From Thermomicrobiales bacterium (GTDB lineage: Bacteria > Chloroflexota > Chloroflexia > Thermomicrobiales > UBA6265): 64,000 bases of DNA. The stretch covers positions 1 through 64,000 of the forward strand of contig JAMLHR010000013.1 in the NCBI GenBank assembly GCA_023957015.1, written 5' to 3'. Under the pieces are notes generated by a model. That model saw nothing but the letters and a program-made list of their open reading frames with translations, was not told the DNA's origin and searched no databases. A program made the translations under genes and the position numbers. This document shows positions 1-64,000 of the stretch, in pieces (position 1 is the first letter of the stretch; every line of letters begins with the position of its first letter).

Positions 1-1993
1 GCGCAGAGAGGTGAAGGTCCGCCAACATCAAGAGCTTTCCGACGAACGGCTCACCAACAACCCTATTTACGAAGGTTGGCGCATCAATGAAATGAGCATC
101 GAACCTTCTCAAATCGAACTCAACTTGCACGGATTCCTCGAAGAAGGCGAAACCATTGGTGCTTCAACCGGTGCGATCTACAAGGAAATGATTCGCGAAA
201 CGGTTCGCGAACACCTGCGCAAAGAGGCAATGTTAAGACCTCTAGGCATCAAAGTTCTGAGCCTATTCTTTGTTGATCGAGTGTCCAGCTATCTCGGCGA
301 CGGTACAACTAATGACAACGCAAATGGCGATTTTGCTCAATGGTTCGACGAAGTGTTCATAGAGGAACGAGCCAAATCAGCCAAGTATCAGGAGCTTCTC
401 CCAGAGCAGCCTCAAGATCTTCGTCGCGCCTACTTTTCTCAGATAAGACGTGGCAAAACAACAACTTTCCAGGACTCCTCTGGTACAACCAAAGCCGATG
501 ATGATGCCTATGAACTAATCATGAAGGACAAAGAGCGGCTGCTCGATGAAAACGAGCCAGTGCGATTCATCTTTAGTCATTCCGCACTTCGCGAGGGCTG
601 GGACAATCCGAATGTGTTCCAGATATGTACGTTACGCGAAATGGGTGCCGAAACTGAGCGCCGACAGACACTAGGTCGCGGTCTTCGACTTCCAGTTGCT
701 AAGACCAATGAAGGATATGTGCGGGTCGGCGATCGAGGAATTGCTACGCTGACAGTCATAGCGAACGAGTCATATACCCGCTTCGCAGACGCACTTCAGA
801 AGGAATATAAGGCGGCGGGAGTCGAGATTGGTCGCGTCCGGCGCGCTGAATTCTCCAAGATTCCTCTTCAAGATGACACGGGCGCAGTCACAGACGACCA
901 ACTTGGATACAAGCGCTCTGTCGCAGTTTGGGAGCATCTTCGCTCCAAGGGATTCATCGACAAAGACGGCACAGTCACGCCGAAGTTCCAGCCAAACATG
1001 CTTGGCTTCAGTCTCGACCTGCCATCCGAATTTCAATGGGCGGAGCCGGAAGTAGTCCAGCTTGTGGCCCGCGCCAATATCGGCAAATACGTCAAGCCCA
1101 AGAGTAAACGCCAGTCTCGTAGACTCAACAAGGAGCTCTACCGAACCCCTGAATTCGAAGAGTTCTGGGAGACGATCAGCCGAAAGACCACCTATCGAGT
1201 CAAGGTTGGACGCGAAGAGCTCATCGATTCAGCAATTCGATCAATTAAGGAAGCCCCGAAAATAGACCCACTTCGCATCCAGGTCACACGAGCCGGTGTG
1301 AAGGTGCTTCGTGGTGGAGCAAAGGGATCAGAGTTGGGCACTCGATCGGCAGACTTGCGCGGTAGTTACGACCTGCCAGACATCATCACCGAGCTCCAAG
1401 AAGCAACCTCACTGACCCGGAAAACAATCGTCGATATCCTGATCGGCAGCGGTCGTCTTGATGAGTTCATATCCAACCCGAATGACTACATTGCCATGGT
1501 GAAAAAGCACCTTCGGGACGAGCTTGCCAGAATTGTGGTTGATGGAATCCAATACGAGAAGATCAGCGGTTACGTCTATGAACTTCGTGAGCTGCAAGAA
1601 GACGGTCAGGAGGAGAAAGAACGATTCCTCGACCAGCTCTACCAGGTCCAGAACACACAAAAATCTGACTTCGACTATGTTGTGTACGACTCAGATGTAG
1701 AACGTCAGTTTGCCGAACTGCTCGATTCGCGCGAAGACATCAAGCTATTCATGAAACTACCTGCCAAGTTCCAAATCGACACTCCAGTAGGTCCATACAA
1801 TCCAGACTGGGCGATTATCAAGCAAGAAGACGGCGAAGATCGAATCTACATGATCCGTGAGACCAAGAGCACGCTCGATGACAAAAAATTACGACCTTCT
1901 GAGCTGGCCAAGATAAAGTCTGCCAAGCGGCACTTTGAGGCGATTGGCGTCGAGGACTACGGACGATCAGTACCTGGAAAGTGGAATCTATAG
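1..1993 (+). CDS. Type III restriction endonuclease Res subunit, C-terminal part (5' end outside window)
   Basis: This is the restriction (helicase-nuclease) subunit of a type III restriction-modification system, which cleaves DNA after ATP-driven translocation. The frame is open to the left edge, so the N-terminal helicase domain with Walker A and DEAD motifs lies outside the window. The visible 660 residues hold a motif V-like stretch (FSHSALREGWDNPN, about residue 188), motif VI (QTLGRGLRLP, about 218) and a C-terminal PD-(D/E)xK nuclease (NPDW near 597, then RETKS near 616). The Mod methyltransferase would be upstream and is not visible. The OLD-family gene starts 32 bases downstream on the same strand, so the three genes may share a transcript. 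The family assignment is firm; the true start is unknown. Confidence 0.88.
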   Translation, partial: RREVKVRQHQELSDERLTNNPIYEGWRINEMSIEPSQIELNLHGFLEEGETIGASTGAIYKEMIRETVREHLRKEAMLRPLGIKVLSLFFVDRVSSYLGDGTTNDNANGDFAQWFDEVFIEERAKSAKYQELLPEQPQDLRRAYFSQIRRGKTTTFQDSSGTTKADDDAYELIMKDKERLLDENEPVRFIFSHSALREGWDNPNVFQICTLREMGAETERRQTLGRGLRLPVAKTNEGYVRVGDRGIATLTVIANESYTRFADALQKEYKAAGVEIGRVRRAEFSKIPLQDDTGAVTDDQLGYKRSVAVWEHLRSKGFIDKDGTVTPKFQPNMLGFSLDLPSEFQWAEPEVVQLVARANIGKYVKPKSKRQSRRLNKELYRTPEFEEFWETISRKTTYRVKVGREELIDSAIRSIKEAPKIDPLRIQVTRAGVKVLRGGAKGSELGTRSADLRGSYDLPDIITELQEATSLTRKTIVDILIGSGRLDEFISNPNDYIAMVKKHLRDELARIVVDGIQYEKISGYVYELRELQEDGQEEKERFLDQLYQVQNTQKSDFDYVVYDSDVERQFAELLDSREDIKLFMKLPAKFQIDTPVGPYNPDWAIIKQEDGEDRIYMIRETKSTLDDKKLRPSELAKIKSAKRHFEAIGVEDYGRSVPGKWNL

Positions 1994-2025
1994 ATCGTGA
2001 AAGATAGCGTCGGAGCCAACCCACA

Positions 2026-3627
2026 ATGATTACGCGAGTGAAGGTCACCAATTACCGTTGCTTTTCGTCGCTTGATTTTGAACCGAACGATGGAATGAAC
2101 GTGATCGTAGGAGACAACGAGGCCGGAAAGTCCACTCTCCTCGAAGTCATTTCACTCGTGATCTCGGGACGTGTTCGTGGACGCTCCATCTCAGAGGACC
2201 TAAACCCATTCTGGTTCAATCAATCCGTAGTCGAGCAGTATTTCAACAGCCGCCAATCGGGAGCGGAAGAAGCTCGATTGCCTGAGATCGACCTGGAAGT
2301 CTATTTCAGCGATGACACCCCTGGCGTTGAGCGCTTGAAGGGAATTCACAACTCAATGGAGCTCGACTGTCCTGGCTTGAGAGTGACTGTAAAACCCGAT
2401 CCGGAACTACGATTGGAGTTGGATTCATACCTTGCATCCGGCGAAGCTCCCAGGCTAATTCCAACAGACCTGTTCACAGTCAACTGGAGGGACTTCTCAG
2501 GCCTTGTCGTGACACGTTCACCCCGTTCGATGGGAATCGCCCTTATAGATGGTGACACCGCCTCGTCTTCAACGGGTATTGACTACAAATTGCGGCAGCT
2601 ACTACGCGACTTTGTTACTAGAGATGAGAGCATCAAGATTGCCCTCGAGCACAGAAAATCGAAATCAGAAATCACTGCCGGTACCCTATCCTCCGTAAAT
2701 CGTCGGATCGACAATGAGGGCAACTCCTTCGGTGTTGGCCTTCAGATGGACCAAAGCGCAGCGACGAATTGGGACGCAGCAGTCGTTCCTCACATTAACT
2801 CGATTCCGTTTTCTATGCTGGGCCACGGTCGGAAAGTGGCCACAAAGGTTGCCCTCGCGATGAGCAGGACGAGTGAATCGACTCAAATCGTCTTGGTCGA
2901 GGAGCCCGAAAACCACATGTCACACACACAGCTCCAGAAACTTATCGGGCACATTCAGAGTCTGGCTGGTGAGCGGCAACTATTCATCTCTACACATAGC
3001 TCGTTTGTGTTGAATCGGCTTGGATTCGACAACCTGCACATACTTCACGAAGCTTCACTCACACGGCTCAACGTAAATTCCATATCAGCTGACACCATCT
3101 CTTACTTTAGAAAGCAGCCTGGATATGACACTCTTCGCCTTGCAATCGCCACAAAGGTAGTGGTGGTCGAAGGCCCCTCCGACGAGATGATCTTCAATCT
3201 TGCATATTCGCAGCTGAAAGGTAGAGAGCCACGTGAAGATGCCATTGACGTGATCACGCTTGGCACTCGAGGTAGACGGGCCTTGGAGCTTGGTTTCGCA
3301 CTCGGGAAACAAATGGCTGTACTGCGGGACAATGACGGGCGTGCGCCAGAACACTGGAAAGATAAGGTTTCAGAGTTCTTGGAGGATGGTGTTCGAGAAC
3401 TATTTGTGTCAGATATTGAGTCTGGCAATACGCTTGAGCCCCAAATGATCAACGCTGGCAATGAAGCGGTACTCCGCTCAATCTTAGAAGTCAGCGACAA
3501 TGAAGAACTTATCGACTACATGATGGAGCACAAGACAGATTGGGCATGGCGGGTAGCGGAAGCCTCCCCCAGCCTACAGTGGCCCGCCTACATTCAACGT
3601 GCAATTGAGTTCTATGATGGCGACTGA
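2026..3627 (+). CDS. OLD-family ATP-dependent endonuclease (GajA-like, AAA + TOPRIM)
   Basis: The protein combines an ABC/SMC-like ATPase with a TOPRIM nuclease, the architecture of OLD (overcoming lysogenization defect) nucleases and of GajA in Gabija anti-phage systems. Walker A (GDNEAGKST) is at residues 30-38, a Walker B-like strand with EEPENH near 291, and the TOPRIM glutamate in VVVEGPSDE near 380 with a DND metal site (VLRDNDGR) near 432. Its 533 residues are near the family norm. The helicase gene overlaps its 3' end, the expected partner arrangement for class 2 OLD proteins. A DNA-nicking defence role is inferred from the family, not shown here. Confidence 0.87.
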   Translation: MITRVKVTNYRCFSSLDFEPNDGMNVIVGDNEAGKSTLLEVISLVISGRVRGRSISEDLNPFWFNQSVVEQYFNSRQSGAEEARLPEIDLEVYFSDDTPGVERLKGIHNSMELDCPGLRVTVKPDPELRLELDSYLASGEAPRLIPTDLFTVNWRDFSGLVVTRSPRSMGIALIDGDTASSSTGIDYKLRQLLRDFVTRDESIKIALEHRKSKSEITAGTLSSVNRRIDNEGNSFGVGLQMDQSAATNWDAAVVPHINSIPFSMLGHGRKVATKVALAMSRTSESTQIVLVEEPENHMSHTQLQKLIGHIQSLAGERQLFISTHSSFVLNRLGFDNLHILHEASLTRLNVNSISADTISYFRKQPGYDTLRLAIATKVVVVEGPSDEMIFNLAYSQLKGREPREDAIDVITLGTRGRRALELGFALGKQMAVLRDNDGRAPEHWKDKVSEFLEDGVRELFVSDIESGNTLEPQMINAGNEAVLRSILEVSDNEELIDYMMEHKTDWAWRVAEASPSLQWPAYIQRAIEFYDGD

Positions 3628-4735
3628 AATTCATCTTGCAGTTGCTGGTAGTGGCAAAACAACGGAGATTATCAACAGAATCAATGCACAGGACGAGGGC
3701 GTGAGCTCCCTCGCCGTTACATTTACGCGGAATGCACAGGCAGAAATCCAGTCACGTCTTACAATCGCATCGGGCTATCAACACGAAACGATTGGCTGGT
3801 TTTCCTTTCTCTCCGACCACATCGTCCGCCCGTATCTCCCTGCAGTTTTCCCCGGAGTCATCCCACGAGGGCTCAACTTTGTAGCAAGTGCTGGACTAAT
3901 TCATCGGTCTCGTGCTGGCTGGAAATACTACTTTGACGACGAACAACGACCATACAGTGTGAGATTGTCGGTCCTTGCTAAGAAAGTCCTTGTTGAGACC
4001 AACTATGCTCCAATCAGGAGGCTCGAGTCGATATTCGACAGGATCTATATCGACGAATTCCAAGACCTTGTCGGCAACGATCTGGTCGTATTGCAAGCTC
4101 TAATGGAATCGAGCATCGACATCCTGATGACGGGCGATGTCCGACAAGCAGTTCTCCAAACATCTCAATCAGATCGACTATTTGCTGATTACCGAGGGGT
4201 CGAAATTGTGAGCTGGTTCCGGTCACAGGAGACGGAGCAGCGCTGCACAATTATTCCTCAAGCAACAACCAAAAGATTCAATCAGCAAATCGCAGACTTT
4301 TCTGACATGATTCACGCACCAGAACTTGCGCTTCCAAGCACAACATCTTCTATGTATGACTCCACTGGACACGATGGTGTTTTCCTTCTTGACGAAGACG
4401 AAGTCAATACCTATATGAATTCATTCGATCAGCGCCCGACTCAACTATGGTACCGAAGTAGCGATCGGATAACTCCACCAGGCGAGCTATTGACGTTTGG
4501 ATCGGCAAAAGGGATCACCCGAGATCGCGTCATTATTTACGCAACTACGCCGATTGTTCAACTTTTGAAATCTCGCAAGCCCTTGGCTGCGAAGTCTGCT
4601 TGCGGGTTCTATGTTGCGGTGACGCGCGCCCGGTTCAGTGTGGCTCTTGTAGTCGCCAGCGCGAAGAGTGTGTATTCGCAAGTAGATCCGCTGTTCGCGG
4701 AGAAGATATCGCTGTGGGAGTCTGACCCCAACTAA
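3614..4735 (+). CDS. Small UvrD/PcrA-like superfamily 1 helicase (GajB-like)
   Basis: This is a superfamily 1 helicase-like ATPase paired with the OLD nuclease. Visible motifs in order: Walker A AGSGKTT near residue 13, motif Ia VTFTRNAQAEI, motif II IDEFQD near 144, motif III TGDVRQ, motif V-like SAKGITRDRVII, and motif VI YVAVTRAR near the C-terminus. At about 373 residues it is clearly shorter than PcrA/UvrD (over 650) and probably lacks most of the 1B/2B insertions, like GajB. ATG at 3614 overlaps the OLD stop by 14 bases; ATG at 3617 and GTG at 3599 are alternatives. By analogy with Gabija it would respond to phage-induced DNA changes and activate the nuclease; that is inference. Confidence 0.82.
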   Translation: MMATEIHLAVAGSGKTTEIINRINAQDEGVSSLAVTFTRNAQAEIQSRLTIASGYQHETIGWFSFLSDHIVRPYLPAVFPGVIPRGLNFVASAGLIHRSRAGWKYYFDDEQRPYSVRLSVLAKKVLVETNYAPIRRLESIFDRIYIDEFQDLVGNDLVVLQALMESSIDILMTGDVRQAVLQTSQSDRLFADYRGVEIVSWFRSQETEQRCTIIPQATTKRFNQQIADFSDMIHAPELALPSTTSSMYDSTGHDGVFLLDEDEVNTYMNSFDQRPTQLWYRSSDRITPPGELLTFGSAKGITRDRVIIYATTPIVQLLKSRKPLAAKSACGFYVAVTRARFSVALVVASAKSVYSQVDPLFAEKISLWESDPN

Positions 4736-4909
4736 ACATTGCTTAAAGCCTCCACCGAAGCCGTGAACTTTCTCAAGCAAGATTGCATAGGCGACCCAAT
4801 TGCCATGTTAGGGCAGTTCAGTCCAAATCTCTCAGTTCCCTCGCTCATTTAGCCTTACTTGACAGTCTTCAGATTAATAATGTGGTAGGTGGTGGCGGAA
4901 ATTGTGTTC

Positions 4910-5913
4910 TAGAGCACTCTTCATAAATGTTGAGCAGGAACGAGATAGCCAGCATCCTGAAAGAAATTGCGAGCATCCTGGGCCGTGATGGTGGCCATCG
5001 CCTTCCCCGTGGCGATCACGACGTCGTCAAAGGTTCGAGGTGCCGCCCGCCGGAGAGCCGCTTTGAGTTTGGCGAATCCTTGTTCTATCGGGTTGCAGTC
5101 TGGGGAGTAGCGAGGTGTCGGCATGATCCGGCACCCCCCGCCGCTTCGATCAGCTCTCGAGCATGCCGACTCTGTGCACGCTCAGGTTATCCCCAACTGA
5201 CGATCTGGCCCGGGTGTAGCTGGGGGAGAGGGACTGTTCGATAAACAGCTCGAATGCATCCGATCCAGGGCACCTGGAAACTGCAATGCCCGGTCCCATC
5301 CCGGTCAAGGACATTGTTGCCACCAGGGTAATACCTCCCAGCGACCGTGCGGAATCGTCCCGTAGGACGCTGTCCCCGTGGCGCACGAGCCTGCAGCGGC
5401 GTCAATCGGGTCGATGTACTGGTTTCCAATACCACCACCTGGCGGGATTCCAGGGTGATGATCTCGTCATGCCACGCTGATCGCTCTCCCGCGTCTTGTT
5501 CGAGCGGATCAGCGACTTCTTTTAGGGGCAAGTCCAATCGGGCAAGTTCCGTGACATGGTGGGATTACTGAGCAGGACGCCATGCGTTTGCGCCCACATC
5601 GCCCGATGCATATCCAGCGTGGCATCGGGGTGCCGCCGCAACCTGTTGCCGCAGAGCTTCTTCATCAGCAGGCGGCACCAACCGTGGCCGTCCGGGACGT
5701 GGCTTCGGGATCAGTGACTGTCCAGTCACCACCAGATGTTTCCAGCGGGAGAGCGTCGACTCGCTGACAGCGAATGGATGCGGCCTCAGCCAAGGACATG
5801 CCTGTCAACAACGCATGCACAGCTCGTTCACGGAGGTCCACAGAATACGCGCGTGCCATACCCAAGCGAACACCACCTGTGCCCACTTGTCAATACCTCT
5901 GAAGAGTGCTCTA
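4910..5913 (-). mobile_element. IS630-family element, about 1.0 kb, with TA-flanked terminal inverted repeats
   Basis: The left end (4909-4923, ctagagcactcttca) and right end (5900-5914, tgaagagtgctctag) are perfect 15-base inverted repeats. Each has TA exactly where IS630/Tc1 elements duplicate their TA target. The interior encodes a broken transposase on the minus strand. The ends are intact while the gene is not. Confidence 0.85.
4921..5859 (-). pseudogene. IS630-family transposase, multiply frameshifted
   Basis: Read on the minus strand, transposase segments appear in order but in different frames. The N-terminal HTH segment (MARAYSVDLRERAV) starts at 5859. A middle segment with LKEVADPLEQDAGERSAW is around 5500. 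A DDE-core segment with GSDAFELFIEQ is around 5250. The C-terminal segment, 4921-5124, carries the family hallmark SPDCNPIEQGFAKLK with the catalytic Glu. Frame changes between segments mean no functional protein can be made. Total length fits a transposase of about 310 residues. Confidence 0.82.
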
Positions 5914-6176
5914 GTGTGCCGCGCTGGCTTCTCCTCGACCGGCTTGTGTTACCAACGCAGCCTTACTCTTCATCGTTCTTCCTTGCTCTTCTTCTTGGCA
6001 TGCTTCCCTTTTGCTTTGCGTTAGGTGTTGGTTGCTGGTTGTGTTTGGGTTGTTTCCTGGCTTCTTTGCTGTTGGAACTGTTTACGTTTTTATCGTATTG
6101 ATTCCCTCGGCCTTCAGAGCTAAGATGGAAGCACCAAGACTAAGTTGTCAATAAGGCAACGAAAGGAGGTGCAGCT

Positions 6177-6458
6177 ATGGAAAAGATGCCAGGTAATCCG
6201 GAGAACGGAGTGGAGATTTCCAGAGAGGTGTTCGAGGGTCTGGAATTTATCCGCCAGTCGGGGGCTACCAATATGCTCGACCGGCCAGTGGTGCTCGAGT
6301 TAGCCCGTGAATGGGGATTCGATGCCACGGCAGATTGGATTGAGGAAGTCGGCTCGCGTACATTTGCCGAGCTGATTTTTTCTGGTCCGATCGTCATCGA
6401 TGGTGCGCCTGACCAAGGGATTGAGGACCAAGGAGTTGACCCTGATGAATACGAATAA
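6177..6458 (+). CDS. Small DUF5049-like protein (paralogue of the gene at 10106-10360)
   Basis: A 93-residue protein with a near-perfect Shine-Dalgarno (aaaggaggt) eight bases before ATG. The core, roughly residues 18-66 (FEGLEFIRQSGATNML, then LAREWGFDATADWIEE, then TFAELI), resembles the DUF5049 family found in phages and Firmicutes plasmids; function is unknown. The same three blocks occur in the protein at 10106-10360 on the opposite strand, so the two are paralogues. It overlaps the next gene by 14 bases, suggesting translational coupling. There are no membrane segments. The DUF5049 match is from memory of the motif pattern, not a profile search. Confidence 0.7.
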   Translation: MEKMPGNPENGVEISREVFEGLEFIRQSGATNMLDRPVVLELAREWGFDATADWIEEVGSRTFAELIFSGPIVIDGAPDQGIEDQGVDPDEYE

Positions 6459-6798
6459 CTCGCCAGAGTATATGGGTCCAGAGATAGAGCCTACTGAAGA
6501 TCTGAGCGTCGCTGAGAAGCTGAATCAGGAAATGGACAGTGAGCGGATTAAGCTACGGGACGCCTTTGTCAGACTCAGTATGGTTGGCACACTGACGGTC
6601 GCGGATACCTACTCTACCGAGGAAATGGGAGTGGAGTTCTCGACGGAGCGGGGTGAGCAGATCCAAGCAGAGCGGGATCGACTCAACCAGACTTTGGGGG
6701 ACGTCTCACGGCAGTGGGCGGAACTCAATGGCACGCTAAGTGAGCTGCAGCGCGGTGTTGGTTCGATTCAGTATTTGATCGATCCGGAGAATAACTAG
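6445..6798 (+). CDS. Hypothetical acidic, coiled-coil-prone protein
   Basis: I do not recognise this 117-residue protein. ATG at 6445 is preferred over an upstream in-frame start at 6400 because aaggag lies nine bases before it. It overlaps the DUF5049-like gene by 14 bases, so the two probably form one operon. It is acidic and mostly helical in composition, with a likely coiled coil in the second half (GEQIQAERDRLNQTLGDV onward). There is no signal peptide or membrane helix. Confidence 0.55.
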   Translation: MNTNNSPEYMGPEIEPTEDLSVAEKLNQEMDSERIKLRDAFVRLSMVGTLTVADTYSTEEMGVEFSTERGEQIQAERDRLNQTLGDVSRQWAELNGTLSELQRGVGSIQYLIDPENN

Positions 6799-6858
6799 GA
6801 GCCTATGCAGAAGTCGAGGCATCGGGGCAAAACCGAGTAGTTGGATGGGAGGTTTCTA

Positions 6859-7041
6859 ATGGTCATATTGAACCGGGAGATTAATCTTGAGGATAACCGC
6901 GAGTTAGTTGAGGACGTGACGGCTCAGGAGATCGCTGACAGGTCGCGTTCTGAAACATTTTGGCAGGTGCACCGGAGCTATGTCCGGGAGTCGCGAGGGC
7001 GGGCGTCCCACGTACCGACCGAGAGATTTTCAACTTGGTAG
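6859..7041 (+). CDS. Possible small hypothetical protein or gene remnant
   Basis: A 60-codon frame starting at ATG 6859 behind gggagg. It follows the operon above at short distance. I do not recognise it. A second frame from about 6960 contains REIFNLVDNLLWEEDIRAIG, which looks more protein-like than the end of the first frame, so the locus could be one gene broken by a frameshift near 7015. Evidence for expression is only the ribosome site. Confidence 0.3.
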   Translation: MVILNREINLEDNRELVEDVTAQEIADRSRSETFWQVHRSYVRESRGRASHVPTERFSTW

Positions 7042-7303
7042 ATAATCTCCTTTGGGAGGAGGATATCCGGGCGATTGGGGGCCCGAGTGCTCAGACTGCA
7101 TCAGTTTCGCAAGTCGGAGTGAATCGGGGGCTGGCAGGTCCCTATCTTTCCTCGACCCACCTAGTCTGTTGGATCACAAATTCGGATCACCCACGCTTTT
7201 CTAGCCTTGCAGCTAATTGGGGATGTCCTGTAGATCTGTAGTCTTTTACAACTCGGACACAGGTTCTCTCAGCCTGGTTACTTCATCTTCGAGAGCGCGC
7301 TCT

Positions 7304-8074
7304 CTATTCAAGCGTGCTACGTCCTGCACGTCGCACCAAGAAAAAGACTAGATCGAAAATAGGCTTCTCCCACTCCAACGACCGCTTGCAGGATTCCGGA
7401 TCGAAATAGGTTTTCCCAACTTGATGACCATGGATCGTGCGCCACTCGGCAAGTCTCAGGTCTCGTTCAACTGACTCGGCAATCTTTGAGGAGAAAGCTC
7501 TGCATAGATACTGAGCGATCTCCAGTGTCGCCGACCAGGAAGCTCTGGGCGAACCACTGCTATTTCTGTAGTATCCCGGCAGTTCTTCAAGACGGTCCCC
7601 TGATCCTGCCAGTGCTTCCGAGGGCAGCTTCTTCATCCACCACCTCAAACAAGCCCCACGTTTCACGGCGGTTCGGTGATCCGTACTGAATACGGCTTCG
7701 CCCTCGTATGCAGCGAACACGTGCAGAACAACCATATCTCATCGTCAGGAAACCGGTTCGCCAAGCTTGATTGCTTCCGGTTGGTTGCGTTGTTCTTCCC
7801 ACCATGCATCGTGGGACTCCCATGGAACGACGAGTCTTGTTTTGGGAACCCACTCATCCAGGCCAGCGTATTCTCCGCCGAGATACTTCACCTTCACTTT
7901 GTGCTTCGATGTTTCAGGGCCGAACTGAAGGACTTCAACCGGGAAAGCAGGCGTTCCAATCCTCTTTCCAATTCGATAGGCCCAATGATCTCCAATTCGA
8001 AGTTCAACATGCACAGGGAACACTCCTTGCAAACTTTCTGAATTCGAGAGAGCAGTACTTGATGCCAGATCCAT
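7304..8074 (-). pseudogene. Hypothetical protein gene interrupted by two in-frame stops (WVP-motif family)
   Basis: Two minus-strand open frames, 8074-7745 and 7735-7304, are in the same reading frame and are separated only by TGA-CGA-TGA-GAT before the next ATG. The first half has a conserved-looking block (HWAYRIGKRIG, VKVKYLGGEYAGLDEWVPKTRLVVPWE). It resembles an actinobacterial/prophage hypothetical family that I recall as having a WVPPxRLKVPW signature. The second half (ERDLRLAEWRTIHGHQVG near its end) fits the C-terminus of the same family. I read it as one gene of about 250 residues with nonsense codons; two coupled genes or stop readthrough are alternatives. Function is unknown. Confidence 0.42.
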
Positions 8075-8335
8075 CCTATCACTGCGGCATAATCATTTGA
8101 GTTCGCCCCTACTCCGCCGGGTGCCAGGTTGTTTATTCACTTGGAGACATGACCGAGCTTTTGGTCCGAGAGTCCAGGTTGGGATACTTGAAGACTCTCC
8201 TTTGATTCTTGCTTCGGCTCTTCATGTTGGCTCTACAGGCTCTGAAGTCTAGCCACTCATGGCTGCCGACAAAGGGCGGGACAACCCACTATTCACGTTG
8301 ACTATTTCTCCCAACTTGACCATAATGGATACTAT

Positions 8336-8671
8336 ATGAATGACGAACTCCTCCAAGACATGAAGCAACTCCTAGAAGCGACTGTCTCCCAGTCCGAACT
8401 ACGGATCGTGGCTGAGATGAATAAGCAGAATGGTGAGATGCGCACTGAAATGGGTGAGATGCGTACGGAAATGGGTGAGATGCGTACGGAAATGGGTGAG
8501 ATGCGTACGGAAATTGCAGAAGTCCGTCAACTCGTCGACGAAGTAATTGATGGCACCAACCAACAGACCGATATTATTATCGAGCACATAGATAGAACCG
8601 CTGCTGCCTCAAATGCGAGATTTGAGGATCATGAATCACGCATCTCTCGGCTAGAACGCCACGCTGCGTAA
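8336..8671 (+). CDS. Small coiled-coil protein with heptad repeats (paralogue of 9804-10046)
   Basis: A 111-residue, strongly helical protein. Residues about 33-60 are four copies of the heptad GEMRTEM, encoded by a 21-bp tandem repeat. The flanks, MNDELLQDMKQLLEATV at the start and SRISRLER at the end, match the protein encoded at 10046-9804, which lacks the repeat. The 15 bases before both start codons are also nearly identical. The pattern suggests a parallel coiled-coil oligomer. No enzymatic motif is present and function is unknown. Confidence 0.65.
   Translation: MNDELLQDMKQLLEATVSQSELRIVAEMNKQNGEMRTEMGEMRTEMGEMRTEMGEMRTEIAEVRQLVDEVIDGTNQQTDIIIEHIDRTAAASNARFEDHESRISRLERHAA
8432..8515 (+). 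repeat. 21-bp tandem repeat, four copies
   Basis: The unit is ggtgagatgcgNacNgaaat plus one base. Copies start at 8432, 8453, 8474 and 8495. The second and third copies are identical and the fourth differs only in its last base, which points to recent expansion. Each unit encodes one coiled-coil heptad, so copy-number change would keep the frame. Confidence 0.92.
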
Positions 8672-9013
8672 TCAGCTGAGTTGCCATTACTCTACCTCGT
8701 GCCTTGCTCTACTGAGAGTGGCCTCTTCTTAAACCCTTCTTTGTCCTTTGTCGGATCATTTTGTGATGCCTAGCTGGTTCTGGTGTCAGGTACGCCTAGG
8801 CGGCGTTTCACTTGATACGACTGACGCAGGCTTCAAAGTCTTCCGGCCTGGCGGAGGATCGCCTCGGCATTCCTCTTTCAGTATCAACCCCCGGCGCTGT
8901 CCCGGGTTGCCTTGATAAGGCTCTCGTCTTGATATGTGTGGCAGCCTTCCGTTTATCCACAGCCTGGCTCTGGTATTGCCCCCCCCCCCCCCGATCGGTA
9001 TGATGGAGTTACG
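8672..9013. other. Intergenic stretch containing a 14-C run
   Basis: There is no convincing gene here. The notable content is an uninterrupted run of 14 C (8979-8992) ending 21 bases before the pilin-like ATG. A weak Shine-Dalgarno (tggag, about 9004-9008) lies between them. The pilin frame stays open upstream through the run to a GTG at 8936. Confidence 0.7.
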
Positions 9014-9520
9014 ATGCATAAGCGGAATAGATCAGCACCGGGGTTCACGATTGTCGAGCTTCTGATTGTGGTGGTGGTAATTGCTATTCTGGCGGCGCTA
9101 TCGGTGGTGGCGTATACGGGATTTCAGAGCCGGGCACATACTAGTGCAGTAAGGCAAGACATGCGGAATTTCGCTCAAAAAGTCTTGGTCTTTCATGCGG
9201 ACACAGGTAGGTACCCTCAGTCCGAAGCTGATCTCAGGGCGGTGGAGGCTCACTTCTCAAAGAGTTCGTATGATCTTTCAGCCAACGCACTTATGTACTG
9301 CTACGCTGGATCAGGGGTCACTGAGACATTCGCCGTCGCCGGTAAGCCTGCTGGAAGTGGCTCGAAAGGTGTTTTCTATAGCTTAGGGTCAGGATCTGGT
9401 GATGTGACGACTTGGTATTCAACTGGCGCAGAACTCAGACCGCAGATCGGGTGCAGCGGGGCTGGCTTTGGGTCGTGGGGGTATGGGGGTTCTGGTGTCT
9501 GGAGGAGCTGGGCAAACTAG
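9014..9520 (+). CDS. Type IV pilin-like protein with N-terminal methylation motif
   Basis: The 168-residue protein begins MHKRNRSAPG followed by FTIVELLIVVVVIAILAAL, a class III (type IV prepilin) signal. The leader is basic, cleavage falls after the Gly, the mature residue 1 is Phe, Glu is at position +5, and a hydrophobic helix follows. PilD-type peptidase would process it and the helix would pack into a pilus or pseudopilus. The rest is a small Gly/Ser-rich globular part with two Cys (MYCYAG and QIGCSG) that could form the usual disulfide. ATG at 9014 gives a 10-residue leader, typical for this class. No assembly genes are nearby, so it is an orphan pilin. Confidence 0.82.
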   Translation: MHKRNRSAPGFTIVELLIVVVVIAILAALSVVAYTGFQSRAHTSAVRQDMRNFAQKVLVFHADTGRYPQSEADLRAVEAHFSKSSYDLSANALMYCYAGSGVTETFAVAGKPAGSGSKGVFYSLGSGSGDVTTWYSTGAELRPQIGCSGAGFGSWGYGGSGVWRSWAN

Positions 9521-9803
9521 TCAGACTACCTTGAGCTTCGTCTGATAAGAATGCATTGTTCAGCATAATAAGCACCTTGGCAACGCCTAACGCAGGTCAT
9601 GGCCAGACCACAACCCCCTCTTCATCGGGCTAATCAACCGGACGCGCCGATAGTCTAGGAATCACCCGATGCTGGGTTAGCGTACCCGGACCATCAGCGT
9701 GACGCCCATACTGTGAGCGAGAACCGAGGCGGCTGTGGGTTACCTCGAGGTCGAGGATATGGGGGTTCTTTTCAAAGAATTTTGGCCAGGACGTGCGTGA
9801 TTA

Positions 9804-10046
9804 CTAAGCGGCGTTTCGCTCCAACCGACTAATGCGCTCTTCGTGATCGTTGAGTTTGGCGTTAGTAGCCGCCGACGTGCGGTCGATGTGATCGATAATG
9901 ATTTCCGTTTGCAGGTTCATACCATCAACCATTTCTTCGAAGCGCTGATCCATACGCTCCATCATCCGCTGTTCGGATTGAGTGACCGTGGAAGAAACCG
10001 TGGCCTCAATGAATTGTTTCAAGTCCTGGAAGATTTCTTCGTTCAT
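9804..10046 (-). CDS. Small coiled-coil protein (paralogue of 8336-8671)
   Basis: An 80-residue protein starting MNEEIFQDLKQFIEATV and ending SRLERNAA, clearly homologous at both ends to the protein at 8336-8671 but without the heptad repeat. It lies 60 bases downstream of the second DUF5049-like gene on the same strand, so the two may be co-transcribed. The bases before the start (aatggatagtat) match those of the paralogue (aatggatactat). It is probably an oligomeric helical protein of unknown role. Confidence 0.62.
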   Translation of the reverse strand: MNEEIFQDLKQFIEATVSSTVTQSEQRMMERMDQRFEEMVDGMNLQTEIIIDHIDRTSAATNAKLNDHEERISRLERNAA

Positions 10047-10105
10047 ATACTATCCATTATTGCGCATTGATACCCATTGGGCAAGTGTGGAGTGGCCGCT
10101 TCTCC

Positions 10106-10360
10106 TTATCTATTCATCTGCAACTGTTGGCCGCCTGGAGCTACAGTAAGTTCGTTCTGGATCAGTTCGGCGTATGTATCCGCGCTCACGCTTTCGATCC
10201 ATTCTGCAGTTTGGTCATAGTCAAGTTCTCTGGCCAGAAGTCGGACAAGGTCACGATTAAGCATGTTGATATTGATGACCATTCTGATCGTTTCGAACCC
10301 GTCAAGGACAGTCTCCATATCGAATGTGTTTTGTGTGGTTCGGCTTTGCTTCGTATCCAT
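10106..10360 (-). CDS. Small DUF5049-like protein (paralogue of 6177-6458)
   Basis: An 84-residue protein whose middle (LDGFETIRMVININMLNR, LARELDYDQTAEWIES, TYAELIQNEL) aligns without gaps to the protein at 6177-6458. An upstream aaggggaaaa (revcomp of about 10365-10374) gives a plausible ribosome site. It is followed on the same strand by the coiled-coil paralogue. Function is unknown. Confidence 0.65.
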   Translation of the reverse strand: MDTKQSRTTQNTFDMETVLDGFETIRMVININMLNRDLVRLLARELDYDQTAEWIESVSADTYAELIQNELTVAPGGQQLQMNR

Positions 10361-10799
10361 ATTTTCCCCTTATCGCTGTTGCATTACTGACAACTTATTT
10401 GATGGTGCTTTCATCTTACCTTCGAAGGCGCAACCAATCAATACGATATAACCGTAATATCGAGCATTATTAGATGTTAAAGTGGATAACTCCAAACCAC
10501 GGGTTCTACGCCAGGTTATCGCTGTTCCGATTATTTCGCCCTGTCAAGCCCATCATTTTTGGTTAGGCAGGGTGTGTGCTTTCCTACCGTTTCGGACGCA
10601 CGACGACACCCCCTCTAATGAAGTATTTGTAGGACCTGTACGGCGGACGCGTTGACTTCTCGCGATCCAATGCATCAGGCATCAATGACGCTCAAGTTGT
10701 CACTAACCTTTTAGAAGAGCTGGCATGATTTGTTGCTTGGCGATGGATCCCATGTAATACATTGCCAACTTCGAGCGACAAAATGTTACTGGCTGCTCT
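10361..10799. other. Intergenic stretch with no recognised gene
   Basis: About 440 bases that are AT-richer than the surroundings. The only open frames are short overlaps of neighbouring genes on the opposite strand. I see no tRNA, repeat or convincing terminator. It probably holds the promoter of the minus-strand pair at 10360-9804. Confidence 0.5.
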
Positions 10800-11252
10800 C
10801 TACCCCTGATGCCTCCGAGGGCGCACGTTGACCCCGCGCTTGTGGAGCATGCGGTTGACGACTCCGTAGGAGTACCCGACCTTGTCGATGACTTCGTAGA
10901 TGGTCAGGCCGGATTCGTAGAGGCTTATTGCTTTATCTACATCTTCTGGTGTCATGCCTCGTCTCCGTGGAGATACGCCTGCTTCACGAAGTAGATTGCG
11001 AAGGGTTGGCCGAGCAACTTCAGTTTCACGAGCTAGGGTCGCAATTGACGCCCCTTGTTCGTAACGCCTAGCCAGCTGTCTAATCTGATCGGGAGACAGG
11101 CGGCGCTTGACGCTTCTGGCCCGATACGGTTCAGTTTTCGAAACTACTGACTTACCCTTCAGTGTTCGAGACGCTTCGGCGAGTTTTGCCAGTTGATCAG
11201 GGGTCAGGGGTAAGCTTCCCCATTTTCTTGATTGTCTGTCTACCTTGCCCAC
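10800..11252 (-). CDS. Two-HTH DNA-binding protein (paralogue of 60388-60909)
   Basis: A 150-residue basic protein with two helix-turn-helix segments of the resolvase/homeodomain-like type. One is at about residues 50-92 (RRLSPDQIRQLARRYEQG, IATLARETEVARPTLRNLL) and the second at about 97-140 (MTPEDVDKAISLYESG, IDKVGYSYGVVNRML). There is no catalytic domain, so it is not itself a recombinase. It shares its layout with the protein at 60388-60909. Possible roles are a transcription factor or a DNA-binding accessory protein of a mobile element. It lies at the junction with core genes. Confidence 0.62.
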   Translation of the reverse strand: MGKVDRQSRKWGSLPLTPDQLAKLAEASRTLKGKSVVSKTEPYRARSVKRRLSPDQIRQLARRYEQGASIATLARETEVARPTLRNLLREAGVSPRRRGMTPEDVDKAISLYESGLTIYEVIDKVGYSYGVVNRMLHKRGVNVRPRRHQG

Positions 11253-11574
11253 CCGAGAAGATCACTCGCCCGCAAGCGTGTGGTCTTTTTTTGTTGCCAT
11301 TGACCAGATTGGACCGTGATTCCCGCCGTTTCCTAACAGGATCGCAATTGATGACACTCATGCCGGGCTATTCCCTACAGAGAACCCTGTGTACGTGCGC
11401 AAATCACTTGACCCGGTATCGACTCTGGCAGCACAATACACGCACGCACCATGTGGAGAAGGTGGGTGCTACTGTGTGCGTCCTGGACAAAACACAGAAC
11501 CCACCACATCACATGTAGAAACGTTCATTGGGGAGATTCGCAGGGAGAGCGCGAATCTCTGAGGAGGGCATCGC
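11253..11574. other. Intergenic stretch upstream of the cytochrome b6-type operon
   Basis: No gene is seen in 322 bases. It must hold the operon promoter. A TTGACC at 11408-11413 with acaata at 11433-11438 (19-base spacing) is a weak candidate. The ribosome site ctgaggagg lies just before the ATG at 11575. Confidence 0.45.
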
Positions 11575-12303
11575 ATGAGGCGCGAACAGACGCTGGCAGA
11601 CCGTATCACCGGTTCCGCGTTGTGGCGATCCGTGGTTCGTCACGGATATCCGGATACGCAACGGAATCAGGCGCTCATCATCGCCAGCAATGTGTTCCTG
11701 CACATTCACCCGGTGAAGATCAAGCGCTACGCCACAAAGGTGACTTACACCTTCTGCCTTGGCGGCCTTTCCTTCTTTATGTTCCTGGTCCTCACCATGA
11801 CCGGTGTGCTGCTCATGTTCTACTACGTGCCCAGCACCGATCTGGCCTACCAGAGCATGAAGGATATCGAAGGCAGCGTGACCTTCGGTCAGTTGATGCG
11901 CAATATGCATCGCTGGGCAGCGCAGGGCATGGTGATCGCGGTATTCCTCCATATGGGTCGCGTGTTCTACACCGGCTCCTATAAACCACCGCGAGAATTC
12001 AACTGGGTCATCGGTGTGCTGCTGCTCGTAGTCACCTTCCTGCTCTCCTTTACCGGCTATCTGTTGCCGTGGGATCAGCTGGCATTCTGGGCCGTCACCG
12101 TGGGTGCCGAAATCGGTGGCGCTACACCGATCATTGGTCCGCAGGTGAGCCGCGTGCTCCTGGGCGACTACCAGATCGGGCAAAATACCCTGATTCGTTT
12201 CTACACACTACACGTCATCTTCCTGCCGTTGGTGGCCGCCTTCTTGATGGCTGTGCACTTCTGGCGGATTCGCAAGGACGGCGGCATTTCCGGTCCGCTC
12301 TAG
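11575..12303 (+). CDS. Cytochrome b6-type subunit of a quinol oxidoreductase complex
   Basis: The four-helix, di-heme core of a cytochrome bc/b6f-type complex in the cytoplasmic membrane. It oxidises quinol and passes electrons to the Rieske protein and across the membrane. Its 242 residues match b6 length. Heme ligands are H112/H126 (13 residues between) and H213/H228 (14 between); the 14-residue spacing in helix D is the b6-type signature, against 13 in mitochondrial-type cytochrome b. C61 in TFCLGG aligns with the Cys that covalently holds heme cn in cytochrome b6. It is first of five genes in an operon with subunit IV-like, Rieske, cytochrome c-cupredoxin and a small membrane protein. RBS gaggag precedes ATG. 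Confidence 0.9.
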
Positions 12304-12341
12304 TCGGCCGATAGCTCTGTTTCTTGAGGAGAGGCATAGAA

Positions 12342-13124
12342 ATGGCAGAATTGGTACAGCAGCCGACCGACGCGGCCGCACAGATCGACGAAAAGAAGAA
12401 GCAAAAGCTGCTTGAGTTGGTACGCGGGCGCGCCGTCGCCCGTCCCACCGACCTGGCAGACGATGAGGTGATGGTCTGGCCATCGCTGGTCGTGATCGAG
12501 GCGGTCTCCGCCGCGATCTTCCTGGCGATCATGTTCGTACTGAGCGTGATGGTCAATGCGCCGTTGCTGGAACGAGCAGATCCAAACAAGACACCGAACC
12601 CGGCCAAGGCACCGTGGTACTTCCTTAACCTGCAGGAAATGTTGCTGCACATGGATCCGGCGCTCGCAGGCATCATCGTGCCGACGGTCGCGCTGGCCAG
12701 CATCGCTGCCATCCCCTACATCGATCGCAGTCCGCTGGGTGTCGGTGTGCTGGGTACGTCCTCCAAGGGTCGCACGATCATCGCCTTCACCACCGTGTTC
12801 ACCAGTGTGGTTCTGATCGGCCTCATCCTTCTGGATGAAGCCAGCGGTCGCACCGGTTTCTGGATGAAGACCGTCTTCAATGATTGGGGCTGGCCGGAAT
12901 GGACCAGCGGTATGGTGATGCCAACTCTGGTAATCGGTATCTTCGTGGGTATGTTGGTGGTGATGGTGAAGAAGATCTTCAACCCCACCACTCGTGAACT
13001 CATCATCGCCCTGTACACCGGATTCTTTGTCACATACTGGTTACTGGCGATTGTCGGCACATCATTCCGCGGTCAGGGACAAGACCTTACCCTCCCGTGG
13101 AATCTACCGCTGGTTCACCACTAG
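12342..13124 (+). CDS. Cytochrome b C-terminal / subunit IV-like protein with extra helices
   Basis: The second half of the split cytochrome b, forming the quinol-oxidation site with the preceding protein. ATG at 12342 is chosen for its gaggagagg site. The 260 residues contain about five hydrophobic helices (near 49-72, 106-126, 145-165, 190-213 and 224-244), against three in plant or cyanobacterial subunit IV. The usual PEWY Qo-site motif appears as APWY (NPAKAPWYFLNLQEML near residue 90), so the Glu is replaced, as in several anaerobe and Chloroflexota-type complexes I recall. It starts 38 bases after the b6 gene. Confidence 0.85.
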   Translation: MAELVQQPTDAAAQIDEKKKQKLLELVRGRAVARPTDLADDEVMVWPSLVVIEAVSAAIFLAIMFVLSVMVNAPLLERADPNKTPNPAKAPWYFLNLQEMLLHMDPALAGIIVPTVALASIAAIPYIDRSPLGVGVLGTSSKGRTIIAFTTVFTSVVLIGLILLDEASGRTGFWMKTVFNDWGWPEWTSGMVMPTLVIGIFVGMLVVMVKKIFNPTTRELIIALYTGFFVTYWLLAIVGTSFRGQGQDLTLPWNLPLVHH

Positions 13125-13183
13125 TTCCGAAAGATGGATGCGGCCGCGGGGATAGGGGCTGCTACTGCAAGGAAGTTGTTCGT

Positions 13184-13783
13184 ATGAATCCATTGTTGAG
13201 GACAGTTGCAGGGTTGGGTACTGGCTGGGTAGCTGCACGTGGCCTGGCCGTGGCTTCTCGCCTTCAGGCTGGCCACGGAGAGACGGCCGCCGCCAAGGTA
13301 CACAGCCGCCGATCCTTCACCCGCAATGCCGCACTCGGTGCCAGCGCCGTGGTTCTTACCCAGCTAGGCGTTACCTTTGGTTTGCTCATGTGGCCGCATA
13401 AAACCGGAGCCTTCGGTGGCGATATTCCGGTGGGTGCGGACAATATCCCCGGTGTAGGTGAAGAGCCTTTCCGCCATCAGGCAGGCAAGTTCTATCTGGT
13501 GCGTAACGAGGATGGTATTCAGGCCCTGTACTGGAAGTGTGTCCATCTCGGCTGCACCGTGCCATGGAATGCAGGTACCAGTCACTTCCAATGCCCGTGT
13601 CACGGCTCTATCTTCGATGTCAACGGTTCTCGAACCGGTGGCCCGGCAACTCGTCGCCTGGATCGTATGCCGATCACGGTGAAAGAGGATGGTTCGATTA
13701 CGGTCACCACGAATCCGAACACGATCGAGGAAGCTGCTGGCCGCACCGACTATCTACCGACAGATGCGACTCCCTACCCGTAG
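13184..13783 (+). CDS. Rieske [2Fe-2S] protein
   Basis: The high-potential iron-sulfur subunit of the complex, accepting the first electron from quinol. In the 199-residue protein, C119 and H121 (CVHLGC) and C137 and H140 (CPCH) are the cluster ligands; C124 and C139 supply the disulfide. A twin-arginine-like SRRSFTR at residues 41-47 precedes the hydrophobic anchor (about 48-69), fitting Tat export with an uncleaved membrane anchor. The 40 residues before it are unusual for the family. ATG 13184 follows caaggaag; an upstream in-frame start at 13097 would overlap the previous gene. Confidence 0.9.
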   Translation: MNPLLRTVAGLGTGWVAARGLAVASRLQAGHGETAAAKVHSRRSFTRNAALGASAVVLTQLGVTFGLLMWPHKTGAFGGDIPVGADNIPGVGEEPFRHQAGKFYLVRNEDGIQALYWKCVHLGCTVPWNAGTSHFQCPCHGSIFDVNGSRTGGPATRRLDRMPITVKEDGSITVTTNPNTIEEAAGRTDYLPTDATPYP

Positions 13784-13840
13784 TCGCGAGATTCGAACGT
13801 CAGATGCTGCTATGGCAGCGTGATTGTAAGGAGAAACAGG

Positions 13841-14803
13841 GTGGGATCAGTTCGCAAACTCGCAACAGTGGTGGTGATTGCCCTCATTGCTGTTGCAACC
13901 GCGGTCACGGTGTATACGGCCAATGAGCCGAACCGTCGTGAGAGCGAGACGACCGAGCAACAGAATACGCAGATCGAACGCGGTACCAGTCTATACATCA
14001 CGTACTGTCTGCAGTGCCACGGACCGGCTGGCCTTGGTGCCGCGGAGAAAGGCCCAGACGGCACCGGTAGCATGGGCCGCACCGGCGGTATCCTGAATCA
14101 AGCAGCACTCTATCCTGCTGATCAGCTCGCGACATTGCAGATCGTGTTCCAGAGCGATGATCCGGTGAGGCAAGGCATAGCTGAGGATTGGATTCGCTTC
14201 CGCATCATGTACGGTCTTCCGTCCGAACCACAGGTCAAGCAAGACGGCAGTGTCCAGGTACAGATGCCCGCATTTCGACATGATCTGAACGTCGAGCAAA
14301 TCAACGATCTCGTTTTCTTGATTATGCATGGCGACTGGAACTACGTATATAACACGGCCATCCATCAGACAGGTCTGCAGGTTTGCGAGCAGACACCGGA
14401 AGCGGAACGAACCGGTATGTGTGAAGGCGATATGCATGATGCCGCCGCCTATCCCACCGCTCCACCGAAGGCTGATGCGGAAGTCGATGCTGACGCCACA
14501 CCAACCGAAGCACCAGCAGCCGATGGCACAGATCACGCCATTGAAGCTGTCGACACCGCTTTCGATACCAACGCGATCACGGTGAAGCCAGGCGATACGA
14601 TTACGCTCACCAATAGCGGCTTCCTGCAGCATGATCTGTATATCGATGGCCTTGGTATCGAGACGAATCTTCTGAACGGTGGTGAGACGCAGACGATTAC
14701 GATTCCGGCGGATGCAGCGCCCGGTGACTACGATTTCTGGTGCACGGTAACTGGTCACAAGGAATCCGGTATGCAAGGCATCATCACGGTTGTTGCACCG
14801 TAG
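13841..14803 (+). CDS. Membrane-anchored cytochrome c fused to a cupredoxin domain
   Basis: A 320-residue electron carrier outside the membrane. A signal/anchor is at residues 5-25. Heme c binding CLQCH is at 56-60 with a likely distal ligand M142. A low-complexity Ala/Asp/Pro linker spans about 205-232, followed by a cupredoxin domain with type 1 copper ligands H264, C301, H306 and M311 (plastocyanin/auracyanin-like spacing). It probably takes electrons from the Rieske protein through heme to copper, then on to a terminal oxidase. GTG at 13841 has a good taaggaga site; an upstream GTG frame to 13820 is less likely. It is the fourth gene of the operon. Confidence 0.87.
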   Translation: MGSVRKLATVVVIALIAVATAVTVYTANEPNRRESETTEQQNTQIERGTSLYITYCLQCHGPAGLGAAEKGPDGTGSMGRTGGILNQAALYPADQLATLQIVFQSDDPVRQGIAEDWIRFRIMYGLPSEPQVKQDGSVQVQMPAFRHDLNVEQINDLVFLIMHGDWNYVYNTAIHQTGLQVCEQTPEAERTGMCEGDMHDAAAYPTAPPKADAEVDADATPTEAPAADGTDHAIEAVDTAFDTNAITVKPGDTITLTNSGFLQHDLYIDGLGIETNLLNGGETQTITIPADAAPGDYDFWCTVTGHKESGMQGIITVVAP

Positions 14804-14821
14804 CGCACGAAGGAGAGACCG

Positions 14822-15028
14822 ATGCTTGTAACAAACCTCGCTACCCAGTTCGGTACACTCGCCGAGACTGTCGAGCTCTTCCTGGCGCTACTGTTGATGT
14901 TCAGCGGTATCTTCCTCACCTGGTTGGTGCAGAAGTGGGCCGACAAGACAAGCGAAGAGCACCCGGGTGCCGTCAATCTTGGTCAGGCAAATCCCGAGCC
15001 GAAACAGCCCAACACGATGCGAGACTAA
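14822..15028 (+). CDS. Small single-helix membrane protein of the b6-type operon
   Basis: A 68-residue protein with one membrane segment (about residues 16-36, VELFLALLLMFSGIFLTWLV) and a short hydrophilic tail. aaggaga lies ahead of ATG, 18 bases after the cytochrome-cupredoxin gene, and a terminator-like hairpin follows, so it is the last gene of the operon. Small single-helix subunits are common in bc and b6f complexes; this may be one, or an assembly factor. I know no named family for it. Confidence 0.65.
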   Translation: MLVTNLATQFGTLAETVELFLALLLMFSGIFLTWLVQKWADKTSEEHPGAVNLGQANPEPKQPNTMRD

Positions 15029-15055
15029 CCATCCCGTAAGCGTATACGCGATACT

Positions 15056-15088
15056 ATCAGGAGTCCGATGTGACATCGGGCTCCTGAT
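15056..15088 (+). terminator. Hairpin terminator after the b6-type operon
   Basis: A 15-base stem (atcaggagtccgatg pairing with catcgggctcctgat, one G-T pair) with a tga loop, followed by a short T-rich stretch (gtgttt). The U tract is weak, so termination may be partial. Confidence 0.72.
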
Positions 15089-15112
15089 GTGTTTCCAGCC
15101 GCAGGAGTAGGC

Positions 15113-15568
15113 ATGCCCCCACCAAATACCTATCTCTGGTGCGACTATTGTCGTCGCAGCTTCAAACCGACAGATGCTCCGGACAACCTCTGCCCGATCT
15201 GCAAATCGGAGATCAAACCCGTCGGCAAGTTCAATGCGATCCTGCGTGGGCTCGTCGCCAATGAACTCAACCCCTCGCCCATCGTCAGCAAGCATCGCCA
15301 GCTGGTGAAGTTGATCTGGACTCGGAATGGTGCGGGCGAGGAGTACTATCGCTTGCTCGCTCCGGAGATGAGCTATGCGAAGTTCGAATCAGCCATGACC
15401 AACCTGCTCTGTCGCGGTGCTGAGGAAGGCTGGGTGACCTTCTCAATGCCGCCTGCTCCGGTCGATGACGAGGGGTTGTACATACTGAAAGTGAACGATG
15501 AAAATCGTTTCCTGAATGAGTTGCAGACGTTGGCTGGCCCAGACGCGGCCCTGGCCGAAGGAGACTAA
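15113..15568 (+). CDS. Zinc-ribbon protein of unknown function
   Basis: The 151-residue protein starts with a zinc ribbon (CDYC near residue 10 and CPIC near 27) followed by an alpha-helical domain without a motif I recognise; the helices near VSKHRQLVKLIWTRNG could form a winged helix. ATG at 15113 follows gcaggag. It ends three bases before the cyclodeaminase-like gene, so the two are co-transcribed. It may be nucleic acid-binding. Confidence 0.6.
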   Translation: MPPPNTYLWCDYCRRSFKPTDAPDNLCPICKSEIKPVGKFNAILRGLVANELNPSPIVSKHRQLVKLIWTRNGAGEEYYRLLAPEMSYAKFESAMTNLLCRGAEEGWVTFSMPPAPVDDEGLYILKVNDENRFLNELQTLAGPDAALAEGD

Positions 15569-15570
15569 CG

Positions 15571-16191
15571 ATGCAGGATGATCTGGCCTCACGGAATCTC
15601 GGCGAGTATCTGGACGCGTTGGGTGGCGAGCAGGCTGCTCCTGGTGGCGGTAGCGCCGCAGGATTGGTGGGGGCGCTCTCCGCCTGCCTGGCGGAGATGC
15701 TGGCGAGTCTGACGCGGGAACCATCGGATGCAATGCTCCACGCCAAGGCAACCCTGCAGGAGCTGCGTCATCGGGCGTTGATGTGCGCCCGTCACGATGA
15801 GCTCGCCTACGGTCGCTATATCGCGGCGCTGGCGATGCCAAAGTCCACCCCTGAAGAGAAAGCTGCGCGGAAGCAGACACTGGGGGCAGCAATGGAGGAA
15901 AGCGCCCGCGTACCACTAGCCCTCGCAGTGGTGTCCATCGAAATCCTGAATGCAATGGATATCGTCATTCAGGAAGGCAACAAGACGGTGCTGGGTGACG
16001 CGGACTCCGCCATCGTGCTGGCGAAGGCGACAGTGGAGATCTGCGCAATCAATGTGCGCATCAATCTCGACTACATCAAGGACGAGGTCCTGTCTGAGGA
16101 TCTCAGGGTCTCGATCGAAGCCGCCGAAGAGATGGTGGTCCATCTCTCGCAGGAACGCCGACGCCAGATCAGCGATCGGCTGGCGGCCTAA
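15571..16191 (+). CDS. Cyclodeaminase/cyclohydrolase family protein (FchA-like)
   Basis: A 206-residue member of the formiminotransferase-cyclodeaminase C-terminal family, which interconverts folate one-carbon forms (5-formimino-THF or methenyl-THF). The N-terminal SRNLGEYLDALGGEQAAPGGGSAAGLVGAL is the family signature, the Gly-rich stretch lying in the folate site. The rest is all helical, as expected. As a stand-alone protein without the transferase domain it most resembles methenyl-THF cyclohydrolase FchA. It follows the zinc-ribbon gene by three bases. Confidence 0.85.
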   Translation: MQDDLASRNLGEYLDALGGEQAAPGGGSAAGLVGALSACLAEMLASLTREPSDAMLHAKATLQELRHRALMCARHDELAYGRYIAALAMPKSTPEEKAARKQTLGAAMEESARVPLALAVVSIEILNAMDIVIQEGNKTVLGDADSAIVLAKATVEICAINVRINLDYIKDEVLSEDLRVSIEAAEEMVVHLSQERRRQISDRLAA

Positions 16192-16277
16192 GTCGCAATA
16201 TCAAAGAAATTCCGGTACTCCACGCCTGATAGACTCATTCAAGACATCTCAGTCTATTGAACGGGAGGACGATATCC

Positions 16278-16571
16278 ATGTCATTTCAGGCGTATCTCAA
16301 TGCCGTCGAAACCAAGACCGGCCTCACCCCTCGCCAACTGCTTGCACTCGCACAGGCGAAGGGATTTGGACCGGACACCAAGGCAACACCCATCGTAGAG
16401 TGGCTCAAGGAAGACTACGGGCTTGGTCGAGGTCACGCGATGGCGATGGTACACGTCATCACCAAAGGCGATCAGATCAGCAGCAAGCATATTGGTTCCG
16501 AAGGTTCCCACGCCGATGCGTCTGATCGCCTCTGGCTTGATGGGAAGGACAACATTCCCACCGACTGGTAG
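16278..16571 (+). CDS. DUF4287-like protein
   Basis: A 97-residue protein containing the YLNAVETKTGLTPRQL, WLKEDYGLGRGHAMAMVHV pattern that I associate with DUF4287, common in soil bacteria and of unknown function. ATG 16278 follows cgggagga. It converges with the transglutaminase-like gene only eight bases away. Confidence 0.72.
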   Translation: MSFQAYLNAVETKTGLTPRQLLALAQAKGFGPDTKATPIVEWLKEDYGLGRGHAMAMVHVITKGDQISSKHIGSEGSHADASDRLWLDGKDNIPTDW

Positions 16572-16578
16572 AGCAATC

Positions 16579-17475
16579 TCAGTTGCGCGGAATCTGGATC
16601 AAGTCCATGTGTCCCGGCTTATCCGGATGGAAGCTCTGCACGGTCTCCGGCACCGCATACTCTTCCTGCGCGAAGATCTGCCGCCATTGATCGAACGTCG
16701 TTGCGGCAGCAGCTTCGTCCAGCGTTGCCAGCTCTTCCGCGGTCGGATCGCGCCCCTCGATGTTATCGATCCCCCAGACATCCCATAGCAGCATCTCGTA
16801 GCGATTAAGCGAGGCGATGTCCTGGACAACATTGTGGCGCAGATACGGCCAATCACGAAGATCGGGGATCATCAGATCCGGCGCAACCACAAATGTGGCG
16901 GAATCGAACTCGCCAGCGCGGGTGCGATGCCACGCGTCCAGGCCGGGGAGGAAGATCTCGCGGGAGATATCCTCCGGATTCACCTGCTGGCCGCTCGCCA
17001 GCGTCCACGGCTCGCGCAGCTGGGCATCGACAAGTCGCCAGCGCTGCTCGCTATCATCCCAGATCTCGGCGATGGTGTGATCGATCCACCAACCATCGGC
17101 GAAATAGCCTGAGAACCCAACCCGACTCCGCGCCGGGAAGCCATGATGGCGTGCCAGCGAGACGAACAGCAACGCCCAATCCCGACAGCAACCAACCATA
17201 CGATCCTTTGCCGCCCGGGGCTGACCGGTCACAATCGGCTGCAAGCTGTTGACGTGAGCCAGCATATCGCCAGCGTAGCGGAGGTTAATATCTTCAATCC
17301 GCTCGGCAGCGATGCCATTCTCGGCAAAGTCGCCATCACCACGGTAATGGAACAGCAGCGGAGTAATCGCCGCCTTCATATCCTCGATCGTCGGATTCAC
17401 GCTGTCCCAGATCGCTGCGTATGCGCCGGGCTCGGTAAACACGGATTGTTGTCGATAGAAATCAAGTTCGTTCAT
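16579..17475 (-). CDS. Transglutaminase-like superfamily protein
   Basis: A 298-residue protein with a transglutaminase/protease-like catalytic core: Cys in GCCRDWALLFVSLARHHGFPAR, His in WWIDHTIAEIW and Asp in WRLVDAQL. The Cys-His-Asp order is that of the family. No signal peptide is present, so it is probably cytoplasmic. ATG 17475 has aaggagt and overlaps the stop of the regulator gene as ATGA, so it is translated with it. The substrate is unknown; peptidase, deamidase or cross-linking activity are all possible. Confidence 0.77.
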   Translation of the reverse strand: MNELDFYRQQSVFTEPGAYAAIWDSVNPTIEDMKAAITPLLFHYRGDGDFAENGIAAERIEDINLRYAGDMLAHVNSLQPIVTGQPRAAKDRMVGCCRDWALLFVSLARHHGFPARSRVGFSGYFADGWWIDHTIAEIWDDSEQRWRLVDAQLREPWTLASGQQVNPEDISREIFLPGLDAWHRTRAGEFDSATFVVAPDLMIPDLRDWPYLRHNVVQDIASLNRYEMLLWDVWGIDNIEGRDPTAEELATLDEAAAATTFDQWRQIFAQEEYAVPETVQSFHPDKPGHMDLIQIPRN

Positions 17476-18308
17476 CGGGTACTCCTTACCGGGAATGCGA
17501 CATCGCACACCAGTTGGTCACTGTCGGCGGCGAACAAATCGCCATTATATATCTCGCGAGGAGGTCCGGAGATTTCGTAACCGTTGGCCGGAATCCACTT
17601 CCGAATCGCATGGTAGACCTGCAGTATCTGCGGGAATGCCACCTGCGGACGGGTTAGGGAAACGTAGGCATGCGTATGCGCTGCTTCAATCCGGATCAAA
17701 TCATCGTCTAGTGGCTGAGTCCCTGGCGCTATCGGTAGACAGACATCGACCGGTCCATCGCTATCCAGATCGACCACACCTTGAAAGACAACGGTCACAC
17801 GCCCCCTGTCACCACCGTATACTTCGGCTCGCTCATGCAACCACGACTCACTGGAACCGATGAACACGGGAAGCTCTGGTCCATGTAGCTTTCGGGTTAC
17901 GTAGAGATAGGTTGTCGGGGATACATCGCGGAGCTGAACCTGGTAGGGCGTGGCGCTCTCGGCAAGCACTTCAACCCCCAGCATCGAACCACGAATGTAT
18001 TGCACCAGATCCTTGCGAGCTGCGTACTCCTCTTCCTCTCGGACCCACCACAAGGCAAGTGCCTCCGCAGCCTCGATGGACGGAAGACCGACTATCTCAC
18101 GAATCTCGGCCAACGGCATACCGGATCGACGCAGCAGCGAAATCAGCCGTGCTCGTTCCAGTTGTCCTTCACGGTAGAACCGGTATCCGGACGACGGATC
18201 GACACTGTCTGGTCGGAGCAAGCCCATTTCATCGTAGAGCCGCAGTGCCTTAACCGAGAGCAACGATCGGCGCGAGAACGCGCTGATGCTCATGTCTCCC
18301 TTGCTCAT
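17472..18308 (-). CDS. MerR-family regulator with GyrI-like effector domain
   Basis: A 278-residue transcription factor. The N-terminal MerR winged HTH (SISAFSRRSLLSVKALRLYDEMGLLRP) and hinge (SGYRFY) are typical. A C-terminal domain of about 155 residues has the BmrR/GyrI effector-binding pattern (PTTYLYVTRKLHG, then YEISGPPREIYNGD). Such proteins twist promoter DNA in response to small hydrophobic or cationic ligands. It overlaps the transglutaminase-like gene by four bases and probably regulates its own operon. Confidence 0.85.
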   Translation of the reverse strand: MSKGDMSISAFSRRSLLSVKALRLYDEMGLLRPDSVDPSSGYRFYREGQLERARLISLLRRSGMPLAEIREIVGLPSIEAAEALALWWVREEEEYAARKDLVQYIRGSMLGVEVLAESATPYQVQLRDVSPTTYLYVTRKLHGPELPVFIGSSESWLHERAEVYGGDRGRVTVVFQGVVDLDSDGPVDVCLPIAPGTQPLDDDLIRIEAAHTHAYVSLTRPQVAFPQILQVYHAIRKWIPANGYEISGPPREIYNGDLFAADSDQLVCDVAFPVRSTR

Positions 18309-18375
18309 GCGACCTCCTCATCAGGCGACCCACCTGGTCACCAACTCTATGGTGCGGTCTACCCCAGGGGGAGAG

Positions 18376-19899
18376 TCAAGTCTCGGTCTGCTTCGGTCGA
18401 TATTGCAATGCCTCAGCCACGTGTCCCGGCAGGACGGCATCAGAAGCAGCCAGATCCGCAATTGTACGGGAGAGTTTGAGGACGCGGTGGTAAGCGCGGG
18501 CACTGAGGTTGAGTTGACGCACGGCCATACGGATAAGCTGTTCGCCTTGAGTATCCAGTTGCACGTATCTCTGCACCTCACGCGGTCCCATATCCGCATT
18601 CGTATACCGGCCGGTGCCGTGATAGCGCTTCTCCTGAATCGCTCGCGCCGCTTCCACCCGACTACGAACCTCTGCGGACTTCTCACCAGGACGACGATCC
18701 GCCAACTGCTCGTACTCTATGCGCGGTACTTCCAGGTGGATGTCGATACGATCCAGGAGCGGACCGCTGATACGTTTCTGGTATCGGGCGATCTGTAATG
18801 GCGAGCAGCGGCATTCGCGCACGGGATCGCCATAGAATCCACACGGGCAGGGATTCATCGCTGCAATCAGAGACAGATTGGCCGGAAACTGAATCGAACC
18901 GGAGGCGCGAGCAATGGTGACCTTGTGGTCCTCCAGCGGTTGACGCAACACCTCCAGGGTCTGCAGATTGAACTCCGGCAACTCGTCCAAAAACAGCACC
19001 CCACGATGGGCAAGGCTGATTTCACCGGGTCGCGGATGGGTACCGCCGCCAACCAATCCGGCGTGGCTGGTGGTGTGATGTGGTGCCCGAAACGGTCGCT
19101 GGCGAACCAGCGGCGTTTCCGGTGGCAACATCCCGCGGACACTATAGATACGGGTAACCTCGAGCGACTCCTCCAGACTCATCGGCGGCAGGATGCCCGG
19201 CATACTCCGCGCCAGCAGCGTCTTGCCCGAGCCCGGAGGTCCACTCATGAGGAGGTTGTGACCACCTGCTGCGGCTACCTCCAGCCCGCGCTTGACATGC
19301 TCCTGCCCCTTGATATCCGCAAAATCCGTAAGCGCGGTATCCTCCGGCATGGCATACGCGGCGAAATCCCCATCCACGGGTGAGATCGACATATCGCCAC
19401 GGAGATGATCCACAAATGCCGCCAGCGATGAAACAGGATAGACATCCACACCATGAATGAGTGCTGCCTCGCGGACATCCTCGGCAGGTACAAACGCGCG
19501 GCGCAATCCCTGCTCCGCCGCCATGGACATCATGCTGATAATGCCCGGGGTATGACGGACATCGCCATCCAAGGAGAGTTCACCAACGACGAGGGCATCG
19601 TGAAGATCGGCGAGGACCTGTCCGCTGGCAATGAGGACGCCGATCGCAATCGGCAGATCATAGGTTGGTCCTGCCTTGCGGATATCAGCAGGGGCCAGAT
19701 TAATGGTGATACGACCGTGAGGGACCTTGCCACCACTGTTGCGGATAGCGGACCGGACACGTTCCCGGCTTTCCTGCACAGCCGTATCCGGAAGACCGAC
19801 GATGACGACACCTGGTTGGCCTTCGCCTCGATCGACCTCCACCTCGATCAATACTCCGTCCAGGCCAACTACCGCACAGCTGTTGACCTTGGTGAGCAC
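18376..19899 (-). CDS. comM: YifB/ComM family magnesium chelatase-like AAA ATPase
   Basis: A 507-residue AAA+ protein. The N-terminal Lon protease-like fold domain (NSCAVVGLDGVLIEVEVDRGEGQPGVVIVG) precedes the Mg-chelatase ATPase core with Walker A SGPPGSGKT near residue 217 and the sensor region AAMNPCPCGFYGDP. A C-terminal helical domain follows. In naturally competent bacteria ComM is a branch-migration helicase acting on incoming DNA; a role here is inferred. GTG 19899 with gagggga upstream fits the family N-terminus better than ATG 19941. Confidence 0.88.
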   Translation of the reverse strand: MLTKVNSCAVVGLDGVLIEVEVDRGEGQPGVVIVGLPDTAVQESRERVRSAIRNSGGKVPHGRITINLAPADIRKAGPTYDLPIAIGVLIASGQVLADLHDALVVGELSLDGDVRHTPGIISMMSMAAEQGLRRAFVPAEDVREAALIHGVDVYPVSSLAAFVDHLRGDMSISPVDGDFAAYAMPEDTALTDFADIKGQEHVKRGLEVAAAGGHNLLMSGPPGSGKTLLARSMPGILPPMSLEESLEVTRIYSVRGMLPPETPLVRQRPFRAPHHTTSHAGLVGGGTHPRPGEISLAHRGVLFLDELPEFNLQTLEVLRQPLEDHKVTIARASGSIQFPANLSLIAAMNPCPCGFYGDPVRECRCSPLQIARYQKRISGPLLDRIDIHLEVPRIEYEQLADRRPGEKSAEVRSRVEAARAIQEKRYHGTGRYTNADMGPREVQRYVQLDTQGEQLIRMAVRQLNLSARAYHRVLKLSRTIADLAASDAVLPGHVAEALQYRPKQTET

Positions 19900-20130
19900 C
19901 CTATTCTCCCCCTCTGCATCAGCGTGTGAATAGGTCAGCAACGACCATGATCACGCCGAATTTCCGTGTCCCTATTGTCGCAACTGTAGCATGATGATGA
20001 TGGTAAAAAGCTCCAAATTCGGGCCAAACTCGGCTAATTCATGGAGTTTCTGACGGAACTGTTGCAATATAAGCACACGGTCACATGCGCAGACCGTGCG
20101 CAACGACCGTGACGCATGCCAGGAGACATA

Positions 20131-20574
20131 ATGGACGACAAGTACCCGAATCAGCCGAACACATCCAGCAATGGATTGGCTCGCGCTGGTACCGGTGTTG
20201 GACGCGCACTCCTCCGTCGCTGCCCGTTCTGTGGAGCCAAGCACATTTTCGAGAATTGGTTCACCCTCAAGAAGCAATGCCCCGGCTGCGGGAGCGTCTT
20301 CGAGCCGGAAGACGGCTACATGCTCGGTTCCTACGTGGTGAATCTGGGCCTCACGGCCGTTATCGGTGTGCTTTTCGCCGTAAGTGTGGTCTTCGGTACT
20401 GACCTCTCGGTTATTGCCGTTCAGATCGCAGCGGTCGTACTGGTTGTGGGTCTTCCGCTCTTCCTGTATGGATATAGTCAACTTTTCTGGATCTGCATTG
20501 ATCTGGTGTTCAACTCGACCCAAAAGTTCGACCCTGCCCAGGCAGCCGGTCGGGCACACCATCATCACGCCTAG
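20131..20574 (+). CDS. DUF983 membrane protein with zinc-binding motif
   Basis: A 147-residue protein. CPFCGAKHIF and CPGCGSVFEPEDGY form a zinc-ribbon-like pair near residues 30-55, followed by two membrane helices (about 63-84 and 93-119) and a His-rich C-terminus (HHHH). This is the DUF983 pattern; some members are linked to cytochrome oxidase, but the function is not established. ATG 20131 has aggag. It precedes hisG by 77 bases. Confidence 0.82.
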   Translation: MDDKYPNQPNTSSNGLARAGTGVGRALLRRCPFCGAKHIFENWFTLKKQCPGCGSVFEPEDGYMLGSYVVNLGLTAVIGVLFAVSVVFGTDLSVIAVQIAAVVLVVGLPLFLYGYSQLFWICIDLVFNSTQKFDPAQAAGRAHHHHA

Positions 20575-20603
20575 GCGCAGTTGACGCCTGCGTCGGCTGC
20601 GCC
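20574..20603 (+). terminator. Weak hairpin between the DUF983 gene and hisG
   Basis: ggcgcag pairs with ctgcgcc around a 16-base loop. There is no T tract, so it is a poor terminator. It could be an attenuation or mRNA stability structure. Confidence 0.25.
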
Positions 20604-20651
20604 GTTGCCATCCCCTCTTTGCTTCATTACACCTCAACTTAGGATGACACC

Positions 20652-21545
20652 ATGACATCAGCACGTTCGATGATCAACGGCGATGGCCGCCTCAAGCTGG
20701 CTGTACAACGATCCGGTCGCTTGACGGATCACACGCTGGCCATGCTCCACCAGGTCGGGCTCAACTTCGAGAGTTATGGGCAGCGACTCTTCAGCCAGAC
20801 CCGCAACTTTCCGCTCTCCATCCTCTATGCCCGCGATGACGATATCCCTGACTATGTCGTGCTGGAATCGGTCGATCTCGGTATCGTTGGTCGCAATCTC
20901 GTACATGAGCAACAGGTCAATGTGGTTGAACTGTTCGCACTCGGATTCGGCTACTGTCAACTGGTGGTGGCGGTGCCTAACGATTCGCCATACCAGGTAC
21001 CCGAGGATCTTCTGAACGCCCGCATCGCGACGAGCTATCCAGAGTCCACACGCATTTTCTTCTCCGAACTCGGCGGTACGCCGGAAATCGTCAAGATCAG
21101 CGGTTCGGTCGAGGTGGCACCGGCACTCGGTGTCGCAGATGCCATCGTCGAACTGACTGCGACGGGATCGTCGCTGCAGCTCAACGACCTCAGACCGATC
21201 CACACGATCCTTGAAAGCGAGGCAGTGCTGATCGCAAACAGAGCGGCGCTCGAAGATCCCGTCAAACGCGTCTCGATCGATCGTCTGGTGATGCGACTGC
21301 GCGCGGTTGATGACGCCGCCAAGTTCAAGTACATCATGATGAACGCGCCAGAGGATCGCCTGCCAGCGATCCGGGCAGTACTGCCGGGGCTCAAGGCTCC
21401 CACCGTCGTCCCCCTGGCCGATCCCGGGTATGTGGCGATTCATACCGCAATCCGTGAGGATGAGTTCTGGGAGAAGATCGAAGAGTTGCGCGCCGCCGGC
21501 GCTACCGAGATTCTTGTGTCGGCGCTGGACAAGTTGCTGCTGTAG
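20652..21545 (+). CDS. hisG: ATP phosphoribosyltransferase, long form
   Basis: First step of histidine synthesis: ATP plus PRPP to phosphoribosyl-ATP. Features include KLAVQRSGRLTD at the N-terminus, DLGIVGRN near residue 75, and the PRPP loop region with GVADAIVELTATGSSL near residue 165. At 297 residues it has the C-terminal regulatory ACT-like domain of the long HisG, so it should be hexameric, HisZ-independent and histidine-inhibited. It heads a seven-gene his operon with gaps or ATGA overlaps of a few bases. Confidence 0.94.
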   Translation: MTSARSMINGDGRLKLAVQRSGRLTDHTLAMLHQVGLNFESYGQRLFSQTRNFPLSILYARDDDIPDYVVLESVDLGIVGRNLVHEQQVNVVELFALGFGYCQLVVAVPNDSPYQVPEDLLNARIATSYPESTRIFFSELGGTPEIVKISGSVEVAPALGVADAIVELTATGSSLQLNDLRPIHTILESEAVLIANRAALEDPVKRVSIDRLVMRLRAVDDAAKFKYIMMNAPEDRLPAIRAVLPGLKAPTVVPLADPGYVAIHTAIREDEFWEKIEELRAAGATEILVSALDKLLL

Positions 21546-21560
21546 AAGAGGAGAACATTC

Positions 21561-22655
21561 ATGTCGATTACCAGCTATGTTCGGTCGGCAGTCTCGCCAG
21601 CCAAGGCGTACAAGCTTTCACCACGACAGATCCATGAGGACAGCATCTTCCTCAATCTGAACGAATCTCCCTACTCGCTCGTGCCAAAGGCGCAGGCGGT
21701 ATTGGAGTCCTTCAAGACCGGTAACCGCTATCCGGATTTCTCCCAGGTTGAGCTCCGATCGGTGATTGGCGATTACGTTGGTTTCGCGCCGGAACGTATC
21801 GCCTGCGGCGCGGGTCTGGACGATGTCTTCCAAATTCTGGCGACACTCTTTATCGAACCTGGTAAGGAAGTCATTATCTCGAATCCGACATTTGGGATGT
21901 ACGAGACGTTCTTCCCGCTCCACGGAGCAAAGATCGTCGACGTTCCGATTGGTCCAGCACCAGACTTTGCCCTGGATGTCGATGGCATCATTGGTGCAAT
22001 CAACGACAACACCGCCATGGTCATCGTCTGCAATCCGAACAACCCAACCGGTACCTTCTTCCCGCTGGAACAGATCGAGCGATTGTGCGAGAACGTCTCC
22101 TGCCCGGTGGCCATCGACGAAGCGTATGCCGAGTTCAGTGCCGAGCATCATCTCGAATTCGCCAACAAGCATGACAACGCGATCGTGCTGCGAACTCTAA
22201 GCAAGTTCGCTGGTCTGGCGGGATATCGCGTAGGTTACGGTATCTTTCCGGAGGACATGGTGCCCTACGTCTCGGCCGCGACACCTGCCTTCGCCAACGT
22301 CTCCGGTCTCAGTGCCGCTATCGCAATCGCCTGCCTGGAAGATCTCGATACGCTGAAAGCCAATCGGGATGAGCAAGTCGCCGAACGCGAACGCGTCACA
22401 TCGCTGTTGAACGAGATAGAAGGTGTGACCGCGTATCCCAGCTCAACCAACTTCGTCCTGTTCAAGTTGGTGGATGAGGAGACCGCGACATCGGCACTGG
22501 CGGCGCTCGCTGCCAGGCACATCTACGTTCGTCACTACCCTCAGGCGAACCTCAATATCGCCGATCACCTCCGGGTTAGCATCGGCTTACCCCATGAGAA
22601 CACCGCCTTCCTCAACGCACTGGAAGAAACCCTCGCAAACGGAGGGACATCATGA
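21561..22655 (+). CDS. hisC: Histidinol-phosphate aminotransferase
   Basis: A PLP-dependent fold type I aminotransferase converting imidazole acetol phosphate and glutamate to histidinol phosphate. LNLNESPYSLVPKA at the N-terminus, CNPNNPTGTFF near residue 155, the PLP-phenolate DEAYAEF near 187 and the Schiff-base Lys in TLSKFAGLAGYRVGYG near 215 are all present. The 364-residue length is normal. The stop overlaps the hisB start as ATGA. Confidence 0.93.
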   Translation: MSITSYVRSAVSPAKAYKLSPRQIHEDSIFLNLNESPYSLVPKAQAVLESFKTGNRYPDFSQVELRSVIGDYVGFAPERIACGAGLDDVFQILATLFIEPGKEVIISNPTFGMYETFFPLHGAKIVDVPIGPAPDFALDVDGIIGAINDNTAMVIVCNPNNPTGTFFPLEQIERLCENVSCPVAIDEAYAEFSAEHHLEFANKHDNAIVLRTLSKFAGLAGYRVGYGIFPEDMVPYVSAATPAFANVSGLSAAIAIACLEDLDTLKANRDEQVAERERVTSLLNEIEGVTAYPSSTNFVLFKLVDEETATSALAALAARHIYVRHYPQANLNIADHLRVSIGLPHENTAFLNALEETLANGGTS

Positions 22656-23248
22656 GCAATCGATACGCGAGTATCTCTCGCACAACCGACGAGACCGATA
22701 TCACCCTGACACTGAACATTGATGGCACCGGGGTGGTTGCGGCCACCACCGGCGTTCCCTTCCTGGATCACATGCTGGATGCGCTATGTCGACATGCCCG
22801 CTGGGATCTCACCGTAACCGCAACCGGCGATGCCGCGATGGATCCTCATCACACGGTGGAAGATGTCGGTATCGCCTTCGGACAGGCGCTAAAGCAGGCG
22901 CTTGGCGAGCGCCGTGGCATTGATCGCTACGGCTATGCCTATGCACCACTCGATGAAGCGCTTGCCAGGGTGGTGGTAGATATCTCCGGTAGACCGTTTC
23001 TTGAGTTCGAGGCAGTCATGCCCGAGCCTGTAATTGGAGCAGACTTCGCTGCCAGTTTGGTGGAGGAGTTCTGGCGTTCCGTGGCTATGAATGCCGGTAT
23101 CACCATGCACATCGATCTGCTGCGCGCGCGCAATAGTCACCACGCGGCCGAGGCGATCTTCAAGGCGGCAGCAGTTGCCTTTCGCATGGCAGTGCGTATC
23201 GGTGGCAATGCCACCACCGTTCCCAGTACGAAAGGTGTGCTGGAATGA
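22652..23248 (+). CDS. hisB: Imidazoleglycerol-phosphate dehydratase
   Basis: A manganese-dependent dehydratase making imidazole acetol phosphate. The metal ligands sit in the paired motifs FLDHMLDALCRHARWD and DPHHTVEDVGIAFGQAL in the first half, and MHIDLLRARNSHHAAEAIFKA in the second. At 198 residues it is monofunctional, without the phosphatase domain of the enterobacterial fusion. It overlaps both neighbours by four bases. Confidence 0.94.
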   Translation: MSNRYASISRTTDETDITLTLNIDGTGVVAATTGVPFLDHMLDALCRHARWDLTVTATGDAAMDPHHTVEDVGIAFGQALKQALGERRGIDRYGYAYAPLDEALARVVVDISGRPFLEFEAVMPEPVIGADFAASLVEEFWRSVAMNAGITMHIDLLRARNSHHAAEAIFKAAAVAFRMAVRIGGNATTVPSTKGVLE

Positions 23249-23834
23249 TCGCCATCATCGACTATGGCGCTGGCAATCTGCGCTCGATCCTGCGGGCTAT
23301 CGAGTCGGAGGGTGGTCAGGCAACGATCACCGGCAATCCTGACGAGATCATCCGTGCGGATCGCGTGGTGCTTCCGGGCGTGGGAAACGCCAAGGCAGCG
23401 ATGGAGCAACTGATCTCCACCGGTATCGCTGATGCTGTGAAAGAGCAAGCGGAACGGGGGACGCCGCTCCTCGGTGTCTGCCTGGGTATGCAGCTCCTCT
23501 TCGGTGAGCAGGAAGAGGGGCCGACGACGGGTCTCTCACTCATCCCGGGCAAGGGAGTAAAGCTGAGCGGCGATCACAAGATCCCGCACATGGGCTGGAA
23601 CACGGTGAGATTCACGGATCATTCCCTCTTGCTGGACGACAGACGAGCTCCTACTACTTCGTTCACAGTTATGTGGTGGTACCGGATGATCCGACCACCA
23701 TCGCTGGCATCACCGAATACGGTCAGGAGTTCGCCAGTGTGGTGATTCACGATCACATCTGGGGAACGCAATTTCATCCCGAGAAGAGTCATACCGACGG
23801 GCTCGACCTTATCGGAGCCTGGCTTGCATCGTAA
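23245..23834 (+). pseudogene. hisH: Imidazole glycerol phosphate synthase glutaminase subunit, frameshifted
   Basis: HisH supplies ammonia from glutamine to HisF. The first frame encodes a normal N-terminus with oxyanion and nucleophile regions (VVLPGVGNAK, GVCLGMQLLFG, C79) up to about 23640, then runs out of phase and stops at 23745. The remainder, SSYYFVHSYVV, EFASVV and the catalytic His-Glu in GTQFHPEKS, continues in the next frame to TAA at 23832-23834. A single missing base at or near 23640 accounts for it. Either the gene is inactive or the assembly has an indel. All other his genes here are intact. Confidence 0.85.
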
Positions 23835-23849
23835 ACGGCGGAGAAGCCA

Positions 23850-24569
23850 ATGATCATCTACCCCGCCATCGATATTCGCGGTGGCAAGGCCGTTCGCCTG
23901 ATCGAAGGCGACTACAATCGCGAGACCGTTTTCGACGCCGATCCGCTGGATGCCGCGCGGCGCTGGCAGTCAGACGGAGCCGAGTGGATTCACATCGTTG
24001 ACCTGGACGGCGCTCGTGACGGTGTTCGCGCGAATGCGGAGTCGATCGCTCGCATTCGTGCAGAGATCAGCGTGAGTATTCAGCTTGGCGGTGGCATGCG
24101 CGGCATGGCAGATATCGAGGCGGCGATAAAGCTCGGTATCGACCGTATCGTCATCGGTTCGGCGGCTGTCAGCAATCCACAACTCGTAACCGAGGCAGTG
24201 GCACACTATGGTGATCGCATCGCCGTGGGACTCGACGCACGCGATGGCATGCTGGCCACCCACGGCTGGACCGAGCAATCGAATGTCTCCGCCATCGATG
24301 CTGGTAGGAGATTCGCGGATGTCGGTGTGCAGCACATCGTCTTCACCGATATCGGTCGCGATGGCAGGCTGGAAGGACCGAACATCTCCGCGTTGACGCA
24401 AATGATTCAGCGAGTGGAAACCAACATCATCGCCTCGGGTGGCGTAAGTTCATTGGACGATCTCGATGCCATCAAGGCAGCTGGCGCAGCGGGTGTCATC
24501 ATCGGGGCAGCGCTCTATCACAAGCGCATCACGCTGAGCGATGCCCTCACAATCGGAGCGCTATCATGA
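23850..24569 (+). CDS. hisA: ProFAR isomerase (HisA)
   Basis: A TIM-barrel isomerase converting ProFAR to PRFAR. The first catalytic Asp is in [14 protein letters not shown], the second in the second half-barrel ([14 protein letters not shown]). The phosphate-binding motifs GGGMR and [11 protein letters not shown] are present. The 239-residue length is normal. The start lies 15 bases after the hisH stop; the 3' end overlaps hisF by four bases. Confidence 0.93.
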
Positions 24570-25348
24570 CAGACAATCTGACAATCCGCGTTATTCCCTG
24601 CCTGGACGTCAAAGCCGGGCGTGTCGTCAAGGGTGTGAACTTCGTCGATCTGCGTGACGCTGGTGATCCGGTGGAGTTGGCCGCCTTCTATAACCAGGAA
24701 GGTGCTGACGAACTGGTTTTCCTCGACATCACCGCAAGCTCGGATGATCGTGACACCATTATCGATGTCGTCAAGCAGACCGCCGATCAGATATTCATCC
24801 CCCTCACCGTCGGTGGTGGAGTCCGGAGCGTCGAGGACATGCGCAGACTGCTGGCTGCTGGTGCGGACAAGGTCGGCATCAATACCGCGGCGGTGAACAA
24901 TCCCGATCTGATCAACCAGGGAGCCGCCCAATTCGGCACACAATGTATCGTCGTGGCGATTGACGCCCGCCGCGTCGGCGACGAGGAGCGTTGGGAAGTA
25001 TTCACACATGGCGGACGCACCCCGACTGGTATCGATGCTGTCAGGTGGGCGCAGGAGTGCGAGGAGCGCGGTGCTGGCGAGATCCTGCTCACCAGCATGG
25101 ATCGCGATGGCACTCTGGCTGGCTACGATATCGCGCTGCACAAGGCAATCGATGCCGCGGTCAACATTCCGGTGATCGCCAGCGGCGGTGCTGGAGAAAT
25201 TGAGCACTTTGCTGAAGTGGTGCGTGATGGCAACGCCGATGCGGTGTTGGCAGCGTCTCTCTTCCACTTCGGGACGATGCGGATTCGGGATGTCAAGCAG
25301 CATCTCCGAGATCAGGATATCCCGGTACGGATGGAGGTCAATGCGTGA
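24566..25348 (+). CDS. hisF: Imidazole glycerol phosphate synthase cyclase subunit
   Basis: A TIM-barrel cyclase that uses HisH-derived ammonia to form imidazole glycerol phosphate and AICAR. Catalytic residues are in [17 protein letters not shown] (Asp near residue 13) and [15 protein letters not shown] (Asp near 177). Phosphate sites [12 protein letters not shown] and [11 protein letters not shown] are present. It is full length at 260 residues. The stop overlaps the hisI start as GTGA. Confidence 0.94.
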
Positions 25349-26235
25349 GTCTGCCGATCAGCTGGCCCGCCGACGGCCTTATCCCGGTCGCGATCCAGGA
25401 CGATGAGACGCGTGCAGTCCTCATGATTGGTTTCATGAACCAGGAGGCGCTGGACGCGACCCGAGCAACTGGAGAGGTCCATTTCTGGAGCCGTTCGCGC
25501 AGCGAGCTTTGGCACAAGGGCAGTAGCAGTGGCCACATCCAGCGTGTGCGCAGCATCGCTGTGAACTGCGAGCAAACCAGCCTGCTGATACGGGTGCTAC
25601 AGGTCGGTGCCGTCTGTCACGACGGTTACTCGACCTGTTACTATCGCGAACTGCTTCCAGATGGATCGCTGGAAGTCACCCAGGATCGACTGTTTGATCC
25701 CCGCGACGTTTACGGCGACGGCAATGGTATCCATGCGCTCACCACGCTATGGTGGAGTGCCTACGCCTGGCTGCAGGACCAGAATGTAGTGGCTGACTCA
25801 CGCACCAGCGTGCTCCTGCATGACCCGAATACCTCTGTGATCGATCGCATTCAGGACGAGCTACGCGAACTTGCAGGTGTCCTGGATAAAACGCATTTCC
25901 ATTCAAACCAGAACGACGATGCGCTGCTGGAGTCAAGTCAGTGCGCCTACTGGATCGTGATCGAATGTCTGCTGCGGGGAATCTCGTTCAGCGACATCCT
26001 GCCGGATCGTGCATTGGATGTGGTGGAGGCGACGGTCGATCCGTTTACAGCATCACGCATTCTTCGGGTAGAAGCAGAAGCACTGCAATCCATGACTCCA
26101 GGAGTTGCGTCTCATCTGCTTCGGATGATCGCGGAAGCTGTGCGCACGGTAGATATCGATCCGCGGGAAATCATCGAGCGAGATCTGGAACAACTGAAAT
26201 CGAGAGATTACTTCTCGGCGTACTTCGCCCGGTAG
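25345..26235 (+). CDS. hisI: Phosphoribosyl-AMP cyclohydrolase with HisE-like C-terminal domain
   Basis: A 296-residue protein. Residues about 10-110 are HisI (PRA-CH), with [12 protein letters not shown] and the Zn/Mg-binding [18 protein letters not shown]. After a linker, about 165-215 ([43 protein letters not shown]) resembles the MazG-like helical fold of HisE (PRA-PH), but it is divergent and followed by a further 80 residues. If active, the protein would carry out both steps after HisG. GTG start overlaps hisF. The 3' end overlaps the convergent polysaccharide gene by 28 bases. Confidence 0.86.
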
Positions 26236-26825
26236 CTCATCCTCAGCCACTCCGCTACACCAGTTGCGGCGAGAGCGACCAGGAACGCCGCAGCAGTGAG
26301 CGAAACAACACCAAGGATACGCGTTGTTGAGTTCAATGCGGGTTCCGATATGGGATTCAACACGGTGATGTTACCTGGTCCGGCGGTATAGTCCGGCGGA
26401 ACCATGTAGGTGTTCATCACCTCTTCGAGATTGGCATCAATGGTGGCGGCCACCAAAGCAACCTGATCCGGATCATCACCATGAATAGTGATCTCTACCT
26501 CTCGAGCCTTGCGAGCGCTGCTCACCATTTCGCCGAACTGGTCGCGCGACATGGTAGCCCGAGTTTGTTCCGGCAAGCGCAGATAGATCACATCTCCGAA
26601 GAGTGAGCTCTTCACCAACTGATCCATGTCATCCAGAAAGACAAAGTCGAAGTATCCCGGAGCATTCGAACTCTCGGGATCGGCAAAGGTGATGTTGACG
26701 GTCCAGGAGGTCTCATACTGTGGATCTGGCCATGCCATCCAGGTGACACTAGCGGTGAGCACCGGAACAGCCACCAGCATCCACCACCAACGCTTGAGGC
26801 CGTGTAGCCAATCCCAAAAATCCAC
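26208..26825 (-). CDS. Wzz-like polysaccharide chain-length / copolymerase membrane protein
   Basis: A 205-residue protein with an N-terminal membrane helix (about 16-34, MLVAVPVLTASVTWMAW), an extracytoplasmic domain and a second helix near 172-192 with a conserved-style Pro motif just before it (VLNPISEPALNS). This is the Wzz/PCP topology. There is no tyrosine kinase domain. GTG at 26825 shares its G with the TAG stop of the glycosyltransferase gene and has gaggag just upstream, so the two are coupled. The far upstream start at 26891 would lie inside that gene. Confidence 0.75.
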   Translation of the reverse strand: MDFWDWLHGLKRWWWMLVAVPVLTASVTWMAWPDPQYETSWTVNITFADPESSNAPGYFDFVFLDDMDQLVKSSLFGDVIYLRLPEQTRATMSRDQFGEMVSSARKAREVEITIHGDDPDQVALVAATIDANLEEVMNTYMVPPDYTAGPGNITVLNPISEPALNSTTRILGVVSLTAAAFLVALAATGVAEWLRMSYRAKYAEK

Positions 26826-28339
26826 TAATACGCTCCTCGACCAAATATCACAGCGGGAATGGTGCGCAAGACGATCTTGATATCCAGCCAAAGCGACCAG
26901 TTCTCAGCATAGTACAAATCAAGCCGCACCATCTGATCAAACGTCAGCTCACTTCTACCGCTCACCTGCCAGAGTCCCGTCATACCGGGCCGTACCAGCA
27001 GTCGCTGCTGGTGCCATGGTTGGTACTCGGCGACTTCCCTGGGTAAGGGTGGACGCGGTCCGACAAAGGTCATATCACCCTTGAACACGTTCCAGATCTG
27101 TGGCAACTCATCAATGCTGTATTTGCGTAGCCAACGCCCCACACCGGTGATGCGAGGATCATCTTTGTCCTTGTAGAGCCGTACATCCGCACCGGAACGC
27201 TCTACCACCGCATCACGTAGTGAATCGGCAGTCGTGACCATCGTGCGAAACTTCACCATCATAAACGGATGACCATATTGGCCGATCCGTTGCTGTCGGT
27301 AGAAAACGGGACCAGTGGAATCTCGACGGATGGCCCAGGCAATGATCAATGCCGGAATACCGAGCAGGATCAGGAGTATCGAGGAGGTAACGATATCGGA
27401 ACCTCTCTTCAACACAGCTTGCCATCCGCTGATGGACGCGTCCCGCACACCCATCAACGGCACACCATTGATCTCCGAGATGTCGACGCGATCAAGACTG
27501 ATCTGCAGAAGTTCCGGCACCACCTGAAACCCGACCCCCTGAGAGCGACAACTCTCGATCATGCGGCTGATCGTCTCGTGGCTATGATCCTCCTCGACGA
27601 TGAACACTTCATCGATATGCCACTGCTGCGTGAGCGTGTTGACATCCTCAGTGCCGCCCAATCTCGGTGTGGCACGGATACCAGCCTCCGTGGCCACGTT
27701 CATCTGCTCCAGGTCGTTGTTGCTGACGAAACCAACCAGCCGATACCCCCACCGAGGTTGCCCCAGAATGGTTTGGGCCAAGCGACGAGCACTCTCCGAT
27801 TCCCCTACGATAAGTGCGGAATCAACACCTATGCCACGCTCAAAAAGCCTGGCTTTGATGAAGGTGGATAGCGCTCGATGACCGAGCATAAGTGCGGTAC
27901 CGATGGCCAGAACGTAGATGTAAACCGCGCGGGACGGCGAGAACTGGATAAAGAAGGCGAAAAGAATGACGACGGCAATGGCGGTACCGAAGCTCATGGT
28001 TACGAGCGGTACATAGTCCCCCAAACTTCGCCGGACGCCCACTCGATAGACACCGCGGGCAATGAAGATCGCGACGGTGGTGATGATAGCGGCGAGCGCG
28101 TGACGGCTCCATTGCCAGAGTCCGAGCGTGTCGGCCGATATCGGAACCATCGCACCGATACGATACTCGTAGCGCAGCTGGTAGGCGGCCCAGAAGGCAA
28201 AGATGATGACGATGATATCCAGGATCACCGAAGCGATCTGAATCAGAAGCGCCAAACGATACGATGGTCGCGCGGATGCGCGTGAACGCTGATACATCGC
28301 AAACGCTGACACTTCCTGTTGATTGGTGGTATCAGCCAT
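26825..28339 (-). CDS. Polyprenyl-phosphate sugar-1-phosphate transferase (exopolysaccharide priming)
   Basis: A PHPT-family enzyme that starts surface polysaccharide synthesis by moving a sugar-1-phosphate from UDP-sugar to undecaprenyl phosphate. The 504-residue protein has four N-terminal membrane helices, a Rossmann-like CoA-binding-type domain (DSALIVGESESARRLAQTIL near 175), another helix (SSILLILLGIPALIIAWAI), and the catalytic C-terminus (FYRQQRIGQYGHPFMMVKFRTM, then YSIDELPQIWNVFKGDMTFVGPRPP). The start could be ATG 28339 or ATG 28357; neither has a strong ribosome site. It is divergent from the MFS-like gene. Confidence 0.9.
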   Translation of the reverse strand: MADTTNQQEVSAFAMYQRSRASARPSYRLALLIQIASVILDIIVIIFAFWAAYQLRYEYRIGAMVPISADTLGLWQWSRHALAAIITTVAIFIARGVYRVGVRRSLGDYVPLVTMSFGTAIAVVILFAFFIQFSPSRAVYIYVLAIGTALMLGHRALSTFIKARLFERGIGVDSALIVGESESARRLAQTILGQPRWGYRLVGFVSNNDLEQMNVATEAGIRATPRLGGTEDVNTLTQQWHIDEVFIVEEDHSHETISRMIESCRSQGVGFQVVPELLQISLDRVDISEINGVPLMGVRDASISGWQAVLKRGSDIVTSSILLILLGIPALIIAWAIRRDSTGPVFYRQQRIGQYGHPFMMVKFRTMVTTADSLRDAVVERSGADVRLYKDKDDPRITGVGRWLRKYSIDELPQIWNVFKGDMTFVGPRPPLPREVAEYQPWHQQRLLVRPGMTGLWQVSGRSELTFDQMVRLDLYYAENWSLWLDIKIVLRTIPAVIFGRGAY

Positions 28340-28400
28340 GTGCGCCAGAGTTCCCATCTCCGCAACGATGATCGTGCTCTCAAATAATACCGCGTCCCTC

Positions 28401-28406
28401 TATAAT
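28401..28406 (+). promoter_or_regulatory. Possible -10 element for the MFS-like gene
   Basis: TATAAT lies 34 bases upstream of the ATG at 28440. No good -35 is found at normal spacing, so this is only a candidate. Confidence 0.35.
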
Positions 28407-28439
28407 GGGTACCTGATACCAACGAGCTTTGAGGACTCA

Positions 28440-29840
28440 ATGACTCCACCCGCCCAACATGAAGAGCTCCTGCGAGCGCCTACCGCTGAGGAACTGGCCA
28501 GATTGCATTCCTGGACGCAGGTCAGCCTGCAACGCCTGGTTGATGCGGTGTTGCAACCATCGACGTTCCTGGCAGCGATGATCTGGCTGCTCGGCGGAAC
28601 CTTCATGGATGTGGCGGTTATCTCGATGGCGGCAGCTATGTCCTACGCGCTCGGTTCCATCGTGATGCCGCTGGCACTAAGCAAGGTAAGCGATATCCGC
28701 CTGGTGCTCCTGGGAGCGAGTGCGGTGCGTGCTGTAGCATCGCTGATCATCGCCGTGGTGGGCTGGCGAGCCGTGAGCATGAGCCACGATGCAGTTGTGC
28801 TCTGGGTGGTCATCGCGGTGCTTTTCTACCAGGTGAGCTCGGCTGCCAATGTCAGCCGTAATCCGCGATCCTTCATCGCCAACAACGATCAACCCACCTC
28901 TGCACGCAGTCGCCAGGTGGTGGGAGCCACAGCCGGCTTGATCGGCGGGTTGATAGCCTGGCGAACGCTCGGGAACCAACGGCTCGACTTTGATGAGGCA
29001 GCAGGTATGCTGCTCTTTCTGGCCGGTATGGCCAGCCTCGGTAGTGTCTGGTTCCAGGTAACAGCTCCCCTCCGCTATCAGGATACGCATCAGAGACTGC
29101 CGGTAGCAGCGTGGAGCGATGTCGAACATACCCTCCAGAACATCGAGTTCCGAAGATTCATCGCGGTGAGATCATTAATCGGCATCTCAACGCTGGCCGA
29201 TCCCTTCCTGATCATATTCGGAATGATGCAGATGCAACTCTCGCTGTGGCATATCGGAGCGGCAGTTGCCATGGTGGTGATCGCCCAGATCGTCGGTGGT
29301 GGATTCTGGACGTTGCTGGGAGAGATGCCGGGATCGCGTCGCTCAATCCAAATGGCAGGTCTCATGCGCTTCGGCGCGTTGACATTGGCGCTGTCGGTAC
29401 CGTTCCTTGCCGATTCCCGCTGGTACCAATCCACGTTTGAGAGCCGATCATTCGCGAACTGGTTGTTTGTGGCGGTCTTCTTCGTTCTGGCACTGGCTCA
29501 AAACTCGCTGACGCGAAACGAACAGCACTACGCCATGCAGCGACTCGGCGACGGTCGACTCTTCCCCGCTGCCGATCTTGTGCTGAACATCGTCGTGGTG
29601 ATCACCTCGCTCACTCCGCTCATCGGTGTGCTCTTGATTGAGAGCTACTCGCTTCGATTCGCGGTAACAGTTGCGGCGAGCCTGGCCTTCGTAGCGTTTC
29701 TGGCAACATCGCTGTTGGCGTCACGTAAGCGCCGACTCCGTCGACGCAAACTCACGCCGTCGCCGCGAAAATCCGTTCATCCCGTATCCGATCGCAGTCC
29801 GCGATCCGGTAGTGTCAAGATCAAGAGGGTAAAGAAATAA
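28440..29840 (+). CDS. Major facilitator-like multi-helix membrane protein
   Basis: A 466-residue protein with about 12 hydrophobic segments and a basic C-terminal tail (RKRRLRRRKLTPSPRK, ending KIKRVKK). The overall layout is that of MFS transporters, but I see no substrate-specific signature. ATG 28440 has gagga upstream; the open frame back to 28323 overlaps the divergent gene. It lies two bases before the aminotransferase gene, so the two form an operon; export of a metabolite made by the aminotransferase is possible but unsupported. Confidence 0.65.
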   Translation: MTPPAQHEELLRAPTAEELARLHSWTQVSLQRLVDAVLQPSTFLAAMIWLLGGTFMDVAVISMAAAMSYALGSIVMPLALSKVSDIRLVLLGASAVRAVASLIIAVVGWRAVSMSHDAVVLWVVIAVLFYQVSSAANVSRNPRSFIANNDQPTSARSRQVVGATAGLIGGLIAWRTLGNQRLDFDEAAGMLLFLAGMASLGSVWFQVTAPLRYQDTHQRLPVAAWSDVEHTLQNIEFRRFIAVRSLIGISTLADPFLIIFGMMQMQLSLWHIGAAVAMVVIAQIVGGGFWTLLGEMPGSRRSIQMAGLMRFGALTLALSVPFLADSRWYQSTFESRSFANWLFVAVFFVLALAQNSLTRNEQHYAMQRLGDGRLFPAADLVLNIVVVITSLTPLIGVLLIESYSLRFAVTVAASLAFVAFLATSLLASRKRRLRRRKLTPSPRKSVHPVSDRSPRSGSVKIKRVKK

Positions 29841-29842
29841 TC

Positions 29843-30976
29843 ATGCAGATCGAACCATTCGCGCTGGAACGTTGGATGACGCGCTGGGAACTGCTAGTCA
29901 CGCACGATATCTGTGAAAGCGGCATCAAGCCACTCTCGCTGGGCGATGTGATGGGTCTCATCCCCGCATCCGAAGCGGCAGTATTGGAGCAGCGTATTCA
30001 CGAGACTCCGTTGGGATACAGTGAAGCCCGCGGCACCGAGGATCTCCGATCTGTGTTGGCCACCACCTACGCCAACACATCATCCGACGATATCCTCATT
30101 ACCACGGGCGCAATCGAGGCAAACTACCTGCTCTTCAATGTCCTGCTCAAGGCTGGCGATCACGTCGTTGTGGTCGATCCGGCCTATCAGCAGCTCGCGA
30201 GCGTACCGAAGGCAATCGGCTGCCAGGTCGATCACCTCAGCGTCGTCCATAGCGACGGCTACTACTATGATCTGGACGAGCTTCGCGGCATGGTGCGACC
30301 AGATACCCGCATGATCGTGATCAACACACCGCATAATCCAACCGGTTGCATGCTCTCGGCCAGCGATCTCAACGAGATCGTGGAACTTGCTCGTGAGAAC
30401 GATTGCTGGATTCTCTGTGATGAAGCCTATCGTTGGATCGAGCATCCAGGCGGGATGTCGATACCGGGGCCGATGCGCGGTCGCTACGAAAAAGGCATCA
30501 GTGTCGGTACCGTCAGCAAGCCATTCGGTGTACCGGGGCTTCGCATCGGATGGTTCGCGGCACCGGCGGAGATCGCACAGGCAGCCTGGGGAATTCGCGA
30601 TTACGTCAGCCTCAGTCCGGCCAAGCTGAGCGATCTGATCGCCACCGCGGTCATCCGCAATCGCGAGGCGATTTTCGCGCGGAATAGCGAGATCATCGCT
30701 GCCAATCTGGTCACCGCGAACCAGTGGTTCACGGATAACGCCGATATCGTTAGCTGGCAGGCGCCGAAGGCCGGTCTGCTGGCGATGATGCGCTATGCGG
30801 CAGATCTCGACTCATCCGTCGTTGCGGATCGCCTGGCGGGTGAGGTTGGTGTGATGCTGGCACCGGGCGACGCGTTTGGTATGCCAGGTACACTGCGTAT
30901 CGGTGTCGGACAGGACCCTCGCATCTTCCGCGAAGGTCTGGAGATGACGGCACAGTTCCTGAGGTCGATTCGGTAA
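29843..30976 (+). CDS. PLP-dependent class I/II aminotransferase
   Basis: A 377-residue fold type I enzyme with TTGAIEANYLLFNVLLKAGD, NTPHNPTGCML near residue 170, DEAYRWIEH near 193 and the Schiff-base Lys in GTVSKPFGVPGLRIGW near 223. The closest relatives I recall with this GSKPFGVPGLRIGW-type site are capreomycidine-synthase-like and related aminotransferases of unknown substrate, so I do not assign one. It is coupled to the upstream membrane protein gene. Confidence 0.82.
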   Translation: MQIEPFALERWMTRWELLVTHDICESGIKPLSLGDVMGLIPASEAAVLEQRIHETPLGYSEARGTEDLRSVLATTYANTSSDDILITTGAIEANYLLFNVLLKAGDHVVVVDPAYQQLASVPKAIGCQVDHLSVVHSDGYYYDLDELRGMVRPDTRMIVINTPHNPTGCMLSASDLNEIVELARENDCWILCDEAYRWIEHPGGMSIPGPMRGRYEKGISVGTVSKPFGVPGLRIGWFAAPAEIAQAAWGIRDYVSLSPAKLSDLIATAVIRNREAIFARNSEIIAANLVTANQWFTDNADIVSWQAPKAGLLAMMRYAADLDSSVVADRLAGEVGVMLAPGDAFGMPGTLRIGVGQDPRIFREGLEMTAQFLRSIR

Positions 30977-30983
30977 CCCGATC

Positions 30984-31048
30984 TGTGGCCCCCGGGCTTA
31001 CCCCCGGGGGATTAGGTACCATTACCGAGAGTAAATCCCGGGGCTACA
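30984..31048. repeat. Nested palindromic element between convergent genes (REP/terminator-like)
   Basis: An inner perfect stem cccccggg/cccggggg (30989-30996 with 31003-31010) lies within a larger imperfect inverted repeat: tgtggcccccgggcttac at 30984 against the reverse complement of gtaaatcccggggctaca at 31031-31048. It sits between two 3' ends, so it may stop transcription from both sides. The form is like the dispersed GC-rich REP palindromes of many bacterial genomes. Confidence 0.6.
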
Positions 31049-31058
31049 GTTGAGCTAC

Positions 31059-32634
31059 TTATTCGTCCACAACAACGGTGCGGCTCTGCTCGCGCACAAA
31101 CAAACTGGGATAGTAGCTACCCAGCGCACCCTTGCCGGAGGAACCACTACCCTTCCAGCCGCTGAACGCCTGGCTGCCCGGCCACGCACCGGTGGTGGAG
31201 CCACCCTTGCGATTGGCATAGATCACGCCAGCCTCAATGTTGTCGAAGAAGTAGTCGATCTCCGCCTGATCCTCGGTGAAGATACCGGCTGTCAAGCCGT
31301 ACTCGACATCGTTGGCTTCCTGAACGGCCTGCTCCAGTGATTCGACCTTGCCAACTGCCAGGAACGGCAGGAACAACTCGCGTTTAAACAGCTCATTGTC
31401 CAGCGGCAGACCGTCGACAATGGTCGGTGCAACAAAGGTGCCCTCCGCCAATGCGCCATCGGTGAGGCGCTCGCCACCGGCGCGAACCGTACCGCCAGAG
31501 GTCTTGGCGATCTCAACCGCTTCCAGGAAGCGAGCAACTGCCGGTTCATCGATCACTGGTCCAACGAACGTCGCCTTATCGACTGGCTCACCCACAACCA
31601 GCTGCGCTGTTCGTGCCAACAACTTCTCCATGAACTCGTCGTAAATCGAGGCTTCAATATAGGCGCGGGAGCATGCCGAACACTTCTGGCCGGAGAAACC
31701 GAACGCGGAGCGGACCACGCCCTCGACCGCCTTGGACATATCGGCGTTCCGGGTGACGATGGTCGGATTCTTGCCGCCCATCTCGATAATGATCGGCTTC
31801 GGATAGACGGTGCTGAAGCTGTTGTACAGGTCCATACCGGTTTCCTTGGAGCCGGTGAAGACGACGCCATCGACATCTGGATGATGCACCAGGTAGTTAC
31901 CGACCTGTTCTCCACCACCGGTGACGAACTGAAGCGCACCCGCCGGGATGCCACCATCTAGCAGCGTACGAGCAAGGAAGTAACCACTCAGCGCCGTGGC
32001 ACTGGCGGGCTTAAAGACAACGGTATTACCAGTGACCAGGGCGCCGGCGATCGGACCAGCCGCGAGCGCATGCGGGAAGTTGAACGGAGCCATGATGCCC
32101 CAGACACCGAACGGTCGCCCCACCGACTTGTTGCGTTCGCGCGGATCCTCGTTACCCATCGGAACGACGTAGGCGTTGTTCTTCATGTAGATATCGGCGT
32201 AGTAATCGAGCAGGTCAGCGCCTTCCTCCACCTCACCGATCGCTTCGGTACGGCTCTTGCCAGCCTCGTGGATCATGATGGCGCTAATGATGAACTTACG
32301 CTCGCGAATCTTGTTGGCGGCGCTGTGAATCTTCTCGACCCGCTCCTCGGGGGACAATGCGGCCCAGGTCTTCTGGTACGCCTTGGCGGTCGCCACAGCA
32401 TCATCAACATCCGCATGGGTGCCCTTCGGGAAGGTACCGAGTACCTGACTGGTGGCGGCGGGCGCAACGATATCGAAGCGAGCATCACCACCGCGGTCCT
32501 CCGTTGATGATCATCGGATAGGCTTTACCGAAGTCCTTCTCCACCTGCTCCAGCGCGGCATCGAACTTGCCGTGCATCGCTTCGATCTCTTCGGGGGTTG
32601 ATGTATAGGTGATCTTGGGATCGAGATTGGTCAT
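31059..32634 (-). pseudogene. rocA: 1-pyrroline-5-carboxylate dehydrogenase, frameshifted near the N-terminus
   Basis: A NAD-dependent aldehyde dehydrogenase oxidising P5C to glutamate in proline and arginine catabolism. The start is ATG 32634 (gaaaggaac upstream). The first frame encodes MTNLDPKITYTSTPEEIEAM to FGKAYPMIING, then a shift near 32498-32504 leads to a stop. The next frame continues GGDARFDIVAPAAT and holds the rest, including IEMGGKNPTIV and the nucleophile region GFSGQKCSACSR. One extra base (in the GGAGG run) explains it. The downstream frame alone would lack about 60 residues. Inactivation or an assembly indel are both possible. Confidence 0.82.
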
Positions 32635-32662
32635 AGAGGTTCCTTTCGCGTTTTCGCAGTCC

Positions 32663-33691
32663 CTAGCGTCGTCGGAAGCGACTCAGGAGTCCATGCTTCT
32701 TGCCGGGTCCGTCCTCAACGAATCCGGTTTCACTGTCATCATGATACGGTGTTCTGACGCTGCCGCATATCTCCCACATTAATTCACCGATCTGATCCCA
32801 ATCCGGCAACGACGGCCAGGATGCGGCTACCTGTTCCGCGAATGCGATGGCCGTTCGCATGACGGTGTTGAACCGATCGGGCGACCGCGGATCGATCAGA
32901 CCATTTGCATCCGGCGTGATCGCGAGGTTGTGGAATCCAATCGAAGCGGGATCAAGGTTGGGACGCAACGGTACCAGTTCCATACCGAGCTCACCCTGGA
33001 AATCATAGACATCCAGCTCCTCGGCAAATGGACTGTCGAGCATGTCCCTCAACGTATCGCGACCATCGCGCGAGGCCCGCATGATGTTTTCTATACGTGC
33101 CGAAGCACTGACTAAGGCACCGTCACTCCACGGGATGGCGCTATACCAGGCAGGCATACCCCAACTCGTTCGCCAGGCACCGTTCATGAACCGATTGACC
33201 TTCGCACTCGGTACAAATGCCCGACCGAAGTGAATCATGTCCTCCGGAGCGAAATCCGGACGCAGACCAGCGGCAATACCGATCTTGGGATTGGCTCCCT
33301 CTGTCAACAGGATCAATCTGGCGGAGAGTGTGCGGGCTCCAGACACGTCAATCAGGTCAAGGCCGTCGCGATGATTCAGCACAACGCGGTGTTCTTCGAA
33401 ATCCACCAGAACTTCGACATCGCCACTAACACGCTCAATCGCCCATCGCTCGAGTTGATCTCGCTGAGCAACCTGGACACCATTGATAGCCTGGAGCGGC
33501 GCAGAGGTTGTGCTGCCAAACGCCCGCTCTATGAGCGCCGAATCGATCTGGAACGCCTCTAAATGCTTGAAACGAGCGCAGCCGACACCCGGTACCATAC
33601 CAACCGCCGTACCAGCGCCCGAGAGCCGCCTGGCAATAGTGGTGGCACCAAGCCCGGTGCCTACGATCAGGACATCGAGTTCACGTGCCAT
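32663..33691 (-). CDS. FixC-like FAD-dependent oxidoreductase (ETF:quinone oxidoreductase-like)
   Basis: A 342-residue flavoprotein starting with a dinucleotide-binding fold (LDVLIVGTGLGATTIARRL). It lies directly after etfA on the same strand with no gap, as fixC follows fixB in other genomes, so a role in passing electrons from ETF to quinone is likely. It is shorter than typical FixC/ETF-QO (over 420), the Gly-rich motif is GTGLGA rather than GxGxxG, and I see no ferredoxin domain. A FixX partner is not nearby. The role is inferred from context. Confidence 0.65.
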   Translation of the reverse strand: MARELDVLIVGTGLGATTIARRLSGAGTAVGMVPGVGCARFKHLEAFQIDSALIERAFGSTTSAPLQAINGVQVAQRDQLERWAIERVSGDVEVLVDFEEHRVVLNHRDGLDLIDVSGARTLSARLILLTEGANPKIGIAAGLRPDFAPEDMIHFGRAFVPSAKVNRFMNGAWRTSWGMPAWYSAIPWSDGALVSASARIENIMRASRDGRDTLRDMLDSPFAEELDVYDFQGELGMELVPLRPNLDPASIGFHNLAITPDANGLIDPRSPDRFNTVMRTAIAFAEQVAASWPSLPDWDQIGELMWEICGSVRTPYHDDSETGFVEDGPGKKHGLLSRFRRR

Positions 33692-34666
33692 CTAGGACTT
33701 CAGTTCCTCAACCAGCGCCGGCAGGATTTGATGTAGATCACCAACCACACCGAAGTCCGCCATCTGGAAGATAGGAGCACCTTCGTCCTGATTGATCGCC
33801 ACAATGTACTGGGCGTCCTTCATCCCATAGGTATGCTGCGGCGATCCGCTGAGACCGACGGCGAGGTAAAGCTTGGGTCGGATAACAACACCACTGGATC
33901 CAACCTGCATCTCATGCGGCAGAATCTCCTGGAGCACGGCTGCACCGGAGGCACCAATGGCTGCATTCAACACATCCGCCAGAGCTTCCAGTTTCTTGAC
34001 GCCTTCGCCGTCGATCAAACCGCGACCACCAGAGACCACGCGTTCGGCCTCCTTCAGCGGCGGTCGGTTGACGGAGGTGTCGACGGTAGTGCCACTGGAA
34101 TCGACCGAGAACTCCGCGAACACGTCCGCCAGCGTTAGTGCCTCCGCCGTGCCGATGTTGATCGGCTCGATCATACCCGGCTCAAGCGCAATCACAACCG
34201 TGGTATCAGCATCGCAGGAAACGGTCGTCTCGGCGCGGCCACCCAACACATCGCGGGTGGCAACTATCACGCCATCAGCAACGGCTACGCCCGTGCTCCA
34301 GCTCACCAACGGTAGGCCGCAGCGAGCCGCGAGCCGAGGTGTCCAGTCGACACCGATACCGGTTCCTGGACTGATGACAGCCCGATAGTCACCACTCCTC
34401 ACGACATCAGCGGCAACATCCACCCATGCCATGTAGAAGAACGGCTCTTCCTCCAACACCTCGTGCCAGACGACCGTGATGGAATCATCGAGCGCTTCCA
34501 GATATGGTTCGGCGTCCTCGAATCCGGTACCGAGCATCGCCAGCGTCAGCGGCTGTCCAAGTTCCTCGGCCAGTTTGGTGCCAGCCGCGAACATCTCATG
34601 TGTATGTGGTGAGATGATGCCCGCAAAGACTTCACCCAGCACCAGTATGCCCGCTTTGTCAGCCAT
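33692..34666 (-). CDS. etfA: Electron transfer flavoprotein alpha subunit
   Basis: The FAD-carrying subunit of ETF, which takes electrons from acyl-CoA dehydrogenase. The 324-residue protein has the N-terminal ETF domain (GILVLGEVFAG, LTLAMLG) and the C-terminal FAD domain with VSGGRGLIDGEGVKKLEALA, GSSGVVIRPKLYLAVGLSGSPQHTYGMKDAQYIVAINQDEGAPIF, the family signature. ATG 34666 with gaggagt is preferred over an ATG at 34756 inside etfB. The genes abut both neighbours. Confidence 0.92.
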   Translation of the reverse strand: MADKAGILVLGEVFAGIISPHTHEMFAAGTKLAEELGQPLTLAMLGTGFEDAEPYLEALDDSITVVWHEVLEEEPFFYMAWVDVAADVVRSGDYRAVISPGTGIGVDWTPRLAARCGLPLVSWSTGVAVADGVIVATRDVLGGRAETTVSCDADTTVVIALEPGMIEPINIGTAEALTLADVFAEFSVDSSGTTVDTSVNRPPLKEAERVVSGGRGLIDGEGVKKLEALADVLNAAIGASGAAVLQEILPHEMQVGSSGVVIRPKLYLAVGLSGSPQHTYGMKDAQYIVAINQDEGAPIFQMADFGVVGDLHQILPALVEELKS

Positions 34667-34679
34667 GTCAGACTCCTCT

Positions 34680-35432
34680 CTAGCCAACCAGGCGGTGCTC
34701 GCGCAGCCAGGCGGCGAGCTTCTTCGCCGCCTCCGCGGGCTCTTCATCACGAACAATCACACGCTCGCCACCACGGCGGGCGGCCATCGGCGCACTCCAG
34801 ATAAGCGGAGATGCGTCCGGTTCACCTGCTTCAATCTGCGTAACGGTCTTCTTACGAGCAGTCATCATGCCGCGCAGCGAGGCGTGGCGAGAGGGCTCCC
34901 CTTCGCGGCTGCCGTTGATCAACAACACAGGGGTCGCCAGGGTGAGTTCATCGGCAAATCCATCGAGTTCATAGTTGACGTGAAGCGTGCCATCGGCAGC
35001 ATCGGCCGAAAGCACGTTAGCGAGATGCGGGATACCAATCAGTTCGGCGACCTGCTGCGCCACCTGACCGGTGCCGTAGTCCTCGCTTAGCTTGCCAGCG
35101 AGGATGACGTCGTAATTGCCGTCGCGCAGCGCATTCGCAAGTCGCGTAGCCACAAAGCGGGTGTCCGCCTCACCTTCGAAGACGATATGGATCGCTTCAT
35201 CGGCACCGGTTGCCATCGCTGAAACCAGATCGTCCTTCAACGCGGCGGGACCAATGCCAACCGCCGTCAGATGACCGTCACAAGTCTCCTTGAGGTCGAC
35301 GGCATCGCTGATGGCGTGCAGATCGGTGCGATCGAGACCGGCCTTTCCCGCCAACGTGGGTACGCCCGTCGCGGAATCGATGCGCACACCGCGCACATCC
35401 TCCGCGTGTTTGATTAACACTGCGATTTTCAT
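34680..35432 (-). CDS. etfB: Electron transfer flavoprotein beta subunit
   Basis: The AMP-binding subunit of ETF, 250 residues. The AMP site region ALKDDLVSAMATGADEAIHI, VILAGKLSEDYGTGQVAQQVAEL, and the recognition-loop-like segment PSRHASLRGMMTARKKTV are present. It begins MKIAVLIKHAEDVRG, typical of EtfB/FixA. Its start overlaps the enoyl-CoA hydratase stop as ATGA. Confidence 0.92.
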   Translation of the reverse strand: MKIAVLIKHAEDVRGVRIDSATGVPTLAGKAGLDRTDLHAISDAVDLKETCDGHLTAVGIGPAALKDDLVSAMATGADEAIHIVFEGEADTRFVATRLANALRDGNYDVILAGKLSEDYGTGQVAQQVAELIGIPHLANVLSADAADGTLHVNYELDGFADELTLATPVLLINGSREGEPSRHASLRGMMTARKKTVTQIEAGEPDASPLIWSAPMAARRGGERVIVRDEEPAEAAKKLAAWLREHRLVG

Positions 35433-36208
35433 GTGTTCACATCCTCAAATACCGCGGATCGCTTCTCCACGAACGCGGTCATTCCTTCCCGCTGATCATG
35501 CTCTTCAAACGCATCGGCGAAAACCGCCGCCTCATTCGTCAATGCCGCATCGAAATCGGCGTCGAATGCGTCAGCGACCAGTTGCTTGCTAGCGCGTACG
35601 GCACTGGGGCTGTTTCTGGAGATCGATTCCGCCAGCGAAGTGGCGACAGATATCAACTCACCCGGTGCAACGACCTGGTTGACCAGTCCAATCCGTATTG
35701 CTTCATCCGCCTTCACCCGCCGACCGGTGAAGATCAGCTCACTGGCGATGCCCTTGCCGACCAGTCGGGGCAATCGCTGCGATCCACCCCAGCCTGGCGG
35801 AATACCAAGGGAAACCTCCGGCTGCGCGAAGACCGCGGTGGTGCTGGCGATACGGATATCGCAGGCGAGCGAGAGCTCACAACCGCCACCAAGGGCGAAG
35901 CCGTTGATAACGGCAATCACCGGCTGCGGAGTCGCCTCAATCGCGCGACCAACCGCATGACCGAGATCGCCAAACTCCTGAGCTTCGGCCTTGTTCATAA
36001 CGCTCATGCGCTTGATATTGGCACCGGCCACAAACGCACGCTCGCCAGCACCGGTCAGCAACACCACCCGGATATCAGCACGTGCCGAGATGTCCTCGAA
36101 CGCGGTCAGGAGATCGCGCAGATGCTGGACATCGAGCGCGTTCAACTCGTCCGGATTGTTGATCGTGATTGTCGCTATCGGTCCATTGGTTGAGACATCA
36201 ATACTCAT
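35429..36208 (-). CDS. Enoyl-CoA hydratase/isomerase
   Basis: A 259-residue crotonase-fold protein of beta-oxidation. The oxyanion-hole residues are in the AFVAGANIKRM and NGFALGGGCELSLACDIRIAS motifs. The catalytic pair region is FAQPEVSLGIPPGWGGSQRLPRLVG, with Glu present in QPEVSLG. It converts trans-2-enoyl-CoA to 3-hydroxyacyl-CoA. It overlaps the hexapeptide gene by 11 bases and etfB by four. Broad substrate use is likely. Confidence 0.9.
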   Translation of the reverse strand: MSIDVSTNGPIATITINNPDELNALDVQHLRDLLTAFEDISARADIRVVLLTGAGERAFVAGANIKRMSVMNKAEAQEFGDLGHAVGRAIEATPQPVIAVINGFALGGGCELSLACDIRIASTTAVFAQPEVSLGIPPGWGGSQRLPRLVGKGIASELIFTGRRVKADEAIRIGLVNQVVAPGELISVATSLAESISRNSPSAVRASKQLVADAFDADFDAALTNEAAVFADAFEEHDQREGMTAFVEKRSAVFEDVNT

Positions 36209-36773
36209 CGCTCGCCTCCAGTTCCGTCAGTTCTGAGAGGTATTGTCGACTAACGCGCACATAACGTTCCGGAATCGCTGCCAGATTAGCGGATTGATTT
36301 TCGTCCAGCGCACTGCGTTGCTTGGCGGGCATCCCAATCACCACCGCCTTCTCCGGAACCACGGTGCGTTCCGTGATTACGGCACCAGCAGCGATCACTG
36401 CACCCTGGCCAACTTCCGAATATGACATGATGATTGCGCCCATACCGACCAGAACACCATCGTGAATCGTGGTGCCGTGAATCAGGGCACTATGGCCGAT
36501 GGTGACATCATTGCCGATCACACATGGGGCATCCATATTCACGTGCACCACGGTACCATCCTGAACGCTGGTGCGATCGCCAATCGTGATCGGGCCGATA
36601 TCGCCCCGGACGACGGCATTGAACCAGATGCTGGACTTCGTACCGATCTTCACGTTCCCGATGACGACGGCACCGGGAGCGACCAAGGCATCATCGGCGA
36701 TCTCGGGCCAGTTGCCTTCGTAGGGAAGGATGATCGCGCCCGGGAAGCGGTCCGCGAAATACGCCCGGCTCAT
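36198..36773 (-). CDS. Gamma-carbonic anhydrase-like hexapeptide-repeat protein
   Basis: A 191-residue left-handed beta-helix protein with hexapeptide repeats (DALVAPGAVVIGNVKIGTKSS, VHVNMDAPCVIGNDVTIGHSALIHG). Zinc-binding His positions typical of gamma-class carbonic anhydrases (HVN, GHSALIHG) are visible, as in the YrdA/PaaY family. PaaY-type members act as thioesterases or carbonic anhydrases linked to CoA catabolism, which fits the neighbours. The exact activity is uncertain. It overlaps both neighbours. Confidence 0.82.
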   Translation of the reverse strand: MSRAYFADRFPGAIILPYEGNWPEIADDALVAPGAVVIGNVKIGTKSSIWFNAVVRGDIGPITIGDRTSVQDGTVVHVNMDAPCVIGNDVTIGHSALIHGTTIHDGVLVGMGAIIMSYSEVGQGAVIAAGAVITERTVVPEKAVVIGMPAKQRSALDENQSANLAAIPERYVRVSRQYLSELTELEASDEY

Positions 36774-37948
36774 GCTGGTACCCGCAGGATCATGGCATCA
36801 CCCTGGCCGCCACCGGAGCAGATACCAACGGCACCGATACCACCACCGCGGCGCTTGAGTTCGTTGATGATCGTGACCACCAATCGCGCCCCACTGGCAC
36901 CGATCGGATGTCCAAACGCAACCGCGCCACCGTTCACATTCACCTTCTCCGGATCGACACCGAGTCGCTGTGTCGAGATCATGGCGACACTGGCGAAGGC
37001 TTCGTTGATCTCGAAGAGATCAACATCATCAACCGTGAGGTCTGCTTTCTCCAGTGCATTGCGAATCGCCATCTCTGGTGTGAACGCAAGGTAGGGTGCA
37101 TCCCAGGCGGACTGTCCGGAGGAGAGAATCTCCGCCAGTGGGATGACTCCTCTGGCTTGCGCTATCGCCGAATCGGCGACAACCACAACCGCGGCACCGT
37201 CGTTCACGCCTGGTGCGTTGCCAGCAGTGACTGTACCGCTGGGATCAAAGGCGGGTTTTAGCTTGGCCAGCACCTCAGCACTGGTATCGCGGCGAGGAGC
37301 TTCATCGGTATCGACAATCGTCGTGCCCTTTCGCCCCACGATATCGACCGGCACGATCTCCTCCGCCAACCAACCCCGATCCATGGCATCCAACGCACGC
37401 TGATGGGATCGCAGTGCCCAGGCATCCTGATCCTCGCGGCTAATTCCGATTTCGGTGGCGACGCTACCCCCATGAATACCCATGTGGACGTTGGCAATCG
37501 CGCACGTGAGACCATCGTGAACCATCAGATCAATGAGCTGACCATCACCCATGCGATAGCCAGCGCGAGCCCCGGGTAGGGCATAGGGGGCATTACTCAT
37601 GCTCTCCATGCCACCCGCCAACATCGCGGCGCCTTCACCCAATCGAATCTGCATGTCAGCCAGGCTGATCGCGCGGAGACCGGAGCCACAAACGCGGTTG
37701 ATCGTCTCGGCAGTAACGGTACGGTCGAGTCCGGCGCGCAGAGTGACCTGACGAGCCGGATTCTGTCCAACCCCGGCCTGGAGCACCTGACCCATGATGA
37801 CGTGGTCGATATCGGTATCCTCGATGCCAGAATGCTCGATCGCTGCCTTCGCCGCGATCACACCCAGATCAACCGCCGAGAGCGATGCCAGACTGCCGCT
37901 CATTCGTCCGAACGGGGTTCGCGCCCCGCCGAGAATCACTGTCGTCAT
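36770..37948 (-). CDS. Acetyl-CoA acetyltransferase (thiolase)
   Basis: A 392-residue thiolase. The nucleophile is C87 in NRVCGSGLRAISLADM. NEAFASVA, GGAVAFGHPIGASGAR and the C-terminal acid-base Cys in GICSGGGQGDA complete the active site. It cleaves 3-ketoacyl-CoA or condenses two acetyl-CoA. It follows the acyl-CoA dehydrogenase gene by 79 bases that contain a hairpin, and overlaps the hexapeptide gene as ATGA. A dedicated 3-hydroxyacyl-CoA dehydrogenase is not in this cluster. Confidence 0.92.
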   Translation of the reverse strand: MTTVILGGARTPFGRMSGSLASLSAVDLGVIAAKAAIEHSGIEDTDIDHVIMGQVLQAGVGQNPARQVTLRAGLDRTVTAETINRVCGSGLRAISLADMQIRLGEGAAMLAGGMESMSNAPYALPGARAGYRMGDGQLIDLMVHDGLTCAIANVHMGIHGGSVATEIGISREDQDAWALRSHQRALDAMDRGWLAEEIVPVDIVGRKGTTIVDTDEAPRRDTSAEVLAKLKPAFDPSGTVTAGNAPGVNDGAAVVVVADSAIAQARGVIPLAEILSSGQSAWDAPYLAFTPEMAIRNALEKADLTVDDVDLFEINEAFASVAMISTQRLGVDPEKVNVNGGAVAFGHPIGASGARLVVTIINELKRRGGGIGAVGICSGGGQGDAMILRVPA

Positions 37949-37972
37949 CTACTCACTATGCTCCTGACGTGA

Positions 37973-38004
37973 ATGCGGGTTCGGTATTCACCGACCCCGC
38001 ATTG
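37973..38004 (-). terminator. Hairpin between acyl-CoA dehydrogenase and thiolase genes
   Basis: aatgcggg...cggt pairs with accg...cccgcatt around a four-base loop. No T tract follows on the minus strand, so it more likely attenuates or protects mRNA ends inside the operon than ends it. Confidence 0.4.
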
Positions 38005-38027
38005 TCACGACATTCGTCTTGTACCGG

Positions 38028-39224
38028 CTACTCGCCGTATCCCTGTGCGGGCGGCTGCGGCTTGTTCAGCGGCTTGTCGATACGGTAACCGAGCTCGTAT
38101 TCCGCCTGCACGATCTGATGAATCTCGCGCGTGCCTTCGTAGATCACAGCACCGCGAGCGTTACGCAGCATACGCTCGACTGGATAGTCATCCGCAAAGC
38201 CATACGAGCCGTGAATCTGGACGGCGTCATCGGCAGATTGCAGTGCCACATCGCAGGCGTACCATTTGGCTAGCGAGGTCTCCTTGGTGTTGCGGATACC
38301 GCGGTTCTTGAGCTCAGCCGCCTTCATGACCAGCAACTCGCTCACCTCGCGACCAGCAACCATTTTGGCGATCATCTGCTGCACCAGCTGATGCTTACCG
38401 ATCGGCACCCCGAAGGTGTGCCGCTCATTCGCATATTTGGTGCTGGCATCGAGTGCGGCTTTGGTGAGACCAACCGCGCCAGCGGCGACCGTGAAGCGCC
38501 CCTGATCAATGGCGCTCATGGCGATCTTGAAGCCCTCGCCTTCCTCGCCAATGCGATTGGCGGAAGGAACACGGACATTGTTGAAGCTCATCTCGCCGGT
38601 GTTGCCGGCGCGAACACCGAGCTTGCCGTGGATGGTACCGGTGGTGAAACCTTCCATACCGCGCTCGACAACGAAGGCGGTCATACCCTTGTGGCCCGCA
38701 TCTTTATCAAGCGTCGCGAAGACAAGGAAATTATCGGCCAGGTCGGCAAGAGAGATCCACATCTTGGCACCGTTGAGAATGTAGTCATCGCCATCCTTGC
38801 GGGCGGTGGTGGAGATCGCCGCGGCATCGGAACCTGCACCCGGCTCGGTCAGACCGAAGGTGGCGATCTTGGTGCCCTGCGCTTGCGGTACGAGGAAACG
38901 CTGCTTCTGATCCTCGTTGGCCCACTGCAACAGCGTCAGGCTGTTGAGACCAACATGGACGCTGAGAGCGACACGAAGGGTGGTATCGACGTACTCCATC
39001 TCCTCGCAGGCAAGTGCGAAACTGATGTAATCCAGCCCGAGTCCACCGTACTCTTCCGGGATGGGCAAACCAAGGATGCCTGCCTCACCCATTTTGTCGA
39101 TAATGGCGCGGCTGTAGTTCTGCTTGGTATCCCATTCGCGGACAAACGGGGCAGCTTCACGGGCGGCGAACTCGCGCACCATCTCGCGAACTTGCTGCTG
39201 TTCCTCTGTGTATTCAAAATTCAT
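38028..39224 (-). CDS. Acyl-CoA dehydrogenase
   Basis: A 398-residue FAD enzyme catalysing alpha,beta-dehydrogenation of acyl-CoA and passing electrons to ETF. Signatures are FGLTEPGAGSDAAAI, GAKMWISLADLADNFLVFA and the C-terminal YEGTREIHQIVQAEYELG containing the catalytic Glu. It is probably short-chain type by resemblance. It heads the leftward operon ending at the FixC-like and P5C dehydrogenase genes, so the dehydrogenase, ETF and quinone reductase are encoded together. Confidence 0.92.
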   Translation of the reverse strand: MNFEYTEEQQQVREMVREFAAREAAPFVREWDTKQNYSRAIIDKMGEAGILGLPIPEEYGGLGLDYISFALACEEMEYVDTTLRVALSVHVGLNSLTLLQWANEDQKQRFLVPQAQGTKIATFGLTEPGAGSDAAAISTTARKDGDDYILNGAKMWISLADLADNFLVFATLDKDAGHKGMTAFVVERGMEGFTTGTIHGKLGVRAGNTGEMSFNNVRVPSANRIGEEGEGFKIAMSAIDQGRFTVAAGAVGLTKAALDASTKYANERHTFGVPIGKHQLVQQMIAKMVAGREVSELLVMKAAELKNRGIRNTKETSLAKWYACDVALQSADDAVQIHGSYGFADDYPVERMLRNARGAVIYEGTREIHQIVQAEYELGYRIDKPLNKPQPPAQGYGE

Positions 39225-39300
39225 TGCTACGAACTCACCTCAATACGCGTGGTCTGCTGATATGCAGGATCGGGGTAAGTATATCAGTGAATTGGCGTGT

Positions 39301-40038
39301 TTAACGGGAGAACGCGCGGGGACCGCGTGTAATCTCGCCCGATGAGATGAGCCGCTCCTCACCATCGATCATCAGGCGCAACTCACCTGTTGGGGCGATA
39401 CCGATGATCACACCATTGATGGAGCGATCCCCGTCCAGAAGCTGAACCGGATCACCGTTCAACCACAATCGCTGCTCGATTCGTGACTGAACATCTGCTG
39501 CGAGCGTGGGCCGCCAATGCGACAATGTAGTCTTCAATGACTCGATAATCCGCTCGAACAAATGCTCGCGGTCGATCGGCGATCCTGACTTGATCATCAG
39601 GCTCGTAGCACCCTCTGGTAGCTGGTCAGCCGACTGCAGCACATTGACACCGATACCGAGCACAGCCACCAGTTCCGGCTGCATCCGAGTCTGCACCAGG
39701 ATACCGCTTACCTTGCGACCGTTAATCATGATGTCATTCGGCCACTTGATCGCGATCTCATCGGGAATGATTTCGGCAAAGACTCCAGCCAAGGCATCAG
39801 CGAGTGCGAGCGACAAGCTGCCGAGTTCATGGAGTTGATGCTCCGGACGAAGCAATACGGAGAACATGAGCGACGTCGATGGTGGGACATCCCAACCACG
39901 TCCCAACCGACCCCGACCCGCACGCTGATACTCGGCACGAACAGTCGTGCCGGGACTCGCGCCCATGCTAGCCAGGGAGAAGGCGATATTCTGGGTGCTA
40001 TCGACCTCGGGAAACCGCCAGCGGGTGTCGCCGATCAC
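39301..40038 (-). CDS. birA: Biotin--[acetyl-CoA-carboxylase] ligase
   Basis: A 245-residue monofunctional biotin protein ligase without the N-terminal repressor HTH. The catalytic motif is AEYQRAGRGRLGRGWDVPPSTSLMFSVLLRP (GRGRLGR ATP/biotin loop), followed by IKWPNDIMINGRKVSGILVQ. A small C-terminal SH3-like domain ends the protein. GTG start overlaps the stop of the CBS-domain gene. Confidence 0.9.
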   Translation of the reverse strand: MIGDTRWRFPEVDSTQNIAFSLASMGASPGTTVRAEYQRAGRGRLGRGWDVPPSTSLMFSVLLRPEHQLHELGSLSLALADALAGVFAEIIPDEIAIKWPNDIMINGRKVSGILVQTRMQPELVAVLGIGVNVLQSADQLPEGATSLMIKSGSPIDREHLFERIIESLKTTLSHWRPTLAADVQSRIEQRLWLNGDPVQLLDGDRSINGVIIGIAPTGELRLMIDGEERLISSGEITRGPRAFSR

Positions 40039-41414
40039 TCTTTGTCCTGACCATCTTCGGACTCTTCCGTCTTGTCCTTGTTCCGGTCGTCGGAATCCGG
40101 GCGGAGGCGCTGCAGCCAGCTCTCGGATTCGGTTACTTCGGTTTCCGGTTCAGGGGGCGTCAACTTGGTGACACGCATCTTGCGGACACGATGACGTTCA
40201 ACCGAGAGGATATCGACTCGTACGCCTTCGGCCTCAAACGTATCCCCAGCGACCGCGAGGCGACCGAGATGCTTGTGCACGAATCCGCCAAGCGTGCTGA
40301 AGTCCTCGTCGTCCTCGAACTCGATACCGAGCGATTCCTCCAGATCCTCCAGCGGCAACCGACCATCAGCGACGACGACACCCTCACCGGAATCGTTGAT
40401 CAGGTCTTCTTCGACATCGTACTCGTCCTGAATCTCGCCGACAATCTCCTCAAGGATGTCCTCAATCGTGACCAATCCGGCGGTGCCGCCGTACTCGTCG
40501 GTAACAATGGCGAGGTGGATGCGCATCCGCTTCAGATCGGCAAACAGCTCCGGCAGCTTCTTGCTTTCCGGGATGACGTAGGCCGGTCGGATCAGATCGA
40601 GCAGCGGCAGGCGATTCGTGTTGCCAATGACAAACGGAAGCAAATCCTTCACGTACAGCACACCGAGGATGCGATCCAGGTTCTCCTGGTAAACCGGAAG
40701 ACGACTATGGCCTTTGGCAACGATCGTATCGATGACTTCACGGGCGGTGGCACGACGATCCAGAGCGACGACATCAAGGCGCGGCACCATGATATCGCGG
40801 ACAGTCATCTCCTCCAGACTGAGAATGCCATCGATCATCTGGCGTTCGATCTCACCGATAACACCGTCATCAGATTCGAGCACGCGAAGCTTGAGCTCGT
40901 CCTCAGTGCCCATTGGGAGCTCCGTGATGGGCTCGCCCGGCAACACTTTCTCGATGCCGGAAGCGATCACGGATTCAAGCCAGCTGAATGGGGTTACCAA
41001 ACGCTCGCCGATCCGGCCGAGACCGATCAAGCGCGAGATACGATCATCGGCCATCTGGCGCGAAGCAATCGCTTGCGGTATGGCCCGACCGAAGATGAGA
41101 TAGATCAAGACGATAAGGAGAATACTGACCCAACCGAAATCGCGGGTGGTGCGGCGGTCGATCAACGCCGCAAGCTGACTGGCGGCCACGGCACTGGCAA
41201 GGAGCTCGATCAACCGCATGGCTCCAGCCAGGGATCGACGGGCGTTCAGATAGTGCGAAAGCGATCGTTGCGACCTGGCGATGGGCTTCTCAGCGGGCGG
41301 AACCAGCTTCTGATTGCTGGTTTGGCCCGCAATCGTGAGCACGCAGCCAGCTAACACCAACACGATGAGCGAGATGATACAGATCGTTAACTGTTGCCAA
41401 TCACTGGCGTCCAA
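40035..41414 (-). CDS. CNNM/CorC-type transporter-associated protein with paired CBS domains
   Basis: A 459-residue membrane protein of the HlyC/CorC family. A DUF21/CNNM-like region with about three helices comes first (residues 10-30, 63-85, 92-115), then two CBS domains (VRDIMVPRLDVVALDRRATAREVID and LIRPAYVIPESKKLPELFADLKRMRIHLAIVTDEYGGTAG), then a CorC-HlyC domain and an acidic tail. Family members are linked to Mg/Co efflux. The start appears to be TTG at 41414 behind aaaggga. The DUF21 part looks poorly conserved. Confidence 0.85.
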   Translation of the reverse strand: MDASDWQQLTICIISLIVLVLAGCVLTIAGQTSNQKLVPPAEKPIARSQRSLSHYLNARRSLAGAMRLIELLASAVAASQLAALIDRRTTRDFGWVSILLIVLIYLIFGRAIPQAIASRQMADDRISRLIGLGRIGERLVTPFSWLESVIASGIEKVLPGEPITELPMGTEDELKLRVLESDDGVIGEIERQMIDGILSLEEMTVRDIMVPRLDVVALDRRATAREVIDTIVAKGHSRLPVYQENLDRILGVLYVKDLLPFVIGNTNRLPLLDLIRPAYVIPESKKLPELFADLKRMRIHLAIVTDEYGGTAGLVTIEDILEEIVGEIQDEYDVEEDLINDSGEGVVVADGRLPLEDLEESLGIEFEDDEDFSTLGGFVHKHLGRLAVAGDTFEAEGVRVDILSVERHRVRKMRVTKLTPPEPETEVTESESWLQRLRPDSDDRNKDKTEESEDGQDKE

Positions 41415-41435
41415 ATACGTTCCCTTTGCCTAGCC

Positions 41436-42371
41436 TTAGGTAAACAGGGCACTGATACTCATGCCCTTATGTGTGCGCATGATGGCTTCCGCCAACAACG
41501 GAGCCACGCTGACCACGCTGACATTCTCCGGTGCTTCATGCGGCAACAAAATGGTGTCCGTCACAATCAACTCATCGATATCGGCGCTTCCGATCAGTTC
41601 AAGCGCGTTTCCGGCGAAGATGCCGTGCGTCGCGCAGACGTAGATCCTCTCGGCACCTCTGGCACGCAGAAGTTTGACCGCTTCCACCAATGTGCCACCA
41701 GTGGAGATCATGTCGTCGACGATCACGGCGGTCTTGCCATCGACATCGCCAACGATATCCAACATCTCCGTCTTGTCAGCATCTGGATGCTGCTTGGAGA
41801 TGATGGCCAAACTCCCATTGGCTCGGGTGCGGAAATCCTGAGCACGACCAACACCACCCGCGTCCGGGCTGACGACAACGATCTCGCCCTGAACCCGCGA
41901 GCGGAATGCCCTCGCCAGCAAGGGTGTCGCGCGCAGGTGATCGACCGGAATATCGAAGAAGCCCTCGATCGCGGGTGAATGGAGATCGACCGTCAGAACC
42001 CGGTCTGCACCAGCCGTGGTGATCAGGTTGGCAACCAGTTTGGCCGAGATCGGCTCACGACCGGAGGTCTTCTTTTCCTGCTTGGCGTAACCATAGTACG
42101 GAATGACGGCCGTAATGCGATCCGCCGACGCTCGCCGCAACGCATCAATCATGAGCAACAGCTCCATGATGTAGTTGTTTACGGGTTCGGATGTCGGCTG
42201 AATGACGAAGACATCGGCACCGCGGACGTTCTCGTCCAGCTTCACCCTGGTTTCACCGTTCTGGAACGTGGAGACGATAGCACGTCCGAGATCGACACCC
42301 AGCTCGCGGCAGATGGCTTCGGCCAGGGCAGGGTGAGCGTTCCCGGTAAAAACTTGCAGACGCCCTTCCAC
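41436..42371 (-). CDS. prs: Ribose-phosphate pyrophosphokinase
   Basis: Makes PRPP from ribose-5-phosphate and ATP, feeding nucleotide, histidine and NAD synthesis. In 311 residues: ETRVKLDENVRGADVFVIQPT, the ATP loop around YGYAKQEKKTSGREPISAKLVA, VVVSPDAGGVGRAQDF, and the PRPP-binding VIVDDMISTGGTLVEA. GTG start has aaggag; it starts three bases after the glmU stop. Confidence 0.94.
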   Translation of the reverse strand: MEGRLQVFTGNAHPALAEAICRELGVDLGRAIVSTFQNGETRVKLDENVRGADVFVIQPTSEPVNNYIMELLLMIDALRRASADRITAVIPYYGYAKQEKKTSGREPISAKLVANLITTAGADRVLTVDLHSPAIEGFFDIPVDHLRATPLLARAFRSRVQGEIVVVSPDAGGVGRAQDFRTRANGSLAIISKQHPDADKTEMLDIVGDVDGKTAVIVDDMISTGGTLVEAVKLLRARGAERIYVCATHGIFAGNALELIGSADIDELIVTDTILLPHEAPENVSVVSVAPLLAEAIMRTHKGMSISALFT

Positions 42372-42374
42372 TAC

Positions 42375-43778
42375 CTACTCCTTTATTCGCGGTGCAATCG
42401 GTCGGGCAGGAACACCAACAACGGTCTGACCGCTCATAACTGGCTTGGTGACTACGCTTCCGGCGCCGGTGCGCGCACCCTCTTCCACCTCGACCGGTGC
42501 TACCAGTATCGTATCTGATCCGATAAAGACATCTTTACCAATCTCGGTGTGATTCTTGTTCACACCATCGAAGTTGGCGGTAATCGTACCAGCACCGATA
42601 TTGGTGTTCTCACCGATATGGACATCGCCGAGATAGGAGAAGTGCCCGCTCTTCACACCATTATCGAGTCGGGCGTTCTTGAGCTCTGCATAGCTACCAA
42701 TGTGGACATGCTCGCCGATATGGGATTCACCCCGGATGTGGGCATATGGCCCAACATCCGTATTGGAACAGATCGTGGAGGACTCAACGGTACTGTTACG
42801 AATGGTGACATTGTCACCCACCGTCACATCCGTGAGGACGGCGTAAGGTCCAACCGTGCAACCGGTGCCGATCGTGGTCTTACCCATCAATATGGTCCCA
42901 GGAAGAAGAGTCGTATCCTGACCGATCTCAACCGATTCATCGATAAAGATCGTCTCGGGACCGACCATCGAGACGCCATCGAGCATGTGCTTTTCACGCA
43001 TCTGCTTGCGCACGATGGCATCTGCCTCCGCCTGCTGAACCCGATGGTTGATACCAACACTCACGTTGATATCGCCAGGTACAGCCTGCACTGGCCAGGG
43101 TTCTCCCTCCTGATGTTCGGAGGCGGCCAGCGAAACGAGATCGGTGAGAATGTATTCTCCCACACCCGGATCCAGCGCCAGCGTGGGAATGGCCTTCAAC
43201 GCCCAATCCCGCTTAAGCACCATGATGCCGGAGTTGATTTCGGTCTCACCTACACGTTTGGCGGGGTCGTCGTTCTTCGCCTCGACAATCGAGGTGACAT
43301 TGCCATCGTCGTTCCGATCGATGCGACCATACTTCTCCGCATCCGGGAGAATGCAGGATAGAACCGTGACGGTCGCATCCGTGGTGATGGCACGATCAAG
43401 GAGGTCCTGAATCGTCTCACCCGTCAGAAGAGGATTGTCGCCAAGGAGACTGATGATGTAGTCGACCTCGGGTACGGCTTCGATCGCCGCCAGGACCGCA
43501 TGAGCAGTGCCCGTGGGCACTTCCATCACCGTCGTGCCGAACTCACCATCCATACGAAGTCGGGAGGGAAGATCGGTCATTGTCGGGCTGACGACGACAC
43601 AGATGTGATCAGGATCAATGTGTTGCGCCGCTCGAACGATGCGCTCAACGATCGGGATACCAGCTACAGGATGGACATGCTTCGGGTGAGCCGACTTCAT
43701 GCGCGTGCCATGGCCAGCAGCCAGCACGGCAACAGCGACGGAGACAGGCTGGCGATGTTCGTCAGATTGAGATGTCAC
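42375..43778 (-). CDS. glmU: Bifunctional UDP-N-acetylglucosamine pyrophosphorylase / glucosamine-1-phosphate acetyltransferase
   Basis: Makes UDP-GlcNAc for peptidoglycan. The N-terminal uridylyltransferase has the LAAGHGTRMKSAHPKHVHPVAG loop and LLGDNPLLTGETI; the C-terminal part is a left-handed beta helix (IGQDTTLLPGTIL through GAGTITANFDGVNKNHTEIG) that acetylates GlcN-1-P. The 467-residue length is normal. It pairs with prs as in many bacteria. The tRNA-Gln gene lies just upstream on the same strand. Confidence 0.93.
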   Translation of the reverse strand: MTSQSDEHRQPVSVAVAVLAAGHGTRMKSAHPKHVHPVAGIPIVERIVRAAQHIDPDHICVVVSPTMTDLPSRLRMDGEFGTTVMEVPTGTAHAVLAAIEAVPEVDYIISLLGDNPLLTGETIQDLLDRAITTDATVTVLSCILPDAEKYGRIDRNDDGNVTSIVEAKNDDPAKRVGETEINSGIMVLKRDWALKAIPTLALDPGVGEYILTDLVSLAASEHQEGEPWPVQAVPGDINVSVGINHRVQQAEADAIVRKQMREKHMLDGVSMVGPETIFIDESVEIGQDTTLLPGTILMGKTTIGTGCTVGPYAVLTDVTVGDNVTIRNSTVESSTICSNTDVGPYAHIRGESHIGEHVHIGSYAELKNARLDNGVKSGHFSYLGDVHIGENTNIGAGTITANFDGVNKNHTEIGKDVFIGSDTILVAPVEVEEGARTGAGSVVTKPVMSGQTVVGVPARPIAPRIKE

Positions 43779-43817
43779 GTGGGGTCACTCTTCCGGTGTT
43801 TCGAGGGGCGCCTCGGG

Positions 43818-43888
43818 CTCGCGGACCAGGATTCGAACCTGGAATAAAGGCTCCAAAGGCCCTTGTGATACCATTTCACCATCCGCGA
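43818..43888 (-). tRNA. tRNA-Gln (anticodon TTG)
   Basis: Acceptor strands tcgcgga and tccgcga pair. The anticodon stem is agggc/gcctt with loop ctttgga, giving TTG. The T arm is ccagg-ttcgaat-cctgg. The discriminator base is G and CCA is not encoded. It lies 40 bases upstream of glmU on the same strand. Confidence 0.93.
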
Positions 43889-43969
43889 ATGCGGCCTGAA
43901 TCAGTTTACCGGGAATCCAATGCACATGCCAGTTTCCGCCCTGCTACCGAGTTTTCGGCCGGACTTCCG

Positions 43970-44629
43970 ATGACAACGATTCAGCGCGATCAACATCCCG
44001 CTGGTTCCACGCTCCGGGTCTCGGTAGTCTGTTTCCGTTGGAACGGAATCGCACTGGAAACCATCGTCACAGGTGACGGCGATCTGCCGGGAACCCTCCC
44101 CGATCATGACGAAACACTGGAAGAAACTGCCACTCGCATCATCGCGAGGCTGTTCGACCAACCAGCGGCATACATCGAACAGCTCTACACCTTTAGTCAC
44201 ACAGAAAACAACGGTCGGCAGACGCTGGTGACCTATCTGGCACTATTCCAACCGGGTAGCGTTGGCGTACTTCCGTGGCAACCACTGGCGGAACTCGCGG
44301 CGCTCACCCACCGCGATGCCACCGTTCTCGAGTACGCCTCCGCCCGACTACGTGCCAAGCTGGAGTACACAAGCATCGCATTTCATCTCATGCCAGCATG
44401 CTTCACGCTGGCAGAGCTCCAGCGCGCATTCGAATCGATTCTGGGCGAGCAGTTGGACAAACGGAATTTCCGCCGCCGGATGACGACCAGCAGTATGCTG
44501 ACGGAAACGGGCGAGAAACGACGCGAAGGTCCGCATCGCCCAGCGGCACTCTATCGATTCTCCGGTACGCGTGACCGCGCTTCCTATTTGACACCGATGA
44601 CCACTCAGTCCCAGGAGCCCCAACCATGA
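43970..44629 (+). CDS. NrtR-like transcriptional regulator (degenerate Nudix + winged HTH)
   Basis: A 219-residue protein. The N-terminal Nudix-fold domain lacks a catalytic Nudix box, and the C-terminal winged helix (FTLAELQRAFESILGEQLDKRNFRRRM through PAALYRF) is the NrtR hallmark. NrtR proteins bind ADP-ribose or related NAD metabolites and repress NAD synthesis genes. Its stop overlaps the NAD kinase start as ATGA, which supports the role. ATG 43970 lacks a strong ribosome site; the upstream open frame crosses the tRNA and is rejected. Confidence 0.85.
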   Translation: MTTIQRDQHPAGSTLRVSVVCFRWNGIALETIVTGDGDLPGTLPDHDETLEETATRIIARLFDQPAAYIEQLYTFSHTENNGRQTLVTYLALFQPGSVGVLPWQPLAELAALTHRDATVLEYASARLRAKLEYTSIAFHLMPACFTLAELQRAFESILGEQLDKRNFRRRMTTSSMLTETGEKRREGPHRPAALYRFSGTRDRASYLTPMTTQSQEPQP

Positions 44630-45483
44630 CCGACCGTATTGGCATCGTTCCGGCATTCAGCAAACCGGAAGCGAAGGAGTTGGCCGGGACGATCACGACT
44701 TATCTGGAGAGCCGCGATATTCGCGCTGTGCCGGAGAAAGAGATCGTGGCGGGTGCTACTCCGAACGTCGATGCGATTGTGGTGCTCGGCGGTGACGGTC
44801 TGATGATGCGGATGGCGAATTCGTTCCCGGATGTACCGCTGATCGGTATCAACTTCGGCAAGGTCGGATTCCTGGCGCTGGTCGAGCAAGCCGACTGGAA
44901 GCAGGCACTAGACCTCTTCCTGGCTGGTGACTATCAGTTGGACGAGAGTTCAACCCTGCAGTCGTCTTTGATCCGGGGCGACCAGGAGGATGATCAGGGC
45001 TGGGCGATCAACGATGTCGTCATCAGATCTGGTAATCGGATGATCGAAGTCGAAGTCTATGTCGACGGTGTCTTCGTCAACCAATATCCGAGTGACGGTC
45101 TCATCGTCAGCACTCCGCGCGGTTCCACCGCGTACTGCATGGCCGCCGGGGGACCGGTTCTGGCACCGGGCGTGAAGGGATTCGCGGTCGTTCCGATCTC
45201 CTCTCACTCACCGATTCGGACACCGATGATCATCGCCGAGCACGCGGTCATCGAACTGGTCAGCGCCAACGCGCACCCGGCCAGTTTGATCCTGGACGGG
45301 CAGTTGACCAATCATCTGCGGCAAAATGATTTGATTCGAATCACCAAGGGCGAGCATACCTTCAAGCTGGTACGCGTCTCTACCACCAGCTTCTACGCGG
45401 CGTTCCGGGAGAAGTTCAACTTCCAGACGCGACCGAACGCGGTACCCAGCCGCATGGTGCAACCCGGCACGGATACTCGGTAG
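44626..45483 (+). CDS. nadK: NAD kinase
   Basis: Phosphorylates NAD to NADP. The 285-residue protein has the GGDG motif (VVLGGDGLMMRMAN, residues 55-58), IGINFGKVGFLA, the NDVVI segment and the Gly-rich STPRGSTAYCMAAGGPVLAPG loop. GFLA-type substrate residues are intact. It is translationally coupled to the NrtR-like gene and converges with the zinc-ribbon membrane gene five bases away. Confidence 0.94.
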   Translation: MTDRIGIVPAFSKPEAKELAGTITTYLESRDIRAVPEKEIVAGATPNVDAIVVLGGDGLMMRMANSFPDVPLIGINFGKVGFLALVEQADWKQALDLFLAGDYQLDESSTLQSSLIRGDQEDDQGWAINDVVIRSGNRMIEVEVYVDGVFVNQYPSDGLIVSTPRGSTAYCMAAGGPVLAPGVKGFAVVPISSHSPIRTPMIIAEHAVIELVSANAHPASLILDGQLTNHLRQNDLIRITKGEHTFKLVRVSTTSFYAAFREKFNFQTRPNAVPSRMVQPGTDTR

Positions 45484-45488
45484 AGAGC

Positions 45489-46124
45489 TTACTTCCTGCC
45501 GGTATTATCTGGAACCGGGACTTCACCGGTAACAAGTGGCTTGGCTTCGTGCGCGGTTCGCAGATACTGCGTCTGCTGAGCGGCTTCCGCCTTGAGGCGT
45601 TGCTCGATCTGGGCGGGATCAACCCAGCCGATCTTCTTTGCCTCCGGATCTATCGGAGTCAGTTGTAGCTGAATTGGCATCGGGCGGTGCTCATGGGGTT
45701 CCGAACCGCAGTACGGGCAGATATCCCATCGCAGATCGACCAGCTTGCCACAGCGACCACACGGTTCTCGCAACTGCGTGTTGCAATGAGGACAGATCTG
45801 CCAATCATCCTGCATGAAATGGTGGCAGTTCGGACAGGTCGGCAGCTCCTGCAAATCCTGCAGCAGATACTCCTCTTCCAGCGACTTCTGATAGGCCTCG
45901 TCGAGCGTCTCCTTTGGCCGGAGCAGCGTATACAACAGCACACCCGGTACCCAGAAGAAGACCGCCAACAGGGTCGAGAAGACCTGAGCGACGACGTTCT
46001 TGCTCCGCGACTCGATGTCCCTGAAGGTCCACACGATAAGCACAAACCAGGTGGCGATAAGGTAGGCACCTCCCAGCGCGAGAAGCACCTGGAGCGACCT
46101 GGCTATGATTCCTTCGATATCCAA
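45489..46124 (-). CDS. Membrane protein with double zinc ribbon
   Basis: A 211-residue protein. Two membrane helices lie in the first 70 residues (LLALGGAYLIATWFVLIVWTF and VFSTLLAVFFWVPGVLLYTL). A cytoplasmic double zinc ribbon follows: CPNCHHFM with CPHC, then CGRCGKLV with CPYCGSE. The function is unknown; such double-zinc-ribbon proteins are widespread in Chloroflexota and Cyanobacteria. It precedes the cyclic-di-AMP receptor gene in this view but is transcribed separately or as the end of that operon. Confidence 0.75.
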   Translation of the reverse strand: MDIEGIIARSLQVLLALGGAYLIATWFVLIVWTFRDIESRSKNVVAQVFSTLLAVFFWVPGVLLYTLLRPKETLDEAYQKSLEEEYLLQDLQELPTCPNCHHFMQDDWQICPHCNTQLREPCGRCGKLVDLRWDICPYCGSEPHEHRPMPIQLQLTPIDPEAKKIGWVDPAQIEQRLKAEAAQQTQYLRTAHEAKPLVTGEVPVPDNTGRK

Positions 46125-46178
46125 ACACCTGCTCCTTGGCCGCGAGACTGTACGAACGTCGCAGCGCGCGAGGCTATT

Positions 46179-46514
46179 CTACCCTGTTAGTCGCTCGAAG
46201 CGCCGAACATTGACGACGAAGATGGTGGCCCCAACGCGGACGGAGTCGCTCTGATCGTCATCGGCGTCGAAATTCACCTGTGCAAACGGCATGAGTGGAT
46301 TGACGAAACTGCGGCGCGAGGTCGTGTGGCGATCAACAATCTGGGCCACCCGTGACACTTGCGATTCCTCAACACCCACAAGGAAAGTGACATTGGAGAT
46401 ACGCAGGAAACCACCGGAACTGTTGATCTGGGTGGCGCGGAATCCCGCATCCACCAATCCATCCAGCACATCGTCGGCATCGGAACCCTGCACCACGGCG
46501 ATCACGAGTTTCAT
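46179..46514 (-). CDS. Cyclic-di-AMP receptor (PstA/DarA-like PII-type protein)
   Basis: A 111-residue PII-fold protein. MKLVIAVVQGSDADDVLDGLVDAGFRATQINSSGGFLRISNVTFLVGVEE matches the c-di-AMP-binding DarA/PstA family (GGFLRxxNxTxLxGVE motif), which is a signal receptor without enzymatic activity. It is placed next to tmk, as in Firmicutes, where the order tmk-darA is common. ATG 46514 overlaps the tmk stop (ATGA). It implies c-di-AMP signalling; the cyclase is not in the window. Confidence 0.88.
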   Translation of the reverse strand: MKLVIAVVQGSDADDVLDGLVDAGFRATQINSSGGFLRISNVTFLVGVEESQVSRVAQIVDRHTTSRRSFVNPLMPFAQVNFDADDDQSDSVRVGATIFVVNVRRFERLTG

Positions 46515-47158
46515 AGCGATGCCTCTCTCACTCCGCATCGATCACTCACCGCTGCCCGAATGGCTGCCGTGACCTCATCGATCGATACGGTGGTGTCTAT
46601 CACTATCCACGATGCCGGATCGGCTTCGGCAAGTCCAAGAAATGCGGTTCGCACGCGCTCGTGGAACTCGATAGGAGCACGATCAATGCGGTTGATCTGA
46701 TCAACGTCACCGTGACGGCGAGCCAATCCGACCTCAACCGGGAGATCCAGCAGTATGCGAAGATCGGGCAGTACCCCGCCTGTGGCAAACGCCTGAATTT
46801 CGCGTAATCGGTCCATCGGTAGTCCAAGACCGCCACCCTGATAGGCGTATGTGGAATCCACATAGCGATCACACACCACGATGGCACCAACCTCAATCGC
46901 GGGTGCGATCACCTGTCGTACGTGCTGGGCCCGCGCGGCAGACATCAGGAGTGCCTCGGTCTCGCTAGCCAGATGGAGGTGATCGGATTGCAACAGGATG
47001 CCACGGATGGCATCCCCGGTCGGCGTACCACCGGGTTCCCGCGTCTGGATGACATTGTGACCGAGTGTACGCAGCCACTCCGCCAGCCGTGTCGCCTGCA
47101 CGGATTTGCCGGCCCCTTCGGGTCCTTCCAGCACGATGAAGCATCCATCCGCCGACAC
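46511..47158 (-). CDS. tmk: Thymidylate kinase
   Basis: Phosphorylates dTMP to dTDP. In 215 residues: P-loop LEGPEGAGKSVQATRL near residue 10, TREPGGTPTGDAIR, the DR(Y/H) motif VVCDRYVDSTYAYQGGG near 95, and a lid region with LARRHGDVDQINRID. It follows the R3H-AAA gene with the stop and start sharing one base, and overlaps the cyclic-di-AMP receptor gene. Confidence 0.93.
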   Translation of the reverse strand: MSADGCFIVLEGPEGAGKSVQATRLAEWLRTLGHNVIQTREPGGTPTGDAIRGILLQSDHLHLASETEALLMSAARAQHVRQVIAPAIEVGAIVVCDRYVDSTYAYQGGGLGLPMDRLREIQAFATGGVLPDLRILLDLPVEVGLARRHGDVDQINRIDRAPIEFHERVRTAFLGLAEADPASWIVIDTTVSIDEVTAAIRAAVSDRCGVREASL

Positions 47159-48996
47159 TATTGCACTCCCGGTCGATAGATCTCGACGTGTCGGAACGGA
47201 TCGCGCCCCCGACTCCGCGATCCCAGATTGTAGCGCTCCGCCATCTCATGTTGCATGCGACGGATTGTCGGCGATTGTGGTCGCAACGCGGTGGCGGGCG
47301 CGCCCTTCATGATGGCGGCAATCGCTTCCTCCGCTTCCGAAAGCGCGATCGTCACATCATGCATACGGCGTTCACGCGAACTCAGTTTTGGGACATCGTC
47401 ATCCTCGCCATCGACATCGCTGTCGATCGTTGAAGGGAAGATACTCCGGATAACGTTCTCCATCTGGGTTGCGGTGTTGCTGCGAAGGACGTAGACCGGG
47501 ATGCCACGAAGCTCGGCATCGCGCACGGGCTCAGCCTTGCGACGATAGGCATTCTTTAGCGTCATCACGATATCCGCGTCACGCTCGGAGCGGACGATGA
47601 TCGCAGGCACATTCATACGACTGATCGAGGCATCCAATCGATTCCGACTAACACCAAAGGGGAAGATACGCAGAGGTTTCTCCGCGGTTCCTCGCCCTTT
47701 GGCGATCGCAGCCAGCGGCGGCGCCACCGCCCGCGTGTCCATCAACTCGGCTTCCTGCGCCTCGGCTTCGATCTGCTGGACTCTGGCTGCAGCCTCGGCG
47801 AGAAGAGCGTCGTCGAAGAGCGTTTCCGCCGTTCGAGTTGGGGTCACCTGCCGGTGTGACCGTTGCCTCGCGGTAGGATCGCGGCGCTCATCTTCCGACG
47901 CAGAGGTAGAGATCGTTCCATCCGCATTGCGCTTACGCCGCTCGGATCGCGGTGGCGCACCCCGTAGCAGGGCATCGACCGTGGCAGCGACATCCTTGTG
48001 GACGATCACCTCGTCCCGCTCCACGATCTCCACCATGACACCAAACGTTGGTGGCGCCTTGCGTTCCAGAATGGACTTCTGCGATCCCCGCCGACGCGCT
48101 TCTTCATCCGAAAGCGTGACTGACTGGATACCACCGATCAGATCGGTGAGCGTCGGATTCAGCATCAGATTCTCGAGGGTATTGCCGTGCGCCGTACCGA
48201 TGAGTTGCACACCGCGCTCGGCGATCGTGCGTGCGGCCATTGCCTCCAGCTCTGTACCGATCTCGTCGATCACGATCACCTGGGGCATGTGGTTTTCCAC
48301 AGCCTCGATCATGATCCGATCCTGTGCAGTCGGTGTCGGGACTTGCATGCGGCGGGCCCGACCGATGGCCGGGTGCGGGATATCTCCATCGCCGGCGATC
48401 TCGTTACTGGTATCGACCACCACGACGCGCTTGCGGAGTTCATCCGCCAATACGCGCGCAGTTTCGCGCAGCATCGTCGTCTTACCAACACCGGGTCGGC
48501 CAAGAATGAGCACGCTCTCGCCGCTCTCGATCAAATCGCTAATGATAGCGATCGTACCGAAGACGGCGCGACCAATACGGCAGGTGAGACCGACGATTTC
48601 ACCGGTACGATTGCGAATCGCGGAAATACGATGCAGTGTCCGCTCGATACCGGCGCGATTGTCATCGCCGAACGCGCCGATTTTCTCGGCGACGGCCGCC
48701 AAATCCTGACGGGTGACATCGATATCGCTGAGCTCAATTTCCTCGAACTGAAACCGGGCCTCGGGAAGTCGGCCGAGATCCATGACGATCTCAACCAACT
48801 GGCCATATTCAGGGTGATTCCGCTGCAACTGGGTGACTTTACGTCCAATGACTTCCGGCAGCGCATCCAGCAACTCCTGGATATCATCAGTCATTTCGCT
48901 ACGATTCGTTTCTGACATAGACGGGGCTTCCTGATCTGAATGCGTTAAGTGATCGTGACGGAGATGGGTGATCGTGCCTGACTCAACAGTGCTCAT
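47158..48996 (-). CDS. AAA ATPase with C-terminal R3H domain (SpoIIIAA/Ycf45-like)
   Basis: A 612-residue RecA/AAA-type ATPase. Walker A is [13 protein letters not shown] near residue 172 and Walker [17 protein letters not shown] near 242, in a secretion-ATPase-like domain shared with SpoIIIAA and chloroplast Ycf45. The low-complexity central region is followed by a C-terminal R3H single-strand nucleic-acid-binding motif ([13 protein letters not shown]) near the end. Function is unknown, possibly RNA or DNA handling. ATG 48996 with aggag overlaps the preceding gene by 14 bases. Confidence 0.85.
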
Positions 48997-50086
48997 GCTG
49001 ACTCCTCACGCTAAACGACGGTACGCGCTGGGGATCGGCCTCCGCAGGTCGGAGTAACTCAAAGGCCTCGGCAAGTCGCAACGATCCCGGGCTGGTGGCG
49101 GTTGTGTATCTCACCATCAGGTGCTGTTCGGACACCAGTTCCTGTAAATGGCTCGAGATGCCGTTGGCCAGATCAAGCTGATACCCTCGCAAGAGGAGAT
49201 AGATTGGACGCGGTGTCTCCTCCGCCAGAATCGAGCGTACCCCCACAATCACATCCTGCAACTGCGTTCGCATTTCCGGGGCCACCAGAACATCCAGAAC
49301 GTGGTAGTGACGAGATGTACGCACGCGCACATACGCTCCAACGCCATTCTGACTGGTTATGAACCAACCGCGTTGGCTTCGGCCCTCAGTATCGACGTCC
49401 CAGGCGTGACTCGTCAGTGCTTCCGCATTTTGGACATCACGAGGGGTGGTTTGAATATAGAGTTGATGCATGGACCAGACATCGGACTTCGCCTGCGTCC
49501 TTACGCCGGCACTGCGTCGCACGGACGTCGTTTGATCCAGCAAGTACACCTGCTCCCGGGTGTAGGCTGTGAATCCAACCGCTCGCAGAGCGGAGAGCAG
49601 CGAACTCTCCACATCGAGTCGCGCCAGGATACGACGGGCTCCACACTGACCTGCGGCGACTACCGCGTGCTCCAGCAAAGCCACAGGCACATCGAACTCA
49701 TCCTCATTCTCCGCCATGGAAAGGAACTGCAAGTGCCACCGATCATCGGCTGGTTGCCGGGCACACTGAAGCGCACCCAAACGACGATTGCCAGTGGAGC
49801 TGAGGGCGACGTAAAGCGGCAAATCGGAACCCTCCGCATGGAGGATTCGTCGCATCGCTAACTGCATCAGCCCCGGGCGCTCATAGGAACTCTCGGGGAA
49901 ACGCAGTTCGTGCCGAACCTGGAACTGGCTCAGCATACTGGCGTCGCGCAGGTGATACGGTCGCACGATGATTGATGATAGGGAAGACAGTTGAGCACTA
50001 TCCGGTTGATCACCTTGCGGTTGATCCGGTTCTGACTCAACGAACTTGAGGACGCGCTCGGCGTCATAGATATTCTGAATAGCCAT
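48983..50086 (-). CDS. GNAT-like acetyltransferase-fold protein
   Basis: A 367-residue protein with what looks like two GNAT-fold halves. The first ([69 protein letters not shown]) has the strand order of an N-acetyltransferase, but no clear acetyl-CoA pyrophosphate loop (Q/RxxGxG/A) is visible. The C-terminal half ([21 protein letters not shown]) looks similar. It is probably a divergent or non-catalytic member. ATG 50086 is favoured over the start at 50122; it is coupled to the R3H-AAA gene. Confidence 0.6.
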
Positions 50087-50143
50087 TGTCCTGATTCTAG
50101 CGATGAGCGCGTCAGGACTCAAGGTGTTAATGAGAATCCAGTA

Positions 50144-50755
50144 CTAGAAGATGCGCCGTCCTGTTAGCGCGCGGCCAAGTGTCATTTCATCGGCGTACTC
50201 GAGATCGCTGCCGACCGGCAGACCCGAAGCCGGTCTGGAGACATTGACACCGAGGGGTGTGAGTTGCCGATGCAGGTAGACGGCGGTGGCATCGCCGTTG
50301 AGATCGAGATTCGTGAATACGATCACCTCATCCGGTGATTCGGTCTTCACCCGTTCGATTAGCTCCGCGATGCGGAGCTTGTCCGGTGTGATGCCATCGA
50401 CCGGCGAGATCGCGCCGTGCAACACGTGGTACTTACCACGGTACTCATGCGTGCGCTCCAACGCAACGACATCCAACGGATCCTGCACCACGCAAATCGT
50501 CCGTTCCCGCCGAGGATCGGAGCAGATCTCGCATGGCACCTGTTCGGTCATGTTGAAGCAGATCGGGCACATACTGACCCGATCTTTGACCTCGATGATC
50601 GCCTCCGCCAGAGCAACAGCATCCTCCCGATTCGTCTTGAGGATGTGATAGGCCAATCGGCTGGCGGTTTTAGGACCGATTCCCGGTAGTTTGGCAAGTT
50701 CCTGGGTGAGAGTCACGACAGGTTGGGCCACACCCGATCCGTAGTTTGAACTCAT
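50144..50755 (-). CDS. recR: Recombination mediator RecR
   Basis: Works with RecO and RecF to load RecA at gaps. The 203-residue protein has an N-terminal HhH (LPGIGPKTASRLAYHIL), a C4 zinc finger (CPICFNMTEQVPCEIC), a TOPRIM domain (TICVVQDPLDVVALERT) and the C-terminal Walker-like segment. ATG 50755, behind aggaa, matches the family N-terminus; the open frame reaches back to 50887 through a predicted RNA module. Confidence 0.93.
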   Translation of the reverse strand: MSSNYGSGVAQPVVTLTQELAKLPGIGPKTASRLAYHILKTNREDAVALAEAIIEVKDRVSMCPICFNMTEQVPCEICSDPRRERTICVVQDPLDVVALERTHEYRGKYHVLHGAISPVDGITPDKLRIAELIERVKTESPDEVIVFTNLDLNGDATAVYLHRQLTPLGVNVSRPASGLPVGSDLEYADEMTLGRALTGRRIF

Positions 50756-50794
50756 GGTATTCCTGGCGCCTATATGCAGTCTCTCGACACGCAT

Positions 50795-50860
50795 GTGGTC
50801 GTGGGGCAGCTCATTGGCCCTCAGAGACAACTCCTGGGAGGAGACAAGCTCCCCCACCAC
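50795..50860 (-). ncRNA. Putative structured RNA module B, upstream of recR
   Basis: On the minus strand an outer stem (gtggtgggg with ccccacgaccac) encloses a hairpin ggagcttgtctcc, a second short hairpin and a gagggc block. The same inner blocks recur in module A at 51007-51067 while the outer stem sequence differs yet still pairs. It ends about 40 bases before the recR start. No named family is recognised. Confidence 0.4.
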
Positions 50861-50921
50861 CGAGGATGCGCCGGGCACCCCAGGCAAGAGTCGAACATCT
50901 ATTCTATTTTACCATCAGCAC

Positions 50922-50951
50922 AAAGCCCTCCAGAGTTTTCTGAAGGGCTTT
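50922..50951. terminator. Hairpin terminator between ftsK and recR
   Basis: aaagccctccaga pairs with tctgaagggcttt (one C-A mismatch) around a gttt loop. The A/T ends make it usable in both directions. It lies between the two RNA-like modules. Confidence 0.62.
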
Positions 50952-51006
50952 CAGCGTCATGTGAGCGCTGTAACTACAGCCGGTACCGAGTGTTTTGAAA
51001 AGTAGC

Positions 51007-51067
51007 AGGGCGGTCCTTCTGCCCTCGAGATGCGGCTCGAAGGGGAGACCAGCTCCCCACCCGCCCT
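51007..51067 (-). ncRNA. Putative structured RNA module A, just after ftsK
   Basis: On the minus strand the outer stem agggcgg/ccgccct encloses ggggagctggtctcccc (perfect hairpin), then cgag-ccgcat-ctcg, then gagggcagaagg. The middle blocks match module B (GGGGAGCTxGTCTCC then GAGGGC). Its outer end overlaps the ftsK stop by two bases. An RNA role is inferred from paired, sequence-variant stems only. Confidence 0.4.
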
Positions 51068-53330
51068 AGTCCAAATTCGGTGTCTCAAAGCTGTGGAGAA
51101 CCGGTCGCCCTTTAGCACCGTCCGCTGGACCAATGATGCCATCCTCCTCCATCTGCTCAATCATGCGGGCGGCGCGATTGTAACCAACGCGCAGCCGACG
51201 CTGCAGCATGCTTGCCGAGGCCGTGCCCTGGGCGCGGACGACATCGATCGCCTGCTGATAAAGCGGCTCGTCTTCATCCGGCTCATAGTCGCCACCACCA
51301 CCGGTGTCGGCACCCTTGCCCGAACTGGGAAGGTTCAACCACTCCTGGTCGTAGTGCGGATCGGGCGAGACGGTCTTCCAGTGGTCGACAATCGACTTCA
51401 CTTCTTCGTCGATAAACGCGCCCTGAATACGGCTCGGCTTGGACTCGTCCGGCGGCAGATAGAGCATGTCGCCGCGACCAAGCAAGCGCTCCGCGCCCGG
51501 GAGATCAAGAACAACACGACTATCCGTCATGCTGGAGACCGCGAAGGCGATACGCGCCGGCACATTCGCCTTGATCAAACCGGTCAAAACGTTCACAGAC
51601 GGTCGCTGCGTGGCAATGATCAAATGGATACCGGTCGCACGAGCCATTTGGGTCAAACGCGCCAGCAGCGTTTCCACTTCATCCGGTGTGGTCATCATCA
51701 AATCGGCCAACTCGTCGATGATCACCACCATATATGGCAGCTTCTCGGCATCGGTTTCATCCGCTGCCCAGGTGCGATAGCCATCCAGATTACGAACGCC
51801 AACGGACTTGAACAGCTCGTAGCGACGATTCATTTCGCGCAGCACCATACGAAGCGCGCCGACAACCTTGTCCATCTCGGTCACAACCGGGCACTTCAGG
51901 TGCGGCACACCGTTGTAGCCAACCAGCTCGACCATCTTTGGATCAATCATGACCAGATTGAGCTCATCGGGTTGCATCACACTGATCATCGTACTGATGA
52001 TGCCGTTGATACAAACGGACTTACCGGAACCGGTGGCACCGGCGATCAACAGGTGCGGCATTTTGGTGAGATCACCAACGATGTATCGTCCGTTAACATC
52101 GCGCCCCAGCGGCAGCGGCAGTTTCGCCTTGCTCTTCTTGAACGCAGGCGATTCCAGCACCTCACGCAAACCGACCGTGGCGATCTGGGGATTCGGAATC
52201 TCGATACCAACTCGAGCCAATCCCGGGATCGGGGCCTCGACACGAATGCTTTGCGCCGCCAGCGCCAGGGCGAGATCGCTTTGCAAGGCGGTAATACGGC
52301 TAACCTTGACGCCGTTCCCGGGTTCCAGCGCGAACTGGGTCACGGCAGGACCCGGATTGATCTCACGCACCGATGCCTTCACATTGAAGCTCAGCAGCGT
52401 CGATTCGATCACTGTCGCCTTGTTCTTGAGCATCTGCGGATCTGGTGGGATTTGCTCGTAATACGGCAAGGCGTGCAGATCGGGAAGCGGAAAGGGCAAT
52501 CCGGCCTGAACGGGCTTGAGTTTGCTGGCGTCCGTTTGGGGGACCGCCGTTACCTTCCCCTCTTTCGGTTTCTCCGGCAGGTTCACGATCGGGGCAATCG
52601 GTGTCTCGACGACGGGTTCGGCAACAACTTTCTTCGCCTTCCGTGGAGTCGCCGTTACGGCCGAGAACGTCAACGTCTGACTACTCGCCGGTGTCGGCAC
52701 AGCAGGTGCCGCTACCGGCTCGACGACGCGTTTTGGGAGGAGTCTACGAATCTCCTGATCGAATGTGTGCAGATCGTGACCGGAAAGCAGGAAGACCGAA
52801 AGAGTACCGAGCCCGAAGAGCACAATACCGCTGAAGAACCGCCCCAGCATACCGGTCATCAGATCGGCGACGATACTGCCAATGGCTCCGCCGCCCTTGC
52901 GAGCGTCAAGCAGACCGGTGACACCGAGAATGAAGGCGACACCGCCGAAATAGTGTCTGAAGAGGAGAACCGGACCATCACCGGCGGTAAACGTGCGCAC
53001 GGTGACTAATACGGCAAACACCGGCACGATGAAGGCACCACCACCGAACAGGGCGCGAAGGAGGTTGCCCCACCATTCAACGATGGCACCATCGGCGGAA
53101 CCACGACCGATTGCCCAGCCACTAAGCAGTGCGATGACCGCGAAGAATCCACCGAGAAGCTCTCGTTTGAAGCGATCGCTCATCTCAAGCTGTGGCACAG
53201 CCCCCTGAATGAAGGCACGTGTCCGAATCGCCCACAACGTCAACCCGGTAGGCTGCGTTGGCGAGGGTACCTTGGTGGCTTTGCTCTTCTTTTTTGTGGC
53301 GGCGCCCTGAGCGCGGGTCTGTGTCGCCAT
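51066..53330 (-). CDS. ftsK: DNA translocase FtsK/SpoIIIE
   Basis: A membrane-anchored DNA pump that clears chromosome termini from the division septum. In the 754-residue protein, about four N-terminal helices lie between residues 60 and 195; a Pro/Ala/Val-rich linker follows. The motor starts near 325 with Walker A HLLIAGATGSGKSVCING near 425, Walker B YMVVIIDELADLMM, and IHLIIATQRPSVNVLTG. A C-terminal gamma winged helix (DPLYQQAIDVV to VLHSF) would read polar KOPS-like sites. The start MATQTRAQGAA is supported by gggagag upstream. Confidence 0.94.
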   Translation of the reverse strand: MATQTRAQGAATKKKSKATKVPSPTQPTGLTLWAIRTRAFIQGAVPQLEMSDRFKRELLGGFFAVIALLSGWAIGRGSADGAIVEWWGNLLRALFGGGAFIVPVFAVLVTVRTFTAGDGPVLLFRHYFGGVAFILGVTGLLDARKGGGAIGSIVADLMTGMLGRFFSGIVLFGLGTLSVFLLSGHDLHTFDQEIRRLLPKRVVEPVAAPAVPTPASSQTLTFSAVTATPRKAKKVVAEPVVETPIAPIVNLPEKPKEGKVTAVPQTDASKLKPVQAGLPFPLPDLHALPYYEQIPPDPQMLKNKATVIESTLLSFNVKASVREINPGPAVTQFALEPGNGVKVSRITALQSDLALALAAQSIRVEAPIPGLARVGIEIPNPQIATVGLREVLESPAFKKSKAKLPLPLGRDVNGRYIVGDLTKMPHLLIAGATGSGKSVCINGIISTMISVMQPDELNLVMIDPKMVELVGYNGVPHLKCPVVTEMDKVVGALRMVLREMNRRYELFKSVGVRNLDGYRTWAADETDAEKLPYMVVIIDELADLMMTTPDEVETLLARLTQMARATGIHLIIATQRPSVNVLTGLIKANVPARIAFAVSSMTDSRVVLDLPGAERLLGRGDMLYLPPDESKPSRIQGAFIDEEVKSIVDHWKTVSPDPHYDQEWLNLPSSGKGADTGGGGDYEPDEDEPLYQQAIDVVRAQGTASASMLQRRLRVGYNRAARMIEQMEEDGIIGPADGAKGRPVLHSFETPNLD

Positions 53331-53479
53331 GCGAAGCTCTCCCCGACTGCCGATACTGCTGAACAGGAGGTCACTGCACCTCGTCTGTCAAAACGTACGT
53401 ACAGTATATGCCAAGCTGTCACCGGTGTACAGGGTGTCCGAACAACTGGTATGGCTCAGTCGTGATACGTGTCTGTATA

Positions 53480-54600
53480 GGTTCAGAGACATATGACCCC
53501 TGAGGTGGGCAGCAAATGAGGTGGCCATTCCCGTACGATGAGTGTGTTGCATTCACGTATGAGAAAAGGACACCTCTATGCGCAAGTTTATCAGTTCACC
53601 CGGCTATCGAACCCACATGGCTGTGCCCAGGTGGATGCAGCGCGTGACAACGCACTCCCACCAACGCTTCTGATGAAGCCCGCATGGACTGCACTGGGTC
53701 GATTTCTCCCACCAGCAGGGTGACCATGGCCGCGGCCGCGGCCATGGTCAGCGAACGCACGATCAAGCGGTGGCGGCAGGCACTGAGGTTGCACGGACTC
53801 CAGGGACTGGAACCGAAATCTCGGCACCAAAGCGGCATCGTGGCCCGCAGTGGACACGACAGCTGATGTGGAAGCGGTTCTTGTTGCGCGGAACAGTGAA
53901 GAAGGGCGTGGCAAGAGCAAGATCATCATTCAGGATCTGGTAGGCAACCGGACGCATCCTGTCGGTCTCAACTGTTGGTCGTATTCTGGCCTACCTGAAA
54001 CACCGGAGACGCATCCGGGAACCCCACCGGATCGTGACACGCCAGGTCCGGAATCCGCGCCCGTACGGGATCCGTCGCCCGAAAGGCACACCACCGCCTA
54101 CCCAGCCCGGTGATCTGATCCAGATCGATACCGTGCATCTCCGTCCGCTCCGGGGGTGGAACTCCGCCAGTTCTCGGCCATCGATGTCGGTCACCCGCAT
54201 CTCAGTGACCGATGTCCGAACCACCGCCACTGCCCGGACGGCACGAGATCATCTCACCTTCCTGATCGGAGTTTGCCCTTCCCGGTACGGACGATTCAGG
54301 TCGATGGGGGATCCGGAGTTCATGGGCGAGTTTGAAGCGGCTGTCAGGCGCGTGGGATCGTCTTGCGTGCTCCCACCTCGCTCACCCAAGCTCAATGGTC
54401 GGGTTGAGCGCTTCAACCGGAACCACGCGAGAGGGAGTTCTGGGCGTGGTATGAGGGCACAACCGATCTCCCCACAGTTCGGAAGGCCCTCCATCGCTGG
54501 ACCAGCCGCTACAATGCCATCCCAGGGAAGCACGCATCGCTCGGCTATGTCACACCGCTCGATTCCCTGCTTTCCCTCCAGGGGTCATAAGTGCTGAACC
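53480..54600 (+). mobile_element. IS481-like element, about 1.1 kb, decayed
   Basis: The ends are imperfect inverted repeats of about 22 bases. The left is ggttcag, a 6-base mismatch region, then atgacccctg (53480-53502). The right is caggggtcat, 5 bases, then ctgaacc (54579-54600). They bracket a broken DDE transposase gene. Confidence 0.72.
53538..54590 (+). pseudogene. IS481/IS3-group transposase, several frameshifts
   Basis: Pieces of a rve-type integrase appear in order in different frames. An HTH piece (MVSERTIKRWRQALRLHGLQGLEPKS) is at about 53740-53825. A linker piece is around 53900. The catalytic core starts with GDLIQIDTVHLRPL near 54115 (first Asp), and SPKLNGRVERFNR with the catalytic Glu is near 54385. 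Frame changes prevent a continuous product. Confidence 0.75.
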
Positions 54601-54670
54601 TCTACAGTGTCTTGACACATCTCGCGGCGCTGTCCTATACTCGCTTCGCTGCCGGATGAGTTCGGTGCGC

Positions 54671-54745
54671 GCGGAAGTGGCTCAGTGGTAGAGCATCTCC
54701 TTGCCAAGGAGAAGGTCGCGGGTTCGAATCCCGTCTTCCGCTCCA
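54671..54745 (+). tRNA. tRNA-Gly (anticodon GCC)
   Basis: Acceptor gcggaag/cttccgc, anticodon stem tctcc/ggaga with loop ttgccaa giving GCC, T arm cgggt-tcgaat form, and an encoded CCA at 54743-54745. It lies 71 bases after the IS481-like element. Confidence 0.95.
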
Positions 54746-54759
54746 CGATTCTCGTGACG

Positions 54760-54798
54760 ACGGGTCAGACAATGATGTCTGGCCCGTTTTGTTTTTGG
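54760..54798 (+). terminator. Intrinsic terminator after tRNA-Gly
   Basis: acgggtcagac pairs with gtctggcccgt (T-G in the middle) around aatgat, followed by tttgttttt. A clear rho-independent terminator. Confidence 0.85.
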
Positions 54799-54837
54799 TG
54801 GAGTCTGTTCGCGGAAACGCGTACACTCAGTGGCACT

Positions 54838-54921
54838 GCGGGCGTGGCGGAATGGCAGACGCTGCGGACTTAAACTCCGTTGGGGCAACCCGTGCGGGTT
54901 CGACTCCCGCCGCCCGCACCA
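54838..54921 (+). tRNA. tRNA-Leu (anticodon TAA)
   Basis: Acceptor gcgggcg/cgcccgc, anticodon loop cttaaac giving TAA, a long variable arm (tggggcaacccgt) as expected for Leu, T arm gcggg/cccgc, discriminator A and encoded CCA. It borders a block of foreign-looking genes. Confidence 0.95.
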
Positions 54922-55160
54922 AAGGGAGGACTAACGAGCCTTACTCGAACTCAATCCCTGGAAGTGTCTAGCGAATCAGGGCCATCGAGCAAATGCTCGG
55001 TGGCTCCTCTTGTCTCAATGTCCTTCCCGGTGGTCCCGAGAAGTTTGGGCACTCAGGAAGTGTGGACACTGGTGGGAGTGGACCCACTGGGTAAGTGCCT
55101 GTCTTCAAGCGGCGTGGTGCGTTCGATGTCGATGGGTCCCTGGCGGTGACGGACATGGGC

Positions 55161-56078
55161 TCAGCCCAGGATCTCGCTGATGCCCTCTTGGTAGGAGGTG
55201 ACGGCGAAATCGGGAAACCGCGTCGTGAACTTGGAGGCGTCGAAGATATTATCGCCGCGGTAGCGCGGCAGCAATTCCTGCACTTCTCCAAGCTGGCCGA
55301 TGAAGCGACCGCCAAGCCTGAACGTGAGAAGTGGCAGCACGGTGTACCGGATCCGGCGACCGGTACTCGCTTCGGCCACGCCGATCATCTCGGCGTAGGT
55401 GAGGCGGTGCGGATCGATCGGCAGGTGCCAGGTTTGGCCGTAGGCGTCAGGCGTGTTGCCGATCAGGGCCATGGCCCGGCTGGCATCCGGCGTCCAGATG
55501 AGGGACCTGAGTGTCTTCGCGCTGACGGGAACGAAAGGTCGCTTGCCCGCCTTGATCCGGTCGAAGACGAGCGAACTGGTCAGGCTCTTGGTCTTGCCCG
55601 GCCCGTAGAACTCCGGCGCCCGGCAAATGACGGCATCGATCGATCCCGCGTTCATGGCCTCCAGCAGCATCGTCGCGATCTTGGCCCGCACCCGGCCCTT
55701 GCGGCCGTTCGGTTCGAAGCTGATCGACTCGGTTTGCGGAACGGGGGTCCCTGGATACATGTAGGTGTTGTCGAAGAACACGAGCCTGGTACCGTACCTC
55801 GCGCAGGCGTCGATGGTGTTGCGCATCATGACGGGAAACTGCCGTTCCCATAGCTGCGAATCCATCGGCAAGCCCACGGTGAGGTAAGCGATCTCGCTGT
55901 CCTCGACGGCCCGAGCCGTGGCCTCGGCATCCGTCAGGTCGGCGCGAACGAGCTGATCTGTGTCGTGGACTTTCGTCGGGTTCCGGCTGACCAGCCGGAT
56001 GTCGTGCGTGAAGCTGCGGTACAACTCGCGGGTGAGTTCTTCGGCGATCTGCCCGTTGGCGCCCAAAATGGTTTGCAT
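55161..56078 (-). CDS. NAD(P)-dependent epimerase/dehydratase-like protein
   Basis: A Rossmann-fold protein of about 305 residues in the extended/atypical SDR group. The N-terminal TILGANGQIAEELTREL is the nucleotide-binding Gly motif. FDNTYMYPGTPVPQTESISFEPNGRKGRVRAKIATMLLEA holds the active-site Tyr region, but the YxxxK motif is altered (RKGRVRAK). CRAPEFYGPG and LIWTPDASRAMALIG are typical of epimerases. Substrate unknown. ATG 56078 fits the fold start; ATGs at 56087 and 56090 are close alternatives behind gaagga. GC content seems higher than in core genes. Confidence 0.78.
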   Translation of the reverse strand: MQTILGANGQIAEELTRELYRSFTHDIRLVSRNPTKVHDTDQLVRADLTDAEATARAVEDSEIAYLTVGLPMDSQLWERQFPVMMRNTIDACARYGTRLVFFDNTYMYPGTPVPQTESISFEPNGRKGRVRAKIATMLLEAMNAGSIDAVICRAPEFYGPGKTKSLTSSLVFDRIKAGKRPFVPVSAKTLRSLIWTPDASRAMALIGNTPDAYGQTWHLPIDPHRLTYAEMIGVAEASTGRRIRYTVLPLLTFRLGGRFIGQLGEVQELLPRYRGDNIFDASKFTTRFPDFAVTSYQEGISEILG

Positions 56079-56177
56079 CGGCTGCATCATTCCTTCACGT
56101 TCGCGTGATGACTGGAAGCGGGTTCCGTGCGAGCATACGTTTGCCCGCGCCGGGATCCACGGCTGCATACACTGAAC

Positions 56178-56506
56178 CTACGCCTTCGCACCCGAGAGGT
56201 CGCTGATGATCCGGCGCGCCAGTGCGGCCGACGAGCCGGGATTCTGACCGGTGTAGAGATTACGGTCCACCACGACGTTGGACTTCAGCGGCAGTCCGGC
56301 TGTGTAGTTCGCGCCACTTTCCTTGAGCCGGTCTTCGAGTAGCCATTTCGCCTTCCAGGCGAACGGATTGAGCCGCTCCTCGATGTTGGACAACCCGGTC
56401 ATGGTGTAACCAGCGAACGGCCAACTGCCGTCGGGGTTCTTCGCCGCCAGCGCCGCCGCCGGCGCGTGGCACAACAGGGCCAACGGCTGGCCTCTGGCCA
56501 GCCGTT
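56178..56506 (-). pseudogene. DJ-1/PfpI family protein, C-terminal half (split by IS)
   Basis: This half encodes RLARGQPLALLCHAPAAALAAKNPDG and the rest of a DJ-1/PfpI (Hsp31-like) protein to the C-terminus, including the nucleophile Cys in LLCHAPAA and a typical RNLYTGQNPGSS segment. The N-terminal half is 1.6 kb away at 58097-58503. Removing the IS and one copy of the flanking repeat would give an intact 236-codon frame. Family members are glyoxalases, chaperones or amidases. Confidence 0.88.
56482..56506. repeat. 25-bp palindromic direct repeat, left copy (IS target duplication)
   Basis: aacggctggcc-tct-ggccagccgtt, identical to 58097-58121 on the other side of the IS. It encodes RLARGQP in the DJ-1 frame, so it is host sequence duplicated on insertion. 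Confidence 0.85.
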
Positions 56507-58096
56507 CTTAACTTTGGCAGTTTTCGGCACAGGGGATTGTCAAGAAGTCACAGACTCCGTAGGCTAAGGGCCTCTTCATGATCCATGGCCAAGGAGTCTG
56601 TGATGCCCGATCCTACCACGTTCTCGACCCAGTTTGTTACTACCTGTGCCACCATGCTCCGTCACGCTACCCACCAACGCAGGACTGCGCTGCGCCTCCT
56701 GGTGCTGACCGTTGGTCTGGTTCTGGTGACCGGCCGGAGCATGGTCTGCACTCCTCGTCATGGGCATGGCATCGCGTGACTGGACCGCGACCTACCGGGT
56801 GTTCTCCGCCCCACGGGTTGCGATCAGCGCGTTGCAGCGTCAGGTTATCGCCCACTGGCTGCGGCTGTATGCACGTCATGATCCGGTGGTGGTGGTGGTC
56901 GATGGCACTCAGCTCCCACGGACCGGGCGGAAGATGCCGGGATCGGGGTGGGGACGATCCCCGCGGACACCACCCTGGAAGCCTGGCATCCATCATGCCC
57001 AGCGCTGGGAAGGGACGAGCGGGTTGACACCACCCACCGCGGAAGGAGACAGTCGTGCCATCCCGCTGGTGTTTGCACCAGCTCCATCACCGACCTCGCG
57101 GCCATGGGCAGATCATCCTCCTCAGACGGAATGGCAGGCCGCGCTGGAGGGTGTCTGGATCATCCGGGAGGCGATGGACGCGCTGGGTGAACAGGATCGT
57201 CCCCTCGTGGTGACGGGGGATGGTGCCTATAGTGGTGCGGGAACCTGGAATGCCTTGCCACCGGCCACGACCGGGATTGCGCGCTGTGCGAAGAATCGGG
57301 CGCTGTACCATCTCCCGGATCCGAACGAACCACCCCGACGTGGACGGAAGCGGCTCTATGGAGACCGCGGTCTCACACCGCAAGCGCAGGGACAGGAGCA
57401 TTCCGGGTGGCAGACATGTGTCATTCGGGTGCGGGGCAAAGACCGTCATCTACGGATCCAGGTGACCGGTCCCTGGGTGATCAAGAAGGCAGCCGACCAT
57501 CCCCTGATGCTCATCACGATTGCCGGGATTGGACGTGGGCGTGGATCGTCACGACGATCACGTGACATGATGCACTTCCTGGTCAATGCCCGCCAAACTT
57601 CACACGGATGGGAGCTGCCCTATCCGGTGGAACAGCTGGCGCTCTGGGTGTGGCAACGGTGGGAAGTGGAGGTAATGCATCGGGAACTGAAGAGTGGCTG
57701 GGGACTGGGTGACCAGCAACAGTGGTCGGCCCGAGGTGCAGTGACCGTGACGCAGTGGGTGGTCTGGGTGTACGCGGTCCTCATCCTGACGGGAGTCAGG
57801 TGTCCGCCGTCCATTCGGCATTCCCGGCGCTGGTACCGCCAGCGTCGCTGGACCCCGCGTGACCTGACGATGCAACTCCGGGAAGAGCTGATGACCGCAC
57901 CACCCCGGCAGGTAACACCCCATTGTGCGTGGTTCCGGACCAACCCCACGGAAAATACCGCCTTGAAGGTGCTGTTGGCGGTCGCGGATGCCATCTAACG
58001 CCAACGATACGCCTCAGACTCGCACAATCCAGACATGTCCCACGATGACGACGGCTCTCACCAGAACCCTCGCCTCCTCAGAGTGCCAAACTTAAG
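56507..58096 (+). mobile_element. IS4-superfamily-like insertion sequence, 1590 bp, inside a DJ-1 gene
   Basis: The terminal inverted repeats are cttaactttggca at 56507-56519 and tgccaaacttaag at 58084-58096 (12 of 13 match). One transposase in two frames fills the interior. A 25-bp direct repeat flanks the element, long for most families; long target duplications are known for IS1634-type relatives. Confidence 0.87.
56585..57998 (+). pseudogene. DDE transposase (IS4/IS701-like) with a frameshift near 56740
   Basis: The N-terminal frame from 56585 (ATG 56603 also possible) reads FVTTCATMLRHATHQRR and LTVGLVLVTGRS, then stops at 56779. The second frame from about 56742 continues WSALLVMGMASRDWTATYRVF and runs to 57998. 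DDE residues are in VVVVDGTQLPRTG (first Asp), VVTGDGAYSG (second Asp) and RWEVEVMHRELKSGWGLGDQQ (Glu). A +1 shift of one base joins the parts. It could be a mutation, an assembly indel or programmed frameshifting. The region around 56735-56745 (ccggagcatggtct) has no obvious slippery heptamer. Confidence 0.78.
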
Positions 58097-58121
58097 AACG
58101 GCTGGCCTCTGGCCAGCCGTT
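58097..58121. repeat. 25-bp palindromic direct repeat, right copy
   Basis: Identical to 56482-56506 and directly adjoining the right inverted repeat of the IS. Confidence 0.85.
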
Positions 58122-58503
58122 TTGTCAGCACGGCACCCGAGGTTTCGTCTACGGCAAGGTCTTCCATCGGTCCATGACCGCCCGAGTAGAACACCACGTC
58201 GAAGTCGTCGGGGTCCCTCTCGGAGAAGTTGGCTGGCTTCGCCAGCACCGGCGCCAGCCGGTCGAGTTCGGTGCGGAGCTCCTTGGCGCGCGGCGGGAGG
58301 ACACCACCCCTGATGCCGAGGCTCAGGTGGTCGACCACCGGCTGCTCACCGCCCGGCGTCGCAAGCGTGACCTCCCAGCCAGCCTCGGTGAACCTGGTGT
58401 AGGGAACCACAAACTCTTCAGCCCAGAACCCGGTCGGGTGCTCCGTACCGTCCTTGAGCGTCCAGACACGGGCAGCTGAGAGAACCTGCAAAACTCTGGT
58501 CAT
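58097..58503 (-). pseudogene. DJ-1/PfpI family protein, N-terminal half (split by IS)
   Basis: Starts MTRVLQVLSAARVWTLKDG at 58503 behind gaggag and reads 135 residues of a DJ-1/PfpI protein: PTGFWAEEFVVPYTRFTEAGWEV, TPGG, and VVFYSGGHGPMEDLAVD with the Glu/His region of the active site. The frame then runs into the IS and stops at 58078. It pairs with the half at 56178-56506. Gene order with the hydrolase and TetR genes suggests a former electrophile-response operon. Confidence 0.88.
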
Positions 58504-58540
58504 CGAAAACTCCTCACTCGGTGTGGCTCCAGTCGCCGCG

Positions 58541-59413
58541 TCAGCTTCCGTGGAGCGCCGTGCGGAGCGCGTCGACGGCGAGTTTGCGGGCGATATTCGC
58601 GGCGCGCGTCTCGCGCAGGCTGTCCAGCAGCAGGAAGTCATGGACCATGCCCGCTACCCGCACGGACGTGACGTCCACACCGGCCTCGCGAAGCTTGTTG
58701 GCGTATTTCTCGGCGCGCTGGGCGGAGTCGGTAGTGTACTGGTCCCAGAACCACTGCATCCCCTCGCGGGTGAGATAGTAGCCCTCAGCGAACTGCAGGC
58801 AAGAGGGGGTGTCGAAATTGGCGTTGGTCACGGGGTAGAGCAGCACCTGGGCGGCCAAGTCGATGCCGCCACGCTCCTTGTTCATCAGCGCGAACACCGT
58901 CGACATGCAGCCGCCGACCGACTCGCCGGTCACCGCAACCCGCGAGGTGTCGAGATCGTGCTCCGCCCCGTGCTTGAGCAGCCACTGCCCTACCGCGTAG
59001 TTCTGCTCCACCTGGGTGGGATACTTCGCCTCTGGCGCCCGGTCGTACACCGGAAACACGCCCGCCGCGTTCGCGCCGACGACCAACTCCCGGAAGAGCC
59101 GGTCGTGCGTCTCTTCGTCACCGAAGACCCAGCCCGCCCCGTGGATGTAGAACACCACTGGCAGCGGCCCGCTTGCTCTCTTGGGCCGGATGAGGCGAGT
59201 GCGCACCGTACCCCACTGGCCGGTGTCCACCTCGACCCATTCCTCGTCAACCCCGGGGCGCGGCACGCCTTCGCCGCTCTGCAGGTCGAGCAGAATCTCG
59301 CGGCCCTGCTCCGGGGGGGCTTCGTAAATGCGCGGATGCGGATCGGTGGCCTCGGTCAGGTCTTTCGCGGCGGGTTCGAGGTATGGGGTGATTGGTGGCG
59401 GAATCTCGGTCAT
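58541..59413 (-). CDS. Alpha/beta hydrolase (HSL/esterase family) with internal deletion of the acid-residue segment
   Basis: A 290-residue hormone-sensitive-lipase-type esterase. The oxyanion HGAGW is at residues 91-95, nucleophile S165 in GESVGG and the catalytic H258 in GMVHDF. Between WFWDQYTTDSAQRAE and KYANKLREAG about 30 residues present in relatives are missing. In this family that stretch carries the catalytic Asp (typically EADVLRDEGE). The frame is kept. The product is probably inactive unless another acid substitutes. It lies 37 bases upstream of the DJ-1 gene on the same strand. Confidence 0.8.
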   Translation of the reverse strand: MTEIPPPITPYLEPAAKDLTEATDPHPRIYEAPPEQGREILLDLQSGEGVPRPGVDEEWVEVDTGQWGTVRTRLIRPKRASGPLPVVFYIHGAGWVFGDEETHDRLFRELVVGANAAGVFPVYDRAPEAKYPTQVEQNYAVGQWLLKHGAEHDLDTSRVAVTGESVGGCMSTVFALMNKERGGIDLAAQVLLYPVTNANFDTPSCLQFAEGYYLTREGMQWFWDQYTTDSAQRAEKYANKLREAGVDVTSVRVAGMVHDFLLLDSLRETRAANIARKLAVDALRTALHGS

Positions 59414-59601
59414 GGTCGCTCCCTGTCACGAATATCTGAACGGACAGACGCCCCTATCACAGCGAGCGGTAGCCTCCCAGGCAGACCGGCATCCGGGCCA
59501 TCATCGACCACGCACGCCGCTGTGTGCAGTGTTCACATTATACTAGGGGACGATGTAAGCACCGTCAACACTCAAGGGGAGGAATTGCTGGAGCCACTGG
59601 C

Positions 59602-60219
59602 TCAACCGGACCGGGGTCGGGCCGAGAAGATCGCCGCGAACGAGGCGCGTACCCGATCCGCGACCTGTTCCGGTGGCCCCGCCGGAAGTTTTCCGTCGAG
59701 TTGGAGACAGGCCAACCCATGCACCAACCCCCATCCGGCGGTGGCCAGCGCGGGCGTATTTGCGTCGGGGAAAACGTCTATCACCGCTGCGGCGAGCAAC
59801 TCGTGGATCTCGGCGACGGCCTGGACCCGATCGTCATTCGCGTCGTCACATTCACTGCCGAACATCAGCTTGAACAGGGATGGTCGCCGGAGCGCGAAAT
59901 CGACATAGGCCACACCGAACTCGGCGAGGTCGGAAACCGATGTCGGCATGGCGCGATCCTGCAGCAGGTCCGCCTTCAGGTCACGAAATCCTTCCGCGGC
60001 CAATGCGGACTCGAGAGCGGCACGGTCGGCGAAATGACGGTACGGCGCGGTCGGCGACACCCCCGCCCGCCGGGCGACCGCCCGCAACGAGAACGACTCA
60101 CCCTGTTCGAGCATCAGCATCGCCGTCGCCAAGAGCGTCGCCCGCAAGTCGCCGTGGTGATACCTGCCCCTGACCGAAATTGCCACCGCTTCCATCGCCT
60201 CCTGCCCTGCAGCTACCAT
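59602..60219 (-). CDS. TetR/AcrR-family transcriptional regulator
   Basis: A 205-residue repressor. The N-terminal TetR HTH, YHHGDLRATLLATAMLMLEQGESFSLRAVARRAGVSPTAPYRHFADRAAL, is canonical. The C-terminal ligand domain has FALRRPSLFKLMFG and a WHG-type motif (ATAGWGLVHGLACLQLDGKL). It reads in the same direction as the hydrolase and DJ-1 genes, 188 bases upstream of the hydrolase start, so it may repress that operon. Codon use and GC appear more actinobacterial than core genes. Confidence 0.88.
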   Translation of the reverse strand: MVAAGQEAMEAVAISVRGRYHHGDLRATLLATAMLMLEQGESFSLRAVARRAGVSPTAPYRHFADRAALESALAAEGFRDLKADLLQDRAMPTSVSDLAEFGVAYVDFALRRPSLFKLMFGSECDDANDDRVQAVAEIHELLAAAVIDVFPDANTPALATAGWGLVHGLACLQLDGKLPAGPPEQVADRVRASFAAIFSARPRSG

Positions 60220-60387
60220 CCTAAACGTAGCGCATGGGAGTCAGGAGCGGGAGCGTCGATGTCTATTCGGCGGTTCAGCACCACACCGTTTGGCACAAGA
60301 AGGAAGGAGCAAACCGCAACCGTTGGTACACCAGCCACTTCACTGTGCTGACCATGTGATAGAGCCACAACGAAGATCATTTGCCTT

Positions 60388-60909
60388 TCATACCCGTTTC
60401 CCGTGACCGCCTGATCTGAGCGCAACCCCGTGCCTCCGGAGCGCCGTTCGGATCGTGTCACGCGAGTAGCCAGTCTCTGACGCAATCTTCGTGATCGTCC
60501 AGCCGCGTTCATGCAGGCGCATGGCCCTCTCTACGTCTTTCGGGGTGATAGCGTGGCCACGCAGTGACACACCCTTAGCGCGCAGTAGGTCACGGAGCCC
60601 ACTTGCCGAGATACCATACTCCCGACTCAGTGCTGGCGTCTCTTCTCCAGCCATGTAGCGAGCGACGAGGGTTTCGATCACCTCGGGAGACAGACGTCGT
60701 CGGATGCGGCGATGCGGAGCCGATTGCTTCTCTTGGCACGTCGCCTCGGATTGCATATTACGCGACAATTGGGCGAGTCTTGCAACCTCGTCGGGAGACG
60801 GCGATTGCGATATGTTCGACTGTCCGTCTACAGTGCGCACCTCTCTCGATTCAACACGCCATAACCGCATAGGTGATGATGAGACCGCGGAGATGCGGGA
60901 GGTTGGCAC
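60388..60909 (-). CDS. Two-HTH DNA-binding protein (paralogue of 10800-11252)
   Basis: A protein of up to 173 residues with the same layout as the one at 10800-11252. The first HTH is RRRLSPEVIETLVARYMAG with LSREYGISASGLRDLL. The second is ITPKDVERAMRLHERG with IASETGYSRDTIRTALRRHGV. The start is uncertain: the frame opens at 60909, with ATG 60870 and GTG about 60831 also possible; homology to the paralogue begins near the last. No recombinase catalytic domain is present. It lies at the right edge of the accessory region, 101 bases from ribonuclease J. Confidence 0.6.
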   Translation of the reverse strand: MPTSRISAVSSSPMRLWRVESREVRTVDGQSNISQSPSPDEVARLAQLSRNMQSEATCQEKQSAPHRRIRRRLSPEVIETLVARYMAGEETPALSREYGISASGLRDLLRAKGVSLRGHAITPKDVERAMRLHERGWTITKIASETGYSRDTIRTALRRHGVALRSGGHGKRV

Positions 60910-61010
60910 GCCGACCGTCTTGGGCGGGGATCGATCGTGATCGAATCCGCTCCCTAGGTGAAATCCGTCCGATACTTTCCCCTCGTTCCGTTCGGGATCC
61001 GAAGGACAGC

Positions 61011-62666
61011 CTACATCTCCAGAATCAGCGGCAGGATCACTGGACGCCGTTTGGTGCGGCTGAAAACGTACTTCTGGGCGCTCTCTCGGATCGCCTGGTG
61101 AAGTCCCTGCGAGTCGCCGAGGAGCAGCGCTTTCTCCAATCCCTCAGCCACCGCATCATCAATCCCCTGCTCCAGTTCGGGATCAGAGGTAATGACGCTA
61201 AAACCGCGTGTACTCACCTTTGGTCCGGAGACGATGGTACCCTCCTGCATGTCGATCGCGACGGCGACAGAAATGAGTCCGTCGTTCGCCATCGCGGCGC
61301 GATCCCGTAACGCCGGATCGTGGGCAAGGCCGACGCTCTGTCCCTCGACCACGATCGTGCCAACATCGATCTGATCGGCAACAAAGGCACCGTGCTCGTC
61401 CAGTCGCACCACGTCACCAATGGAGACGCGGTGAATCCGGTCGCGAGGAATACCCTCTTCAACTGCGAGATCGGCATAGAGCGCGAGGTGGCGCGGTTCG
61501 CCATGGGTTGGGATGACGTGCTGTGGCCGCACCAACTGAATCATCTCCCGCAACTCGTCCCGATACGCATGACCGGAGACATGAACGCGAGCCAAACCCG
61601 GGTAAACAACCTCGGCACCGGCCTCAAACAGCAGGTCAATGACCCGATAGACGGCGGTTTCATTTCCGGGAATCGGCGAGGCTGAGATGACGACGGTATC
61701 ACCCTCCTTGACCGTGAGTCGTGGATGCTCGCGATTGGCGATGCGGCTGAGTACCGCCATCGGCTCACCCTGGCTACCCGTGACCAGATAGACCAGTCGG
61801 TTGTCAGGCACACCATCGGCGCGTTTGGCCGTGAGCAACACCTCTTTGGGATCGTTCAGATACTTCAGTTCCCGCGCGACCTTGACGTAGTTCTCCAGGC
61901 TGCGCCCCATCGGGACCACACGTTTGCCCGTGCGTGCCGCCTGATCGATCACCTGCTGAAAACGCGAGATCATGGAGGCGAACGTCGCCAGGAGGATTCG
62001 GCCAGGCGCGATATCAAAGATCTCGGTGAGGGTGTCATTCACCTCAGTCTCGCTGGGTGTATGACCACTCCGCTCAGCATTCGTCGTATCCGAGATGAGC
62101 ATACGTACACCGGAGTCGCCGTAGCGACGGATGGTGTCCTTGTCGGTCACTTTGCCATCGTCCGGCGTCGGATCGAACTTGAAATCGCCGGTGACGATGA
62201 TCACACCCTGCGGCGTGGTGATGGCGAAGCCACACGCATCCGGAATGCTGTGAGTGACGCGAAACGGCTCCAACGAGAAATCGCCAGCGGTCAGTGTGGG
62301 ATGCTCATCGGGATCGAAGATATGCAACTCGATCTTGTCCGCCAGCTTCCGCTCTTGCATTTTGCTCTTGATCAAGCCTGCCGTCAGTGCGGTCGCATAG
62401 ATCGGAGCACCCACCTCTTCCCACAACCACGGCAGCGCACCAATGTGATCCTCGTGACCGTGGGTGATGAAGATGCCGCGGACTTTCTCACTGCGACCCT
62501 TGAGGTAGCCGACATCCGGCAGGAGCAGATCAACCCCAAGTTGCTCGGCATCAGGGAAACCGAGCCCATAATCGACGATGATGATGTCCTGCTCCGTCTC
62601 GAAGAGCATGAGATTCTTGCCGATCTCGCCAACTCCACCGAGAAAAATGATGCGGACATCGGTCAT
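61011..62666 (-). CDS. rnj: Ribonuclease J
   Basis: A beta-lactamase/beta-CASP ribonuclease with endo- and 5'-exonuclease activity in mRNA decay and rRNA processing. In 551 residues: metal site FITHGHEDHIGALPW near 68-75, VTGDFKFD, the beta-CASP domain with VSGHAYRDELREMIQLVRPQHVIPTHGEPRHL, and a C-terminal dimerisation domain (KYVFSRTKRRPVILPLILEM). The length fits the RNase J family. Confidence 0.93.
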   Translation of the reverse strand: MTDVRIIFLGGVGEIGKNLMLFETEQDIIIVDYGLGFPDAEQLGVDLLLPDVGYLKGRSEKVRGIFITHGHEDHIGALPWLWEEVGAPIYATALTAGLIKSKMQERKLADKIELHIFDPDEHPTLTAGDFSLEPFRVTHSIPDACGFAITTPQGVIIVTGDFKFDPTPDDGKVTDKDTIRRYGDSGVRMLISDTTNAERSGHTPSETEVNDTLTEIFDIAPGRILLATFASMISRFQQVIDQAARTGKRVVPMGRSLENYVKVARELKYLNDPKEVLLTAKRADGVPDNRLVYLVTGSQGEPMAVLSRIANREHPRLTVKEGDTVVISASPIPGNETAVYRVIDLLFEAGAEVVYPGLARVHVSGHAYRDELREMIQLVRPQHVIPTHGEPRHLALYADLAVEEGIPRDRIHRVSIGDVVRLDEHGAFVADQIDVGTIVVEGQSVGLAHDPALRDRAAMANDGLISVAVAIDMQEGTIVSGPKVSTRGFSVITSDPELEQGIDDAVAEGLEKALLLGDSQGLHQAIRESAQKYVFSRTKRRPVILPLILEM

Positions 62667-62686
62667 ATTGGGTGCGCTCCTGATTT

Positions 62687-63304
62687 CTAGAAAAGCGATT
62701 GCTGATGAGGTTGCTGAGCGCGGGCACGTTCGGCTTCACGAGCCTTTTCGCGCTCGGCAAGTAGCCGGGGAAGCTTCTGGAAATCGGCCTCCAGATCTGG
62801 ACGCAAGGCGCCATTGTGCAACGCCGCTGCGGGATGATACATCGGCACAATGAAGCGGCCATTCACCTCTTTCGGCTGGCCATGAATGCGACCGATGCGT
62901 TCGCCCGGGAAGTACATCGACATCGAGAAGCGACCCAATGTCACGATCACGTCAGGATCGATGATCTCGATCTGTCGATGCAGGAAATGGGCACAGGCTG
63001 CCATCTCATCCGGTAACGGATCGCGATTGCCCGGCGGACGATGCTTGACGACATTTGTAATGAAGACATCCTCGCGGCTAAGTCCGGCGCTCTCCAGCAA
63101 TTGCGTCAGGAACTTACCGGAGTTGCCAACAAATGGCTTCCCCTGCGTATCCTCATGGAATCCTGGAGCTTCGCCGATAAGAAGTATGCGGGCTTCCGGG
63201 TTGCCTTCACCCGGTACAGGATTGGTGGCATTGCGCCACAACTCACAGTTGCGGCAAACGCCGACTTCGCCACGGATTTGGTTCAGTTGCTCACGATTCG
63301 TCAC
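62687..63304 (-). CDS. Family 4-type uracil-DNA glycosylase
   Basis: A 205-residue base-excision repair enzyme removing uracil from DNA. GEAPGFHEDTQGKPFVGNSG is motif A and MYHPAAALHN motif B of UDG family 4. The iron-sulfur ligands appear as CRNC near residue 18 and Cys in AACAHFLHRQ; the position that is Cys in KCRPPGNR of relatives reads KHRPPGNR here. GTG 63304 with gggaggg is chosen; the ORF to 63466 gives an unrelated N-terminal extension. It is separated from ribonuclease J by 20 bases. Confidence 0.85.
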   Translation of the reverse strand: MTNREQLNQIRGEVGVCRNCELWRNATNPVPGEGNPEARILLIGEAPGFHEDTQGKPFVGNSGKFLTQLLESAGLSREDVFITNVVKHRPPGNRDPLPDEMAACAHFLHRQIEIIDPDVIVTLGRFSMSMYFPGERIGRIHGQPKEVNGRFIVPMYHPAAALHNGALRPDLEADFQKLPRLLAEREKAREAERARAQQPHQQSLF

Positions 63305-63339
63305 GACATCCCTCCCATGTGCCGTGTACGAGTATACGC

Positions 63340-64000
63340 CTAACCCTTCACGGCACCTTGTGTTAGTCCATCGATAAGCTGTCGCTGGAAGAGCAGGAAC
63401 ATCAGGATCAGCGGCAGGAAGATGATCGTTGCCCCGGCTGCGATCAGCGGGATGTTGGCAGTCCATCTATCTTGAAAATACATGAGCCCGACCGGAAGCG
63501 TGTGGTATTTCGGATTGATATTGACCACCAGCGGCAACATGAACTCGTTCCACGTCCAGATAAAGAACATGAGCCCGACCGTGCCGATCATCGGTCGGCC
63601 AAGCGGGAACATCACCTGCCACAGGCTCTGCCAGCTGTTGGCGCCATCGACAATCGATGCCTCCATGACATCCTTCGGGATGGTTTGGAAGCACTGGCGC
63701 ATCAGTAACGTACCGAAGGAGAGACTCATCGCGATCTGCGGCAGGATCAATCCGATCAGAGAATCGAGCATACCCAACTCGCGCAGCACATAGTAGAGCG
63801 GTACGACCATCGCCTGCAAAGGAATGACCAGGCCCAGCAACAAGTAGGTGAAGGCCAATCCCGAACCACGGAAGCGGAAGCGGGCCAGGGCGTAGCCGGT
63901 TAGCGTCGAGAGAACGACGGCTGGAATCACAACACCGACGGCGACGATGACACTGTTGGCGAAGAAGCGCTGGAACTGCCCCTGCACCCATGCCTGACGA
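63340..64000 (-). CDS. ABC transporter permease, carbohydrate (MalG/UgpE-like), 5' end outside window
   Basis: An inner-membrane permease for sugar or sugar-phosphate uptake. At least five helices are visible, with the EAA loop EASIVDGANSWQSLWQVMFPLGRPMIGT that docks the ATPase, typical of MalG/UgpE. The frame stays open to the right edge (RQAW before VQGQFQRFF), so about 70 residues with the first helix lie beyond. The C-terminus QRQLIDGLTQGAVKG is the family ending. The other transporter subunits would be further right. Confidence 0.9.
   Translation of the reverse strand, partial: RQAWVQGQFQRFFANSVIVAVGVVIPAVVLSTLTGYALARFRFRGSGLAFTYLLLGLVIPLQAMVVPLYYVLRELGMLDSLIGLILPQIAMSLSFGTLLMRQCFQTIPKDVMEASIVDGANSWQSLWQVMFPLGRPMIGTVGLMFFIWTWNEFMLPLVVNINPKYHTLPVGLMYFQDRWTANIPLIAAGATIIFLPLILMFLLFQRQLIDGLTQGAVKG

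Follow-up and report, generated by a model that had tools for sequence, protein, structure and literature searches.

A QcrC-like cytochrome c subunit with a C-terminal cupredoxin domain in a Rieske/cytochrome b operon of Thermomicrobiales

A predicted heme c and type-1 copper fusion in the quinol oxidoreductase operon

Within the window (the whole stretch of 64,000 nucleotides analysed here, contig JAMLHR010000013.1 of a Thermomicrobiales bacterium), one gene encodes a cytochrome c and a blue-copper domain in a single polypeptide. The earlier note had proposed that the protein takes the place of both cytochrome f/c1 and the soluble electron carrier. The gene is the fourth of its operon, directly behind those of the two cytochrome b halves and the Rieske protein:

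11575-12303, + strand: cytochrome b N-terminal (b6-like) half, 242 aa (Pfam Cytochrome_B, 163 bits)
12342-13124, + strand: cytochrome b C-terminal (subunit IV-like) half (Pfam Cytochrom_B_C; syntenic in relatives)
13184-13783, + strand: Rieske iron-sulfur subunit (Pfam Rieske; syntenic in relatives)
13841-14803, + strand: QcrC-like c-type cytochrome subunit of the Rieske/cytochrome b complex with a C-terminal cupredoxin (translation, Pfam, ligands, orthologue alignment, AlphaFold2)
14822-15028, + strand: conserved 68-aa single-helix protein, probable small subunit (a similar ORF lies directly 3' of the fusion in 13/13 same-family operons inspected)

The assignment to a quinol oxidoreductase operon thus stands, with a split cytochrome b and the Rieske gene directly upstream, and the fusion occupies the position of the c1, f or QcrC subunit, in agreement with the first half of the proposed replacement. 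Full-length matches to the N-terminal half of cytochrome b are 86-98% identical within the window's own Thermomicrobiales family (f1; records that have a name are MAGs assigned to Thermomicrobiales, Chloroflexia or Chloroflexi) and 82-85% identical in the sister family f2. The f1 orthologues of the fusion adjoin cytochrome b and/or Rieske wherever their flanks were checked, and the counterpart of the 68-aa ORF in one sister family is shorter.

Translation from a GTG start codon, with AAGGAG at the usual distance ahead of it, yields 320 aa, in which every residue quoted in the earlier note (CLQCH at 56-60; H264, C301, H306 and M311) was found as given. The following features were recognized (all + strand):

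13859-13921: N-terminal transmembrane anchor, about residues 7-27 (AlphaFold2 helix 2-27, hydrophobic stretch, conserved among f1 orthologues)
14006-14020: heme c motif CLQCH, residues 56-60 (C56, C59 and H60 invariant in 16 orthologues)
14264-14266: M142, probably the axial ligand of the heme (M142-P143 unchanged across 16 orthologues, present too in a diheme relative)
14357-14524: low-complexity linker, about residues 173-228 (201-228 with pLDDT <50; length and composition differ among orthologues)
14525-14794: cupredoxin domain, residues 229-318 (Pfam, AlphaFold2, Foldseek, PDB sequence matches)
14630-14632: H264, predicted copper ligand (H in 40/40 c-subunit cupredoxin domains)
14741-14743: C301, predicted copper ligand (C in 40/40)
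14756-14758: H306, predicted copper ligand (H in 40/40)
14771-14773: M311, predicted copper ligand (M in 40/40)

Both halves score higher than the curated Pfam cut-offs: residues 44-87 match Cytochrome_CBB3 (28.3 bits, cut-off 27) and Cytochrom_C (26.5 bits, cut-off 21.3), and residues 223-317 match Cupredoxin_1 (38.0 bits, cut-off 27) and Copper-bind (33.9 bits, cut-off 21.2). The AlphaFold2 model, for which 16 f1 members were used as input (mean pLDDT 76, pTM 0.55), has a helix at 2-27, a helical c domain, a disordered segment at 201-228 (pLDDT <50) and an eight-stranded barrel at 231-317; the barrel was matched by Foldseek to a Bacillus Cupredoxin_1 structure, Roseiflexus auracyanin and plastocyanins with probability 1.00. 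A Greek-key barrel with H, C, H and M ligands corresponds to the type-1 copper fold, and the anchor and the two domains agree with the reading of the gene as a putative membrane-anchored heme-c/type-1-copper fusion. The nearest solved proteins by sequence are plastocyanin, a three-domain CuNiR and auracyanin for the C-terminal part, and QcrC subunits of actinobacterial bc1 complexes for the N-terminal part (E 3e-5 to 9e-5). The NCBIfam profile bc1_QcrC_actin gave 32.7 bits (under its cut-off of 200), and the cytochrome f family was absent from the Pfam and NCBIfam matches of the fusion. The cysteines C182 and C194 (window 14384-14422, residues 182-194) stand just ahead of the linker and could form a disulfide; such pairs are seen in most of the close relatives with one copper domain and not in the multi-copper orthologues.

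Conservation of the fusion within its family

The earlier note had suggested a search for the same fusion in Thermomicrobia, and an order-wide search recovered an orthologue in 24 f1 genomes, all of them (24/24) of the heme plus copper type. The number of cupredoxin copies is variable: ten orthologues have one, nine have two and three have three, while one is truncated where its contig stops (one cupredoxin or more) and one is frameshifted in the linker. Eight f1 members remained without a recovered orthologue, in which absence of the gene is not established because the cytochrome b of four of them lies on contigs <5 kb. H, C, H and M were all kept in each of the 40 aligned c-subunit copper domains (39 from f1, the frameshifted one included, and one from family f5), so that loss of copper ligands in homologues, named earlier as grounds for rejecting the fusion, can be dismissed.

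The other such ground was that a frameshift or assembly error had joined two genes. One of the 24 orthologues (G012) is indeed frameshifted in the linker, but the other 23 separately assembled f1 genomes share the architecture, which rules out an artefact for practical purposes. In the G012 orthologue (L025:686-2070, - strand) the copper domain or domains continue in the next frame, which may reflect a sequencing error or a real break.

Exchange of heme for copper across Chloroflexota

The c subunit at the same locus is a diheme protein in f2 and f4, the nearest sister families, in families f7 and f10 and in most of the other Chloroflexota operons examined. As the same gene in the sister families and in most Chloroflexota examined is a diheme QcrC-like cytochrome, the copper domain of f1, judged from these comparisons, occupies the former position of the second heme. 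A copper domain instead of this heme was also found in f5 (G035), f33 (G280 and G347) and f85 (G415; here the cupredoxin was called from ligand motifs and BLAST similarity to the f33 domain, not from Pfam).

In the tree of cytochrome b, subunit IV and Rieske, f1 was nested among diheme lineages; f1+f2 and f1+f2+f4 received 100% support and f1 alone only 61%. Fitch parsimony of the heme/copper state on the complex III tree required a minimum of four changes. A single origin for all copper forms was rejected (AU p=0.00048); f1+f5 as one group was borderline and not firmly rejected (AU p=0.051), and for this reason we count at least two independent swaps, with four as the best estimate. The direction from heme to copper is well supported for f1, and we infer the same direction on the deeper branches. 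The recurrence of the swap, like the range of one to three copper domains among orthologues, had been overlooked in the earlier reading.

Proposed electron path and the oxidase side

We regard it as probable that the protein serves as the QcrC-like subunit in a Rieske/cytochrome b complex of the b6c type that oxidizes menaquinol, and that its ancestral second heme-c domain was swapped for a tethered cupredoxin that relays the electrons of the heme onward, probably to the heme c of a caa3 oxidase. Presuming that both sites are loaded and that the subunit assembles with its operon partners, electrons would pass from quinol to the Rieske protein, to heme c (C56/C59/H60/M142), to the type-1 copper (H264/C301/H306/M311) and then to the next acceptor, most likely the heme c fused to the caa3-type oxidase subunit II; N2O reductase is perhaps a second acceptor of the copper arm. 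Rieske, heme, copper is also the order given in the earlier note and the obvious one, with the flow presumably in that direction. As the linker is long and disordered and the copper copy number variable, a mobile tether is suggested more than a rigid wire, and a copper arm that swings in this way would take over the role of the second heme of actinobacterial QcrC.

In the own genome, COX2 (L127) combines CuA with a CxxCH motif in its C-terminal part (the heme was called from motif and position, Pfam having scored the COX2 domains only) and adjoins COX1; gene linkage between complex III and the oxidase is not visible because the contig of the oxidase measures just 3.4 kb. This is the typical form in f1, where COX2 has CuA and CxxCH wherever the C-terminus is complete (the CuA-only hits L150 and L151 resemble other proteins). 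The cupredoxin itself reaches the oxidase in some lineages. In G022, the oxidase subunit II (L133:847-2694, + strand; 615 aa) combines CuA, CxxCH and a cupredoxin in one protein, and this cupredoxin is 58% identical to that of complex III in G019, a member of the same family. In f33, COX2 has a C-terminal cupredoxin and no CxxCH (L244:922-2046, - strand, in G347; L248:838-2085, + strand, in G280), and the two f33 genomes (G280, G347) thus carry a cupredoxin on the complex III c subunit as well as on COX2 (47% and 41% identical within the genome). The COX2 cupredoxins of L244 and L248 have a short C-x2-H-type ligand loop. Apparently the same module thus occurs on both donor and acceptor, in support of a function where complex III meets the oxidase.

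A wider reading, which we put forward tentatively, is that heme c and cupredoxin are interchangeable plug-ins at the complex III-IV junction of Chloroflexota, exchanged time and again on the donor side, on the acceptor side or on both, and that the tethered f1 chain of up to three copper centres replaces any diffusible carrier and wires complex III directly to caa3.

Other carriers and acceptors in the genome

Family searches of the draft genome (about 91% complete) identified several other carriers, so that their absence, which the earlier note had left to be checked, is rejected. There are two monoheme cytochromes c, one of 175 aa beside an amine-oxidase-like gene and one that is a 206-aa lipoprotein, and an 804-aa lipoprotein (L036:8197-10611, + strand, C94) with six tandem cupredoxin-like domains, five of them with full ligands, and about 50% identity to the cupredoxin of the fusion. 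The first cytochrome gene follows that of an exported flavin amine-oxidase-like protein (L210:7671-9832, - strand, C11), and the two are apparently a periplasmic dehydrogenase pair. Relatives of L036 with 2-6 complete cupredoxin domains occur across f1 (L030, L033, L041, L043, L044 and L045). A 537-aa exported protein (L037:9213-10826, - strand, C28) is apparently a beta-propeller, with a cupredoxin domain at its C-terminus. The search for alternative complex III (PF14589) gave no match in the own genome, and none in the control genomes either.

As two monoheme cytochromes c and the multi-cupredoxin lipoprotein are encoded, a diffusible or lipid-anchored carrier may remain between complex III and the oxidase. 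The second half of the earlier proposal, the replacement of the soluble carrier, is therefore not established in a genome that has these carriers and a COX2 with a heme motif, and we treat it as hypothetical; in evolutionary terms, the part that gave way to the cupredoxin is the second of the two heme domains of a diheme c subunit.

The genome also encodes a NosZ-like N2O reductase (L038 7519-9561, - strand, C13; nos_propeller, CuA motif). Genes resembling NosD and an ABC transporter ATPase lie downstream of it, and NosZ is a possible second electron acceptor. With this enzyme and the two further monoheme cytochromes c at hand, the copper domain could stand outside the main path to oxygen and divert electrons to a copper enzyme, for instance N2O reductase, with the heme domain feeding the oxidase through a separate cytochrome c. 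We consider this unlikely, since every f1 orthologue retains copper domains, in f33 oxidase subunit II itself bears a cupredoxin of this kind, an indication of a place between complex III and the oxidase, and one of the candidate carriers adjoins the amine-oxidase-like gene, which suggests another job for it.

Copper handling rather than electron transfer, i.e., storing copper or supplying it to the CuA/CuB sites of the oxidase, would fit the richness of f1 in cupredoxins (the six-domain lipoprotein among them) and the fact that a cupredoxin can sit beside CuA on oxidase subunit II. The type-1 H-C-H-M set is invariant in all aligned domains, however, and the cupredoxin occupies the place of a redox heme, which makes a copper-handling role very improbable. 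Our preferred reading remains that of a tethered cupredoxin that would pass electrons from the heme c of complex III towards the oxidase.

Comparison with known systems

Cytochrome c6 and plastocyanin, a cytochrome c and a blue-copper protein, replace one another as soluble carriers in photosynthesis. Such an exchange of heme and copper carriers appears to have taken place repeatedly here within a core complex of respiration and, in some lineages, on the donor and the acceptor side of the junction with the oxidase alike. The open-access literature searched contained no account of a complex III cytochrome that bears a cupredoxin. The natural pairs of diheme and heme plus copper forms, with 82-85% identical cytochrome b, could be used to probe the role of the carrier domain in rate, potential and docking, and could show whether tethered carriers make soluble ones dispensable.

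The closest known system is QcrC, the diheme cytochrome cc of actinobacterial bcc complexes (e.g., PDB 6adq, 6hwh, 7q21, 8ovc), with which the fusion shares a homologous anchored N-terminal c domain, the place as c subunit of a Rieske/cytochrome b complex and, as proposed here, a second C-terminal redox domain that passes electrons on. In Actinobacteria, the cyt cc domain connects complexes III and IV without soluble cytochrome c (PMC8361435). Two CxxCH motifs define QcrC, whereas the fusion has a single one, and one to three type-1 cupredoxins follow a long disordered linker in the place of the second heme domain; it would thus work like cyt cc but lacks the defining second heme motif. Its cytochrome b is split as in b6, its partner oxidase has a heme c motif of its own, and a bound supercomplex is putative.

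With auracyanin and plastocyanin (PDB 6kol, 1ov8, 1fa4), its best sequence and fold matches, the C-terminal domain shares the cupredoxin fold and the H-C-H-M site; these are separate small carriers (auracyanin a stand-alone mobile or lipid-anchored one), whereas the domain in the fusion is covalently part of the c subunit of a quinol oxidoreductase. Cupredoxin and c-type heme are also fused redox partners in three-domain CuNiR with a tethered heme c or an extra cupredoxin (PDB 2dv6, 6tfd; PMC13324648, PMC6278305), which are nitrite-reducing enzymes, whereas the fusion belongs to complex III. Subunit II of caa3-type oxidases (CuA and heme c; L127 here) likewise provides a respiratory complex with a tethered carrier domain, in that case on the acceptor side, and in f33 it has a cupredoxin where the heme c domain would be.
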